DNA of 64,000 nt from positions 62,001 to 126,000 of the forward strand of contig MU394095.1 of NCBI GenBank assembly GCA_022578605.1. The letters run 5' to 3'. The notes below the pieces were generated by a model. That model was not told where the DNA came from and searched no databases. It saw only the letters and a program-made list of their open reading frames with translations. The position numbers and the translations under genes were made by a program. The stretch is from Camillea tinctor (Eukaryota > Ascomycota > Sordariomycetes > Xylariales > Xylariaceae). Shown here piece after piece: positions 1-64,000 of this stretch (position 1 is its first letter; every line of letters begins with the position of its first letter).

Positions 1-70
1 CCTTTACACACCGGTCGAGTGACTAGTTACATGTAGAGAGGGCTAACTTGCCTCCCCCTTTTCCTTCTAG

Positions 71-809
71 ATAATAATGGGCAGGTACGTCTATGAACTA
101 GTATAGGTATAGGTTACCTTCTACACGGGATATTTTCTGATATAGGACCAGACTGTTCTCCATTTTGTCGCTTCCAAGAATAATCTCGATGTTGCCCGCA
201 AGCTGTTTGACAGCAAGCCGCCAGCATCTACTCGAGTGCGCGACAAACGCGGCCAGTATCCACTCCACCGAGCCGCTGCCATCGGCTCAGTACCTATGCT
301 AAAACTGCTACTCGAGAATCGTAGTCCTCTGAACGCAACTGATAACGTGGGCTACACTGCCTTGCAGTGAGTGGTTTCTGCTCGTTTGTCCTTCCCTTCT
401 TTCTTAAGCCTTGTTTCGGGAGCGAAATTCATCCATCATGGCTAGGCTTGTGAGTTTCGACTCCCGAGACAGTCTGGAGAGTAAACAAGTTACTTTATAT
501 AGCAATTATTGACACTATTTGTTACAGTCATGCTATCGCCGAAGGTAATGGTAAGTTTTCTCATAAGTTAGCTGTAGAGTGCGACGGCCATAGTAACGCG
601 AATATAGGGGCTGCTGCCATAGCGCTACTGAAGGCCGGGGCCGAGACCGACAAGCGAGATTTTGATGGTCACATGGCTCTCGATCTTGCCCCTGACAAAG
701 AGGTTCGTACACCTGTGTCTAACCGCTAAAAAAAACTAACCTAACATGGAATTGCTAGGTTCGCAAGTACATTGAGAGGGAGGCGGAAAATGAAGGCATC
801 GATCTTTGA
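71..809 (+). CDS. NAS6: 26S proteasome assembly chaperone Nas6 (gankyrin/PSMD10), 3' part
   Basis: Ankyrin-repeat chaperone that binds the Rpt3 ATPase during assembly of the proteasome base. Visible exons are 71-84, 146-366, 528-550, 608-702 and 759-809; the start lies before the window. The joined protein shows ankyrin units such as GQYPLHRAAAIGSVPMLKLL and an ending IEREAENEGIDL. The exons of 14 and 23 nt are very short, but all junctions keep the frame (390 nt from 146 to the stop). The 367-527 intron is 161 nt, far longer than the 57-nt neighbours, and resembles an intron in the ceramidase gene (see the mobile_element entry). The gene converges with the TMF gene, with 127 nt between stop codons. 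Assignment to Nas6 rather than another ankyrin protein rests on length, repeat spacing and the C-terminus. Confidence 0.82.
367..527 (+). mobile_element. Introner-like intron, copy 1 (inside NAS6)
   Basis: 161-nt intron with GTGAGT donor and TTACAG acceptor. Its 3' part, from GAGTTTCGACTCCCGAG at 452-468 to GCAATTATTGACA at about 502-514, matches the intron at 5611-5788 in an unrelated gene. Two arms (about 413-430 and 452-470) can pair as a hairpin. The ATTATTGACA block sits where a branch point is expected. Ordinary introns in the window share no such sequence with each other. Confidence 0.7.
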
Positions 810-936
810 ATGACCTGCTTCTACTACAAACAAAATGCGCTAGTAATGAAGTTGTCCCGCCATTTTTGCATTGTAACCAAGAAAATAATAGATTACATCC
901 AGATAGGACAAGTTGGAGCCGAGAAAATGGCCTCCT

Positions 937-3554
937 TTACTTGATCGTCCGCTCTACTAGGTCTCTGTACATTGCTTTGACGTCCTGAACATCGGCGCGC
1001 AACTCCTCGACCAGCTCACTCTTCTCCCCTAGCATCTCTAGAGTGGTCTGATATCTCTCGTTGATGTCGGACACTTCCTTCTCAAGTTCTTCGACCTTCT
1101 TTATTGCTGCTTTACCCGCCTCCACTTCTTTGATGAGGGTGACAATCTCCCCGCGTGCTTCATCTCGCTGACTCGATATCCGGGAAAGCTCTTCTTTTGC
1201 TGCCACCTTCTCACTTTCTAACCGCCGGATAGCGGCGCTCATCCTTTCGACAAGCTGTACTGACGGGCCAGCAGTCATAGTTGAGACAGAAACCATGTCC
1301 TGCAGAACGTTCTGGGGAGAAGCTGACCTCTCAAGGCCCTCAAAAATCTCATCCCTATCTCTATCTGCAGCATTGGTCGATGGAGAAGCCAGTAGATCCA
1401 GGCCGCTAGGTAGAGATGGTGGTGTGCCTATCTGGGCTGAAGATATGGGGAAAAGGGGGGATCGTATCGGGGGCTGGGCCGATGGCCGTCTTGCGGATGA
1501 AGGTCTCTCGCTTGGGCTTGGTTCGCCATTACTAGAGGGCGCCGAGGTCTTGCAGAACCTTGTTGAGTAGGTTTGCAACCCAAGGAAGTCGCTGCTGAAC
1601 GTCCTCTGCGGTGCAGCTAGCAAGGGAGATTCGGGACGACTCCCATTTCGGAAGGCGGTGGTAGGAAGATCCTCCAACCAGTTCCGTCTATCGGTATCCG
1701 GCCTATCGGGCTTTTCTTCTTTCCACGCCGCTTGTTGCCTTTCCAGATCAGCCTTCGTTTCTGCTAACGCGGCCTCGGCCTCTTCTGCTCGTTTGCGAAG
1801 CGATTCGAATTGGGATTGGTATGAGGATAGATCACGTTGAACGTTTGGTAGTTGGGTTTTCGCTTCCTCTAGTTCCTCCTCTTGACGCTTGGCACGTGAA
1901 GCCTAAAGTAAACGAATCGTCAGCGATGATCGTATTCCCTCTCAACTACTAGAGCACATACCGTTTCCCGAGCCTTTCTCCTCATCTCAGATTCTCGTCG
2001 TAATGCTTCATCCCTTTCTTTTTCCAGGCTTGCAGTTCTAGCCACTAGGGATGCTTCTATGCCTTGCCAGTTCTCACTTGCAATGGAATATTGTGTCTGG
2101 AGCGTCTCGATCTGCCGGAGAAGCTTAGCTTGCGCATCCCCCACGGCACCCGATGAAGCTTCCTCAGCCCTGGCGCGCATTGCCTCCAGCTTGCTTTCCA
2201 ATATCTGTAACTCGCCTTTCAGTTCCAATTCTACAGCACGAGAATGTTCTGAAGCCCTTTCGGCCTTCTCCCGAAGCTCCGCTGTTTGCACCTTTGCTCG
2301 GTCGGCTATGAGGCCCTTTTCCACTTCTAGCGACGCTATTGTATCTTCCAATTCTTTCACACGTTGCTTCCCAGCCTCCCTAAGCTCCCCGCGAAGCTTA
2401 GCTTCCGTAGACTTAGCTCGATCTATTTCCTCCTGGAGTTTTGTCTTGAGTTCAGATACAGTATTTTCCTTTGACGCTATATCGGCTTTCAACCTATCCA
2501 CATCCCTTCGTAATTGTGTTGTTATCTTAAGTGCTTCCTCGTTCGCTTTCTCAAGCCTGTTGGATTCATGGACTTGTTTGCGTAAATTGTTCAATTCATT
2601 TTCAGCCTTCTGACGCCATATCTTCTGATCGTTAAGCTCCTTCTCGCTAACTGCAAGTTGACCCCTCAATTTCTTTATGATTGTTCGATGTTTCTGCTCT
2701 GTAGCTGCTAGCTTTTGACCCTCCTCCATTAGCTGAGCAACCAGCTGATCTTTTTCAGCCACCTTCTTTTCCAAGCTCCCTGCCGGCGCATTTATGGCAT
2801 TATTCCTCGCCGCTTCTGCTGCCTCTTTGGCCAAGTACTGTAATTTCGCTTGAAGAGCATCCACCTGCTCAACATGGCTATGTAACTCTTCTTGATGCTG
2901 TATTTGGGACTCTTGTATATTCTTCTCTAGGTCTGCTATGCGCTTTTCGTACAAGTCACCTGGAACTGGCATATTTGTAGGCTCCACTGGTATTTTTGAA
3001 GCGGACTCGGATATCGAGAGAGGCTCTTGGTTAATGCCCTGGCATTCATTTTGTAGCGATGTACGAGGACTTTCCACATTGGACTTGAGACCATTGGAGG
3101 CCGGAGGCATGTCTGTAGGCTGCGATATATCCCTAGCATCCGCTCCTGTAGCAGAAGGCATTGCATCCGGGGCTCGATCGATCGACAAGCTTGATCGTGG
3201 ATCTGTCGGTTGCGACGTGGCTGTTGGGTCTGTAGAATGACCATCCGAGCTCGGACGAGGACTTTCGGCGCTTGGCCGGCCGGAGGATGTATCAGATCGT
3301 TGAGTAGAATTTTTCGAGGCGACAGCGCGAGCCAGTCTTTCCTGCAGTCTATCGTTCGCAGACCTAGAGGGGGTACTCGAACGTGGGGGTGGTGTCGCAA
3401 CGGGTGGCGTTCCAGCTGCAGTGGAAGATGCTGGCTCTAAAGGTCGTTTCGCGGGCTCTTCTTCGGCAAGGATGTTGTCAAGCCGTGCCTCAACACCGGC
3501 GACAGCCTGGGATAAGAACGAGCCCCATTTCGATGTCTTCTGAGGCGCAGACAT
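937..3554 (-). CDS. SGM1: TMF-family golgin (TATA element modulatory factor / Sgm1)
   Basis: Long coiled-coil Golgi tether, 852 aa, two exons: 3554-1962 and 1902-937, with a 59-nt intron (donor GTATGT, acceptor TTTAG) that keeps phase 0. The N-terminus WGSFLSQAVAGVEARLDNIL is the conserved TMF start. A Ser/Pro/Thr-rich linker follows (about residues 35-190), then coiled coil rich in Glu, Lys and Ala. The last ~110 residues, starting QLVERMSAAIRRLESEK, are the conserved TMF C-terminal domain (named TATA-binding in Pfam), which in TMF golgins binds Rab6-type GTPases. Its known role is tethering vesicles in Golgi retrograde traffic; transcription-factor activity is not expected. The coding run continues between the two obvious open frames (1678-1902), which confirms the splice. 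Confidence 0.92.
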
Positions 3555-4817
3555 GTCTTAAGGCTCAAGGGCCGGGAAGGTCTAAGTGATCTAGTGGGTG
3601 GCTACTGGTGTTGGATGTTGTGGACTTCTTCTTAAGAGTCGGCGCATCGTACAGTGAATTCGTAATTAGACGGCTTAATGCTGACGTGTCACGATAGCAA
3701 AAGATAGCGAGGTGCCAACAGGAAACAGGGCCAGTTTAAATCTCGTATAGGGCGTTCAAAGGTGAGTCGAATTGGTGTTCCAACTCCGCCTCTGACGAAG
3801 CCTCAAGTTACATCAATAGGCCAAGGCGCGCAAGCTAGCAAAAGAAAGGAACCTCTCGGGAATTCGAACGCATCGCGGGTCAAGCACACACAGCTTAGAG
3901 GCTACTGTTGGATGATGGTGTTATAAAAATTGAATAGTCCGTTTCGTCTACGTTGATAATAGTGGGAGAGCAGTAAGAGTAGTAATAATAATGGGAGGAG
4001 GAGGAGGCAGCAAGTGCTATGTGAGTGTGTGTGCGCACCATTAACGTAAGTGGTGAATAAAAAGTAGGTAGGTTAGCTGGTTAGGTAGGTACTACGTCCA
4101 TACGAGAAACGTCCAAATATGCTTGTAGATAGCGATAGCGGTACGTAAAGTGCATACTCAGGTACTGGACACCTAAGATACCTCTTGCTAGAGATAAGTG
4201 ACCAACCTACATTAGGTACCTAGTACATGGTATTATGGATTGCATGCATAACCTACGGAGTATTGACATAGTGCGCAGAAAATTAACTACGCAGCTACGT
4301 AACTAGTAGGTAGGCACGGAAATAAGCCCATACGTATATCTACCTACTTAGTAATATGTATCTACCTAGCTACTACCAGGATTTTTGCCCCCTTAAGTTC
4401 ATACTGCATATTCCATACTTGGGTGTCTCATTCTGCAAGGGTAAATATCAAAGTGCAGGGTATTAGGATATAGGTGCAATCATTGGTACGGAGTATACAT
4501 GTAAACAGAAACCCACCGGACGGGGTCTCACTGAATCGGCATCTTCGGCTCCCATGGCTTCCTATTCAAGCCCACCAGTGATCGAGGGTGAGATTACCTA
4601 CCTAGATCACGTACCACCCGATAGTCATATACCTACTAGGGCCATCAGTCCTTACACTTCCTACTATATAAGGCTATAAACATATTGTAAAACTACTAAC
4701 TTTCTTTACTCTATAAGTACATATTTTTCTACCTACCTACTTAAGTACTTATCTATCCGTGTATCGGTCCATCTATTGGATCCCTTAATTTGTCGTCCCC
4801 CACGTTCTGGCAGCAGC
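3555..4817. other. Intergenic, divergent promoter space
   Basis: Lies between the TMF start (minus) and the ceramidase start (plus). It is AT-rich with many short TAGGTAC / CTACCTA motifs, notably 4060-4400. I see no convincing gene or RNA. Confidence 0.6.
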
Positions 4818-6431
4818 ATGTCTGCTCTGAGCTTCCCCTACCATGAACCTCGCGAGGGATTCTGGGGCGAGAAAACGTCTACCCTAAACTTTTGCGAAGA
4901 GGTTACTACCATTGTTCTTGCTTTGTTATATGTTGTAAATTTATCGAGACTAACGTTGGCTTTAGGACTATGTTATTAGTTACTATTGTGCCGAAGTCTG
5001 CAATGTGCGCCATCACATCTCTCGCTCGATCCACGCCGGGCTCCTCATGTAGCTGACTCTTTTAGACACTGACGAACCTTCTTTTCCTCTGCCTAGGTGT
5101 TAAGGGTATTCGAGCATGTATCAAATACTCCCACCCTCGCATATTCCTGGTGGCATTTGTCGGCTACATAGTGGTTGGCTGTGGCTCTACCTTTTTTCAT
5201 GCCTCGCTCAAATGTAATAGGCACACATTAGCATATACCTACCCTCCTCATCTCTCTAGCTCCCCTTCCCCCTCCCCCCCTTTTCCCTTCCCGTTTAATA
5301 AGATGCTAATATCTCTTAGATTACATGCAACTAATTGACGAGCTTGCTATGATCTACACGACATGTTTTATGTGCCATGCAACATTTGCTTATGGCAGGT
5401 CTCGGGGCTTTTCATTCTGCCTGGGTGCCGGACTTGTTGGCCTTGCATGGTTTATTACTGTGTGTCATACCTTATTTTGGCTGCACACCTCGATCGGACC
5501 TCACGACTAACTATCCCCTAGGCAAGGTATTACCAGACTAAGGATCCTGAATTTCATCAGACTGCGTACGCCATCCTGACGGCTACCGTTGTTTTCTCCA
5601 ATATGTGGATGTGAGTAATTTTTGGAGTCGTTTATTCCCCCTTTTGGCCTGTCTCGGGGCGGCCCGGGAGTCAAAGTTCGCTATCATAGTTAAGCGTATG
5701 AGTTTGTAGGAGTTTCGACTCCCGAGCCAATGGTCTCAAGAGTAGATTAATTACCCAATATGGCAATTATTGACAACCATCATTATAGTATGGAGAAGAT
5801 GGTTAGGCCACAGCTCAAAGAAAGACAAGAAAACCGACCGCGGAATTCGACAGTCCCGAGTAGCGATGCGATTTTATCACAGATGTGGATGATGGTCGCC
5901 GTGGGTAGGTGAAAATAGTGAAGGGAGGGTACTCTAAGTATACCATTACAGCCCAGCTAATTGTTGGTGTTGCCAGGCTTGAGTATATTTCTCGGCGGTT
6001 ACGTGATATGGATTCTCGACAACGAGTACTGTGGAAAAATTCGTAAATGGCGACACCAAATCCAGCTCCCATGGGCTATTGTTCTTGGTAGGTGATGTAG
6101 TCTACGTTACGATTTGTCTCGTCTCCGGGGCGTAGTCTGGGTACAAGGTTTTAACTAGAAGCTTACTGATCATTCACTCCTGTTCATAGAGGGTCATGCG
6201 TGGTGGCATTTAATGACTGGGTTTGGTGGTGAGTCAACATTTGTGTACTACTGAATATGTAGTGCAAGGCTAACTGAAGGAACTTACTCAGCATACTATT
6301 ATATCATGTGGCGTATTTGGATACATCGCTGCCTGGATGGCGATGAAGACAAATTCCGACTTCGTTGGCCGTCGATTTTCGTAACACCAGCTGTGGTGGT
6401 CATAGTTGAGGAGGACAAGAAGCATCTTTGA
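4818..6431 (+). CDS. YPC1: Alkaline ceramidase (ACER / Ypc1-Ydc1 family)
   Basis: Seven-membrane-segment ER hydrolase that cleaves (phyto/dihydro)ceramide to long-chain base and fatty acid. Nine exons: 4818-4901, 4966-5004, 5066-5213, 5320-5459, 5522-5610, 5789-5904, 5977-6087, 6190-6228, 6292-6431. They total 906 nt and encode 301 aa. Family blocks in order: GFWGEKTSTLNFCEED, TLTNLLFLCLGVKGIRACI, VGCGSTFFHASLKYYMQLID, KDPEFHQTAYAILTATVVFS, and WRHQIQLPWAIVLEGHAWWH then LMTGFGAYYYIMWRIWI. The FHASL His, the ELAMIYTT Asp/Glu region and the HAWWH His residues are the metal and catalytic positions of the family. The chosen ATG is the only one in frame before the conserved block. Intron 5 (178 nt) is the introner-like copy 2. 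Ypc1 and Ydc1 types cannot be separated here. Confidence 0.93.
5611..5788 (+). mobile_element. Introner-like intron, copy 2 (inside ceramidase)
   Basis: 178-nt intron, donor GTGAGT, acceptor ATTATAG. It shares GAGTTTCGACTCCCGAG (5710-5726) and GCAATTATTGACA (about 5763-5775) with the NAS6 intron at 367-527, in the same order and at similar distance from the acceptor. Arms 5661-5672 and 5717-5728 form a 12-bp stem (one G-U). It is about 2.5 times longer than most other introns of this gene. Confidence 0.7.
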
Positions 6432-7052
6432 GAACCCCTTCCGTAAAAAGTTGCTTACATATATGTATGTATAGAATTTAAATTAAGGATCGAGTTTTTG
6501 CAATGTTGATTGCATTTTTTGAGTTAGCTAACCTAAGTAAGTTGATGATGAGAGTGGTGGAAGGGGGGATTGGGCTTAGAAAAGGTGGTTACATGTTATA
6601 TACAATCACCTGCACCTGAAGTCATGTACTATTTCGGGGATTATTAGTTGCTACTGGATGTAGCACCTAACATGTAGGTTAGATACTTAATAAAGGGAAG
6701 AACTTTGTCTCTACTTATACAATGATTAGGTGCTTGTGCTAGGTGTGGGGTTATACATTGAGACAGGACCTCGGGATTGCGTAATCTTACCTGGTACCTA
6801 GGTAGAGAACCTACTACGAACTAGATGGCACTAGGCACTTAGTCCTTTTTTTTTGTGCATCCCATCATACCTAACCTATATCAATTGGAAACACCTGACG
6901 TTGACGGTATCTGACACCTTGAAACGCACAGCACACAATTCCTTCTAAGTAGTACATAACAGGTAGTATCCAATTTGAGCAGCTCTCTCATCATCACCAG
7001 TCAATGGTAACCTACATGATCAGATCCCTTAAAAGCACACACCAAGACCACC
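6432..7052. other. Intergenic
   Basis: Lies between the ceramidase stop and the prefoldin start. It is AT-rich with ACCTAGGTA-type motifs near 6790-6835. No gene or RNA recognised. Confidence 0.6.
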
Positions 7053-7646
7053 ATGTCAATCTCGAACGAAGCACTGCAAAAAGTGAGTAGGAGTAGCTTA
7101 CACACACGTACCCTTCCCACTTCTTTCACAACAATTCAGTGTATTTGCAGTCGACTAAAGTAAAGGGAAAATGGGTGATAGCTGCTGCGCGAGGTTGAGA
7201 CACAGGCCATAGCGGCTCAGCAGCAGATCTCGCTGGTGAGAACACAGCAGGCCTCGAAGCAGCGAGAGATGCGCATGGCTCAGTTAACACACACCGAGAT
7301 GTCTTCGTTACCACCAGACACAAATGTGTACGAGGGTGTCGGGAAAATGTTTGTCATCCTCATCCCCTTTCCTTTTTTTTTCTTCTCTTTCTTCCCTTTT
7401 TTCTTTATTGGTCCACATTGTCCTTTCTGAAACTGAGCGACTGATTGACTCACTAACATAATATTTCCTTTCCCTCTTGCTAGGTTCGTCTCGTTGCCCG
7501 TTTCCGAGATGAAGGGCAAACTAGAGGCCCAGATCAAGGAGGCCGAGGGTGAGGTGGATGGTTTAGGAAAGAGACTACATTATCTAGAAGTATCGCAAAA
7601 GAACAGCAAAGAACATATCAACCGCATGTTGCGAGGTGGAGGCTAG
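7053..7646 (+). CDS. PFD1: Prefoldin subunit 1 (beta-type)
   Basis: Subunit of the six-part cytosolic prefoldin chaperone, which hands nascent actin and tubulin to the CCT chaperonin. Three exons: 7053-7082, 7182-7348 and 7484-7646; 360 nt, 119 aa, the normal size. MSISNEALQK joins to LLREVETQAIAAQQQISLVR. The family block NVYEGVGKMFVSLPVSEMK spans the second splice, and the end is LHYLEVSQKNSKEHINRML. The acceptor at 7181 (GATAG) was chosen because it restores LLREVE and avoids an in-frame stop produced by the earlier TTTGCAG. Helix, short beta-hairpin, helix is the beta-prefoldin layout. Confidence 0.93.
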
Positions 7647-9033
7647 ACCGATTAACCCATCTTACTAGTACCTGCTTACTTTCCATACCTACTTAGGTAC
7701 CTACCTACCCACCTAACCTGTTTATCAATGTCATGTGGACTGTATATGATATATGTACATAGAGAGGCACGTGAGTGGGTGGAGTGGAAGAGTTCGATCT
7801 CGTGGATGGAGGGAGTAATTTAGTGGTGGGTACCTAGTGAGTGGATGGATGTCACGAGTCCCCGAGGGGGAAAAAACAGACTCGGAAGAGGGTACCTAGC
7901 CCTACCAGTTCCTTATATAAGCTAGGTATGCTGCTAGCCTACTAATAGTAGTAGTACTTATAATATACCCTCACTGAGCTGATCATCTACATACTGTTGC
8001 TCTAACACCCTCCAAGAAAACCTTTTTGCGGAAGGTATAAACTACCTGGCAAGGTACATAGGTGATGAATACATCGGGTATCTGCTACACCACTATTATT
8101 CAGCTGTTCATCCAGAACGCCCTCCCTCCAATAGGTCCGTAAATCGAACCAACCAATTGCTAGCCGGCTAACCCCTCCTTTTCCTATCTGCCTTAGAGGT
8201 CTCTCGTCCATTTTTAAAACCCCCCTGTCCCCGCTTTCCAAGGTTCTACTTCTTTCCCACTACCTAGTCCAGCGAACCTCAACCTATAATATGTGATGCA
8301 CACCTCAGGATACACGGCAGACTGATCGGTTTGACCTTTTTTTGGCCCCCAACTTCCAGCCGCGGACAACTTTACATGCAAGGTCTCACCTTTTTCTAAC
8401 AGATAAGCCACATAACCAAGGTCGAGTATCCCTAACCGTGGGAATAGGCTCACTTAGCACTCAAGCATCATGGTGGAGGTACAGCTGTCGCGATGGTGAT
8501 ACTAGCATTTCAATCCAGTATGATACCAACATGACCTGGAGCCTACCACCACCACTCCCCATACGGTGTACGGGTATAAAACACCGCATCTGAGTGGCGT
8601 AGGTGCTGGAACCTAGTGCTAGTGACTGATTGGTATGCTTCAAGCTATGGTATAATAAAATCCATTGCCGTACCTATACTAGTGGCCAACATCCTTAGCA
8701 CGTGTATTTACACCCTCCCGAGAGGCGGTACTGATACATAAATAGAGGCCACCACCCCACCCCTGTGTCAGATCGGCCCTCTGCTGACCTAGGTCCTGTC
8801 TCTTGTCTCCCACACCTTTTCTTCTTCTCCCCGTCTCTACCACCTGTTCCACTGTCCCCTCTTCCCTCCTCTCTTTCCTCTACTCTCTACTGAACATATT
8901 CTCTACTCGGTTTGTGTGATCAGCTAGATCGTAAATAGCTGCTGGTGGCTTTGAACATCCAAACACGTTCTTACTCTTTTACCTATTTTGAATTGGTTCT
9001 AGAATAATTCCCTCGTAGGAGGAAACGCAAAAA
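7647..9033. other. Intergenic with 3' UTR and promoter
   Basis: No supported gene. The open frames at 8002-8643 have no family features and overlap each other on both strands. The last ~300 bases become a CT-rich leader (next entry). Confidence 0.6.
8740..8900 (+). promoter_or_regulatory. CT-rich promoter/leader of the coiled-coil gene
   Basis: A TATA-like ATAAATAGAG at about 8737-8747 is followed by a dense pyrimidine tract (about 8780-8890), then the ATG at 9034. CT-rich blocks near transcription starts are usual in filamentous fungi. Confidence 0.4.
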
Positions 9034-10510
9034 ATGAGTAGATACTCATCCGAGGATGACTCGGACTACGAGCTTCGTTTTAGGCACCGCCATGCCTCCC
9101 CGGGGCGGCAGCCTATAGCCCATTACGTCCAGGCACGACCAGCATCGTCGTCGCGACCTCGTTTTTTCGACGAGCCCCGCCCGGATGACCGCTTTCTAGT
9201 ACCCGTCGGCGAGCGCGAGCGCACTATCGTTCACCGTTCGCGGTCTCGGGACCGTCCTACCTCACCGGGCGCTGAGATTGCGCAGCCCCCGCCTCCCGTC
9301 ATCATCAACAACCGCATCTATAATGTGTCCGATTCTGAATCAGACGACTCTCACGTCTCCCGTCATCGTGCCCATTCGCGTACCTCGTCTGGCTACTCGT
9401 TTTCGCGTGAACGTGAACGTGAACGAGAGCGAGAACAAGATCGAGAGCGCGACCGTCTCGCCTTAGAACACTTGAATCGTGATTATCATGATCGTGAGCT
9501 CGAGAGCAAGAGACGCGAATATGAGCTACAGATGGAAGGCCAGAGGCGCGAGTATGAATTACACGTGGAAGGCCAGAGACGTGAGTATGAGATACAGGTA
9601 GAAGCTCAGCGACATGAATTGGAGCTTGCGCGCACCCAGAGGGAGCTGCGGGAGCTCAAGCTAGCAGCTCAGATTGAGAAGGAAGAGAAGCGACGAGAGC
9701 GAACTATGAAGGAGGAGCAAGAATTGCGCGCTGCCAAGAAGGAGCTCGAGGAGATTCGCGAGAAGAAAAAGCAGGACGAATACGAGCAAAGAATCAAGCA
9801 GAAGCTCGAATTTCAACGACTCAAGGAGGAGGAGGCCGCCCTTGCCGAGAGAAAGCGTCGAGAGAAAGAAGCCAATGATGCCATTGAAAAGTATAAAAAG
9901 GAAGAAGCTGATCGTAAACAGAAGGAGAAAGCGGCACAAGAAGCTAAGGAAAAGGAGTACAGGTCGCGCTTGCAGGACCAACTTCTCAAGTCCGGGCTTG
10001 ACGAGAAGGAAATCAACGCGATCCTAGCCGGCAAGAAGGTCGAAAAGGAAAAAGAAAAAGAGAAGGCGAAAGAGAAGGAGAAGGAGGAGACGGCAGTGTG
10101 TAAACCGCGACCTACTTACACTCGTATGGCGCGACGTCATCTCTCGCTTGAGACATTGAAGTATTATGATGTGGATTACCAACTTGATTCTGTGAGTGAC
10201 CTCAAATAGCCCCTTTTTACCATGAGCCTATCATATGACTAACCGTAGATTCCAGGATCCCGATTACGTTTTAATCAGGCGATGGGTACCCGAACCGGAG
10301 CAGGATATGTTCTGGCGACATACCAAAATCATCCGTGAGCAGCGAACCACCCGTAGCGGGGGGCTCGTTCTAGCCATTGAAGAGAAAGAGAAAAAGAAGC
10401 ATCACCACCACCACCTTGAGCCAGAGTTCGAGTGGGTTCGCAAGAAGGAGCGCAGAAGAAGTCGATCACCCTCTATTCTGGCTTATTTTGCTGGGGCTCG
10501 ACCTGCGTAG
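9034..10510 (+). CDS. Arg/Glu-rich coiled-coil protein, fungal conserved hypothetical
   Basis: 470 aa in two exons, 9034-10191 and 10256-10510. The acceptor TTCCAG gives QLDS joined to DPDYVLIRRWVPE in frame. The N-terminus is Ser/Arg-rich and disordered. A long charged helix (about residues 125-350) follows, rich in RE, KE and EK, with a 33-nt tandem repeat encoding RREYELxVEGQ at 9511-9609. The C-terminal 110 residues look like a compact conserved module (TYTRMARRHLSLETLKYYDV, EPEFEWVRKKERRRSRSPS) ending near a His cluster. I know similar uncharacterised ascomycete proteins but no function. The gene converges with HEM25. Confidence 0.8.
9511..9609 (+). repeat. 33-bp in-frame tandem repeat, three units
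   Basis: Units 9511-9543, 9544-9576 and 9577-9609 each encode an 11-residue RREYExxxEGQ-like block, followed by a diverged fourth unit (RHELELARTQR). An 11-residue period suits an extended coiled coil. Confidence 0.8.
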
Positions 10511-10799
10511 TTATGACTTCTTCCTCCATGTTCCTCCATTTATCTGTTTTTTCTCCTTGTTTGTTTGGTTTAATAAGGTTGTGTGTCCACACTTCTTTAG
10601 ATATGATATACCTTTTGATATTGGATTTTTTTTTTCTTGTGGTTTATTTGGGTAGCACATGGTACCTTATGATACGGATCAGATTCACTCGAAAACGGAA
10701 GTTTTTGAGCGAGGGTAAAAAAGGAGATACATCATCTGTTTCTTTTGCCTGAGCAAATGATTCATTTCTAGACTAGTAAGGGTGAGATGAGTTTTATGA

Positions 10800-10857
10800 C
10801 GTCGGCTTTTTTTCTTTTTTTTTTAAATTTTTTTTTTTTTTTTAAAATTTAAAAATT
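10800..10857. repeat. Low-complexity T/A tract between convergent 3' ends
   Basis: Runs of T and A directly after the HEM25 stop (minus) and about 300 bp past the coiled-coil gene stop. Probably 3' UTR and polyadenylation sequence for one or both genes. Confidence 0.5.
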
Positions 10858-11874
10858 TCATACATGCTCCTTCGTATTTCGATACCAGGTAGTCTCTGCT
10901 TTTCGAATCAACTCTTCGTATAACATCCACGCCAAAGCTGAACTCATGGCTTTGCGGCTCATGCGTAGTGTCAGTCCGTCGTAGAGAGAACGAACGCCTT
11001 CTTCTCTGACCATCTTTCGATAGGCCTGAAACATATTGCGGTAGTCGTGTGGCTGTAGCTGGATCCTTGTCTTGACTGCATCGAACGGGTTCGAGACAAA
11101 CGAGCACGTAGCGCCAGCAAGTAAACCCGAGCTGAAATTTACTGTAGCAGATAACGAAATTTTCATGTTGCCGCCGGAGCTCGGATGTGAGGGCGCCGAG
11201 CTCTGATGGGCTAGTAGGCCTAGTTGTTTCTTGAACTGCTCGTACGAAACAACGTACAGGCCTGCGTAGGGGGCATCACGTATCGCGGTCGCGCCGAAGC
11301 CGGCAAAAAAGCCGGGGATGCGATCCGTCCTGTATATATCCTTCGCCGCACCGGCAATAGAGCGGTACGAGTAGAGGCTTGACTCATAACGAACTTTGAT
11401 CACGGTCAGGGGCATGAGTATCAGGCCCGCAAAGGCCCTCGCTACAGCACCGGATAGGAGATTTGCCGTGTTGGAGAGCTTCGGTAGGGCCGAGGAAGAA
11501 GAAAGCGACGAGTTGCTGCTGTTCGATGGCACAACCAGTTTCAAGGAGGCCGCGTGCTGCCGGATCTTATTCAGAGTGGTGAAGTAGATGGCAGAACCGA
11601 CCCCGGTCCGCAAGGCTGAGGGGACTGTGCCCCTCCAGAAAGCTGCCAGAGCGTTGGGAGACTGGGCGATCTCCCTGATGGCAACTCTGATAGAATGGGA
11701 GCCAGACTGTTGGACTCTTGTCTTGAGTAGATCAAAAGGCTGTAGAAGTACGGCACCAAAGGTTCCGGAGCCTAGGCCGGCAGCAAAATGGAAGGCTGAA
11801 TCAGGAGTGGTCAACCAGGTTGGTTGCGGGCTATTCGACTGCACTTTTCACTCACTAGATGTAGACTTGTTCAT
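10858..11874 (-). CDS. HEM25: Mitochondrial glycine carrier Hem25 (SLC25A38)
   Basis: Inner-membrane carrier that supplies glycine for the first step of haem synthesis in mitochondria. Two exons: a 19-nt first exon 11874-11856 and 11795-10858, intron 60 nt (donor GTGAGT, acceptor ATTCAG); 318 aa. The protein starts MNKSTSTFHFAAGLGSGTFG, a typical Hem25 start. The large open frame by itself has no ATG at its beginning and an in-frame stop just upstream, so the small exon is needed. Three carrier signatures are visible: QPFDLLKTRVQQ, MPLTVIKVRYE and NPFDAVKTRIQ, each starting one pair of the six membrane helices. Confidence 0.93.
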
Positions 11875-12733
11875 GCTGTACCACAAGTGGGAACCCTGCC
11901 GTGGCAGAAGATTCCGGGTTTCTTATTGGTAACCCATATAGTACACTTGACTTGTCATTACCTGGGAAGACCAGCTTCAGGGAGGGATGAAATCGTAGGT
12001 TAGAGGAGAGTGCCGGTCATTGGCTTCGCAGCCGGTTTGTTAGAAGGAAGGGGGGGGGGGGGGGGGAGGCTATGTTAAAGGAGATAGGCCAGAAGAACGA
12101 ATGACGAGCGATGAGTCGACTCTTTTTTTTATTCCTTTAAGTTTCCCCGGTCTCCCCCTCTGGTTTCATAACCTCAGTATGCAACTTTTATTAGCGTGCT
12201 GGAGCTAAGCTAACCCGCTTAACTAGGCATTAGTGTAGGTCCATCATTTGGACCCACCGGCTGCTCGGGTTCCCTCACGTCATATTCGTTTAATGCGATA
12301 CTCACCGGTAGGTAACCTATCTGTGTACATGCATACCTATAGGTTTGAAGTACGGCCCGGGGGTAACCCAAGGTCAAATCCCCACCAAAGAGAGGTGATA
12401 TAGGCCATCTCGATTGTATCTAGTTCTAGATAGGTATATATGTACATATGTAGGTATAAACCTACATACCTATATTCATATGTGATATGTACGTACCTGA
12501 ATAGGTGGGTGTTTTCGGACGATTTGAGATTTATGATGGTGTAAAGTCGATACTAGTTGCTTGTGCCTCCGTAAATTTCTAGATCGGTTCTAAATACGCA
12601 TCCACACATTCCAATAGGAGAGGGAATTGGGTGCAATGTCTTCTACGGGGGCTTCATAGGCTTTGCGGGCGTGATTATAGAACCATGGTGGGTTCCGGGA
12701 TTCTTGAAGTGCTAGGACATGCTCTTTCTACCT
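11875..12733. other. Intergenic with G17 homopolymer
   Basis: HEM25 promoter side and COG8 3' side. Contains a run of 17 G at 12050-12066 and a small palindrome (GTAGGT/ACCTAC) near 12450. No gene seen. Confidence 0.6.
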
Positions 12734-14029
12734 TCAACCCTTATCTTTGGCCCCTACGATCGATTCTAACCGACCTGCCATAAGCCGATGTCGCTTGACA
12801 ACTTCGACCCATTCATCTTCTGCGTCCTGTCCAACGTCGATGCTCGCTAGTAAGATACTAAAGTCACCTCCAAGACGGCCGAGACTACCGGCACAATAAA
12901 GCACCTGTGTTAGGAGGCTGTCTCGGGATGCCTGATCTCTAACGTTGGGCAAGTAGACCCGCAGCGTTTCCATCAACATAGCAATCAGGTGGAAAGGAAA
13001 TGTAGAAATTGCCGAAGGGACTGGTTGAAGGGGATCCTGGCCCTCGTCATCCGGTGTCTCCTTAAGTACCGGCGATGGGAATATACTCCTAAACATGGAA
13101 ATGATTGCGAAACTCTGCTCTCTGAATATTTCTATGTACCGCTTGAGATACCGCTCGGTCTGCTGCCCTCCCGACCATCCACTTCCGACCGGGTGTTGCT
13201 GTTGCCGCATCTTTTCCTGGTCCGCTAGTTCGCGAAGCGGATCTAATGCCGCGAGCATATTCATAAGCGTCGATAAGCGGCAAGTGAGGAATAAGGCTCC
13301 GAGGCCACCACCATTTCCCGAGACGCCAATAGGGTCTAATTCCGGGACGACTCTTCGAAGCCAGCTTATAGTCCTTAAGGCTGATGCTAGCTTCAAGCCT
13401 GGTGCACGTAAACCTGAGATCAAATTCTTGGCCATTGCTTGCATAGCCTCATCTGCTTGCGAAGACACCGATGACACCAGAGTAGAGTCGGGATACAGAG
13501 AGTGTAATCGCCGAATATGTGCATTCAGATCTAATGCAGAAGAGTAGTTTGTAGTAGGAGTCGAGGATCCGGTGGTGATGGTAGTAGAAAGCAAGGTGGG
13601 CAGATCCAGAACGTCGACCAAGCGCTCAACATTTTCTGACAATAGCAAGGCCTTCTTGCGGGAGTTGAGGATCTCATTGTCGGCCGACTTATGATATGTG
13701 GTGGAGAAACGAACGGCTTCATTGTCCAGCTTAGGGATAGCGGCTTTTAAACCAGCGGTAGCAGAAGCCAATGTGGGAAGAGAAAGACCTAGGTTCGCAT
13801 GGTGTTCTGCCGAGGCGATGACAGACTTGTGTGAACGCTGCGAGAGAGCCTGCAATGAGAGAAGCAAGGAATGGGAGGCCTGGACTAAGTTTTGTTGCTC
13901 GGTGGTTTCAAGCTGAGAGAGTGGCATGGATGCCAGACTGGACAAGTATTCGAGGGCTGTGTTATCAGAAGCACTAGCGCGGTCCAAGTTGCCTGGTGGA
14001 CTTAGCAAATCGTAGAGAAGATCGGCCAT
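12734..14029 (-). CDS. COG8: Conserved oligomeric Golgi complex subunit 8
   Basis: Subunit of lobe B of the COG tether, which acts in retrograde traffic within the Golgi and keeps glycosyltransferases in place. Single exon, 431 aa. Conserved COG8/Dor1 blocks: YLSSLASMPLSQLETTEQQN near residue 30, helical stretches LSENVERLVDVLDLPTLL and HIRRLHSLYPDSTLVSSVS, then LISGLRAPGLKLASALRTIS and TERYLKRYIEIFREQSFAII. The length fits the shorter fungal form. The gene is divergent from the TLC gene. Confidence 0.9.
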   Translation of the reverse strand: MADLLYDLLSPPGNLDRASASDNTALEYLSSLASMPLSQLETTEQQNLVQASHSLLLSLQALSQRSHKSVIASAEHHANLGLSLPTLASATAGLKAAIPKLDNEAVRFSTTYHKSADNEILNSRKKALLLSENVERLVDVLDLPTLLSTTITTGSSTPTTNYSSALDLNAHIRRLHSLYPDSTLVSSVSSQADEAMQAMAKNLISGLRAPGLKLASALRTISWLRRVVPELDPIGVSGNGGGLGALFLTCRLSTLMNMLAALDPLRELADQEKMRQQQHPVGSGWSGGQQTERYLKRYIEIFREQSFAIISMFRSIFPSPVLKETPDDEGQDPLQPVPSAISTFPFHLIAMLMETLRVYLPNVRDQASRDSLLTQVLYCAGSLGRLGGDFSILLASIDVGQDAEDEWVEVVKRHRLMAGRLESIVGAKDKG

Positions 14030-15038
14030 GGTAGCGAGGGTGACGAGGACGTAGGTGATAGTAGTGGTGATGGTGGATGTAGGTGACCTTGGACGAGTGA
14101 CTTGTAAAGAAGCATGACTCTTTTATAAGATCCCTAAAATCCCTTAACCAGGTTAGATGCCTATGTAAGTATGTCGCATTTGACAAGCGCCTACCTAAGT
14201 TACTATTGAGAAGTAAGATAGTACATACTATGTAGTTGGTAACCTACATGGGTACATCAGTACATGTATGCATGTATGTGCACTTTTAGATACACTTTAG
14301 ATACGTACCTTATCAATGCAGGCTGGCAGCTCAGATAAGCATAAGCGTCCCAACAAAACGTAACTACTTAACAAGTAGGTACTTGTTAAAAGTAGTACTA
14401 ATTACTTACTACCTACTCCCACATAACCTACATAACTTCCCAACTCCTAACTTCTTTTCTGAATGTTCCCTATTTCCTACTCGATCTGCTCTACAACTCT
14501 ACACCAGCAGACTGTCCTAGGTTAGAGCTTGGTGCCATGCATGACCTTCGACTCAAATCCTGACACGTAGTGTTGTAACTAACCTAGTAAAGTGTCCATC
14601 CCGTCTGAACCTCCCATCACGCGCCTGAGAGATCACCGGTACCTATCCATCGTCATTCACCAAAGTTACCCTTTTCCCACCTGACAAACACCTCCCCTTC
14701 CTCTATTCTCATCCATCCCCCTTCCCCTTTTCTACACTCCCTACTCCTTTTTCTTTTTCTTCTTTATTTCCTATTTTAAATATTTTTTCTTCTTCTTTTC
14801 TTTCAACCTGCTTTCACCAACTTCGTTTCTATTCCTTCTGCTATTTAGACTTTGCTTTCTCCTCCACCCGCAGTCTTTACCAACTGCCAACTCAACATCC
14901 CTATCCTGCCCTTCTTCCTACTCAGCCAAGCCCTCCTTTCTCATCCCAACACCCCTTCTCCCCCCCGGAAGAGTATAGTATAGTACAGTATAGTACAGAC
15001 GGAGGAGTACGGCCTCGCCTTTCTCCGTCTTGCCCATC
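14030..15038. promoter_or_regulatory. Divergent promoter COG8 / TLC gene
   Basis: 1 kb between two start codons. The first half has TACCTAAG-type motifs. From about 14690 to 14990 the plus strand is a long CT-rich leader with poly-T, a likely transcription start region for the TLC gene. Confidence 0.45.
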
Positions 15039-16179
15039 ATGAGGGATCCTTTCCCCATACAGCCGATCCCCGCCCTGAGCGAAGCCATCAAACCGTGGGC
15101 TGACTATTTCAACTTGTCGACGCTTCCCCTCCATATCCACGAGATTGTCATAATAGCAGCCTTCTACCAGTTTATCCATAGTGTCGTGTCTCCTATCCTA
15201 TCGAAACGCCTCTTTCCCACCCAATATGCAGCCTTATCTCGATCCAAACGGCTCAGCTGGGATGTTCACGTCGTGTCTCTGGTACAGAGCACCACCATCA
15301 ATATCCTAGCGCTTTGGGTCATGTTCAATGACGATGAGCGCAAGAATATGGATTGGCAGGAGCGGATCTGGGGATATACTGGCGGTGCTGCCATGATCCA
15401 GGCTCTGGCTGCTGGCTATTTCCTCTGGGACCTGATCATCACTGCTTCCAATGTGAACGTTTTTGGTCTAGGCATGCTTGCGCATGCGATCAGTGCACTG
15501 CTTGTGTATTCATTTGGCTTCGTAAGTTGTCTTCTTCCATATCTACCGTCCTAGTCTGTCCGATCACAGGCTAACCTAAGACCTTTGATAGCGACCGTTT
15601 GTCAATTATTACAGCTGCAACTTTATTCTATGGGAACTGTCCTCCCCTTTCCTCAATATCCACTGGTTCTTCGACAAACTCGGCATGACTGGCTCTCGCG
15701 CACAGTTGTACAATGGCCTTATGCTGATTGCCACTTTCTTTTCCTGTCGTCTGGTATGGGGCACCTACCAATCTGTCCTGGTCGCCCGCGACATCTGGAC
15801 TGGCTTGAACTCTAAGCCCCTGACATCTGCTACGATGCCGGCCGAGCAGCTTGTTAATGCCACATTCCCGGCGCAATACACACAAACGATGGAATTCGTT
15901 TCTGAGTCGACTAGCGTGCCTATGTGGCTAGCTGCCATTTACATTGGTAGCAATATGACTCTGAACTCCTTGAACTTCTACTGGTTCTTCAAGATGATTG
16001 ACGCCGTTCGCAAGAGGTTCGATCCCAAAGAAAAGGAACGTCAAGCCCCCGTTAAAGCGGACGAGGCGAAGGCTGTGGCGACTGGAATAGACGGTGATGT
16101 GACGGAACTTAAGACCCGCCCCCGTCGGCGTACAATTCTGGATGGAGAAGAAGAAGGCGACGAACCACCCCCAATCTAG
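15039..16179 (+). CDS. TLC-domain membrane protein (TMEM56/TLCD4-like, DUF887)
   Basis: 356 aa in two exons, 15039-15521 and 15592-16179 (70-nt intron, GTAAGT...GATAG), which splice F to RPFVNYYSCNFILWELSSPF. Several hydrophobic segments carry the TRAM-LAG1-CLN8 pattern: YAALSRSKRLSWDVHVVSL, GYFLWDLIITASNV, LAHAISALLVYSFGF, and ELSSPFLNIHWFFDKLGM with a conserved His. The end is charged and cytosolic (RPRRRTILDGEEEGDE). It differs from Lag1 ceramide synthase, which has a double His motif that I do not see. The function of this subfamily is unclear; a lipid-related role is inferred from the fold. Confidence 0.85.
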
Positions 16180-17694
16180 AAGTTAACTGGAAACTTCTAC
16201 CACTTTTTTCATCGTGGTTCTAGCTAATGCAAGTGTTCCAACAAGACCAGTTCGCGCAGGGAGTTCAAGGAGCAACGGTGTATTTAGATTACAGGTATTT
16301 CATGGATTATATCTAAGTCCCGTGTATTTATATTGCCCGGGTTCGAATCATGGTGAACCGTGGAGCATTGGTGGGTAGAATTGCGAATGCCAATACTAAA
16401 TTCCCGCCGGAATTCCCCTTCGACTCCTCATCGATCTGCGCCCAAACTTTATATATCTACTGGAGAACATGTTGAAGATAGGTTTTGGATTATGGATATA
16501 CCCTTAATTGCATGTCTATAATAGGTAATAATCTGATAATATCACCCATTATAAGGAAGACTAGAATGCTGAGAAACCATTAATATTTCAAGGGAATTTC
16601 TAATAAGTCTACGCACTGATAACCACTTCATACCTTGCATAAAATACTCAGTATTTGTGGAATTTAAAATGTTTATGTAGCTTGTCTGCGAGGTGCTCGA
16701 TAAATCATGTTATGTGTACGTCATGTATAGATATGATTTCGAATCTACTACTTATTAGGCCAAACAGTAGATAAGCATGTATACCTGGCCCAGCCACTCT
16801 AGTCCGAGTGTATATGATTATATACGAGCATCAACCTAGTTGGTATGTTTCGACGTGACCTTGCACATGTATACAATTAGGTCTGTACCAAACAGCTCCC
16901 TCCCCTTTCCTCCCTTCTCTGCCCCCCTCCCCCCTGATTTAACCACTATCCAAATACAGGTGTGTTTCTAAACTCTGTGCTTAGAACAACACCAAATAGC
17001 ACATCTTTTTCATGTCTATGAAATGATTACATGATTGACGATACCTATTCGTATGTACACCGGGGGTGTTGGGAAATAAAATGTAGAAATAAGCCATAAG
17101 AGTATAATTTTCTTCATCTGCCTGGAATAGCTTAATCTAGGGAAGAAGAGCAAGGATGATAAAGAGGATAGGGGGGGGGGGGGGGGGGGGGGGTGGAACC
17201 AGTGAAGGCTACATATATATGTGTGTAGATGTGTGTTGTGCAGATGTTGTTTATATTATTGCCATTATCTTAGACGGCGAATTAATTTTTTTTTCCAAAG
17301 TTCTCTAAGGGTTTTCCTTCCACTTCTCATCTCTCTTCCTTTCTTTCACACGCCTTCCCCCCCCGGTGCGTTTCCTTAGATGATATCCCCAAACTTCTCG
17401 ACATAATAGGCAAATCTTCCCCTCACCCTTTTAAACATCAAAAAATATCGAACTGATCAAACCCCAGGCGCCGTTCCCTATCACCATGTATTCCTCAGTT
17501 TGAACCCATTCTGAATGTAAGTCTACTCCACTTCAAACGTTTTTGTGTTCGATGTAGTGTTAAGAACCTAATAGAAACGCATGGGGCCCAGGCAGCTTTA
17601 ACGCAGATCTGCCGCCTCAAACAACACGATCCGGCTGTTAACAATCAGGTTCACTTCACAGCGGTACTTGTCTCAGCGTAGAATTACTACACAT
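16180..17694. other. Intergenic with G23 homopolymer
   Basis: Between the convergent TLC and SLA1 genes. Contains 23 G in a row at 17171-17193. A GGTTCGAATC at about 16340 looks like a tRNA B box but has no paired T-arm or A box. No gene seen. Confidence 0.6.
17171..17193 (+). repeat. Poly-G run, 23 nt
   Basis: Uninterrupted G homopolymer. It may form a G-quadruplex, and its exact length is uncertain because such runs are hard to sequence. Confidence 0.8.
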
Positions 17695-20600
17695 TTAGAA
17701 GCCGAAGGGGTTTTCCGGGGCTACGGACGGTTAGCTCAACTGTACATATGTGAAGAACGCAATACAAGGACTAGCACTTACTTGCTTGAGCGAGATTCGC
17801 TCGACGGCCGGTTGGCTGGGGGGCAATCTTGTTCGGCGTAACCCCGAAGCGCACGGGGGGTGCAGGTCCCGTCTGTTGTGGTTGAAGGGGTGCTGGTGGC
17901 TGTTGTGGGGAAGCTGAATTGTTCATCCCCGAGTTGAAGCCCTGGCTAAACCCGCCGAAACCTGTCTGCTGGGGCTGTATTTGGGTCTGCATCTGGGGCA
18001 TCCCAGTTCTCTGGGGCTCCAAGGCCGGAGGCAGGAACGAATTAACCCCAGTCGGTTGCGGAAATTGCTGCCCAGGTTGGAAACCTGCAGAAAACCCGGT
18101 TGGCTGGCTTTGAAGGGATGAAAATTGTTGAGGTCGCGGATCGGAAAAAGGGCTTTGTATCTGCGGAGCTCCCGTCATCTGAGGTTGCATGAACTGGTTG
18201 GGACCGAATCCTGGTTGCTGTTGTGGCAGACCGCCTGCGTTGTTAAACTGCATCATGCCCTGCCCAGACGGCTGGGGCTGGAAGCCGGTGACAAATGGTT
18301 GTTGAATCCGGTGTTGGCTGAGCTCGTTTAAGCTTTGTCCTGGAGGAGCGATGCCTGTCATCTGGGGCTGGAGGGGCGGCGGCGCGAAACCGCTGGGCTG
18401 TGCTGATTGCGGTGCTGATAGTGGTCGCGATGGTGGCGGTGGCATAAGAGCTCCTTGTGCTCCAGTCATCTGGGGTGGTGTTGGTCGTTGCCGGTTCCCG
18501 AGCCCAAGATTTAAAGGTTGTGGGGGCACGACTGTCCCTGTAGGCGTCGGCTGGATGCCAGTGAAGAAGGACGGGGTTGCGCCTTGAGGTTGAGGGAGCC
18601 CTTGCTGCGGTTGTACCTGAGGTTGTTGTGGCGGCAGAGTAACGGCGGGAGGCGAGGGGGTTGGCTGTACCTTCGTCGGCTCTAGGGGTGTAGATAGAAG
18701 AGAGAGGTCTTGCATCGCCTGCGTCGGGGGCGGTTGGGGTTGAGTGGTCGTAGACTTCGGCTCTGGGCTTGGTGCCGGCTTTTGCTGGGGCTCCGGTTGT
18801 TTTGACGGTTTCACATCCCACGCATCGTCATCAAATCCGCTACTAGGCTTCTCGGAATCCTTGGCGCGTGACGTAGCCGAAGACGGAGATGCCGGGTTAT
18901 CATCATTTCGCTGCGATAATGCTTTGGCATCAATGTTGTCGTTTGTTTGGGTTGCTGGAGCGGGACGGCCTTTTCGTGTATTATTTCGAAGGGTCCCGCC
19001 AGGCCCTGAAAAGAGGCCACCAGCTGATCCGTTATCGTCACCATCCCCGGCAAAATTAACACCCTTCTTCTTGTTGTCTCGGCCGAATTTCTTGTCTAGG
19101 TGGCGTATGACCTTGATGATATCACCTTCCCGCAATCCAAGATTACGCAGGACAGTAGCATCGACATCTGGCAAGACGCTCTCATCCATAGAATCCTTGG
19201 CGAATGCTTGAGCGTACCGTTCACAAAGACCAACGGCAACCTCACAAGATAAAAAAAACTGAAACCAGTCATAATCGGGTTTCGGCGGCTCTATAGAAGC
19301 ACCGATAGAGCTAGATGGCGTTTCCCTGGTGGCGATAGCCCTCACCGACTTGGCTCGTTTTACATCTGCTAGGGGCTTCTCCTCATCGAGTGATATGCCT
19401 AGAGTGCGTTCGACGTATTCGATATCCTCGATCGACATTTTAGCTAAAGGAACGGCAATCTTGACACCATTCATTTTATGCAAGTTGATCTTCCCATCTT
19501 TCAGGCCGAGGAACTGAGCCTCCACGCTAAACGACTTGGACCGGTCTGTCCAAACTCGTACCTTGGATGGGTCCGGCTCTGCGTAGAATTATTAGTATAA
19601 CAATAGCCATGCTGTTAGGATATCCCGTAAAAGGGGAAATGTATTGCTTACTAGACTTGGATGAGCCAGCCCGACTTCCATCCGATCGACCGTTCTCGCG
19701 CCTGCTTCGCTGTTGCCCAGAAAGGTTACTACTGTTCCCAGCTGATAGACTACTGCGCCGTTCAGGCAAACGCATTCCAGGCCCTACCTCTGCTGCTTTT
19801 TGGTCCCGTTTGATGGCCTCCCTTGTCAAACGCTCTTCCTCCAGCCGGTTCTGTGCTACACTAGACTTTCCAGCGTTGATTCCCGATGTCGAAGTCGTTG
19901 TCACCGGTATACCTCTCTCGGTGATTTCGATATAGCTGCTAGGCACAACACCCTCTTTCCCGTTCTTAAGTCGCCGGACCTGCCACCATTCTTCGCTCTT
20001 AGTATCATCAATGACTACCACTTCATCCCCAACAGCAACGGTGACCTCATCATCTCCTTGGGCCATAAAGTCGTAAAGAACTTGTCCCCGCTTATGGGTC
20101 GTTTGTCCAGTTCCAGCCATGATGACTTCACGGAGGCCTTCCGCCCGCATGGCACCAGACAACTCCCCGAGAGCGCTGACAATCTCCTCGGCTGTATCCT
20201 TGGCACCTGCATGGAAGTCTATACTCTTACTAGGACGCACGAGCTCTAAAAACACATGTTTGCCTTCCCGCGAATAATGTGTCATCCTGTCAGCGGTCCA
20301 CTCCTGAGTTGGACCATCCTGGGCATGTTCGGGAGCAATCAATATGATCCCTGTCTTCAAATTGACTCCCAGTGTCGTTGGCATCTTCTTCTTTTTCCCC
20401 ATTATCGATACCATTTCGTTGATATTGTACATATGGAACCCACCAGGCGCAATGCGGCCGGTAGTAGATGGAGCACGGGACTCCAGCTCATAGTCACGAC
20501 GGCTTGATATATCGTGATCGTAATCACGACGACTTGTAGTACGTTGTGGTAATGGGGGCGACGCTAATGACTGGCTAGGTGATACCATAGACTGAGGTCG

Positions 20601-21378
20601 TGCTGGAAGAGCTGGGCTTGGTTCCCGATCAGACTCCTCGGAGCCATATTGCTGACGAGACGGCAGGGTAATGGGTGGTGGTGTGGGCGCGCGGGCTGAG
20701 GTTTTGCGTTGCATCACACCTGCCAGAGCGGCAGCCGGATCGCTCGGCGCAACGGGACTAGCCTCAGCAGAAGCTACAGATGGCTGTCGATCGGGAAGAG
20801 GAGGACTTTGTGACTCCTGAGGCTCGACCGGTGCCGGGGGGCGCACGGGCAGGGCTGGAGGCGCAGGTGCAGGTATGGGCGCAGGAATTATGGCGGGAGC
20901 AGGAGCAGGCGCAGACTCGGGTGTGGGTTCGTGTTCGGCGGTTGCATCGTCCATCTCGATATAATTTGCCGGGACAAAGCCATACTCCGACTCATAACCG
21001 ACAAGGATCCAATCTGGATCAGTTAAGTCGAAGACTTGCAAGCGGGCATCTTCAGGAAAGGATAGCTCCTCATCCGTTTGCCGGGTGTATTCATAAAGCG
21101 ACCGGGCCTGGGCTACGGCTTGTGCCTACTAAAAGCTTAGCAACGAATCTCTCTCGACGAAGATGGTAGGTAAAGCGGACCTCTTCCACATAATTGTTGG
21201 GTATGAGGCCGACTGGTTCATCATCCTCTTCGGCACCGGCCTTCTTCTTAGCCTTCCACCAATCATCCTCTTCGCTTTTTTCCAAAACATAGAGAACATC
21301 ACCCTCACTTATGGAAAGCTCTCCTTCGGACTGAGGCGCATAATCGTATATGGCCTTGTATACACCCAGGAATCCCAT
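17695..21378 (-). CDS. SLA1: Endocytic actin adaptor Sla1
   Basis: Clathrin and cargo adaptor of cortical actin patches; inhibits Las17/WASP and binds ubiquitin and NPFxD cargo. Exons: 21378-21181, 21125-19652, 19578-17782, 17720-17695; 3495 nt, 1164 aa. Domains in order: SH3-1 (MGFLGVYKAIYDYAPQSEGE), SH3-2 (ARSLYEYTRQTDEELSFPED), Pro-rich linker, conserved Sla1 region (GGFHMYNINEMVSIMGKKKK), SH3-3 (GQVLYDFMAQGDDEVTVAVG), SHD1 (PDPSKVRVWTDRSKSFSVEA), SHD2 (YDWFQFFLSCEVAVGLCERY), then a Gln/Pro-rich tail with many QPTG/QMTG units. The 26-nt last exon replaces an apparent stop and gives TPENPFGF, the usual NPF-containing end. Confidence 0.95.
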
Positions 21379-22456
21379 GGCACCTAGTGATGGGATAGGG
21401 AATTATAATGCCGGGGTTTGTCGGGAGTTAGATTCGGAGGGGTGGGTGCACATTCGAATTCAGGAGCGAGATGCGACGGGACTAAAAAGGGGAGGGGGGT
21501 TGGTTGGCAGTGGAGGAGAAAACGTGTAAAATATTAGAAGGAAGGGTTATCCAGAGCTTCCCTAAGAGAAGAATAAAAAGAAAAGGGTTCGTTAGACGGA
21601 TTTCCTGCAAGAGTCTCGCGGGTTAAGTTTGGTTTATGAGGGTTGTGACATACCTCATACATTCATACATTCATAGTATGGCTCGGTGTGAATGACAATG
21701 TTTCGGGCGCCGAGGGTCACACACCACTAAACCTGACCTACCTTACGAATACACAATATCTCCAAGCTAGCTCTTTTGTATGCCTAGGTCGGGAGGCAAG
21801 CAGGTATAACGGTGTTGTTGTGTTGGGCGTCGGCGCGGTGAGAATAGATAAGTGCTTAAGTTGCTGTGGGTGATAGCTCAGGGAAATGAGACTTTTTGTA
21901 TGTAATAAAAGTAGTTGATCGTAGCAAGTAGAATGAATAGGTAGGTAAGTTAGGTAGGTAAGTTGGGTAGGTGCTTAGATAAAGATAACCTAATTTAGAA
22001 TCCGGCCAACCCTGCGCTTTTTGGGGGTTCCTTTTTTTGGGGAGGGGGGTAGGAAATAGTTTCGATGTAGGTATTAACCTCCTACTAGGTAGGTAGTGGG
22101 TCCGATAAATGAACAAGATACGTTTACGTAAATACCCCCGCTTCCTATCTTTACCCCTTACCTTACAATCGAGTCTATGCTGAAAACGAAGCACAATACA
22201 ACATAAATCACATATACATATAACTTATATATAGGTATATATAGTGTATACCTATTCGTTTTTGCAGATGTAATCATATAGTATATGAAGTATTATCTCT
22301 TCCGACTTCAGATGCAAAGTTCTCACCATAGATGAGCGAAATAGGTGTCTACCTAGCTGCTACTTAGGCCTTTCCCTAACGGCATCGTATCTATATATGT
22401 TGCTCCCACAAGATAAAAGATAATTCTCTAGGCAGTGCCTATATCAGCTACGTTCT
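21379..22456. other. Intergenic, SLA1 promoter and AMP deaminase 3' side
   Basis: Contains TAGGTAAGT repeats at 21935-21975 and AT-rich DNA. No supported gene. Confidence 0.6.
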
Positions 22457-25400
22457 TCACTTCGGCTCTTCTTCACATGGGGCAGATTGTCTATCCGATT
22501 CATGCGTAGAACTTCGATGCACGTTGTCGTGTACTGTAGCTCTTGCCATCATCCCAGGAAGATATCTAGGTTCATGCCCAGAAAGATGCGTCGGTTCATT
22601 TTGCGCTACATTAAGCGAAGACCCGGAAATGGGGATCTGGAGGGTGCCACTAGTAGGGGCACCGAGAAGTGGGCTTCCAACATCAACTTGTGAGCCCGGT
22701 CGAGTAGTATGAGAATACGTTTTGGGCTCGGCTGTGATAGTCCCGCTAGCTAGGTTGGTTTTCATCGACGATGTTGGCGAGGCAGGTTTGACTACCGCCT
22801 GGTGATGTTCCAAAACCTCGTCTAGTTCTGTGACGGAGGTGTATCGCGAGATCCTATTCTTGAATTAGCATGTTTGCTAGAAGGCATACCACGGCCGACT
22901 CACATGCGATGCTCTTCTACCCATGTATGATGTCTAAACTCCTCTCTTCGATCTGGTACGTTCGTTTTGACCATCTTATTCCCCTCCTTACCCGGCAAGT
23001 TGAACCTATCTCCCAGCCACTGCTGTTTAATTGAGTATTCATAACCGCTCTGCTTGACGGAGTTTTTTGCTAGTTCGCACATATCCACTGGACTTAGTTT
23101 GTAAATCTGTGCCGCTACAGCATACTCCTCCATCAGTGGTTCTTTGGTGAAAGCAAACTGTAAAGGGTCGTCAGTTGACAAAGACACATTCAGGCCGCGT
23201 CTGAAATATTGGTGGAAGGGATTTCGCTCGTACGCCAGGAACAGCGCGTTATTACTGAGAGGCGACATGGCAATGCCAATTTGCTCCAGGTAAAATATAT
23301 ACTGCAGTAGAGGCACCTTTCTAAGGAGAAGCCCATGGCTGATGCTGTGACTGCACAACACCGCAACGGCCAAATGCTCGCTATCACCAGCCTCACCGCA
23401 ATGTGGCCTTAATAGGAATGTGTTGAACCCGCGCTGGCGTCGCCAGAAGTTCAGGGAAGTTATGTTTGCGAACAAGTAGTAAATCCAGTAGCTATAAGGG
23501 GGGTTTTGGTTAGAATTCCATTCTTTTGGCACTGGAAATTTCTTGAAAAGCCGGCGCTCGACCTTGCTCTCGTCGTCCACACTGTCAAAGCCAATAACCC
23601 TTTGCAAGAAGACATGTAGATTTGGGTGGCTTTCAGGGTCTTTAGTTACCTCAAACAGAGGTTGGAAGACGTTTTTGACGATTTGCTCATAGGATGCCAT
23701 CAAGCCGGTAGCCTTGAAGACATCATAGAGCCTTGGGATTTGGATGAGCCAACGGACATTGTGGGAGAATAGCTTGTTGTCAACCACCCAGGCAGCTAGC
23801 TTATCCCATTCATCTAAAGATCTCCCATATATCGATATACGCCACTCTACCATTTGATACTTGCTAGACTCTAAATCTGAAATAACTTCCTTGGTGATTT
23901 CGGCCAAGTACCGGCCATCGATTTGATTATCAGTCTTGAGAAAGATGGTGCGCAGTCGTGATTCCCCTATGGGATTGTACTTGAGGTTGAATTTATCAAA
24001 CCGGTGGAATGAATCTGTATGCGCCTGGACCGGGTATCAGTGGCTACTATTTCAAAAATATATATATGGGTTTTGAGGAGGATCACATACATGCATGTCT
24101 AGAGTATCGATACTCAAGTCATATGCTGTCAAGTTGATGCTCTCAAATACTTCCCTCAGTGTAAGGTTCTTACCATCCCTAAAGAGCACATATTCATCGG
24201 GACACTTCTTCATCTTGCTTTTGATAAAACGCAGGAGGTGCTTCTGGTTCATACATGCAGAATGATGGACGTGGGTATCCACTTTTCTTACGTTGTAAAA
24301 GTCTCGATGGGGCACTTTCTTTGTGTCGGCTGTTTCTTGATATTCGTTGAGGAGAACGTAGAGGTTGAATTTACCTTCAAGATACTGAAGCCTCCGGAAC
24401 GCAAAGCTTTTGCTGGGTCCGTCTGAGGAGATGGAAAGGATTTGTTCCAAATCTACGTAGAAGTCCTTGATGGTGGGGACGCCGACCACTGGAGTATTGG
24501 CATTTTCCGCAGCAATGTTCTCAAACACTTGGTAAACGCCGTTTCCATCTAGGCGGAAGGTGAACTCGCTGACCTGTGGGAGAGGTTTGAGGTCTTCCAT
24601 ATCAAAATCTTCACCAATATCATGACCTGGCTTCCGCTTCTTAATCGTTCTTCTAGGGCCAGAAGGACTTGGCACATCGCCGGGGTTTTGTGTGTCCCCA
24701 GGAGTTGGCAAAACTGCACTGTTGCTCATGCTATTACTGTCCGTGTTTTGACCTGGAGCATACTGGGTGGCATGGGGGCCCACCCACGCTGGTTCGGGGG
24801 GTGGTGGGTATATATCCCAACTTGGATCATCCTTGGGATTGTCGCCGTCTCTCTGTAAAGAGAGGCGAATGTACTTGTGACGAATATCCAGGATCTTCTG
24901 GATGTTTTGGAAAATGGTGCTCAGCTCAGCTGCAATATGCGGGTCGCTGTCGGTATACCCATCAGCAGGCACCCCAGAAGCCGCATTTGTTGGCCCTGTA
25001 CTGGGCTGCAACTGGACTGAAGACATGTCGTGAGGGTTTCCAAGGTTGATCGGGTTGGGGGGTGTAGGGCCGTTATAGCCTCCTAGAGATGGCCGTGTCG
25101 CAGTCCGAGGAATTGTATCGAGATCATGGGGTCTGCTAGGTGACCCGGCTATTTCTGGGAAATTATAGCTCTGTGCAGCGGAGGGTAAAGACACAGTGCT
25201 TACACTAGTAGCTTGTGCAGTAAGGATTCCGTTGTTGTTAGCTGGTTTTGTGTTGGCCATACCAAGGGGGCTATCATGGGGAGTGGTATGGGAGCTTCCT
25301 TCTGCTTTCAACTGGTCTAACTGACTCCTCTGGTAGAAAAGTTTGGCATCCGTCTGAGTCAGCTGCCGCTCAGCAACTGGGTCGTAAAAAGTGGTCTTCC

Positions 25401-25638
25401 TCGGAACATCACGAGGCAACATACCACCATGCAGTGCAGGAGATGTCGGATCGTGTGAGGGGATGGTGGTGGTGTCCGGAGGTAATTGGGAAGAACCATG
25501 ATGCTCCCCGGCATCAGATTCCGAATCGTGCTCGATCATGTGCGTAGCAGCATCAGAGCCGTCTGAATCGAAATCAAGAGTTCGATGGGGAGCCGGAGGC
25601 TTAGGTGATGTAGAGGGGAAAGTCGCTGCTCTCTGGTG
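22457..25638 (-). CDS. AMD1: AMP deaminase (5' end unresolved)
   Basis: Converts AMP to IMP and ammonia in purine interconversion; cytosolic. Exons: about 25638-24091, 24024-22904 and 22853-22457; joins keep frame (TLDMH to [18 protein letters not shown] to [13 protein letters not shown]). Catalytic blocks: [19 protein letters not shown] (zinc His pair), [19 protein letters not shown], and [19 protein letters not shown] with the metal/catalytic Asp pair. The N-terminal ~300 residues are disordered and regulatory, as in other fungal enzymes. The first in-frame ATG is 25539, but coding-like sequence ([16 protein letters not shown]) continues upstream to an in-frame stop at 25639. A 5' exon is therefore likely, and I could not place it. 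The final ~110 residues are a variable tail. Confidence 0.92.
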
Positions 25639-25649
25639 TTAGCCTGTAT

Positions 25650-26496
25650 CATTACCCTGGGTTGAGGAAATAGACAAAAATTCACAGCACATGGTGGGCA
25701 GCAACGACCATGAAGCCCGATTTATGTACTACACGAGTAGTTTAGACCAAACCAAAGAGACTGGCAAAGTCCGTATTGTGGCGCTTTCCCTAAAAAAAAA
25801 AACAAGAGAGGTTGGGTGATTGATAGAGAAATAGGAACGCAAAGGTCAATAGTTAAGGTACCAATTTTATTAAACAGAGTCCGATAGCTACCTTAACATC
25901 GGTACAAAAAAAAAAAAGGTTAGACAAAAGGGGATTAAAGAGAGAGAGGGAGAGAGGGAAACTAAAGAGGATCGCGATAGGTTAGTCGTTAAGAAAAGAG
26001 CCCAATATGCAAAAGTTATTTGCTAAAGTGTGACTCCGAGTCTGTTATCTTTAGCTAGCTCATATACATTAGATAAACAAATAAAGGTAGGTAGGTTACA
26101 GAGAGGAATTACATGTGGTTAAAATATGATATAAGAAGCGCCCTTCCCTTCTCCCCCGAAAAAAGAAAAGAAAGAAAATGAGCAGAGGGAGAAAAAAAAA
26201 GAGACAAGTAAACTATAGATCTTTACTAATTAATTAATTAATTAATTAATTAGGTTAGTACTTAATCAACCTAGGTGGAATGGAGTATGCTAAAAGTTGT
26301 AGCCATATCAGCAACAAACAGTACATACGTACGTACCCATTGAGCCTATGAGATAGCGTGAAGTCTTTAAAGCCTTCCCCTTATCGGTACCTACCTCTTC
26401 TAGCTCAGCAGCCAAGCTGGCCATTAGATGCACTACACTTTAATCCATATCTACATAAGTACGTATCAACAGACCTAGGGGAATGGGGGCTACTAA

Positions 26497-26530
<34 letters not shown>

Positions 26531-26865
26531 GTTCAAGTTTAAGTTTAACCTAGTTAGTAGTTAGCAATTTTTTTAAGTTCAGACACTTTACGTATTATCA
26601 TGATTTTTTCTTCTTGTAGCTTGAGCTTGGCTAGGCCTAACTGTCGTATAGGGTTTACGTTAGATTAAACAAAAATTGCATAAGTATGGTGCTTTAGGAT
26701 TTAATGGCCGCCTGGGCTAATCTAGAAACAACAACGTCCTTGCCATGCTGGCGACACTAGTTATACACGGAGCGGAAGGCACCTACGTTGGCTAATCAGA
26801 CTACTATTATTCTCGAAGCCCACCTCAAAGATTCGGATCTGTATCGTAAGCTAGCAGCCATTCAG
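25650..26865. other. Intergenic with microsatellites
   Basis: AMP deaminase promoter and YEA4 3' side. Holds (TAAT)n at 26227-26256 and a 26-nt T run at 26503-26528. No gene seen. Confidence 0.6.
26227..26256 (+). repeat. (TAAT)n microsatellite
   Basis: About seven and a half perfect TAAT units in intergenic DNA. Confidence 0.85.
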
Positions 26866-28115
26866 CTACCCTACCTTTCCACTTCCCGCTTTGGGAGCCG
26901 GAGTCGTTTTCTTCTTCGAGTCCAAAGAGTACAGCCCCCCGGCTGAGAAGACCACCACGGCTCCTACCAGTGTCCCTGCAGCTAATCGGTTCCCAAATAA
27001 CCAGATGCTCAGCAGCAAACTAATCAACTTGCGGATGTTGAGCACGATCGTGACTGTCAAGGCCGAAGACGCTGCTGCTAAAAGGTTGACGCCTCGAATG
27101 CATGCATACTGCGTCAAAACGTTGAGCATCAGGTAGGCTAGTTGGCTTGGAAGATATAACCCTTCTATTTTCTGCCGCACCGATTCCGGGATCGTTGAAA
27201 GGCTCCCTTGTTCAGACGGTAGCCGCAATGTAAGAGGTGGGCTATCCGCTAGTCGCATGAATTGACGGATCAACGCTTGTGTAAATGGAATGAACAAAGG
27301 CAACGAGAGCAGATGGGAGTAGAACAGGTTCTCCTTCCAATGCGGGCCATACCGCTTGTAGGTTTCCTCCGTGTACAAGCCCATGATTGCCGAGAGGATT
27401 TGTGCAATGAAGAGGACCGCGAGTCCGGTGCTAAAACTGGGCGGCGCGTCGTGGGATTCGCTGGCTCCCATTTCCTACAAGTTAGTTAGCCGTAGGCTTC
27501 CGTAGTAGAAGATGGTAAAGGAGAATGGGGGAAGTCTCCTTGCCTTTGACTGCGCATCTGACCAGGCAGCCGTAATCACACCGACTGTAAGAAGGATAAC
27601 GGCGACCACTTGTATCCGGGAGTACCTCTTTCCATACAAACTGCCCGCCACCATGGTGGTTATGCTACCACCGGAGCGCAAGATGATGTGGACCGGCACA
27701 GAAATGTCGTAGCTAAAGGCATGGTTATTAAGCACGTTAATACTGAAGAAGAGAACTATGTTGATAAGCCAGCGACGAATTGGCACGCGGTTTGGCTTGA
27801 GGAACAATGGCGGCCGCGATGGGTCGAACTGGGAGATGTAGCCAGTAACAGCTACAAATAGAAATTGGACGAAGGTCAAAAGCGTTCCTGTGCAGGAAGA
27901 AAACATATGTGAGCCTCCCTTCCAATGCATTATCGAGGTACACGGGGGTATGATAAGTGTATTAATGGAAGGGGAAGGGGGTTGCTATCGTACCGCTGGC
28001 TGGTTCAACCCTAGAATCAAAGTTAGTTACAAACGTAGCCTGACTAGATTTTAGCGAGCTCACTTGATAATCGCCTCGAGGGCAAAGACCTGCAAGCACC
28101 GAATATGATGAGCCC

Positions 28116-28151
<36 letters not shown>

Positions 28152-28436
28152 GGCATACGAAGACTGCAATCTCACATTGGAGCAGCAGCCGCCAAAGATG
28201 AGGCTCAGCATGACTCCTACGGCAAGCCATTGCGGGATGGTCTCGATGAAGATGCGGCCTGCCAGACCCATAAGCTTGGAATGGGTTGGTCGCTGGTCGT
28301 GTATGCCGTACAACTCGGCCTTCTCGAGGGAAGGCCCAGCATTGATTACTTTGGGAGTCATGGTAGCGCCATTGTGCGGAGCAGCGTGCGAGTCTCGCAA
28401 GGTCTGGCGTCTTCGGGGTGCCGACCGGCTCGTCAT
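26866..28436 (-). CDS. YEA4: UDP-N-acetylglucosamine-type transporter (UAA family, Yea4-like)
   Basis: Nucleotide-sugar transporter of the ER/Golgi membrane, likely supplying UDP-GlcNAc for chitin or glycan synthesis. Exons: 28436-28176, 28089-28064 (26 nt), 28010-27994 (17 nt), 27887-27544, 27474-26866; 1257 nt, 418 aa. The small exons are needed to give GGCCSNVFALEAIIKVEPAS followed by GTLLTFVQFLFVAVTGYIS. Core motif: AFSYDISVPVHIILRSGGS; end: VVFSAGGLYSLDSKKK. The last intron (27543-27475) begins GC, not GT (AAAG then GCAAGG), and ends TTGTAG. Intron 1 carries a (CA)13 repeat. A second ATG at 28361 is a possible start. YEA4 rather than HUT1 is inferred from sequence similarity I recall. 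Confidence 0.9.
28121..28146 (+). repeat. (CA)13 microsatellite in YEA4 intron 1
   Basis: Perfect dinucleotide repeat inside the 28175-28090 intron. On the coding strand it reads as GT repeats before the acceptor. Confidence 0.85.
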
Positions 28437-29850
28437 CGAGTTCGTCGGCCTCGTGAGGTGTCGCGCGACTTGCTTCAGATGGCTCGAGAACGAGGAGTGA
28501 GGTGGGAAGGTATGTAGTACTAGTATTTGGTTCCTGATTTGGCCACTGGTGGCATACCCTGGGGACACCTGTTCTTTGCTGGTTAACACGAGGTGAAGGA
28601 GTAAGCTTAGCTTGGCTTCCTCTAGATGAGAAAGCCAGGAATAGGAAAATATAAAAACGAAGAAGCAGGTAAGAAGACAGTAACGTGCCACGCAATGTCG
28701 ATCCTCTAGGAAGCTAGAATGGCGACAATGCTCTGTAAGGTCCCGAGTACAATTATTATCACACCTACTCTATAGAGCCTTGTCTTATAAGTAGATACTT
28801 AATGTTATGTGAAAGGCGAGTAATTAATAGGTGTGGCTAGTTTGATTTATGGCAAAATAGAAAAAGTAGGTACCTGGCTGCTAGTAACCTACCAAGTAAG
28901 CTTGATTTAGGCGTGTGCCGGTATGGCCGGCACTACATAGTACGTCTGAGCTTCTACTTATGTATTTGGTGGCATTTCCAATCTTAAGCTGAAGGTACTA
29001 AGTACTAAGTACGACTATGTACTCAGTATGTATGTACATACATGCAACCTTGCTAGGCTTCTGTTTTCACACCCTGGCAGCCTGGCTGGAGGGGAGTTCC
29101 GTCGGCAGACAAAGGTACATCTACATACTACTATGTATGTACTTATTTGCTTATGCACTTAGTAATAGACATCTAGGTACATAGGTACATACCTAAGTTA
29201 GTAACGTCTATTACCCCTCCATCCAGTCCCCACCACCCCCCCGCCTCAACTGGGTGGGCAGATAGATCTGCCTGTCTACCTCGATGCATCATCTCTTCAG
29301 AACTGTTATGTGTAGTAACATTCACATTTAGGTTACGTATCTTAGGTAGGTAAGGTGACCTAGCCATTCTCGTGTTTTTTTTTACTTCGGATCTCGATTG
29401 CTTTACCCTTGGCTATTTGTCCTACCTAGTCTGCCTGTAGTCTGTAGTCTATGTCATGATCCTAGAGGTTTTCTTGGGTTCCTTCGGGGAGTAGCCATTC
29501 CATAACTCATCTTCCCCCAATGGACTTTACTATGCTTTCCCGCTGCCTTGTATTCGCTAGGCCTGGTATAAAATCGACTTCCTCATGCACATCCCCGTGT
29601 CGTAAACCCAGCATTGCCTCATGTATAACGTGTCTACTTCCCATGCCGGTTGTAGGCTATTGGCCACACGGCTTGGCCGTCTGGATAATCCCAACACCAT
29701 TGCCCATCTAACGCGTGTAGACGGAGCAATTGCGCCAAGTCCTACCAACCCTTCCAACACACATCTTCCATCTAGGACATCCCCACCTAGCCAAGGTCTC
29801 TCTTCCTTTTCTATGGACCGACACAGGCAGCATTAAGGCTTCCGATAGAG
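28437..29850. other. Intergenic
   Basis: YEA4 promoter and PP2A 3' side, with many TAGGTAC-type motifs at 28850-29200. Small open frames at 29520-29836 lack coding features. No gene supported. Confidence 0.6.
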
Positions 29851-31790
29851 CTATAGTGCCGAGAAGACAAACAGCTGTATTGTGTTAGTTAGCGCAGCTA
29901 AACTTTGGGGGACAGTACCGGTGAACGTACGTTATTCGTCGCAGCAATAGCAATACTGTCTTCGAAGGGATGCCAGCTCATGTGTAGGATCTTCTTGTTA
30001 AAGTCGATTTGGTCTGCGTCTGTCTCCTTCCGCATCCTTTGCCCCTGGCCAGCCCCAGCTGCTGGACTACCCGCACGCGATCCGCCCTTCTTACCGCCGT
30101 TGGTCGCTGTAGGGCTCGTCGATGAATTGATAGGCGTAGGTATGCCTACTTTCTTTGCCTTAAAGGCCGACTTATCAGCCTGCAGAACCACCTCGACTTC
30201 CTTCTCGGGGTCTGACGGGTATATCATGAAGTTATTGTTGTAACTTCCCGTCATGACGTTTTTGGCGTCGCCAGAGAATACCACCTCGAACTTGTCGAAG
30301 ATGCTGTCGTTCTCGTAGGTGTCACAGAGTCGTGGTCGAAGGTGCTCGTGAATGGGTATCGTCTTGACCGGCTGGCGCTCCATGTTAACGTCCCAGATCT
30401 TGACCGTAAGGTAGTCCCGCGAGAGAATGTATCTGCCGTCGTGTGAGAAGCGCACATCCGAGATGGATGATATGATCTCCGAAAAGAAGGACCTGGACGA
30501 CGGGTCTTCTTCTTGTTCGAACACTATCACATTATTTTAGTTAAATAAGCTATATGCTTCTTAGGGGAAACCGAGGTCCTCACGTTTGGCGTGCTGGTCG
30601 CAAAGGGCACTTTCCCGCATGTCAGCTAGCTTGATCGTGCCCTTCGAGCTAGCATACATAAACCAGTTGCAACTGATGGGGTGGAACTCGGCAGCAGTAA
30701 TGACCTCGGTCAACTCCTCCATATTTGCGGGTTTGATGTCGACAATGTTGAAACTCTGATCCTGGATGTTCAGATTCCAAAGATTGATACGGAGATCGTC
30801 GCTACTTATAAACGTCTCCCCGTCGCTATTGACTGAGATACTATTGATATGGTAGGCATGGGCGTTTGCGTAGGTACGTCGAGGTACGGCAGCGACAACC
30901 GTGTCATGGTGTGTCAGACGTGGCAGCTTCAGTTCGCCAGCATTCTTAAAGGGGGATTGGGGGATAGGCCTAGGGACGCCTCCTCCGGCGCCAGTAATGT
31001 TGCCTGGTGTCAGATCGTGCGAGAGGTTGTTTTCGGCCACCACTTTCAAGGACTTCTCGAAGACCTTCCACAACTTGATAGTCTTGTCATTGGTGGAGAG
31101 CAGGTAATGCGAGGCATTTTGTCGGCGGCACCACTTGATCTTGTTAATTTTCTCTTCAATCTCAAGGGACTTTAGATAATCGAACTCGGGCTCGTGCGAC
31201 TGGAACTCGGTATGGAATTTGTACTCGCAGGTTTTTTTCTATAGCCATATTAGATATCTAATTCCGCTAACATCGACGAGTAAGACTGACCGTCTCGTTC
31301 CTCTCAAACAATACGACCCGCCCTCCCTTGTCGCCGGTTGCTAGATAGTTTCCAGTGTGGTCAAACTCCACGGTTGATATAATGTCGGCTAAGAACGCAT
31401 GTAAGCAAAGGACCTAAACGTATACGGCTACAAAACCGTGATTGATCATATCCTGATAGGTTGGTCCGGAGAGGCATGGTTCCTAATGAGCTGATCTATG
31501 TGAACCATGAATCACGCACCTTCTGTGATATCTTCAACATCTCCCTTGTCACCGAAGCACCTAAAGAAAAGGGAGAGTCAGCAAGGTCACGAGGTCGACG
31601 GAGACGATCGACAGGATGTCGATAGTGGGTCGAGAATATGAAGAACGATACTGCAGGGGTTCATGCTGGGGCTGGTAACAAGACACAGGGCAGCAGACAA
31701 GCCAGTCACAAGCAGGGAGTGGAGGGAGTTCTTTGTGTGAACATACTGAGTGAACTTCCAAGTGGGAGAGTTCGTATCTCCTTCCACCAT
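29851..31790 (-). CDS. CDC55: Protein phosphatase 2A regulatory B subunit (PR55 / Cdc55)
   Basis: WD-repeat subunit that targets PP2A to substrates in mitosis and morphogenesis. Exons: 31790-31747, 31560-31520, 31388-31291, 31238-30584, 30523-29931, 29874-29851; 1455 nt, 484 aa. The start [20 protein letters not shown] and blocks [60 protein letters not shown] and [20 protein letters not shown] are diagnostic. The last exon of 24 nt encodes LFVFSAL, the usual end. Before the last blade is a Ser/Gly/Lys-rich insert ([20 protein letters not shown]), as in other filamentous fungi. The donor of intron 3 is GTCAGT. Confidence 0.96.
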
Positions 31791-34189
31791 ATTTATGAGA
31801 GATGATGAGGGTGAAGCTAGCTAAGCTTCGGCCCTTCCTATCGATATGTGATCAAGCGCAAATGCGAAGAGTCGATCAGTGGGTGACGAGGCGACGTCTG
31901 TTGCGACGGGGAAGTGCTCAGCGTCGGAAGATACGTATGCGACCTGCCGAGTCCTTTGTGCTTTGGCGGTTGGGAAGAAAAGAAATACGCAGAGATCGGT
32001 TGGTGTAGAAGGAAAGGTGAATATGTTGAAAGGGTGGCTGAGGGTGTGTGGTGCGGCGAGGTGATGTAGATTAGGTAGGTCGTGAGGTAGTTGGTGTACT
32101 GATGGTGGTGTTGGTGGTGGTGTAGTGGCGGCGGAATGAAAAGGCCCAAAAGCCAAGGCTAGAGAAATGGAGGCCAGAGGATGAATGGACTGGACTACCT
32201 AACCTAAGGTAAGGCCCCAACGATTTTTTGGGGAAGACCTGCAATCGGAAAAGTGTCAGTCGGGGGGGGGCTCAAAGAAAAGGAAAAAAAAAAAAAAAAA
32301 GTAGAGAGGAGGAAAAAAAAAAACATGCATACACTATTTTAAGAGAAGAGGGGTTCTGATAGCTTGTGGGAATGTGAGGAATTTTGAGGATTGCGAGTGA
32401 GGTGAATGATGATGCGAGTTACATAGGTTAGTAGGTAGTTGTCGCCGTGCGCAAGGTTGAAGGAAGAAGTGGGAGAATTTGACAAATTCAATCCACCGCA
32501 CCATATGTAGGAAGTGACCATACAAGAACGTATAAAACGTTATGCTACCTACGGTACTTACCTACCCCGACCAATCTGAAAGGTGGGATTGCCTTACTCT
32601 ACCCGACGTAGGCACCATGTATCTAGGGCACCGCTAGAAGGTACTTGCGCATGTAAGTATATATACTTTGCACAAAATACAGTATAGTGTCCAGGGCGTT
32701 TGGGGTTTCTCTGTGTCTTTATATAGCATGTACATATATGTCTTCAAGGTGCTTATCTTTTTGCCCCTACCTACCTTAAACATACCTCCCCATACCTATC
32801 TATTTATGTATGCGCAAACACGGCCCTCGTAGCTTCGAGCAAAGCTAACTTGGGTGGTTATTGTAGCTAGAGAGGTAACGCATTACGTAGGTATTTAGAT
32901 TTGATACTAGGTAGTGTAGTAGCGGTTAATACTATCTGAGAGTGCTTGAGTAATTATCAAGTAGGCACGGCACTACATAAAGCAAGAAATAGGCACATAC
33001 ATATATGCACATGTGTGTGTATATGTATGTCACGTAAAGCACACAGGTAAGGTACTATTGTAGTTCGGGTATGTACGTATGTTAGATGATTATAGGTAAC
33101 CTATCACCTAGGCACTAATACTCCTTCCCGTCTTACCCATCTACAAATGGGGGAAGAGGGTAATATGATGATATATGGATATTTAATACCTAGGTAAGAA
33201 GACCTGGAAGATGGAAATATGAAGCCCTGTATTTTAATGTTAAGAGGAGCAGGGGAGTGATTATATAATTATTTCACTATGTAGAACCTTATCACTATTA
33301 AAGAAACAAGAGGGGGAAAGGGGCGGCGGTTTGAATACACCTAAGTGTCTCTTTGATTTTAGGCTTTTTGCATAGTAATAGAGAACGTCTTGTATGTATA
33401 TTTAACAATTTCTTTGTCTACCTACCATCTAGGTGCCCCAAGTGATATACATTGTATGAAAAACCGAACCCCACCTTCGTTGACCTTAGGTGAAGTACTT
33501 GACTAGTTATTAGTTAGTTGTCTGACCTTTCTAACCTAGATCAAAATACTAGATAGATTATCGATATTGCATGTTCACTTAGCTCATGTGGCTATGGACT
33601 TAACTTTATAGTATGCATGTTTCCGTGTTGACAAATTGTGTTATAATTTGTACTTAGATCCTGGATTCATACATAGTCCTTCTGCTTCATACATGTAAGT
33701 ACCTGATATGTTGATTTCAATTAATGGAAGTTATCAGACTTCCCTAGTCTGTTACTCCCAGGGGTATGCAGACACTACTTTTCAATAGCAATGATCTTTT
33801 CATTTGTATCAAACCCAAGTGCAAGCTTGTAAGAGGTAGTGTTTATTTCCTGTGACATGACTCCATAGGCAACATTGAAAGTACAATTACTGACGTAACT
33901 TAGTCTGTTACTTCTTTGTAGATGAAGCACGTTCTGCCTAGTAGTAGGTACCTAGGTAGTAGTATATTGAAGGCCTGTGACCGTAACGTCACGAGATCTA
34001 TTAATAGACCAATGCCGACCTATCTGCGCATTTGCACATGCAAGGCCCTACTGTGTACTACTTGCCTATCTAAATACCTAATCTTTTTAAAGAGCCGAGC
34101 CTTTTCCCTTTGCAAATTACCTAGGTTAGGAGCTAAGTAGGTAGTCTTGAGCAGTATATTTCAGTAATTCGCGACCTTTTGTTCCATTA
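31791..34189. other. Long divergent intergenic region
   Basis: 2.4 kb between two start codons. The first ~400 bp probably hold the PP2A 5' UTR and promoter (CT-rich on the minus strand, A-runs at 32284-32324). The rest is AT-rich with ACCTAGGTA-type motifs. No gene or RNA recognised. Confidence 0.55.
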
Positions 34190-35125
34190 ATGAATACCAT
34201 GGACCAAGATAATACGAACATGGGAGAGGCCAAGGACATTAAGGGCAAAGGGAAAGAACTGAATAGTGAGAATGAGGACATCCCAACATTATCAGGACAA
34301 AGCTCCAAACCCGACCCTCTGCTGGCTCGTCTCGCCAGTTCAACTGCTAAGTTAACGAGTGGATTGATAGCTCGCCAGCCAGATACTAATTATATGAACG
34401 ATGTTCTGACTTCTGGCAAACCGGGTACTTCTACTAGCACGTCTCAACCTACCAGAACTACTGCACAGGAAACATCAGCTTACGAACACAACACTGCCCG
34501 ACCTAGTTCTAAGCATACATTTAAGTCTATTCATGTACAAGAAGATGAAAACCAAGAGGAAGCAGACTTTTCTAGGTTTTTACACCATACTAGTGGGCTA
34601 GATCAAACAAGACCACAACAAGTCGAGACAACTGGTTTCTCCCAGCAAGCTTCATATGGTGCGCTGTACTCGATGAACGATGGGCAGGAGGTAGTCCGCA
34701 TGCTCGACTCAGATTACGAAGAAGTAGTCACCGAGGAGGCTGATATCTCCATGACTCGCGACGAACAACGGGCATTGCGGCAGGCATTGTTCTCGGAGGA
34801 TGGGAAGATGGGAAAGGCATGGAAGGACGTACTTAATTTTGTGCCCGAGTTCCTCTCAGATAACAACAGTTCCGCGGCGTATTCTGGACTTTCAGACCAC
34901 CTGGGAGTTCCTGACCCAGAGCAAGCTCGGGAAATTTGGATAACTCAATGGAAAGACGTTCTCTCGTCATACACAGACGAAGTCTGGGGCGACCTCAGCG
35001 ACCTGGTTGGCAGAGCCCAGGAGGAGTTGCAAACGATTACAACGCCCCAAGAGCAAGATAGACCAACAGGACTTCAGGCCTTACGTAGGCTCCAGCAAAT
35101 TCTGGCTCATGTTCGTGGGTCGTGA
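34190..35125 (+). CDS. Conserved-looking hypothetical protein, acidic, single exon
   Basis: 311 aa. I do not recognise a named domain. The N-terminal half is disordered (Ser, Thr, Gln), with one helical stretch PDPLLARLASSTAKLTSGLI near residue 40. The C-terminal half is acidic and helical with Trp: TRDEQRALRQALFSEDGKMG, FVPEFLSDN, PDPEQAREIWITQWKDVLSS and YTDEVWGDLSDLVGRAQEEL. A soluble cytosolic or nuclear protein is likely. A second in-frame ATG (34199, ACCATGG context) may be the real start. Codon use and the long frame without stops support a real gene. Confidence 0.7.
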   Translation: MNTMDQDNTNMGEAKDIKGKGKELNSENEDIPTLSGQSSKPDPLLARLASSTAKLTSGLIARQPDTNYMNDVLTSGKPGTSTSTSQPTRTTAQETSAYEHNTARPSSKHTFKSIHVQEDENQEEADFSRFLHHTSGLDQTRPQQVETTGFSQQASYGALYSMNDGQEVVRMLDSDYEEVVTEEADISMTRDEQRALRQALFSEDGKMGKAWKDVLNFVPEFLSDNNSSAAYSGLSDHLGVPDPEQAREIWITQWKDVLSSYTDEVWGDLSDLVGRAQEELQTITTPQEQDRPTGLQALRRLQQILAHVRGS

Positions 35126-36011
35126 ATTTTACGGGTTAGGGTGCATCTTCCCGGGATGTGATTATCAACATATATACTCCCTTTTGCTAACGGAGAGAGT
35201 AATTGCTTTGTCAAGGGAGCCCAAAAACTAGGAATAGTCGACAATTCCATCAACTTACACTGTACAGCGGCTAAAAGGATTGGTAGAAAGGGAGGTCGCG
35301 TGTACATACCTGACTTTTGCATACGTACATGTGCCTAATCTAATGCAAATACATAAATACCAGACAACATCATAGGCTCATCGTGCATAAGAATGCTCTA
35401 ACCCGACTGGGCTAGGTGGGTCGAGCTTGCTTATCGAGCCTGGATAGCCTGGGTCTAAGATGTACCCAAGGCTTTAAGGCTCAAGGTAACAGGTAGATAG
35501 GTACCTTACCGGTGGGTACACACTTAACCTATACATGTAAGGTAGATACGCATGAAAATGCAATCAACGATAAGTCGACCTGGTCCTGCCCATAATTTTC
35601 ACGACATCGACACCTCGTCTCTACTACATCTTGATCTAAAACCTGATTTCTTTCTCCCTTCAATCCACACACTTTTTCTCTCTCCAACCACTTTCCCTCA
35701 CCTTGTCAATTAGATAGACGGTACCCGCGAAAGACCAGAAGTGGAATCCTGTGTCTTGCTTCCTTCCAGCTTTCTTTATTGTGACCGTCCTTCACCCGGG
35801 CAGAAAAAAAAAAAAGAACCTAAAGGTCAAAAAATATTGACCCGAAATAGTGCAGAGAAAAAAACAAGACAAAGATAGAGGAACGTCTACCTTCCACCCA
35901 TATCCGTCATTTCTGTGCCCATTTGCCTATCTCGAGGCGCAGGAACCCTTCTCTTTCTATTCCCCTTCTCAACGATTTACTTTTGGTGTCTCTCTCGTTA
36001 TTTTGCCGACC
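35126..36011. promoter_or_regulatory. Intergenic / DNM1 promoter and CT-rich leader
   Basis: Holds AT-rich DNA, then a CT-rich tract (about 35640-35705) and a second pyrimidine-rich stretch (about 35930-36005) directly before the DNM1 ATG at 36012. No other gene seen. Confidence 0.45.
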
Positions 36012-38643
36012 ATGGCAGCTCTTGGGGATGATCTGTTGCGGGTAGTGAACCAGCTCCAGGACCTGGTTTTCAACACTATCGGCACCGACTCTCTCGACTT
36101 ACCCCAAATCGTACGTCGTGCGCCTCTGAGTCCATTTTGCCTTGTCAACTCTTTGTTGAGGAAGTACTTACAGAATTCTCTCGGCATAGGTTGTTGTCGG
36201 TTCCCAGTCTGCCGGCAAGTCCTCGGTGCTTGAAAACATCGTCGGCCGGGATTTCCTACCCCGAGGAAGCGGCATCGTCACTCGCCGTCCCTTGATCCTA
36301 CAATTGATCAACGTTGAAGAGGATTCTTCTGAGCCAGACGTACATGCCGCCTATCGGAGTCCTACTCAGGCGCGCCGCTCTGAATGGGCCGAGTTCCATC
36401 ATATCCCCAGTCGGAGGTTTACCGACTTTGCGGACGTGAAGCACGAGATCGAGAGCGAAACATCCCGTGTGGCTGGTAATAATAAGGGCATAAACAGGCA
36501 GCCGATTAATCTGAAGATCTACTCCCCGCACGTTCTAAATTTGACTCTTGTGGATCTGCCAGGATTAACTAAGGTACGTGCTGGTCAACTTTGAGCTTCG
36601 CTCGATCTATGCCCCCCCTCCCCTCCCCCCTGCGGTATAGTGTTGACCTATCTACTAGGTCCCCATCGGTGACCAACCGGCGGATATCGAAAAGCAAACC
36701 CGAACACTCATATCCGAGTATATTGCCAAGCCCAATAGTATAGTTCTCGCTGTTTCGCCTGCCAATGTTGACATTGTCAATTCCGAAGCCCTGAAGCTTG
36801 CTAGACATGTTGACCCCTTAGGCCGGAGGACTATTGGGGTTCTGACCAAGGTCGATCTGATGGACCATGGTACTAATGCTTTGGATATCCTATCTGGTCG
36901 TGTCTACCCCTTGAAACTTGGCTTCGTTGGTGTAGTCAATCGGTCACAACAAGACATCCAGGGCAACCGTCCTATGGAAGATGCTCTCAAGGCGGAATCT
37001 GAATTTTTCAAGCATCATCCCGCGTACCGCAACATTGCTACGCGATGTGGAACACAGTTTCTAGCAAAGACACTCAACCAAACACTCATGTCACATATTC
37101 GAGAGCGGCTCCCCGACATCAAGGCTCGCCTCAATACACTGATGGGACAGACACAGCAAGAGCTTGCTAGCTACGGAGACATGCACTTCAGTGGTAAGGA
37201 ACACCGTGGATCTATGATTCTTCAGCTCATGACCCGGTTTGCTACGTCTTTTATTTCATCCATTGACGGCACTTCAACCGAGATCTCTACTAAGGAGCTC
37301 TCCGGCGGCGCACGCATTTATTACATCTTCAACTCGGTCTTTGGCAGTGCTCTAGAGTCCATCGATCCCACGTGTAACCTCTCTGCGGTGGACATTAGGA
37401 CTGCCATTCGGAACTCTACAGGTCCTCGTCCTAGTCTGTTTGTGCCAGAAATGGCATTTGACCTACTTGTCAAACCGCAAATAAAACTACTCGAGATCCC
37501 TAGCCAGCGTTGTGTTGAGCTGGTATACGAAGAGTTAATAAAAATATGCCATACCTGCGGCTCTACGGAACTTACTAGATTCCCAAGACTGCAAGCTAAG
37601 CTTATTGAAGTCGTCTCGGACCTTCTGAGGGAACGGCTTGGCCCAGCATCTGGTTATGTCGAATCTCTGATCTCTATTCAGCGTGCATACATCAATACCA
37701 ACCACCCCAACTTTTTGGGAGCGGCAGCAGCGATGAGCCATGTAGTTAGCAATAAACAGGAACGCGAACGAAAGCGATTGATTCAGGAGGAGAGGGAAAG
37801 ACGAGAGAGAAAGCGATTAAAAGAACTTGGCCCCAATGGTGTAGATACTCCTGGGGACGAGGAAGAAGCAACACATGAAAAAGGCGAAATCGCTAATTCT
37901 AGAAAACAAACGACGAAAGCATCTAGGAGCATGTCGCCTGCCGTTCATGAAAATGGAGCTGGAAGTATTGCTACAGCCATGAATGGCACACGCTCAGACT
38001 CACCCAGCAGGTTTAACCCACAGGCTATCGGAAACGCCCGAGATTCATTCCTGAACTATTTCTTTGGCAAAGACGGCCCTCCTCCAACATCCGGGGTTGG
38101 TGCTCCTACTTCACTCCCGCGCCATGTTAGCCAAGGCGCGGAACCAACCTTCAGCCAAAGCATTCGACGAGGAGAAGATAGGTTAGCCCATAGACCGGCA
38201 CCTTCTTCATCCCTTATACGCGAGGATGAAAGCCCGAAGACTGCCGGTTTTGGATATGGTGCTCAATTCGTAAGTTTTTTTTTTTTGTTGAACTTCGTAT
38301 CATGGGTGAGCACCCTCGTTAACGAGATTAGGGTGATTCCGTGGAGCCAGCCATGACCGATCGGGAGGCGATGGAGACGGAGCTTATCCGGGCGCTTATA
38401 TCTTCCTATTTCAATATTGTTCGTGAATCTATTGCGGACCAGGTACCTAAGGCAATCATGCACTTGCTCGTCAACCATTGCAAAGACGTTGTGCAGAACC
38501 GGCTCGTGAGTGAGCTTTACAAGGAAACCCTCTTCGAAGAACTCTTGTATGAGGATGACGGCGTCAAGAAAGACCGCGAAAAGTGCGAGAAACTGCTTCA
38601 AACATATAGGGAAGCGGCCAAGATCATTGGCGAAGTGTTATAA
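36012..38643 (+). CDS. DNM1: Dynamin-related GTPase Dnm1 (mitochondrial and peroxisomal fission)
   Basis: GTPase that forms rings on the mitochondrial outer membrane and peroxisomes and drives fission with Fis1 and adaptors. Exons: 36012-36110, 36190-36573, 36659-38269, 38332-38643; 2406 nt, 801 aa. P-loop [20 protein letters not shown], switch I Thr in [14 protein letters not shown] ([15 protein letters not shown]), and TKVD in [11 protein letters not shown] are intact. The middle/stalk domain follows ([20 protein letters not shown]), then a variable insert with the Dnm1-type motif [15 protein letters not shown]. The C-terminal GED is [20 protein letters not shown]. The motif FLNYFFGK separates it from Vps1. 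Confidence 0.95.
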
Positions 38644-39217
38644 AAGGGTTGACGAGCTTACGAAATGTCATGTATTAGAACCCAAAGGGTATCGTTTTAT
38701 CTGGGTAACGGGTAGCCACTAACGAATGTTATGGCCGTGGTTTTGAATCGCAATATGTATGACTAGATGAAGTTAGGCCGCAAATGACGTTCCTTCTGGG
38801 TCATTATGTAGTAGTGCATTTGTTGCTTCTCGCTCAGAGAAGGAAGATTAGGCTCAGTTGATGGACATGCGCGAGAGTGCCAGTTCTGTACATAAGCGCA
38901 GCTATACTCCAAAACTCTATCTCGTACAAGAATAAACATCGCTCTTCACACACTTATCTTACGGCATAAATAGTGCTTCGAGGAGCCACCAATATCCAAT
39001 CGCACGAGTAGGCACGCAGTGGTTAACCATGACGACTAAGTTAGTAAACACGGCAGCTTTGGCAGATAAGATGTGGCTCGTAAAATTGTTCTTGTTCTCT
39101 TTGATGTAAATCTCCATTGTCTAATTTAGTAGGAATCGGGGTATCGCCTCCTCTCTTATCCATCACAGCAGCCGTATCGAAGTAATCAAGGGGAGCCAAA
39201 GAGATAGTGCAACCGTA
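38644..39217. other. Intergenic between convergent DNM1 and RNA1
   Basis: Shared 3' UTR space. Nothing recognised. Confidence 0.6.
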
Positions 39218-40558
39218 TTAGATGCCAGTCTTTTCTAGCCTCTTAGCCAGAGCATTGATCTCATCGTCCTTTACCTGGGCTGTTGGCTCTTCCTGTACAG
39301 CCTCGGCATCTCTGACTAACTTCTCTGCCTTCTCTGTGATTGAAACCCCCCCTAGATCCTCCCATTCTTCCTCTTCCTCTTCCTCTTCCTCGTCGTCTGA
39401 GTCTAATTCCTCAAGATCGCTAAGGTTGTCGACCCCCCAGGCATCCTCATCCACAATATCACCGCCCAACTTCTCCTTGCGCAGTTCTAGCAATTCTTGT
39501 AGAACCAGGATTGACTCATCGTCCTCGGAGAACTTGTTCCCGTTTAGCTCAATTCTCTTCAAGGCAGGCAGCGTGTCTTTTGCAGCCTCCGCCAGACGCT
39601 TGAGGCCGGCCGTGGTTATTTCATTATACTGTAAGCGTAGAATCTCGAGCTGCTTGTTTTTGCCCTGGGAGAGGGCATTGGCAAGGAAAATGCCACCCTT
39701 GGCGCTGAGCAGCGAATCACCAATACCGAGCTCTTGTATATTGGTCCAAAGGGGTACGACCTCGGCCAAGGTGCGTGCGCCATCGGCCGTCAAAGTATTA
39801 TCCTGTAAATCTAGGATTTTTAGTTCTGTAGCATGGTTCAGACCCTGGCCGAGCAAGAGAGTCATGCCATCTGGCCGGATACCATTTTGGATCATCTTGA
39901 TCTCCTTGATCTTATTGTGGAGACGGAAGGTTTTGGCCCAAGCCTGCATGCTTCCACTTTCCAATCGGTTCCGGCCACAGATAACAGTCTCGAGATGGGG
40001 TACGGCTCGGCCAGCCTTACGAGCCTCCTCTTTCTTCGCGTGAAGCTCTGAGAGCGCATTAGCCACATTGGCTCCAGCATCGGGCCCTAGTCCGTTATTG
40101 TTGAGATATAGATGCTGCAGTGGAATATGGCTCGATAGAAAAGCGATCAAAGGCGCCTGAGTATTCAAGCCAAAGGCGTTATCGTTCAAGTTGATGGTAT
40201 GGAGGTTCGGAAGGTTGAGGATGGATGTAAGAAGAGACGAAAGAGCTTCGGGGATCTCGTTGAGCAGGCGGCCGGTAAATATGTCGGCCAAGTTGGCGAC
40301 CTTGTGAACAAGACGAGAAAGGTTAGGTTAGACGGAGAGCACGAAATAACCAGCTCGGCGTACCTTGAGAGTCTTTTTGGTAGCCAGCACTTCACCAAGA
40401 AGTTTACAGGCTTCAACACCCAATGTATTGCCTAGGACACGGACTTCCTCGACATCGTTCATGGCCCGCAGAGGCCCAATGTGGGCTTCCAGGTCGGCGG
40501 CGGTATCGAGCTTCAAGCCCTTTTCCTCGAGGGAAAATACTTTACTAGGCGATGCCAT
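39218..40558 (-). CDS. RNA1: Ran GTPase-activating protein (RanGAP / Rna1)
   Basis: Cytosolic activator of Ran GTP hydrolysis; sets the Ran-GTP gradient for nuclear transport. Exons 40558-40364 and 40300-39218 (63-nt intron), 425 aa. The start is MASPSKVFSLEEKGLKLDTA. About eleven leucine-rich repeats are visible, for example NLHTINLNDNAFGLNTQAPL, PLQHLYLNNNGLGPDAGANV, ELKILDLQDNTLTADGARTL and LEILRLQYNEITTAGLKRLA. The conserved Arg of the RanGAP loop region lies in VICGRNRLESGSMQAW. An acidic tail (SDDEEEEEEEEEWEDL) and a short helix complete the family layout. There is no SUMO-target extension of the animal type. Confidence 0.96.
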
Positions 40559-41253
40559 TTTCAAAGATAGGTGTCGAGTTGGAGTGGGAAGCGACAAGTT
40601 GGATAAGGAAGCAACAACGTGAAAAAAATGAAAAAGAAAGAAAAAAAAAAACCGGTTAGTTGGAGGTAGGTATAAATTGGTGGATGAGAAAAGGGCAGAG
40701 AGGGCGTGACTTCTAAATAGAGCCTTTAGTCAGTTGTAGGTAGTGCCCCTCCCCCTCCCCCCACTAAAATAATGGCTTGGAAATGGATCAGAACCTTCTA
40801 CTGTTTCGCAAACAGGATGTTGGCAGGTGTAGACCTATAGACATCCCTGAGTCCATCATACCTTCCCGCTCTATTGCCTACTAGGTACCCAGGTACCTAG
40901 GTACGATACCACCTGTGGCTGATGAACCTTGTGGCACCCCTGCTAGGTGAAGAGTATTTAGGTAGGTATATAGTGTAGTAGGTAGTATACTACCTACCCA
41001 GTACATGTAGGCAACGGTCAGGTACCGTGTTATGCTTGCATGTGCTTTTATTTTATTGGGCTTACATCTACCTAATTTCTTCCATGTTACAACCCTTAGT
41101 TCTTTTCTTCAATCTTATCTTTCTCCGACGTCGACCTCTTCCTCAGTCTACCACCACCTTACCCGACCTATCTTGTCCTCTAACGCAATATCAGGCAACT
41201 GAGCTTCCATTCGATTTGGGTCAGGAGGATTCCGCAACCCCTATTGATCCATG
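40559..41253. other. Intergenic with ACCTAGGTAC motif cluster
   Basis: RNA1 promoter. A dense cluster of CTAGGTAC-type motifs lies at 40881-41005. Possible N-terminal remnants of the following pseudogene begin within 41090-41253. Confidence 0.55.
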
Positions 41254-44135
41254 ATATATGCTCAAAAGAATGGCAGTCCGTTTCTTCAACGTCAGCCATA
41301 TTGCGAATATTGGGCTAGCAACATACTGATTGCTGCCGAGATCTGTAGAAACCGGGTTCCTTAATGAAGTTGCCTTCACTGAACCACCATTACTAGCAAA
41401 TTTTCTGGCTCATATACTTGCATTCAAGGCAGCGATTCAGATTACAGCTCCTCTTGACGAGAATGCATGGGTTGTATTAAAACCTCGACTGCTTGCTCAG
41501 AGGACCAATGCAGAGCACCAGGAACAACTGGAAAAGGGAAGAGCCACAAATTCCAAGGGGACTCGAGAGCGACTATATCAACGGCATGATGCTGAGGGGG
41601 CTAGCATAGAGGCGAAACAGCTTATAGATAAGGATTGTGATAATGCTCAAGGCCCCCTTAGAGCACAAATCGCAGCATATGCCGATGAGACAATACACGA
41701 CAGCTGGGATGACGGACGTGAAGCCAATAATGGAAGGAGCCCACAGTTTGCGGCTAAAGTACTCCTCCATGTTCGGATGAAGTTCTATAAATGGGTTGCC
41801 AAAGATATTGCTGTAACCCTCCGTGCAGTTCGAAAGCCAGTCCACGACTCCCCGCAAGCACCATTTACAAGGAAGCTCACACTTGAAAATATGAAAGGGT
41901 TGTTTGAGGTTAAGGTCAAGCCTTGTACGGAGCCATATCTCAAGGAGCTCTTCTACTGTAATGGTTGCGAGGGCAATTATAAAGTCTTCGGGTACGAGGG
42001 AGTTATACAGCATTATGCTGCCAGGCGTACAAACGCTCTAAGTTTAGGCAGTGTTGTTGTTCGCTGGCGAGCAGAATGGCTAGAGATATCACCTTTCTAT
42101 CTAGGCTCTCGAAGCTTGAAAGCCTTACTTGCTCAGCGGCCTAGTGTCCTGTACAAAGCATTTAGCTCCCTACGCAGCCACTCAGCATAATTATAGTCAA
42201 TTATTTGCTCCTCATCTACCTCCAAACACTGTCCCTTACCATCAGCCAGGGAGCTACTATCCAGTGCTACATTGGTCTTGTTCTAATGTGATGGTTCCAG
42301 GGTCCTCATCGTACCTGGCACCAGAAGGTACTCAGTACATTACAAATTTTACTACACAACAAAGCCATGATTTTAACACCCAAGTCCCTCGTTACCGCCT
42401 GTACGCTGATCAGATCAGGGTTTAGTTTAATGATATGATACGAAGCTTACGAGAGTTATGGGCAGCCACTACAAGCTTAGAAGAGCTCCCAGGAAATATT
42501 AGAGTCTATGTGGTCATTCATTATGTTGTGAATAAATTCCGATCACGATATTCGGAGAGCCCGGCACTGTCATTATTTATCGCGGGTTTCTCGAATAACA
42601 AAGAGATGAGGCCAGTACGCAACGTTAATGGTCTTATGTGTAAGGCATGTAACCTTGGATTGGATCATGTGCCTACAGAACAGATAACGAAAACTTTCTC
42701 TTTGCCATGCTAAGTAGTTGGTAACCCATTTTTCAGAAGCAACATGTTGAGTAGTTGCATCTAATAGATGCCTCCTCATTTGATTGGTCAGTTGATATGG
42801 TCTACATACCGGATCTTCCTATCTTATCCAATCTTCGAAACTTTTCGAGCATTGATAACCAAAAGTTTGAGCTGATATGTGACGTGCTTCCTCGAATTAA
42901 ATACTCTAGCGAGCCCTTACGATCTCTTTCTATAGCAACTCAAGGTTCCTGGGTTAGTGGACATTATGGTGCTTCTGAAGAGACGATCCCTGCATCATCT
43001 AGTCAAACTCTCAGACGCCAAGCTTCTCCCAGACGGCGTAACACTATTTCGTTAACCTTTTATGGATATGAGTCAAAGCTGGTTAATCCGCATCTAGCCC
43101 TGAATCAGAACACCCTCCAAGGTCGTTACAGTTCTAAAGTGGTGCACTGTAAGGAAACCTCATCCCTTAAAGCGGTATCTAGGCGCGAGGACGCGAGCCG
43201 AATATCTCCTGATACTCAGCCGCCTGGGGACTCGAAGTCGCGTAAACGTAAAGAACGGCCCAAGGATCAGCGTAATAGACTAGAACGGATATCTAAAATC
43301 CACAAGAGCGGTAGGAAGCTATTATCTAATGGGCCTAAAATGGAAGAGCCCAACGTGGACGACACAATAGCAGAGGGAAAAGAGCGTCGTCAAAAAGAGA
43401 GAATCCGTGCCATGTGGACTGCGGACCGTCAAGAGACTGCGCGACTTGTCTCCGCGACGAAAATCCAAGCCGAAGATACTATACTGATCCCTCGACCCGA
43501 AGTTGAGAAAGACTACGAGAGGTCAATTCGGCACTCGCCGCTACTAACATTTATGGCGCGAACCCAACTTCCACCGCCAGCACTAGCCAAGGAACACGAG
43601 GAGGTTGATCGGATGGCTAGCTTAGAATCAGAGCCAAACCAATAACAAGCCTCGCTTGAATACGTTAGTTGCAGAATCAGACTAGGAAGTATTACCACTT
43701 ACCAGGGCCGGTCACACAGCGCCAGGGTATGGGCTTAAACAGACCCCAATCCATGCAGATGATGGATTGTATAGGCAAAATCATCATCAGGACTACCTTG
43801 AAATCAACGAAATTGTTAATGCCCGTGATTCCCGAGGAGAATACTTAACCAGAAGGCTAATTCTACGCGAACAGGAAACGACATGTTTTACATATCATGA
43901 CAAACAGCCATTATGCCAAGGCCCATATCAAGCACAAAAGATATACTCGCACCAAGTCATATATGATGTTGACTCATCTCAGCATCCCATTTCTCACGCT
44001 GTAAGATCGTCCACAGTTATGAGTCGACCACCCACGTATAAGCCATTGTCAAGAACCAATGTTACTGCTTTGGAAGACTATGATCCGAGAGTTCTGATAA
44101 CGCGACCGGGTTTGGATACCATACGTCGAGTTTGA
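41254..44135 (+). pseudogene. Degenerate large gene of an uncharacterised fungal family
   Basis: Coding-like segments appear in order but in changing frames: about 41254-41360, 41330-42190, 42129-42713, 42716-43645 and 43767-44135. Between them are frame shifts and stops, two of which (42423-42425 and 42752-42754) are TAG where CAG (Gln) fits the flanking protein (FNDMIRSLRELW; LHLIDASSFDWSVDMVYIPD). The first large segment has FYCNGCEGNYKVFGYEGVIQ then HYAARRTNALSLGSVVVRW, a C2H2-finger-like unit. As I recall, relatives have His where this copy has Arg in AARRT. Functional relatives seem to be long nuclear-type proteins of unknown role. Alternative: sequence errors, since an assembly gap lies 700 bp downstream. 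Confidence 0.6.
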
Positions 44136-45288
44136 TACGAGTAGGCTACTGTTGCATGCATATATGTACGATGACTATCTACGCCTTTCCTATCCTTGGC
44201 CATTAAAGCGTCAGGTATTTAGCAATACTTCGAGGGAAGGACACAAGGAGGGAAATGCTTTCTGAGACAATCCAAACAGTGGTAGATTAATGTACATTCG
44301 AGATAGCTCAATGTTAAAAACGACGGGTTCGAAGTCGGTTCGTTGAATGTCAAGGTTAATAAGGGATAACTGAACTTGTATTTCGTCCGTCAATGCACTC
44401 GTAACTCTTAGATTATCGAGACTTTCTACGTACGGGTCACTATATCTTAAGCAAATATTTTAATTACTAGCTCTCCTCTCTTTCTCATTCGGGATCCAAT
44501 TGAGCTTTTCCCTGGGAGACCGTCGGTCTATATATCCTTTATAAATCATGGGATAGCTGACCCCTGTTTGTTTTTTCTCACATTTCGTGGCTATGTTGTT
44601 TTACTCCTGTAAAATATATCTATTGCTTAAGTTATGGTGTCGCCAGCCCTAGACGTCGTCCGGGGATCCCTTGGGATACGTCCGCTGAGTTGTCACAATG
44701 CTAGTAGTGGTGAGGTGTTACTATAACATAAATAGTTTAGAGGGGGGGGGGGCGCCCCCCCGCCCCCCAAAAAAAAAAAAAAAAAAAAAGAGAAAAGGAA
44801 GAAAAGAAAAGGGACAAAGAAAAGACGACACTGCCGCGAAATACAAAACAAANNNNNNNNNNCTCTCGGTGTCCGGGGTTCCCTTGGGTTACCGCCGGGT
44901 TTTTTTCAAAATTTTTTTTTGGGGTTTGGTTTTAATAAAAAAAAATTTTTTTAGCCCCCCCCCCCCCCCCCCCAAAAAAAAAAAAAAAAAAAAAACACCT
45001 GTTAGAGAGAAGACCCAAGGACTTTTCCACTCAGGTACACTATGGCATATCAATTCTAAGGAAATTTAAATCACAGAATGACGAACAATGGCCTAGCAGA
45101 CATCTCCATGTAGCACATATGTAACGGTAGGTGTACCGATATTGGAAGATAACCACCATCAAGATAGAAGTGTAATATAACCGAATGTATTATACGGGAT
45201 TGTGGGCATATTAAATATGAAGCTACTGAAGTGGGTCAGGGCAGCTAAGGTCATTGTTTTCCTTTTGAGATTTGCTATGTTTAGACAT
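44136..45288. other. Intergenic with assembly gap
   Basis: Contains the N run, long homopolymers and a false-looking duplication (separate entry). Flanking DNA carries no recognisable gene. Confidence 0.7.
44655..44995. other. Scaffold gap (10 N) with mirrored contig ends
   Basis: Ns occupy 44853-44862. The right end (about 44868-44995) is a garbled copy of the left end (about 44655-44789). Both read GTCCGGGG.TCCCTTGGG, then low-complexity DNA, then C-run and A-run. The right copy has homopolymers expanded, as at a poor read end. The coding-like frame across this place is not real. Confidence 0.85.
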
Positions 45289-46538
45289 CTAAGCGTTCCA
45301 TATGACGATTCTACCATCGACACCGCTTGCTTTGCACGACGTGTTAGCTCATGTCACTAATCAGATCCTTAGGGAGGCGGGAAACGAGTAATAACTTACT
45401 GCTAAATTTGGTAACGGCGCCGCCGCTCTCCTCAAAGACACGGACCGTCGAGATAGTGTTTTGATGGACGGTTTTGAGCTGCGTATCATCCTTGACTTTG
45501 CCCTTGAGGTCCATCTGACGGAACATGTTCAGAGCAGACTCTTCACGGGCATCGCCTGAGCCAGGTCGCCCCTTAGCCTCGAGGGTGCCGGTCAACTGCC
45601 AGCCAGCAGGGCCTCCCTGAAACCGGAAAGCCTCGCAGTCATAGCCAGCAGCGATTATCTCGCTCTCGCCGTTCCAGATCATGCTCATGAAAGGCAACAA
45701 CTGGGTGTTAACGCTGATGACCGCCTGCGGGGGCTGCTCGGGACCGGTCGGATAGACGATGGTGATACTACTGTCGTGAGCAGCAAAGGCGAGGGCATTG
45801 CCGCTCGGCGAGAAGGCAACTGAGTGTACCCACCCGGCTGAATTGTTGAGAAACTCGCCGCAGACGGTGTTGAAGGGCAGGCGCTCGCCCCAAACGCTAG
45901 GTTCGGGACGGGCGTCGACACCCTTGATGAAGCTGGAGAATACCCGAGCGTGGGCGTCGGTAGAGCCAGCAGCGAGGAGCACCGAATTGGGGTGCCAGTT
46001 AACGGAGGTGATGGTGCTGCGGATAGGTTTTTTCAGGTGCTTCGACACCCACCAGTCATTCTCCTCTTCGAAGTAGCAAATAGCTATAACTCTGTCGCCC
46101 GATCCGACAGCAAACTTGGTCTCGGACGGAGACCAGCGAACGAAGGTTGCTGCCCTAGCAATGCGGAGAAGCACAAGGGTCGGCTTGTAGCCGGTAGGGG
46201 AGGGTTCCCAGACGAGCGCGTTTCGGTCTTTCTCGTAGGGGAAGCCGGCATTGTATTGTTAGACTCTCTGAGCACAAAGTATCAACGTGATTAAGGGGGT
46301 CTGGTGAATAGGCACCTTGCGAGCAGGTGACGATCCGGCCACTGTTGGGGGCAATATCGACACTAGTGATGGTCTTATCGTGACCCTTTAGTTCGTCCTT
46401 GAGCTTGAAGGTGCTGCCGACTTTGCTATATAACTCGACGGTAGAGTCTTTAGCAACGGCTAGCGTCTGACGGTCGGCCGAGAACGAGTGATCGGCGATG
46501 GGCCGGTGAAAAAGATGATGAACCTCGGGGGCGGCCAT
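45289..46538 (-). CDS. ARC40: Arp2/3 complex subunit Arc40 (ARPC1)
   Basis: WD-repeat subunit of the Arp2/3 complex that nucleates branched actin at endocytic patches. Exons: 46538-46316, 46227-45400, 45329-45289; 1092 nt, 363 aa. Start MAAPEVHHLFHRPIADHSFS. Blades show LKGHDKTITSVDIAPNSGRI, DRNALVWEPSPTGYKPTLVL, ATFVRWSPSETKFAVGSGDR, WWVSKHLKKPIRSTITSVNW and GWVHSVAFSPSGNALAFAAH. The last exon (41 nt) gives TSGVDGRIVIWNA, the family end. The gene is head-to-head with the U2B'' gene, 670 bp apart. Confidence 0.96.
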
Positions 46539-47208
46539 GGTTGATATCGAAGGGAGGGATGTTAGGGGCGGTAGATGCTTGTGATAGGAGTATAGCGCTC
46601 TACTATCACGTCTAAGCTTTGTAGGGGTGGGAAGAAGTCGAGAAGTTCGCTGTGTTACGCAATGAAGAATGAGAAAGATGAAATGTACCTATGTAGGTAC
46701 CTAGGCAGCTAGGTTAGGTAATTGTAAGTGGAGACACATCTGCACGGCTGCGTCACATCTAGGATTGGGAGCTTCAGCCACACTGCCTACATAGATAGGT
46801 ACCTACCTAGGCACTTACCTAGGGGACTACTGTTGCATTATATCGCTCGACTAGGCTCTAAAAATCGGAGCGCTCCTTAACCTAAGGAGCCCTTATAGCG
46901 TATATATGGGTTGGCGCCACAGTGACCTGGAACGCAACAACTACCTACGGAGTACGTACATCAGTGTACTTTAGGTAATCGATAAGATAAACCAGGTCTT
47001 CTCGGTTAGAGTGGCTGGTACCTTACCTACGTGGGCAGCCGACCAACTAGAAATCTATCCATCGCATTTTATCCCCCCCAATCTCTACTAAAAACTCACC
47101 CACGCGCATTGTTTGTACTGCCGATTGCTGGCGAAAGTGAAAAAAAGACAAAAACCATGCTACAATAGAGCTAACTTGAAAGATAAAACCCGAAATATTT
47201 TTCCCGCA
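46539..47208. promoter_or_regulatory. Bidirectional promoter ARC40 / U2B''
   Basis: 670 bp between two start codons, so it must hold both promoters. A TACCTAGG-type palindrome cluster lies at 46690-46830. No TATA box stands out. Confidence 0.5.
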
Positions 47209-47972
47209 ATGGCTACTACAACTACTGTGCAGGCTCTACCGCCTAAGTCTGGTGTTAAGAATCCTCCAATTCCCCCAAACCAGACGTTAGTTGCCTCCTC
47301 CCTTCCCTTCCGGTTGTTCATCCATGTAACTGTGGACGCTGACATTTGATTTTCATTGTTGTAGGCTCTACGTGACAAACCTCCCGTCGGCTAAGATAAA
47401 TAAGGCTGACCTGAAGACGGCTCTGTACATGCTCTTCTCCACCTATGGCCCGGTGCTTGATGTGGTGGCTCTGAAAACCATGAAGATGCGTGGACAAGCT
47501 CACATTGTCTTTCGCGACACTCAAGCTGCTACCCAAGCTATGCGGTCTCTGGACGGCTTCCAATTCCTGGGCAAAGATCTGGTATGTTCTGAAATCGTTT
47601 CTCACCTCCTGGCGCGATGGGCCTTTCCCTAACTAAGCGCGACGCCTATAGAAAATACAATATGCGAAGTCCAAGTCCGATACAGTTGCTAAACTTGACG
47701 GCACTTATAAACTCCCAGGAACCGCCCCTGCGAACATTGAGATGACCGAAACCCAACAAAGCATATTTAATGCCCCGGCCCCTGGATTGTCGACTGCTTC
47801 TTCTGCTTCTGCGACCCATGGTTTACCTTCGAAGCCGCCCCAAACTTCAGACCGCTCCATGACTGATGCGTCAAGTGCTGATGCCCGCGGCCAGAAGCGC
47901 CCACGTGACGAAGAGGAAGAGGAGGACAGTGATGAAGATGTAGCCATGGAGGAAGACAGTGACGACGAGTGA
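47209..47972 (+). CDS. MSL1: U2 snRNP protein B'' / U1A-like RRM protein
   Basis: Spliceosomal protein that binds a U2 (or U1) snRNA stem-loop. Exons 47209-47285, 47365-47581 and 47652-47972; 615 nt, 204 aa. One RRM: RNP2 is LYVTNLPS, formed across intron 1, and RNP1 is RGQAHIVF; the domain continues to GKDLKIQYAKSKSDTVAKLD across intron 2. The KIQYAKSKSD end is typical of U1A/U2B''. The C-terminus is acidic and low complexity (RPRDEEEEEDSDEDVAMEED). Yeast-type fungi have one such protein, so U1A and U2B'' cannot be split by sequence. It converges with ATG10; only 104 bp separate the two stop codons. Confidence 0.92.
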
Positions 47973-48076
47973 AAGCCTGGTCATCAGTAGCCTGTTTTCC
48001 CTGCTCGTTGCGACGTATATTGCTGAGGTACATTTCACCTTCTCGTTAGGGAAAGGGAGAGAGAAAAGGTCAAGCT

Positions 48077-49050
48077 TCATCCTTTGTTAACCACCATCTC
48101 CTTGGGGACCCAGAGTCCGACGCAGCCCCCAACCAAGCCGAGCCACACAGTGAGGTAATCTTCTTTGGAGCAGTCGAAGCCAGCCATAGCGTCCCCGAGA
48201 AGACACGGATGGACGAAAAATGTCGGTACTCCAGTGACGGGATGATGCTGTACACTCCACATTAGCCATGAGGTAGAGGCAAATAAATACCCTAGTAAGA
48301 GAACACATAATTGACGTCTATAGTGCAGGCGAAAGACTTACATCGATTGAGATGGCACCAACGTACCCCTGGTTCCGAAGAGGTTGCTTGAATTGGTCTG
48401 GTACTAGGTGCCGGAAGACCGTGTCAATGTCGAGAGGTGATTCGTCGCTGGACAGATTATGTAGACTGAACCAGAGACATGGCGCACGATATGTCGGGTG
48501 AAGGTGTATCTCGTAATTGACGTAACCGGACTGGAAGGAGGGCCTGGATGATTGTCTAGGGAGAGCGTCCTAGGCGGAAGATATGTTTTAGTATACGAAA
48601 CAAGCGCGCGCAAGACTCGTAGTTATAACCTACTATGTCTAACTCTTCCCTCTCTATCATCATCTGATCCTCACCGTCTGTGTTTCTCTGCCGAGTATCG
48701 TATCTTTTCCTACCCTGTTGTGAACCGTGGTCTAGGCCTAGTTTGCCTATCTGTGAAGCTAGCTGTTGGTCGGCTATACTTTCACCCAGGGGTTTGCTGA
48801 TCTGCAAGAAGGTGAGCAGCCTACGATGGGCTTCGAAGGAAGTGTCGAGAGCATTATGGACGTTGAGTCTCCAGTCCTTTCTCAGGGAACCTAGAGTCGC
48901 CTGGCAGTATCTGCTGTCAAGGTAATGGCATGTCTCGGCGAACTCTTCGTCGGTTAGGTAGGGATAACATCGATATGTTGAACGATTATGGGTGGCGTTG
49001 GTCGATGTTGAAGTTGCAGTTGTAGCAGTGTTGGGAGAATCCACGTCCAT
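48077..49050 (-). CDS. ATG10: Autophagy E2-like enzyme Atg10
   Basis: Transfers Atg12 onto Atg5 to build the Atg12-Atg5-Atg16 complex of autophagosome formation. Exons 49050-48634, 48569-48342, 48247-48077; 816 nt, 271 aa. Exon 2 gives SGYVNYEIHLHPTYRAPCLW then FSLHNLSSDESPLDIDTVFR. Exon 3 gives HHPVTGVPTFFVHPCLLGDA, where the Cys of HPC (about residue 230) is the expected active-site cysteine, and ends YLTVWLGLVGGCVGLWVPKE. N-terminal part: LTDEEFAETCHYLDSRYCQA. The acceptor at 48248 (GTACAG) was chosen over an earlier AG because it restores ISIDHHPVTG. Intron 1 is 64 nt. Confidence 0.93.
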
Positions 49051-50510
49051 CTTGTCTCAAATACCACCCAGCTTATACCTTGATGCGTAGCGTTCAAGCC
49101 CAAGTCACATATAATAATGGGTAAGGGCATAAGGCATAAATGGCAACGCGATATCACCTGCTTAAGCGTTTTTCCTTCTTCACCTTCTGAAAATGTAGAG
49201 AGTTTAGGCGTACGAAATTAGGAGCTACTTACCTATCTCAGCACGTCGCCCACGTCAATACGCACGGGATCGCTTGGGTACTTAGTCTAAGTAAGTACAT
49301 ATTGTATCCATATTTACCTGTACTTATTAGTAGTAGTTTGCGGGCGTTTGGGGGCGTTGGCAGTTCTCGTTTGCTAGACACAAGGCCCGATGAGGGGCAG
49401 GTGGCAGATGGCAGGTGCGGCGGGGGTATACAAAGTTCATAGATAATATCGGTAAGTCGGAACTATAATTTCAGGCTAGGTACTTCCTGCACATACCTAG
49501 GTAATACATACCTAGGTAGTATATATCAATAATGTTTACATAGCCCATAGGCTTTGTAGAACGATTAGTATAATACGTAATGTAACGGTTCCCGGAAATA
49601 TCCATACTACTATGTACCTACCTATACTAGGTAGGTGCATACTTAGGTGCTGCCCACCCAATAGTTTTACCTACTATATTTTACCTTAAATTGGGTTTCT
49701 TCCTCTTCTATCTCTTGGAAAAAAAAAGAAAAGAAAAAAAAATCTAGCTGTCCTTTACTTTTACTCATTACTAACAATTCCCCCCTCACCTTACACTTCT
49801 TCTTCTTCTTCTGCTTCTTCTTTTTCTTTTTCTAGTAACCATTGATAATTGCGTACATGGTGTATAGCGTAGCAGGCGCATTTGAATATTATAATAGAAG
49901 ATAGCGTGTTTGTACCAATATAAGGAACACAAGGGAGAAGTGGAATGCTGTCAAGTACCAACAACTAATGGTGCTTCATTGGTGTAGGTACATACCTACC
50001 CACCTTCGCTTCACCTTGGTTTTATACCAGGTTGTAATTTATTTCTTTGTTGCTCATCCATCCTTTATGTTAACTTACTTGCCTACTTACACTCACTTCT
50101 TTCCACCCATCCTATCTAGGTCACTACATTCTGCTCTCTCCTCTTTCTACCCACGAACATACCTAGGACACCTTTATGATATTGATGGAATGCATCGATT
50201 TGTATAGGGAGTAAGTAGCATAACATATGTGTAAGGCTATGGGATGAGCATGCCACCTCGTTCGCCTTTACCTCCACCTCTTTAATTTTTTCTAGGTCAA
50301 CCATTTGCTTCTTGTTATCTTTATATTCCCTCCTTGATTCTTCTACTTTAAATCCAAGCGCCACCGAACTATCTGCCCCAAATTGCGACTTGCCAGCTCG
50401 CCGATAGCCACCATAGCTTCATCCTCCCTTGCTGGAGTGAACAGGTTGCCCAGGTACAAAGCGTACGTGGTACGGTGCAGGCTTGATGTGGTATCTGGCT
50501 TGCCTGCTCC
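49051..50510. other. Intergenic / mannosidase promoter
   Basis: ATG10 and mannosidase are divergent. Holds TACCTAGG motif clusters at 49490-49645, a TTC-rich tract at 49797-49835, and CT-rich leader sequence before the ATG. No gene seen. Confidence 0.55.
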
Positions 50511-52709
50511 ATGAACGTTCGCGACCCCTTCAATCTCCATCGGACGAGCGCCCTTTCTATTCTCAAAACTACTGCCTCGCGCGCAGCCGTTGATATAACT
50601 GAACGAGCTGTCGAGGCCGGTGTGACTGCTATTGAGAGGAGCAAGCAAATTGTCGACGAGCTTGACATGTCATTCTCCGTTCCTAAAAATGTCCCCTCCT
50701 TTACCAACCCCCAGCGTCTAGTGGAGGATCATATCTGGGGGAACACTGCCGTCACCGCCCGAGGCCCCAACAAAAACGCCGGACTGCTTGGTGGTGTACA
50801 GGACCGCTTCTTCGACAACCGCAATACCCTTCCTATGTACAAAGACAAGCCTTATGCCTATCCCGCCTCCCACCGTTCTAGGCCTCTCTGGCGGAGAAAG
50901 CGTACCTTTATCTTCGGCCTGCTGCTAGTCTTCCTCCTCTACTACTTTGGCGCATTTGGTCGGAACCATGATACGACTGATTCATCCACCCCAGCCTGGT
51001 CTTGGCTCAAATCCGGCTCCGGCTCCGAGCCAGTGGCGGATTGGTCTCAGCGAAGGGACCATGTTGTCGAGGCTTTTACCCTAAGTTTCGATTCTTACCA
51101 GCGATATGCTTGGGGTGCGTGTTCCGGGTCGTGCTTATCGTTTATTATACTATAGTGTGTCAGCTAACTTATCATCTGTTTTCTTCCATGACTAGGTTAT
51201 GACGAATTCCACCCTGTGTCGAAGAAGGGCCGTCAGATGGCACCCAAAGGAATGGGCTGGATCATTGTCGATGCTCTAGACACCATGATCCTGATGAATC
51301 TTACCTCCCGCTTAACTCACGCAAGGGAATGGATCTCCAATTCCCTGACTTACGATCAAGATCAAGATGTTAGTACCTTCGAGACTACCATTCGCATGTT
51401 AGGTGGCCTGCTTTCTGCCCATTATCTTTCAAACGAGTTTCCTGAACTAGCGCCGCTGGCCGAGGATGACCCGGGCGCGCCTGGAGAGGATCTCTATCTC
51501 GAAAAGGCGAAAGATCTAGCCGATAGGCTAGTCGTGGCTTTCGACTCACCTTCTGGTATCCCCTATGCGAGCGTTAACTTGGGCAAGTATGAGCCTCTCC
51601 CGGCTCACGACGAGGGCGGCGCATCGTCTACTGCCGAGACCACTACCCTGCAGCTCGAGTTTAAATATCTTGCGAAACTAACAGGCGAAAAATACTTTTG
51701 GGATAAGGTCGAGAAAGTGATGGAGGTGGTTGATGGCAACGGGGCCGAGGCTGGCTTAGTGCCCATTTATATCTATGCTACTGATGGCACCTTTAGGGGG
51801 CGCAACATCCGCCTAGGAAGCCGGGGGGATTCCTACTACGAATATCTAATCAAGCAATACCTACAAACAAATAAACAAGAACCTGTCTACCTGGAGATGT
51901 GGGACGAGACGCTACAAGGCGTCCGTGATCATCTTATCACCTATACGGAGCCTTCGAGGTTCACAATCATTGGCGAACGCCCCGACGGTCTGAGCGGGGC
52001 ACTATCGCCGAAGATGGATCACTTGGTCTGCTTCATGCCGGGGACGATTGCTCTTGGTGCCACGGGTGGATTGACTGAAGCGGAGGCTAAGAAGATGCCG
52101 ACCTGGACTCAGAAGAGCGAGGCTGATATGCAGCTGGCAAGAGAGCTGATGCAAACCTGTTGGGGAATGTATAAGTGGATGGCAACGGGATTGGCAGCTG
52201 AGATTACATATTTCAAGATTGCCAACCCGCCTCTGCCTGAATCGGCGCCACACCAGGCACCCCTGGACTTTGACGAAGCTCCGGATGCTGTGTGGAGGAA
52301 AGACTACGATGTCCACGCGATGGACGTACACAACCTGCAGCGGCCTGAGACAGTGGAGAGCCTATTTTACATGTGGCGGATCACAGGTGATGTCACATAT
52401 CGTGAGTGGGGATGGGAGATGTTCAAGTCATTCATGAATCATACGGCAGTTGAGGACGGTGGCGGATTTTCAAGCTTGTCGAATGCGAATAAGATACCGC
52501 CGGTACTGCGTGATAACATGGAGAGCTTCTGGTTAGCGGAAACATTGAAATATTTTTACCTACTCTTCTCACCAACCGATCTCCTCCCTTTAGACAAGAT
52601 TGTCATCAATACGGAGGCACACCCCTTACCGCGGTTCGATATGGGCCAGCTCTTTTCGACTGGGTGGAAGCGAAAACCGAGAGACGCCAACGGGAAGATC
52701 ATCAAATAA
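50511..52709 (+). CDS. MNS1: Class I alpha-1,2-mannosidase (GH47), type II membrane
   Basis: Trims alpha-1,2-linked mannose from N-glycans in the ER or Golgi; calcium dependent. Exons 50511-51114 and 51196-52709; 2118 nt, 705 aa. A cytosolic tail of ~125 residues is followed by one membrane anchor (TFIFGLLLVFLLYYFGAF), then the lumenal (alpha/alpha)7 barrel. GH47 markers: WIIVDALDTMILM, TFETTIRMLGGLLSAHYL, GSRGDSYYEYLIKQYLQT, KMDHLVCFMPGTIALGA, TCWGMYKWMATGL (the two Cys are the conserved disulfide), RPETVESLFYMWRITGD, DNMESFWLAETLKYFYLLFS, and NTEAHPL with the calcium-binding Thr. ER versus Golgi form is not decided; the long tail is unusual for ER Mns1. Confidence 0.93.
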
Positions 52710-53699
52710 AATGGTTAAAAAGTACCTAGGTAAACAGGCGTCGATGCAATTGGTTTTGGTGGATGCACGTTGTTGGTTGTATATCTACGCTCGGTTGATA
52801 TAAAGCTAGCATTCTGGTAGAGATGGGCTCGGTTTAGAACCATGTAAAAGCTTCGCTACTGTATACGCTAGATATTCTGATGTTATTAAAGTTTTTAAGT
52901 AAATAAATAAAGAAGAGAGAGAAAGAGAGAAAGAGAGAAAGGCAGAAGTAACGGCCAGAGTTGGCAAGGTATCACGATTTATCATTAGCCCCTAGTTTGC
53001 TTGTGAAGACGACGACAAACGATTAAGGAAGAAAAGGTGGAGTGATAACATTGGCGTGACCCGAGCCTATGGTGCGGTACCTATCATGAAGTAGGGCTGG
53101 TAGGCTAATAAGTGCTTAACCTGCATAGTAGGTTAAAGGTATAAATTACCTAGGCCACGTACATACATCGCTGTATGTATGTACTATGTATGTATGTACT
53201 ATGTATGTATGTAGGTACATAGGGTAATAGGTCACATGTATGCAAGAAGTAAGATACACACATGTACTGGGTAGTATATTTACCTTCCTTAGCGGGGGAG
53301 GAGTCCCTACCCAGGTACCCAGTAGGTACGTATAAATAAGCAGGTGTTACCTATTTCGGATCCTTATCTCTAGGTTAGTAGTGATGAATGATAAGCGTAG
53401 GATGCCATCGACCTCGTCCCATCCTCCCTCTCCTCCCGTCTCTCTCCCACTACCATCCATCTTTCCCACAACAGCTCTTGTGCCAAGAGCAAGCGGCAAC
53501 TCATGGTCTCGGTGTAGGTATCATTTAGCCAATCGAGCACGCCATTGCTCAACACGAACCTCAACCTCAGAAACAAACCTCAAAACGAACATATCGCTCG
53601 CTACACGTGCCGACGACCGCACTTACATCGTCCTTTTCCTGGTGCGCAACGTTCTCTCGCCCGCCCTCGAGGCGGATCATATGCCACATATCACCCACC
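52710..53699. other. Intergenic with simple repeats
   Basis: Between mannosidase and permease, same strand. Has a GA-rich microsatellite at about 52911-52941 and a 15-bp GTATGTATGTACTAT tandem repeat at 53173-53213. The last ~300 bases are a CT-rich leader. Confidence 0.6.
53173..53213 (+). repeat. 15-bp tandem repeat, about 2.7 units
   Basis: Units of GTATGTATGTACTAT in tandem within promoter DNA. Confidence 0.75.
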
Positions 53700-55757
53700 A
53701 TGCCGCCCCCGTACAGTAGTCGCGATATTGAGATGAACACCATCTTCACTATCAAGGAGGATTCGCTTGCCCCAGGAAGCAGTTATACTATGCGCGAACC
53801 TCAGTACGAAGAGACAGTGCCACCGCGCTTTTTCGATCGTCTAGTTGACGGCTTTCGTCGCGATCCGAACCAGCATGTTACCCCGAAGAACCCGCTAGAC
53901 GAAATCGCTGCTGCCGAGGCCGCCGAAGCCGCCCAGCTACGCAGGCCCTTCCTACCCCGGAGGGGCTCGCAATCTCATTACTACGATGTGCGCCTGGCTA
54001 ATCTACAGACGGCGCAGTCGCATCTCGCTAGGAAGCTCAAGGGCCGCCATTTACAGATGATTGCCATTGGTGGTTCTATAGGTACCGGTTTGTTCGTCGC
54101 TTCGGGCCGCGCTCTTGAGACTGGAGGTCCAGCTTCTATCTTATTAGCTTATCTTTTTGTTGGCTTCATGTTATACTGCACTGTCCAGGCTTTGGGGGAG
54201 TTGGCCGTCTCCTTTCCCGTAGCCGGCTCCTTCTCTGCTTATTCGACACGGTTTCTTGATCCCTCGTGGGGGTTTGCTATGGGCTGGAAGTAAGTCTATC
54301 TCAATCTCCCACCTCTCCTCCTCCTTCTCCCCCCCCCCCCTTCTCATATCATATTTTCCCACCAGCTATCTATCTTGAATCGACCGGGTTTGGCTAAATG
54401 GACCCGATGTCTTAGTTATGCCCTACAATGGCTTGTCGCTCTGCCTCTTGAAGTAATTGCCGCCTCTATAACTATCACATACTGGAATCCGAATATAAAT
54501 AAGGCCATATTTGTTACGATCTTCTTGATTGCAGTTGTCGTTATCAACCTATTTGGTGTTAAAGGGTATGGTGAGGCAGAATTTGTCTTTGCAATCATTA
54601 AGGTCATCGCCGTCATTGGTTTCATGTAAGACAGTCCCTCCCTCCGCTTCCTAGTCTCTATTCACTAGTACCCTAAATGTGCTAACTTCTCCTGAAGTCT
54701 GCTCGGTATCGTTCTAAACATAGGGGGTGTGCCTGAAGGCGGGTATATCGGGGGTCTCTATTGGAGAGATCCCGGTGCATTCCATAATGGCTTTAAAGGT
54801 TTATGCAGTGTATTTGTTACCGCTGCCTTCGCCTTTGCGGGTACCGAACTGGTCGGTTTAGCTGCTGCTGAGACGGCAAACCCGCGCAAGTCGCTTCCTA
54901 CGGCTATCAAGCAGGTCTTCTGGCGTATAACGCTTTTTTATATTGTCGCCTTGACCCTAATCGGGCTCTTGGTGCCGTACGATGACAAGCGCCTCCTCCT
55001 TTCTGACTCGAGCCCAGCCGTAGCATCCCCGTTTGTTATTGCTATTGAGAATGCCGGTATCGAGGTCCTACCGTCTGTGATGAACGTCGTGATCCTCATT
55101 GCCGTGCTTTCAGTAGGAAACTCGTCCGTATTCGGATCCTCGCGGACTCTAGCCGCATTGGCAGATCAAAATCAAGCACCCCGGATATTGTCCTACATAG
55201 ACCGCCGTGGCCGCCCGCTAGTATCTATTCTTGTCGCCTCGTCGGTGGGCCTCATTGCCTACCTAGCCGACCTTAATGACCAAGGCGAAGTTCTTGACTG
55301 GCTCGTTGCCATCTCTGGTCTCTCATCCATTTTCACATGGGCATCTATCTGCCTAGCGCATATCCGATTCCGGCAGGCATGGGCACGCAAAGGCCATAGT
55401 GTGCGGGAGCTCGCCTTCCGGTCACAGGTGGGAGTGCTGGGGTCGTGGCTCGGCTTTGTCTTTAACATCCTCGTGCTTATAGCCCAGTTCTGGGTCGGCG
55501 CGTGGCCTGTCGGCTTTGAGCATATGTCGTCCGCCGAGCTGGCCAAAAGTTTCTTCCTCGTCTACCTCGCCGCTCCCGTTGTCATCATCTTCTACGTCAC
55601 CCACCGCTTCTTCCACAAAACCTCGGTAATACGCATCGCCGATATGGATATTGATACGGGACGCCGCGACTTCAACCTGCCTATCCTGCTCGCGCAAGAA
55701 AACGAGGAGAGGAGAGGTTGGCCGAGATGGAAGAAAGTGTACAGATTTTTGTGCTAG
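53700..55757 (+). CDS. Amino acid permease (APC superfamily, YAT family, Gap1-like)
   Basis: Proton-coupled plasma-membrane uptake of amino acids. Exons 53700-54289, 54416-54625, 54698-55757; 1860 nt, 619 aa. A cytosolic N-tail (~105 residues, with Lys and Ser for regulation) is followed by twelve membrane segments. Signature: KGRHLQMIAIGGSIGTGLFV, ELAVSFPVAGSFSAYSTRFL, NYALQWLVALPLEVIAASIT, AFAFAGTELVGLAAAETANP and SSIFTWASICLAHIRFRQAW. The first intron (126 nt) skips a nearer CAG at 54364 and uses GTCTTAG at 54415, which alone joins GWN to YALQW in frame. The first ATG with the right frame is 53700 (ACCATGC). Substrate range cannot be told. Confidence 0.93.
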
Positions 55758-56818
55758 TATTGATTAGAGTCGTTATGACGGCCCCCCTTTCTTAAAATCG
55801 TGATCACGCCCTCTTATTTTGATCTTGTTAGAGGGGGGAGTTATTAAGGGTTGTGTTATTACTTATTGGGAAATATTAGATGTTGGGTTTTGTTAATGAA
55901 TGAAGTGTGAGATATTAAGGAAAGGAAGTTATGGGTGAGAATTCATGGAGAACAGGATTTTTGCTTGGAATATGTAGAGATGGGTATGGTAAATGATAAA
56001 CTATGAATTGTTCGTTGGTATTTGACTGATTCGAGACTTTCAACCTACTACTTACTACCTGAACCATCTTCTCAAGGGCGGGTGATGAGACTAGGTTTTT
56101 TTCTTCTAGGTTAATTAAAAAGACTGAGGCCATTATTGCTTTTCTTTCTTCTCGTGTAGACATATATACATTAAAGGAAACGAAACCACAAACAAAAAAA
56201 AATACAGCAATCAGACAACGAACTCTGGGCATTTTCCTGCTCCCGAATGAACGAAAACTCTTGGCTTCAAAATTATTGAAACATACAAATGAAGAAAGCC
56301 ACGAGTAAGAAAAAAAAAAAAGGACATCTCACAGTACGGATCCTGAAAACACAGGCAAAAAGCACAACCACTTTACAAAACATCTGGTGTAATCAATCAA
56401 GGGATTGAAAAAAAAGGTACAAGTGTAAGTCATTACCATTACCCTATTTCTCCCCTTCCTCCAAATGACTCTCGATTAAGAGCCTACCCGTACTGTATAT
56501 ATGTACGTTTCTAAATCGGGTATACCCGGGAATACCTGGGGTACAGAGAATAGAGTCTACTCCTATTGCTCTCGATGGTAGTAGGTTGGTAAGATCCTAA
56601 TCGTCAAGCGGACGAGCGCCAAGAATGCTGTCTTGCTCGATACCCGAACAGGACGCCAGAGACAAATTAAGAAAAAAGAAAGAAAAAAAGAAAAAGCCTC
56701 TGCTTGGTATTCATGATTCATAGCCCATCATTACAGGAAAGGATTGTCTTGTTTGCTGATTAGCGGTGAATTTATTTTCCTGTCATCTCAGCATATGATT
56801 CCATTTCCCCTCGTGGTT
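55758..56818. other. Intergenic between convergent genes
   Basis: 3' UTR space of the permease and the NTF2-like gene. AT-rich, with A runs near 56195, 56310 and 56680. No gene seen. Confidence 0.6.
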
Positions 56819-58537
56819 CTAGAAGTCCCAGTTGAAGCTGGACTTTGCTGCGGACTTTCTAGTGGGGGCAGGTTTGGCGGCTGGAGTACCGTCATCCTCA
56901 CCAAAAAGCCAATCTCGGTTAGATCCCTTGCCGCCACCCATACCATCACCACCGATGGCTATGCCCCGATCGTCGCCTGATTTGATGCCGTTTTTTGACG
57001 GTAGGGGTTGGTTCTCCTTTTGTATAGGGGATTCGTCGTAGGAGGACCAATTGGCGTCCATCATCTTAACTACCTTTTTACGGTCATCACCAACACGAAC
57101 CTGCGACTGTGGTTTCTGAGTAGGAGAGTCATCGGTCATGTCCCAATGCGACTCAAAATCGCGACCCCGGTCCTTGAGATTCGTGATGGCACCAAGGGGT
57201 TGTGGGCCCCCCACAGGAGTCGTAGCATTTCCGTCTTCATCATATAGGTTATTTTTATACAAACCTAGGCCATTGTTATGCGTGGCTCCACGGGGACGCG
57301 CAGGGCGAGGTTGGCCCTTCGGGGTGCCATCATCGACGAATTCAAAATGTGGTTCGGCATCGCGGCGTGGCTTGGCCGGTGCAGGCTTACGTGCAGGAGT
57401 CTCCTGAATCTCATCATCTTCGGCTCCCCAATGACGGACATTTTGACTGCGCATAAGCTTGGATGGTTGAGCCTTCTGTGGAGTAACAAAATCGTCAAAT
57501 GACCATTGACTGGAATGCTTAGTCTTCTGTGGAGTTGGATCCCCCGCAACTGGGGCATCCTGGGGATCGGATCCATCGGCAAAGTCAAAATGGTTATATT
57601 TCTTGGGGTTAGGGTGGTAAAAGCTTTTCCTGTTGTCGGGAGCCTGCACTTCCTCCTCCTCTTCTTCTTCCGCTTCAAATAGGCGACTAGGCTGGAAGTT
57701 CTTCCCAGAGCCGGCCTTAGGAGCAACGGCTTTGCTCGGAGACTGGGATCGCTCGCGGCCAGCACTAGGAGAAGCAGGCGCATCGACTGGCTCGTCACCT
57801 AGGATCTCGGTAAAGTCGCGTTGTCGCGGACGAGCGCCCCCCTTGGGGGAAATGACGGATGAAATGTCAGGTTCAGCCTCCTCGCGAGGCGCAAACAAGG
57901 AGAGAGAAGCATGTGGATCGCGCAGGATGTTGTTCGAGTTTCCACGAGAGCGAGAAGCGAAGTCATCTGAGGCTTGACTCGTGGCCGCCTCGTTCGAAGA
58001 CTTAACACAGCTCTCAATCAACTTGATCTGTTCTTTGCTGTCGCGGATAGGCCAGTTGCGACCCGTTTTGCCGATTATGTCGAGCTGCTTGAGAAGAGAA
58101 CCTTGGTCCCATGTCCTACGAATCTGCTGGATCTTGCCGTGGCCATCGAACGTAACAATATGAATCTGGGTGTAGCAGACAAGTTAGCACCAAAGAAATT
58201 ATAACAAAACGGGATCTAAACGACATACTACTGGAAGATAGACAACGCGATCGGCCAGGAAGTTGTCGTCCATGCCAGGCAGGTAAGGACCGCCACTGGT
58301 GACGAATTCAAGCACTGTATCAACCTCAGCAGCAAGAGCATTTGGCCCCTCGATTACACTGAGGAATTCTTCCTTCTCCTTCTTAATTTGGTTGCGCGTG
58401 GTATGAAGGTGCTTGATGATATCGGTGGCACCTCGGTAGCCGGTAGTGGTGGTGACATAATGGAGAGTAGCATCATCAGCGAGATGGGATGAGTTCGGCG
58501 CAGCAAGAAACTGCTTGTATGCAGCGGCCAACGTCAT
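56819..58537 (-). CDS. NTF2-like domain protein with long disordered tail
   Basis: 551 aa; exons 58537-58229 and 58165-56819 (63-nt intron with GCTAACTTG branch site). The N-terminal ~165 residues (MTLAAAYKQFLAAPNSSHLA; DRVVYLPVIHIVTFDGHGKI) look like an NTF2/SnoaL fold. The rest is disordered and charged, with repeated short motifs of the form hydrophobic-DD-x-TP or SPxQK: WSFDDFVTPQKAQ, HFEFVDDGTPKG, WDMTDDSPTQKP, WSSYDESPIQKEN and WLFGEDDGTPAAK. The end is FNWDF. These recurring aromatic-acidic units suggest a multivalent binding tail. It is a conserved fungal protein of unknown function; I do not assign a role. Confidence 0.82.
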
Positions 58538-59968
58538 GGTGTGGAAGACGTGCTGACGTTTGGCTGTTTGCTAGATAGATCAGGTATCTTAACTACGAAG
58601 TTATATGATCTGCCTAGGATATCGCGATAGAAAGTGTCGCGAGATATCAATGAATGATGCAATCGCAAAGGCAAGTTATATGGAGTGGTGAAGAGTGCAA
58701 TAAAAAATGGCGATGGTGTGGAGGGGGGAAAGGAAGAGATAAATGTGAGGTGAGGGTTAGAATCAGAGAGAAAAAAAGAACAAAAAAAAAAAAAAGACAG
58801 GTGCGATGTTTTGACGTTTTGGACCGGCAGGAAGAGTTAGAGATAGATGTTATTATTAAAGGTACTTCCCACCCTACCATGTCGTGTAGGCATTGCTGTG
58901 CCTACCTAATAGGTACGCGAACATTATGGGAGTCCACGTGAGATTTACGTGTATCACCAAGGTACATCAATCCCTTGATAAGTAATAATAATAATAACAC
59001 GCATCTCTGTTTACCTTCACAAGGGCATCCATGCTCTTTCTTACACACCACCTCTTTCCTCTTTAGGTGCTAACTACGATTATATCTACACTAGCATGTG
59101 TGTAGTTCAATGTTGCGATGCTACATGTGTATGTAGTATAAGTGATCGATCTGCCCCCATATTTTAGATATTATACTAATCGCTGTATATGGCAACGCAC
59201 ATGGATAGATCTTATAATATACGGACGTTCCCATATATAAATATATGACTGATCAACCTACCTGCCTACGTAGACCTATGAACACCTCGTATACCTCATG
59301 TAGTTCTACTAGGCCACAAGTCTAAATTTGTAACGCATTTTCCTTGATATCGCATCAAACTGTCATTTTTAAGATGTCTCTTATAACTTGCTTGTATACG
59401 TAAAAGGAATAGCTTCGTGCAATAATAAGGGGAAATGAATGGGTAGGCTCAAGGTTGGTGTCAATTAGAGGATCATGGAGGGGTTCAAGGGCCCCACGGT
59501 AGCTTTTATAGTGTGCTACTGGGGCTAAGCACTATATAATGTTCCGCATGCACATCGTTTGCAAACGCAAATGCAAATGTAGTGAACTTAGATCCATACG
59601 TACTTTACACCACGCGCATGCATGTACTACTACATCAGTTGGAATTATATATAAAATTGCCTCCTGTGGCGTTGATTCATGCAACGGATCAAGTGAACTA
59701 GTATTCTTTTTCACTAGGTTGGGTTACTCCCCTTCCCCATTTCTAGGCTGCGAAATGCAGACGTGCATTGGAATATTTATTCATAAGCGGTCATCGCATC
59801 AATCGTTTATCATACATATGCATATTGGTCTGTTTTGTAGGTAGGTAGGCTACGTATATCTTGTTATGAAGTACATCTACATAATACCTAGTTGGATTTA
59901 TCGTAGATACTGCCGCAGTAGGTACGTGCATAGGTGCCTGCATGTACCTAGTTATATAGCGTACCTAC
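58538..59968. other. Intergenic
   Basis: Promoter of the NTF2-like gene, then AT-rich DNA with scattered CTACCTA motifs. No gene or RNA recognised. Confidence 0.55.
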
Positions 59969-60206
59969 CAGGCGGACGTCAAAAAACACCCCACACTCAC
60001 TGAACCAAGTATGTTTTTAATTCAAATAACAGCAGCTAGATAATTATATTGACTAATAACTTTAAAATAAATGTTTAGGTTAATTAACGGCTTCTCTTTT
60101 CTATCATGTTTTTATTTTATTTTCTGTGGAAAAATTCGTGCTCAAAATGGTTGTAAAAGTTTATGGCTGCAAATATGAGTGTGAAATGTTTTTTGACGTC
60201 CGCCTG
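59969..60206. mobile_element. MITE (238 bp) with perfect 20-bp terminal inverted repeats
   Basis: Left end CAGGCGGACGTCAAAAAACA (59969-59988); the right end (60187-60206) is its exact reverse complement. With a few mismatches the match continues to about 31 bp (shared ACACTCA). Direct repeats CCTAC flank it at 59964-59968 and 60207-60211, a possible target-site duplication. The inside is AT-rich and has no open frame, so it is non-autonomous. The superfamily is not certain; a TA target (Tc1/mariner type) is also possible. Confidence 0.85.
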
Positions 60207-61451
60207 CCTACCTAGGTAAGTACTAGGTATGTGCAGAGGATGATATTCTGCCAAGAGTCTCGGGGTAAAACAGGGTTCCTATCTGTTGTAGGTGGTATTA
60301 GTAGATTTTAGCCGGGGGGGGAAGAGGCGTTTCATAGCTGCAGGGTTTATTGTATGTTTCAAGTTAGCTCAGCTTTTCTATACCATTGAACAAGATATGA
60401 ACAGCCCAGGTTCACACATACTAGGTATCTCGATACAAATTAAACACGCGAATATTGATACTTAGTTGCTTGCTAGTCTATCTACATGCAGGCGATTCCA
60501 TATGTGACGGGTAAAACCAGTAGGTTAGAAGAACGGATGTCTGGTATAAAGCCATATAGCTACCTGCTGTCTCTCCTGCCACACGCCTCACCTTCCAATT
60601 CCTCGAAAGATCCGAATCAAATGACTCACCCATCCTCCATGTCCCGTCTCTGGACAGTAACGACAGACATCTTGCGCGCGGGACCAACAGGCAAGGTGTA
60701 TATACCGTAGCGAGATGAATCCTTTTTGACCTTTGCTTCACTGTTGGCCCCTATCTGTTTTATCTTTTCTCTTTTCTCGGGTTTGATTGATCTCCTGCTC
60801 GATTCATTGACGGCACCACGCCTCACAGGAGATTCTCCTGCGAACCAAACAATGGGTTCCCCCCTTTCAGGTTCGGTGCTGCTATCAGAAGTCACCGAGC
60901 CCTGTTTTCCTGTCTCATGCTTATACGACGGGATTGTCTGTTTCACGCCTGATTTCACCTGGTCTCCCTAGACAACGCACCCTGTTTCAGGCAGACCTCT
61001 AACGTGCATCTCGCAATTTGGGGTTATTGGCAGCCTTATGAGGTTATCATGCGCACGGCCAATCCCGAGAGGCTGGTTCGCGGACAGCAGGCAATAAAAG
61101 TCGAGGTGAGCCGCAAGATATACTACTTACCAGTGCACCTCGATATTAAATTCAATGTCAGTGGGTAGATTACAGTATAACTGTTATACCCTCTGTTTTA
61201 CGATCAACGCACTGCACGATATCCTCAGCACAAAAAGAACGACTTTGCTGCCTGGTGTAGCCTATAATTTTAATCTGTAATTTTAATCTATATTATTCGC
61301 ATCCTCTTACCTCCTCTTACCTTACCTCACGTCTTCACCTGATTACCTACCTACTTACCTACCGCCTTATTTATCTATCTATCTATCCATTTATTTATCT
61401 ACTTTCAACTACTTTTGTTCATCTCGGTCGTTACGGTTTCACTATCTTACA
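60207..61451. other. Intergenic with possible orphan exons
   Basis: No full gene. A minus-strand open stretch 60967-60630, bounded by a plausible acceptor and a GTGAGT donor, and a plus-strand stretch about 61005-61105 look coding-like but cannot be linked to a start. From 61290 to 61440 there are ACCT/TTAC repeats and pyrimidine-rich leader sequence of the next ORF. Confidence 0.45.
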
Positions 61452-61844
61452 ATGCATGTAAAGCCGGAACGGGCACCGGCCAAGCCGCAACTCCACTCTC
61501 GAAAACACCATCACATATACAACGGAGTTGGGCGGCTGCCTCGCAACTGTTGGGTTAGAAGTCCTACACTATGTAGCACTGCTTATGAAGACTACGCCTT
61601 TGTTTACGAAATAATTCTTTACTTTGATCACAACCGCGCTTGTACCATATACCGTTCCTGGGAAGATTTCGAGCGTCTACGGAAGACCATGGCGACCTGG
61701 AAAGGCGCTGCTGGGTACAAAGACCGAAACGACATTCAGGGGATGCATCGTTTGCTACGAGAGGCTCTTTCTAAGCGACCACGAGATTGTGCATTGGAAT
61801 ACTTCCTCCGAAGAAGGATGGAAGATTGCGGAGGATGTTGCTAA
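61452..61844 (+). CDS. Small protein, possible PX-like fragment family
   Basis: 130 aa, single exon. After a basic, His-rich start (PAKPQLHSRKHHHIYNG), the core reads YEDYAFVYEIILYFDHNRAC then TIYRSWEDFERLRKTMATWK, like beta-strands and the first helix of a PX-type fold, then ALSKRPRDCALEYFLRRRME. I recall similar short uncharacterised fungal proteins with the RPRDCAxEYFLRRRMEDCGG ending. No catalytic motif. Expression is uncertain, and it lies alone in a gene-poor stretch. Confidence 0.55.
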   Translation: MHVKPERAPAKPQLHSRKHHHIYNGVGRLPRNCWVRSPTLCSTAYEDYAFVYEIILYFDHNRACTIYRSWEDFERLRKTMATWKGAAGYKDRNDIQGMHRLLREALSKRPRDCALEYFLRRRMEDCGGCC

Positions 61845-63399
61845 ATTTGGTCTTCATCGAACAAAGGAAGCAGTCATGATCTACTTCCTTCCGGGCAGCA
61901 GCTGGACTGGTGCTAAGAAAATTAATGTCTCTAGTTTATATACAAATAATAACTAATACGTTGCCTTTATGAGGAGGATCGTTATGACTTGAACGCTCAA
62001 GTCAAATTAGATGGGGGAACTATGGAAAGTAGACCGACCGGGAAAAAAGATGTATCTTGAAGGTGGTGAGGCAGCGGGGGCACACAAAAGGCGGGTTATC
62101 ATAACCACGGTATCAACGATAACAGGAACAAAGAAGTGGGCTTGTAGTGTGCAACCAAGCAGCCAAGATCGAATATTTACCCAGATGCTTATGGATTTAA
62201 TAAATGTCGGTTGTCATTATCTTAGACTTGGTGGCTTTCTACTCCTGAAGGTATATATTCACTTACTCACTAGGAGGTAGATATAAAAGGGGACCTGGTA
62301 TGCACTATGTATGTGTGGATAGATTGAAGCCGATAGGGATGATATGAAGAAAGGGAGGAGGGGTGCTTAGCTAAATATAGTTTTGCCTGGTCGAGACCTC
62401 AAAGACCCAAGAAGTACATAGTAGTAAGTACTATGTGGTAATAGCAGTACTTGCTTACTAGGTATCTTGCTAGTGCCCAGGTGTTTGTTGAAAGCAGACC
62501 TAATACGATGACTTAAGTAATCCTACTCCTGCCATCCGGGCAGGCTGCCAGCCCATATATTTTGTATGTAAGCTTGATGGGTAGGTACCTAGGTATCTAG
62601 GTACCTTGCGTGACGGAACTTTAGGAATGCATTTACCTAGGTCCCATACGCATACATATAATGTATGCCTCAATGCCTGTTTTAGGGTAGCCCAGTAGGT
62701 ACCAGGTACATGGTGTATCCATATATATAGATACACAAGCCAGGTACCTTGATCAACAATGATGCTTAGGCCTCTACTAGGTAGTATGTACATAGTAGGT
62801 CTCTAAGCTATTTTAGCACACTACTAACACCAATCCTTGTATGCCCGCGCGGCGCAAAAGCTGAGACTGATGCCACTTGTTGAAACGAAAAAGACTACCT
62901 CTACCTAACCTGACAGACAATAAAACATCCAATTCTCATTGTTGTCGTCGGTTATCATAACTTCTTTCCTGTGCCTTCCTGCCTACATAACACCATATTT
63001 TATACATACGCTACGTCGTGCTTAGCAAACTACTTGAAGCCTTTATATAGTGTTGTCTTTGATCATCCGCCCACCCGGCCTTAACCAGATAACCTACCCA
63101 TCTACCTGTTGCCCGCAATTCTACATACGTAATACGCACGCATCGTTTGATCTGCCTACGCCTACACCTGAGACCACGACCACGACTACGACTGCAACCT
63201 CAACCTCAACCTCGACTACAACAATAGCTCCATCTAGCCTAACCTGACCCAACTTAACCACGTTCGAGCTTCCCTTAGCTTTGTCTGCATCTCGCCTCTT
63301 TACATCCCGACAACGTCCGCCTAACCACCAGTCCCGCCCGTCCCGCAGGACAACGTACTTGGCTATGCTCACCTCGATACTGTCGTTATTTAAAACACC
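61845..63399. other. Intergenic / VPS10 promoter
   Basis: No supported gene. GGTACCTAGGTA-type cluster at 62580-62606. A CGACTACGACC / CAACCT repetitive leader at 63170-63225 lies in the presumed VPS10 5' UTR. Confidence 0.55.
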
Positions 63400-64000
63400 A
63401 TGAGGGCTCCCGAAGTATTGGGGTTGCGAGCCTCCATGTGGCCGGCCATCCTGCTTCTATCCACGCTTTTCTGGACAAGTTCGTTTGTCCTCGCAAAGGA
63501 CGAACCCAACATCGTCGTCACCGAATTTGAAAATTCGCCGAATAACCTTAATTACTTCAAGGACTCCAATGTCATCCTGTTTCAAGAAGCTTACGGGCGT
63601 ACTATATGGCGATCCACCGACGCCGGTGCTACTTGGTCCAAGGCCGAGGGCATCCAGCACGACAAGGCTGTCGCCCTTGTTATGCACGAACACGATTCGA
63701 GTCGCGCCTATGTGCTGACCCTTGGCAATACGCACTGGAGGACACATGACAGAGGGGAGACTTGGGAGGAGTTCTACACCCGTGCCTATCTCAGCGATTT
63801 TTCCGACACGTTTGGACAATGGATGGTCTTCCACGCTGACGACCCGGACAAGATTCTGTTTACAGGCATGGAGTGCCAGGGCTTCTGCGAAGAGCTCGTC
63901 ATGTATACCACTGATGGCTTCCGAACTGAAGCTAAGTTCCTTCGCGGCCGTACGCAGGGCTGTTGGTGGGCTAAATCATCCCCGGCTTTTACCACAGGGC
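63400..64000 (+). CDS. VPS10: Vacuolar sorting receptor Vps10 (sortilin), 5' part
   Basis: Type I membrane receptor that carries carboxypeptidase Y and other hydrolases from Golgi to vacuole. The frame is open from the ATG at 63400 to the window end (200 codons), so the gene continues outside. Signal peptide: hydrophobic stretch WPAILLLSTLFWTSSFVLA, likely cleaved before KDEPN. Then come beta-propeller blades with Asp-box motifs: TIWRSTDAGATW and HWRTHDRGETW, followed by the family block KILFTGMECQGFCEELVMYT with TTDGF and RGRTQGCWWAKSSPAF. No intron so far. Confidence 0.93.
   Translation, partial: MRAPEVLGLRASMWPAILLLSTLFWTSSFVLAKDEPNIVVTEFENSPNNLNYFKDSNVILFQEAYGRTIWRSTDAGATWSKAEGIQHDKAVALVMHEHDSSRAYVLTLGNTHWRTHDRGETWEEFYTRAYLSDFSDTFGQWMVFHADDPDKILFTGMECQGFCEELVMYTTDGFRTEAKFLRGRTQGCWWAKSSPAFTTG

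Follow-up and report, generated by a model that had tools for sequence, protein, structure and literature searches.

The two long introns at positions 367-527 and 5611-5788 of the window, by which we mean the whole 64-kb stretch of contig C45 that was analysed (from an assembly of 44.69 Mb in 154 contigs), belong to a large family of introner-like elements in the genome of Camillea tinctor (Xylariales, Xylariaceae). The proposal of such a family came from a sequence-only reading of this DNA and is borne out in the genome, where copies lie in unrelated genes, are longer than ordinary introns and share a strongly structured consensus. We consider it probable that the two window introns are copies of an introner that multiplied by way of its excised intron RNA.

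The sequence-only reading started from two words common to the NAS6 and ceramidase introns, and we find both words where they were placed, with GAGTTTCGACTCCCGAG at 452 and 5710 and GCAATTATTGACA at 502 and 5763, each present once per intron and absent from the rest of the 64 kb on both strands. These words are the forms of the window copies; the family consensus instead reads GAGTTTTGACTCCCGAG and GCAATTACTGACT. A local alignment of the two introns covers 66 columns at 79% identity (BLASTN against the window, E = 2e-10), and the next-best window match of either intron has an E value of at least 0.11. When the window was searched with a profile of 63 copies, both window introns included, only 367-527 and 5611-5788 were found end to end (E values 2e-25 and 4e-53 for the two introns). 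At E < 1 the profile otherwise hit only these introns in reverse complement (7e-6 and 2e-4), a consequence of their palindromic sequence; the match after those had E = 7.8. The positions of the features in the two copies are given in the table.

Table. Features of the two introner copies in the window
Feature	Positions	Strand	Remarks
Introner copy 1, gene NAS6 / proteasome regulatory ankyrin protein	367..527	+	161 nt, phase 2, inside His codon
Introner copy 2, alkaline ceramidase gene	5611..5788	+	178 nt, phase 2
Exon bases preceding copy 1: CA	365..366	+	TC at 528-529 after intron, giving CA|TC
Exon bases preceding copy 2: AT	5609..5610	+	TA at 5789-5790 after intron, giving AT|TA
Copy 1 5' near-terminal arm, starts at donor position 5	371..385	+	consensus fold
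Copy 1 3' near-terminal arm, ends 2 nt before intron end	511..525	+	consensus fold
Copy 2 5' near-terminal arm (GTAATTTTTGGAGTC)	5615..5629	+	consensus fold
Copy 2 3' near-terminal arm, degraded	5772..5786	+	consensus fold
Copy 1 central hairpin, 5' arm	414..430	+	consensus fold
Copy 1 central hairpin, 3' arm = first shared word	452..468	+	word match, fold
Copy 2 central hairpin, 5' arm	5663..5679	+	consensus fold
Copy 2 central hairpin, 3' arm = first shared word	5710..5726	+	word match, fold
Copy 1 second shared word with likely branch site (consensus TTACTGAC)	502..514	+	branch site predicted from fungal consensus
Copy 2 second shared word with likely branch site	5763..5775	+	branch site predicted from fungal consensus

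The coordinates proposed for both introns prove to be exact GT..AG splice limits, and the flanking exons are unrelated, as had been said, with ankyrin repeats (NAS6) around one copy and a ceramidase around the other. An NCBI protein of Camillea tinctor (P0001) is spliced exactly at 367-527. Our spliced NAS6 model is 97% identical to the NCBI Camillea tinctor protein, with differences only at two other exon borders, and both read TALHHAIAEGN across copy 1. A Pfam Ceramidase match crosses the copy 2 junction after excision with a score below the curated cut-off. Active splicing of all copies is suggested by the reading frames, by homology and by this one NCBI gene model.

Some further features of this region were observed. 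The next NAS6 intron, at 551-607, is 57 nt long, a multiple of three, and holds no in-frame stops; a similar in-frame stretch is retained there in two Biscogniauxia proteins (P0003 and P0019) but is spliced out in others and in the Camillea model, and the intron may be exitron-like or a wrongly annotated intron. NAS6 and the alkaline ceramidase gene adjoin in 1-6430, each carrying an introner, and a Hypoxylon texense protein (P0005) matches NAS6 yet is named alkaline ceramidase, which suggests the same gene order or a fused gene model in that species.

As a genome query the first window intron gave 7 matches, and the second, used as a genome DNA query, gave 40 scored matches among 69 candidates. 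A profile search of the loci fetched with these searches then yielded 63 full-length copies of 146-211 nt, which are the copies nearest to the queries and not a random sample of the family; their boundaries were placed at the nearest AG, after which 63 of 63 are GT..AG. Genome-wide searches with patterns for the two ends, each allowing up to 3 mismatches, found 114 3' ends (60 and 54 by strand) and 93 5' ends (47 and 46 by strand), and the reversed-pattern controls found 0 and 1, respectively. When the 93 5' ends were paired with the 100 listed of the 114 3' ends, 50 pairs were obtained at a spacing of 56-215 bp, 48 of them at 149-215 bp. Pattern ends and extracted copies merge into about 150 distinct places on 66 contigs, and capture-recapture puts the family at about 185 places, which is probably low because old copies escape both end patterns. 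Thus, the outcome that had been named as fatal to the proposal, that no further copies exist in the genome, did not occur, and the copy number rules out chance similarity.

The two introns had been called unusually long, and this holds for the family, with a median length of 177 nt compared to 65.5 nt in 38 ordinary introns, which were taken from the same sequences by a regular expression and a frame test, a heuristic choice without RNA verification. It had also been said that introner-like elements are near-identical introns that multiply. Multiplication is what we observe, but near-identity is not, since pairwise identity among the copies is 53-88% with a median of 74%, and no two of the 63 extracted copies are near-identical. 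The median identity to the consensus is 86%, and because 0.86 squared is about 0.74, as expected for star-like descent, we conclude that the family is one old, decayed burst. In the aligned copies the similarity stops at both splice sites, and the flanks are unrelated apart from a preference for YA|TG. Repeat-induced point mutation (RIP) was rejected as the process of decay: there are 1216 transitions to 553 transversions, and the CpA excess is not marked, with a C>T rate of 0.167 at CpA and 0.119-0.127 at CpC and CpT (for CpG the two strands were pooled).

The preference is read from the exon bases next to the 63 copies, where position -2 is C or T in 45, position -1 is A in 36, position +1 is T in 57 and position +2 is G in 48. 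TG directly follows the intron in 47 of the 63 copies and in 5 of the 38 ordinary introns (Fisher 1e-9), and the whole YATG site is present in 26 copies and 2 ordinary introns (6e-5). AG stands upstream of the intron in only 5 of 63 copies. Insertion thus prefers YA|TG, and this is not a proto-splice site. The two window sites, CA|TC for copy 1 and AT|TA for copy 2, match it only in part. Divided into thirds by age, the 63 copies have YATG in 9, 11 and 6 of 21, and a stronger site preference in younger copies was not seen. A palindromic target extending beyond CATG was rejected, as 4 of 63 copies have one at k = 4 where 1.2 are expected, which is too few. Helitrons insert at AT and have a 5' TC end and a 3' CTRR end; A|T sites are found at 33 of 63 copies, but the element ends here are GT..AG, and a Helitron was rejected as well.

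No target-site duplication was detected: flanks of one copy do not match each other in excess over shuffled pairing for k = 2-6 and 8 with 156 offset pairs each (best z 1.6). If insertion was seamless, logic also excludes a duplication in the common case, since the last base is A in the exon but G in the intron, and the first base is T in the following exon but G in the intron. The ideal site, CA|GTG..CAG|TG, prompted us to consider a CAGTG duplication; this was rejected, as its removal would cost one base and shift the frame, and as shuffled pairing gives no locus-specific match.

Once the intron is excised, an open frame in the sense direction runs for at least 20 codons to either side of the junction in 60 of the 63 copies. 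This test alone is weak because antisense frames pass the same 20-codon test in 45 of 63, but the sense frame is the longer one in 58 of 63 (medians 251 vs 94 codons, p 3e-11); sense vs antisense location was read for these 63 of the ~150 places. Pfam was run on 60 peptides that cover 62 of the 63 copies (one peptide holds three introners), and in 25 of these 62 a domain reaches across the junction with at least 10 residues to either side. Any Pfam family at all is found in 33 of the 60 peptides, and two of the junction-spanning matches score no higher than the curated cut-off. The spanned domains include GH13, SDR, P450, amidase, sulfatase, SRAP and asparaginase. Because open frames also occur antisense, only the 25 copies with a domain across the junction can be placed firmly within a gene, and where it can be tested the copies sit in the coding sense. 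In the GH13 glucosidase the alignment through the conserved Met of GFRMDVI is gapless across the excised introner. The idea that the element itself brings the TG was rejected, since two added bases break the frame and this split Met is conserved in PDB relatives.

The copies are also unevenly placed with respect to codons. Phases 0, 1 and 2 occur in the ratio 13:37:10 among 60 copies compared to 15:13:10 in the controls (p 0.03), and 22 of the 60 copies split an in-frame Met codon (ATG). At YATG sites phase 1 is found in 19 of 24, where the exons concerned would lead one to expect 52% (p = 0.005), and at NTG sites phase 2 is rare, with 5 of 44 compared to 42% expected from the NTG positions of the same exons (p = 8e-6).

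The second outcome that had been named as fatal, the same intron positions across distant species, was approached through paralogues in the same genome, and in the two gene families compared these lack the intron. Searched against its own genome, the GH13 host is matched as two segments, residues 1-123 and 121-240, which adjoin where the introner lies, and both of the other GH13 matches in the genome read through the introner position. The SDR host is likewise split at its introner; of 58 other SDR matches, 38 continue across the position unbroken and 20 do not extend over it. These paralogues are distant, and therefore they show the ancestral state only indirectly.

Copies tend to lie together on one strand: of pairs closer than 4 kb among the 93 5' ends, 10 are on the same strand and 0 on opposite strands, where 0.38 are expected of each. 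An alpha/beta-hydrolase gene at C74:75530-76586 carries three introners, all within its domain. Two further places, C2:1700615-1702355 and C65:41591-42294, each hold three introners within 2 kb (the last one at C65 is a weak match), and there are three 5' ends within 4 kb at C109:17425-21277. Local spread within genes was rejected, as copies in the same gene are no more alike than other copies.

The consensus can be aligned with its reverse complement over nearly the whole length with a score of 66, compared to a mean of 24.6 in 200 shuffles and a maximum of 48 in another 200, and the consensus sequence folds at about -60 kcal/mol. In the outermost helix GTAAT, from donor base 5, pairs with ATTAC, which ends 2 nt before the intron does, and a near-terminal 5-bp stem with 4-5 pairs is found in 56 of 63 copies compared to 7 of 38 control introns. 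Single copies are modestly structured, with a median folding z of -2.1 (34 of 63 below -2) and a self-complement z above 3 in 25 of 63. From the gapped alignment A1, which has 62 rows with one 211-nt copy left out, RNAalifold gave only 6 consensus pairs. Pairing is no better than with shuffled partners on four of five measures of compensatory change (paired cells 83.5% vs 83.3% in shuffles; both-side changes 53 vs 46.6, reached by 84 of 500 shuffles), and on the fifth, a covariation score, the observed value was reached by 38 of 500 shuffles. We conclude that the whole intron forms a single long, imperfect palindrome, with inverted repeats close to both ends, and that it decays without clear compensatory change. 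Since the ancestral palindrome decays once inserted, it would have served movement and not splicing. A conserved functional RNA was rejected, as no Rfam match was found in the window at gathering thresholds and the pairing decays without clear compensation.

We also looked for a partner element that could have moved the copies. Among the paired pattern ends within 12 kb, with 100 of the 114 3' ends listed, there is no longer version having both ends. Four of the 93 5' ends have their nearest listed 3' end 687-2375 bp off, and all four are ordinary copies that had already been extracted. In this comparison 43 of the 93 5' ends have no listed 3' partner within 260 bp and 14 of the 114 3' ends are unlisted, so that diverged ends and the 14 unlisted 3' ends could hide a longer partner. 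A search of the genome for the PF13359 transposase (PIF/Harbinger-Spy type, PHIS) gave 0 matches, where the control matched in 1 of 14 genomes; searches with PF14214 and PF12012 also gave 0 matches, but no control genome matched either, so that these two zeros are uninformative. PF03184 (DDE_1) relics occur in only four places (C103:9315-9943, C20:328591-329213, C24:94781-95308 and C63:189388-189756), none of them near an introner end among the ends listed. Two of the four relics have many TAA stops, which looks like repeat-induced mutation.

In the mechanism that we favour, a spliceosomal intron would have spread through the Camillea tinctor genome in a single past burst, after which its copies would have decayed, and the moving unit would be exactly the intron, from GTGAGT to the terminal AG. 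The ancestral form would have been a long imperfect palindrome whose near-terminal arms fold both ends together. New copies would enter seamlessly, without target duplication and preferably between A and T of YA|TG, in the coding sense of expressed genes, and would be spliced out at once. The mobile form was most likely the folded, excised intron RNA, which may have entered a transcribed gene at a nick or an opened site, through reverse splicing or end ligation, with a presumed enzyme making the DNA copy. An RNA-linked route is favoured by the exact intron limits, the coding sense, the clustering and the undetected duplication, while a DNA route is favoured by the inverted repeats and the target motif. 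Reverse splicing alone would not predict YA|TG, and this counts against the RNA-linked reading. A further reading, which we regard as rather unlikely, is an introner with true target-site specificity, in which a folded palindromic RNA or a dedicated factor would select YA|TG without duplication and preferentially in frame at Met codons. If a frame-dependent choice of this kind is true, it would point to insertion coupled to the spliced or translated message, or to survival that depends on frame, and away from random breaks or proto-splice sites.

The rival that we take most seriously, though we doubt it, is DNA transposition, in which a blunt-cutting transposase would move a non-autonomous inverted-repeat element without target-site duplication and, in the manner of Spy elements, place it between A and T, and only sense insertions in genes would survive or be recognised. 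The inverted repeats along the whole intron length speak for it, as does the strong quasi-palindromic target motif CATG/TATG (26 of 63), which has the insertion point at its center. Spy elements are described as lacking target duplications and inserting within AAATTT (PMC4482050, in its available portion), and most introner families outside ascomycetes are read as DNA transposons in the available portion of PMC9860276. Against transposition, the element limits are exactly the splice sites with a sense bias of 58 of 63, the ends listed yield no copy in which a long interior lies between the two ends, and the genome has no PF13359 match. Less probable still is capture during double-strand-break repair, in which end joining would fill breaks in genes with intron RNA, folded or double-stranded, or with a DNA copy of it, as proposed for the sister stwintrons of Hypoxylon. 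The long symmetry uniting the ends and the seamless, duplication-free insertion fit the model in PMC8469720, as far as its available text describes it, but that model predicts random sites with no bordering pattern, whereas TG follows 47 of 63 copies and 5 of 38 ordinary introns here, and it could be rescued only if the breaks themselves favour YA|TG.

That the introns are instead old, with chance or functional similarity such as a conserved intronic RNA, and were never mobile is very improbable: the divergence of the copies (median pairwise identity 74%) agrees with such an origin, but there are about 150 places in unrelated genes with end-to-end homology, paralogues exist that do not have the intron, no Rfam match was found anywhere in the window, and the pairing is about that of shuffles on four of five measures. 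We give hardly any credence to a [D1,2] stwintron family as known from Hypoxylaceae and Xylariaceae. Those stwintrons share the fungal order, a length of about 180 nt and near-terminal inverted repeats that unite the terminal Gs (available text of PMC8469720 and PMC12403724), but they start with GGT, and G precedes GTGAGT in only 12 of the 63 copies; in a by-eye comparison with the stwintron sequences in the available text, their near-terminal elements (GUAUAAAAAC) and their palindrome TTTCTAGAAA are absent from the family consensus.

Even so, among the elements described in the accounts available to us, the closest are these symmetrical sister introns of Hypoxylaceae and Xylariaceae; their sequences are different, they begin with GGT and their sites are reportedly random. 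The NTIRE-10 stwintrons of Xylariaceae (Fekete 2021, 2025) likewise belong to Xylariales and have internal symmetry with inverted repeats from donor base 5, and Xylariales stwintrons are likewise described as lacking target duplication, with a symmetry that decays in older copies (PMC8469720 and PMC12403724, as far as available). The Camillea introns, unlike the stwintrons so described, are canonical, do not start with GGT, are symmetrical over their whole length of about 177 nt and have other sequences. They occupy about 150 places compared to the 23-48 given for Hypoxylon CO27-5, and they have a clear site preference, whereas the available text of PMC8469720 and PMC12403724 reports random sites.

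The introner-like elements of Dothideomycetes (Fulvia, Dothistroma and Zymoseptoria; van der Burgt, Collemare) are likewise many similar, structured and seamless introns in unrelated genes, and some of these families are old and inactive, according to the portion of PMC4457414 available. They belong to another fungal order and have the site AG/GY as quoted in PMC8469720, compared to YA|TG here, and it is by such description that we set them apart. The introners surveyed by Gozashti et al. 2022 are likewise similar up to both splice sites and enriched in genes; in the available part of that survey Acanthoeca is cited as having TIRs without TSDs and the ascomycete families have neither, whereas this ascomycete family has inverted repeats (PMC9860276). 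Spy DNA transposons of the PHIS superfamily likewise have inverted repeats, reportedly no target duplication, and insertion between A and T (PMC4482050, available portion), but their target is AAA|TTT compared to YA|TG here, the Camillea ends are splice sites, and PF13359 has no match. In the literature searched we found no paper on the introns of Camillea tinctor or on introners in Biscogniauxia.

The origin of new spliceosomal introns is a long-standing question, and the available part of PMC9860276 treats ascomycete introners as exceptions to the DNA-transposon account. New here is that whole-length symmetry, an undetected target duplication and a measurable motif that is not a splice site come together in one ascomycete family. 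The motif and the symmetry make the mechanism testable, as they predict where new copies should land and which structural change should stop them. The clean entry of a once-mobile intron at a preferred short motif thus offers a handle on how new introns arise.
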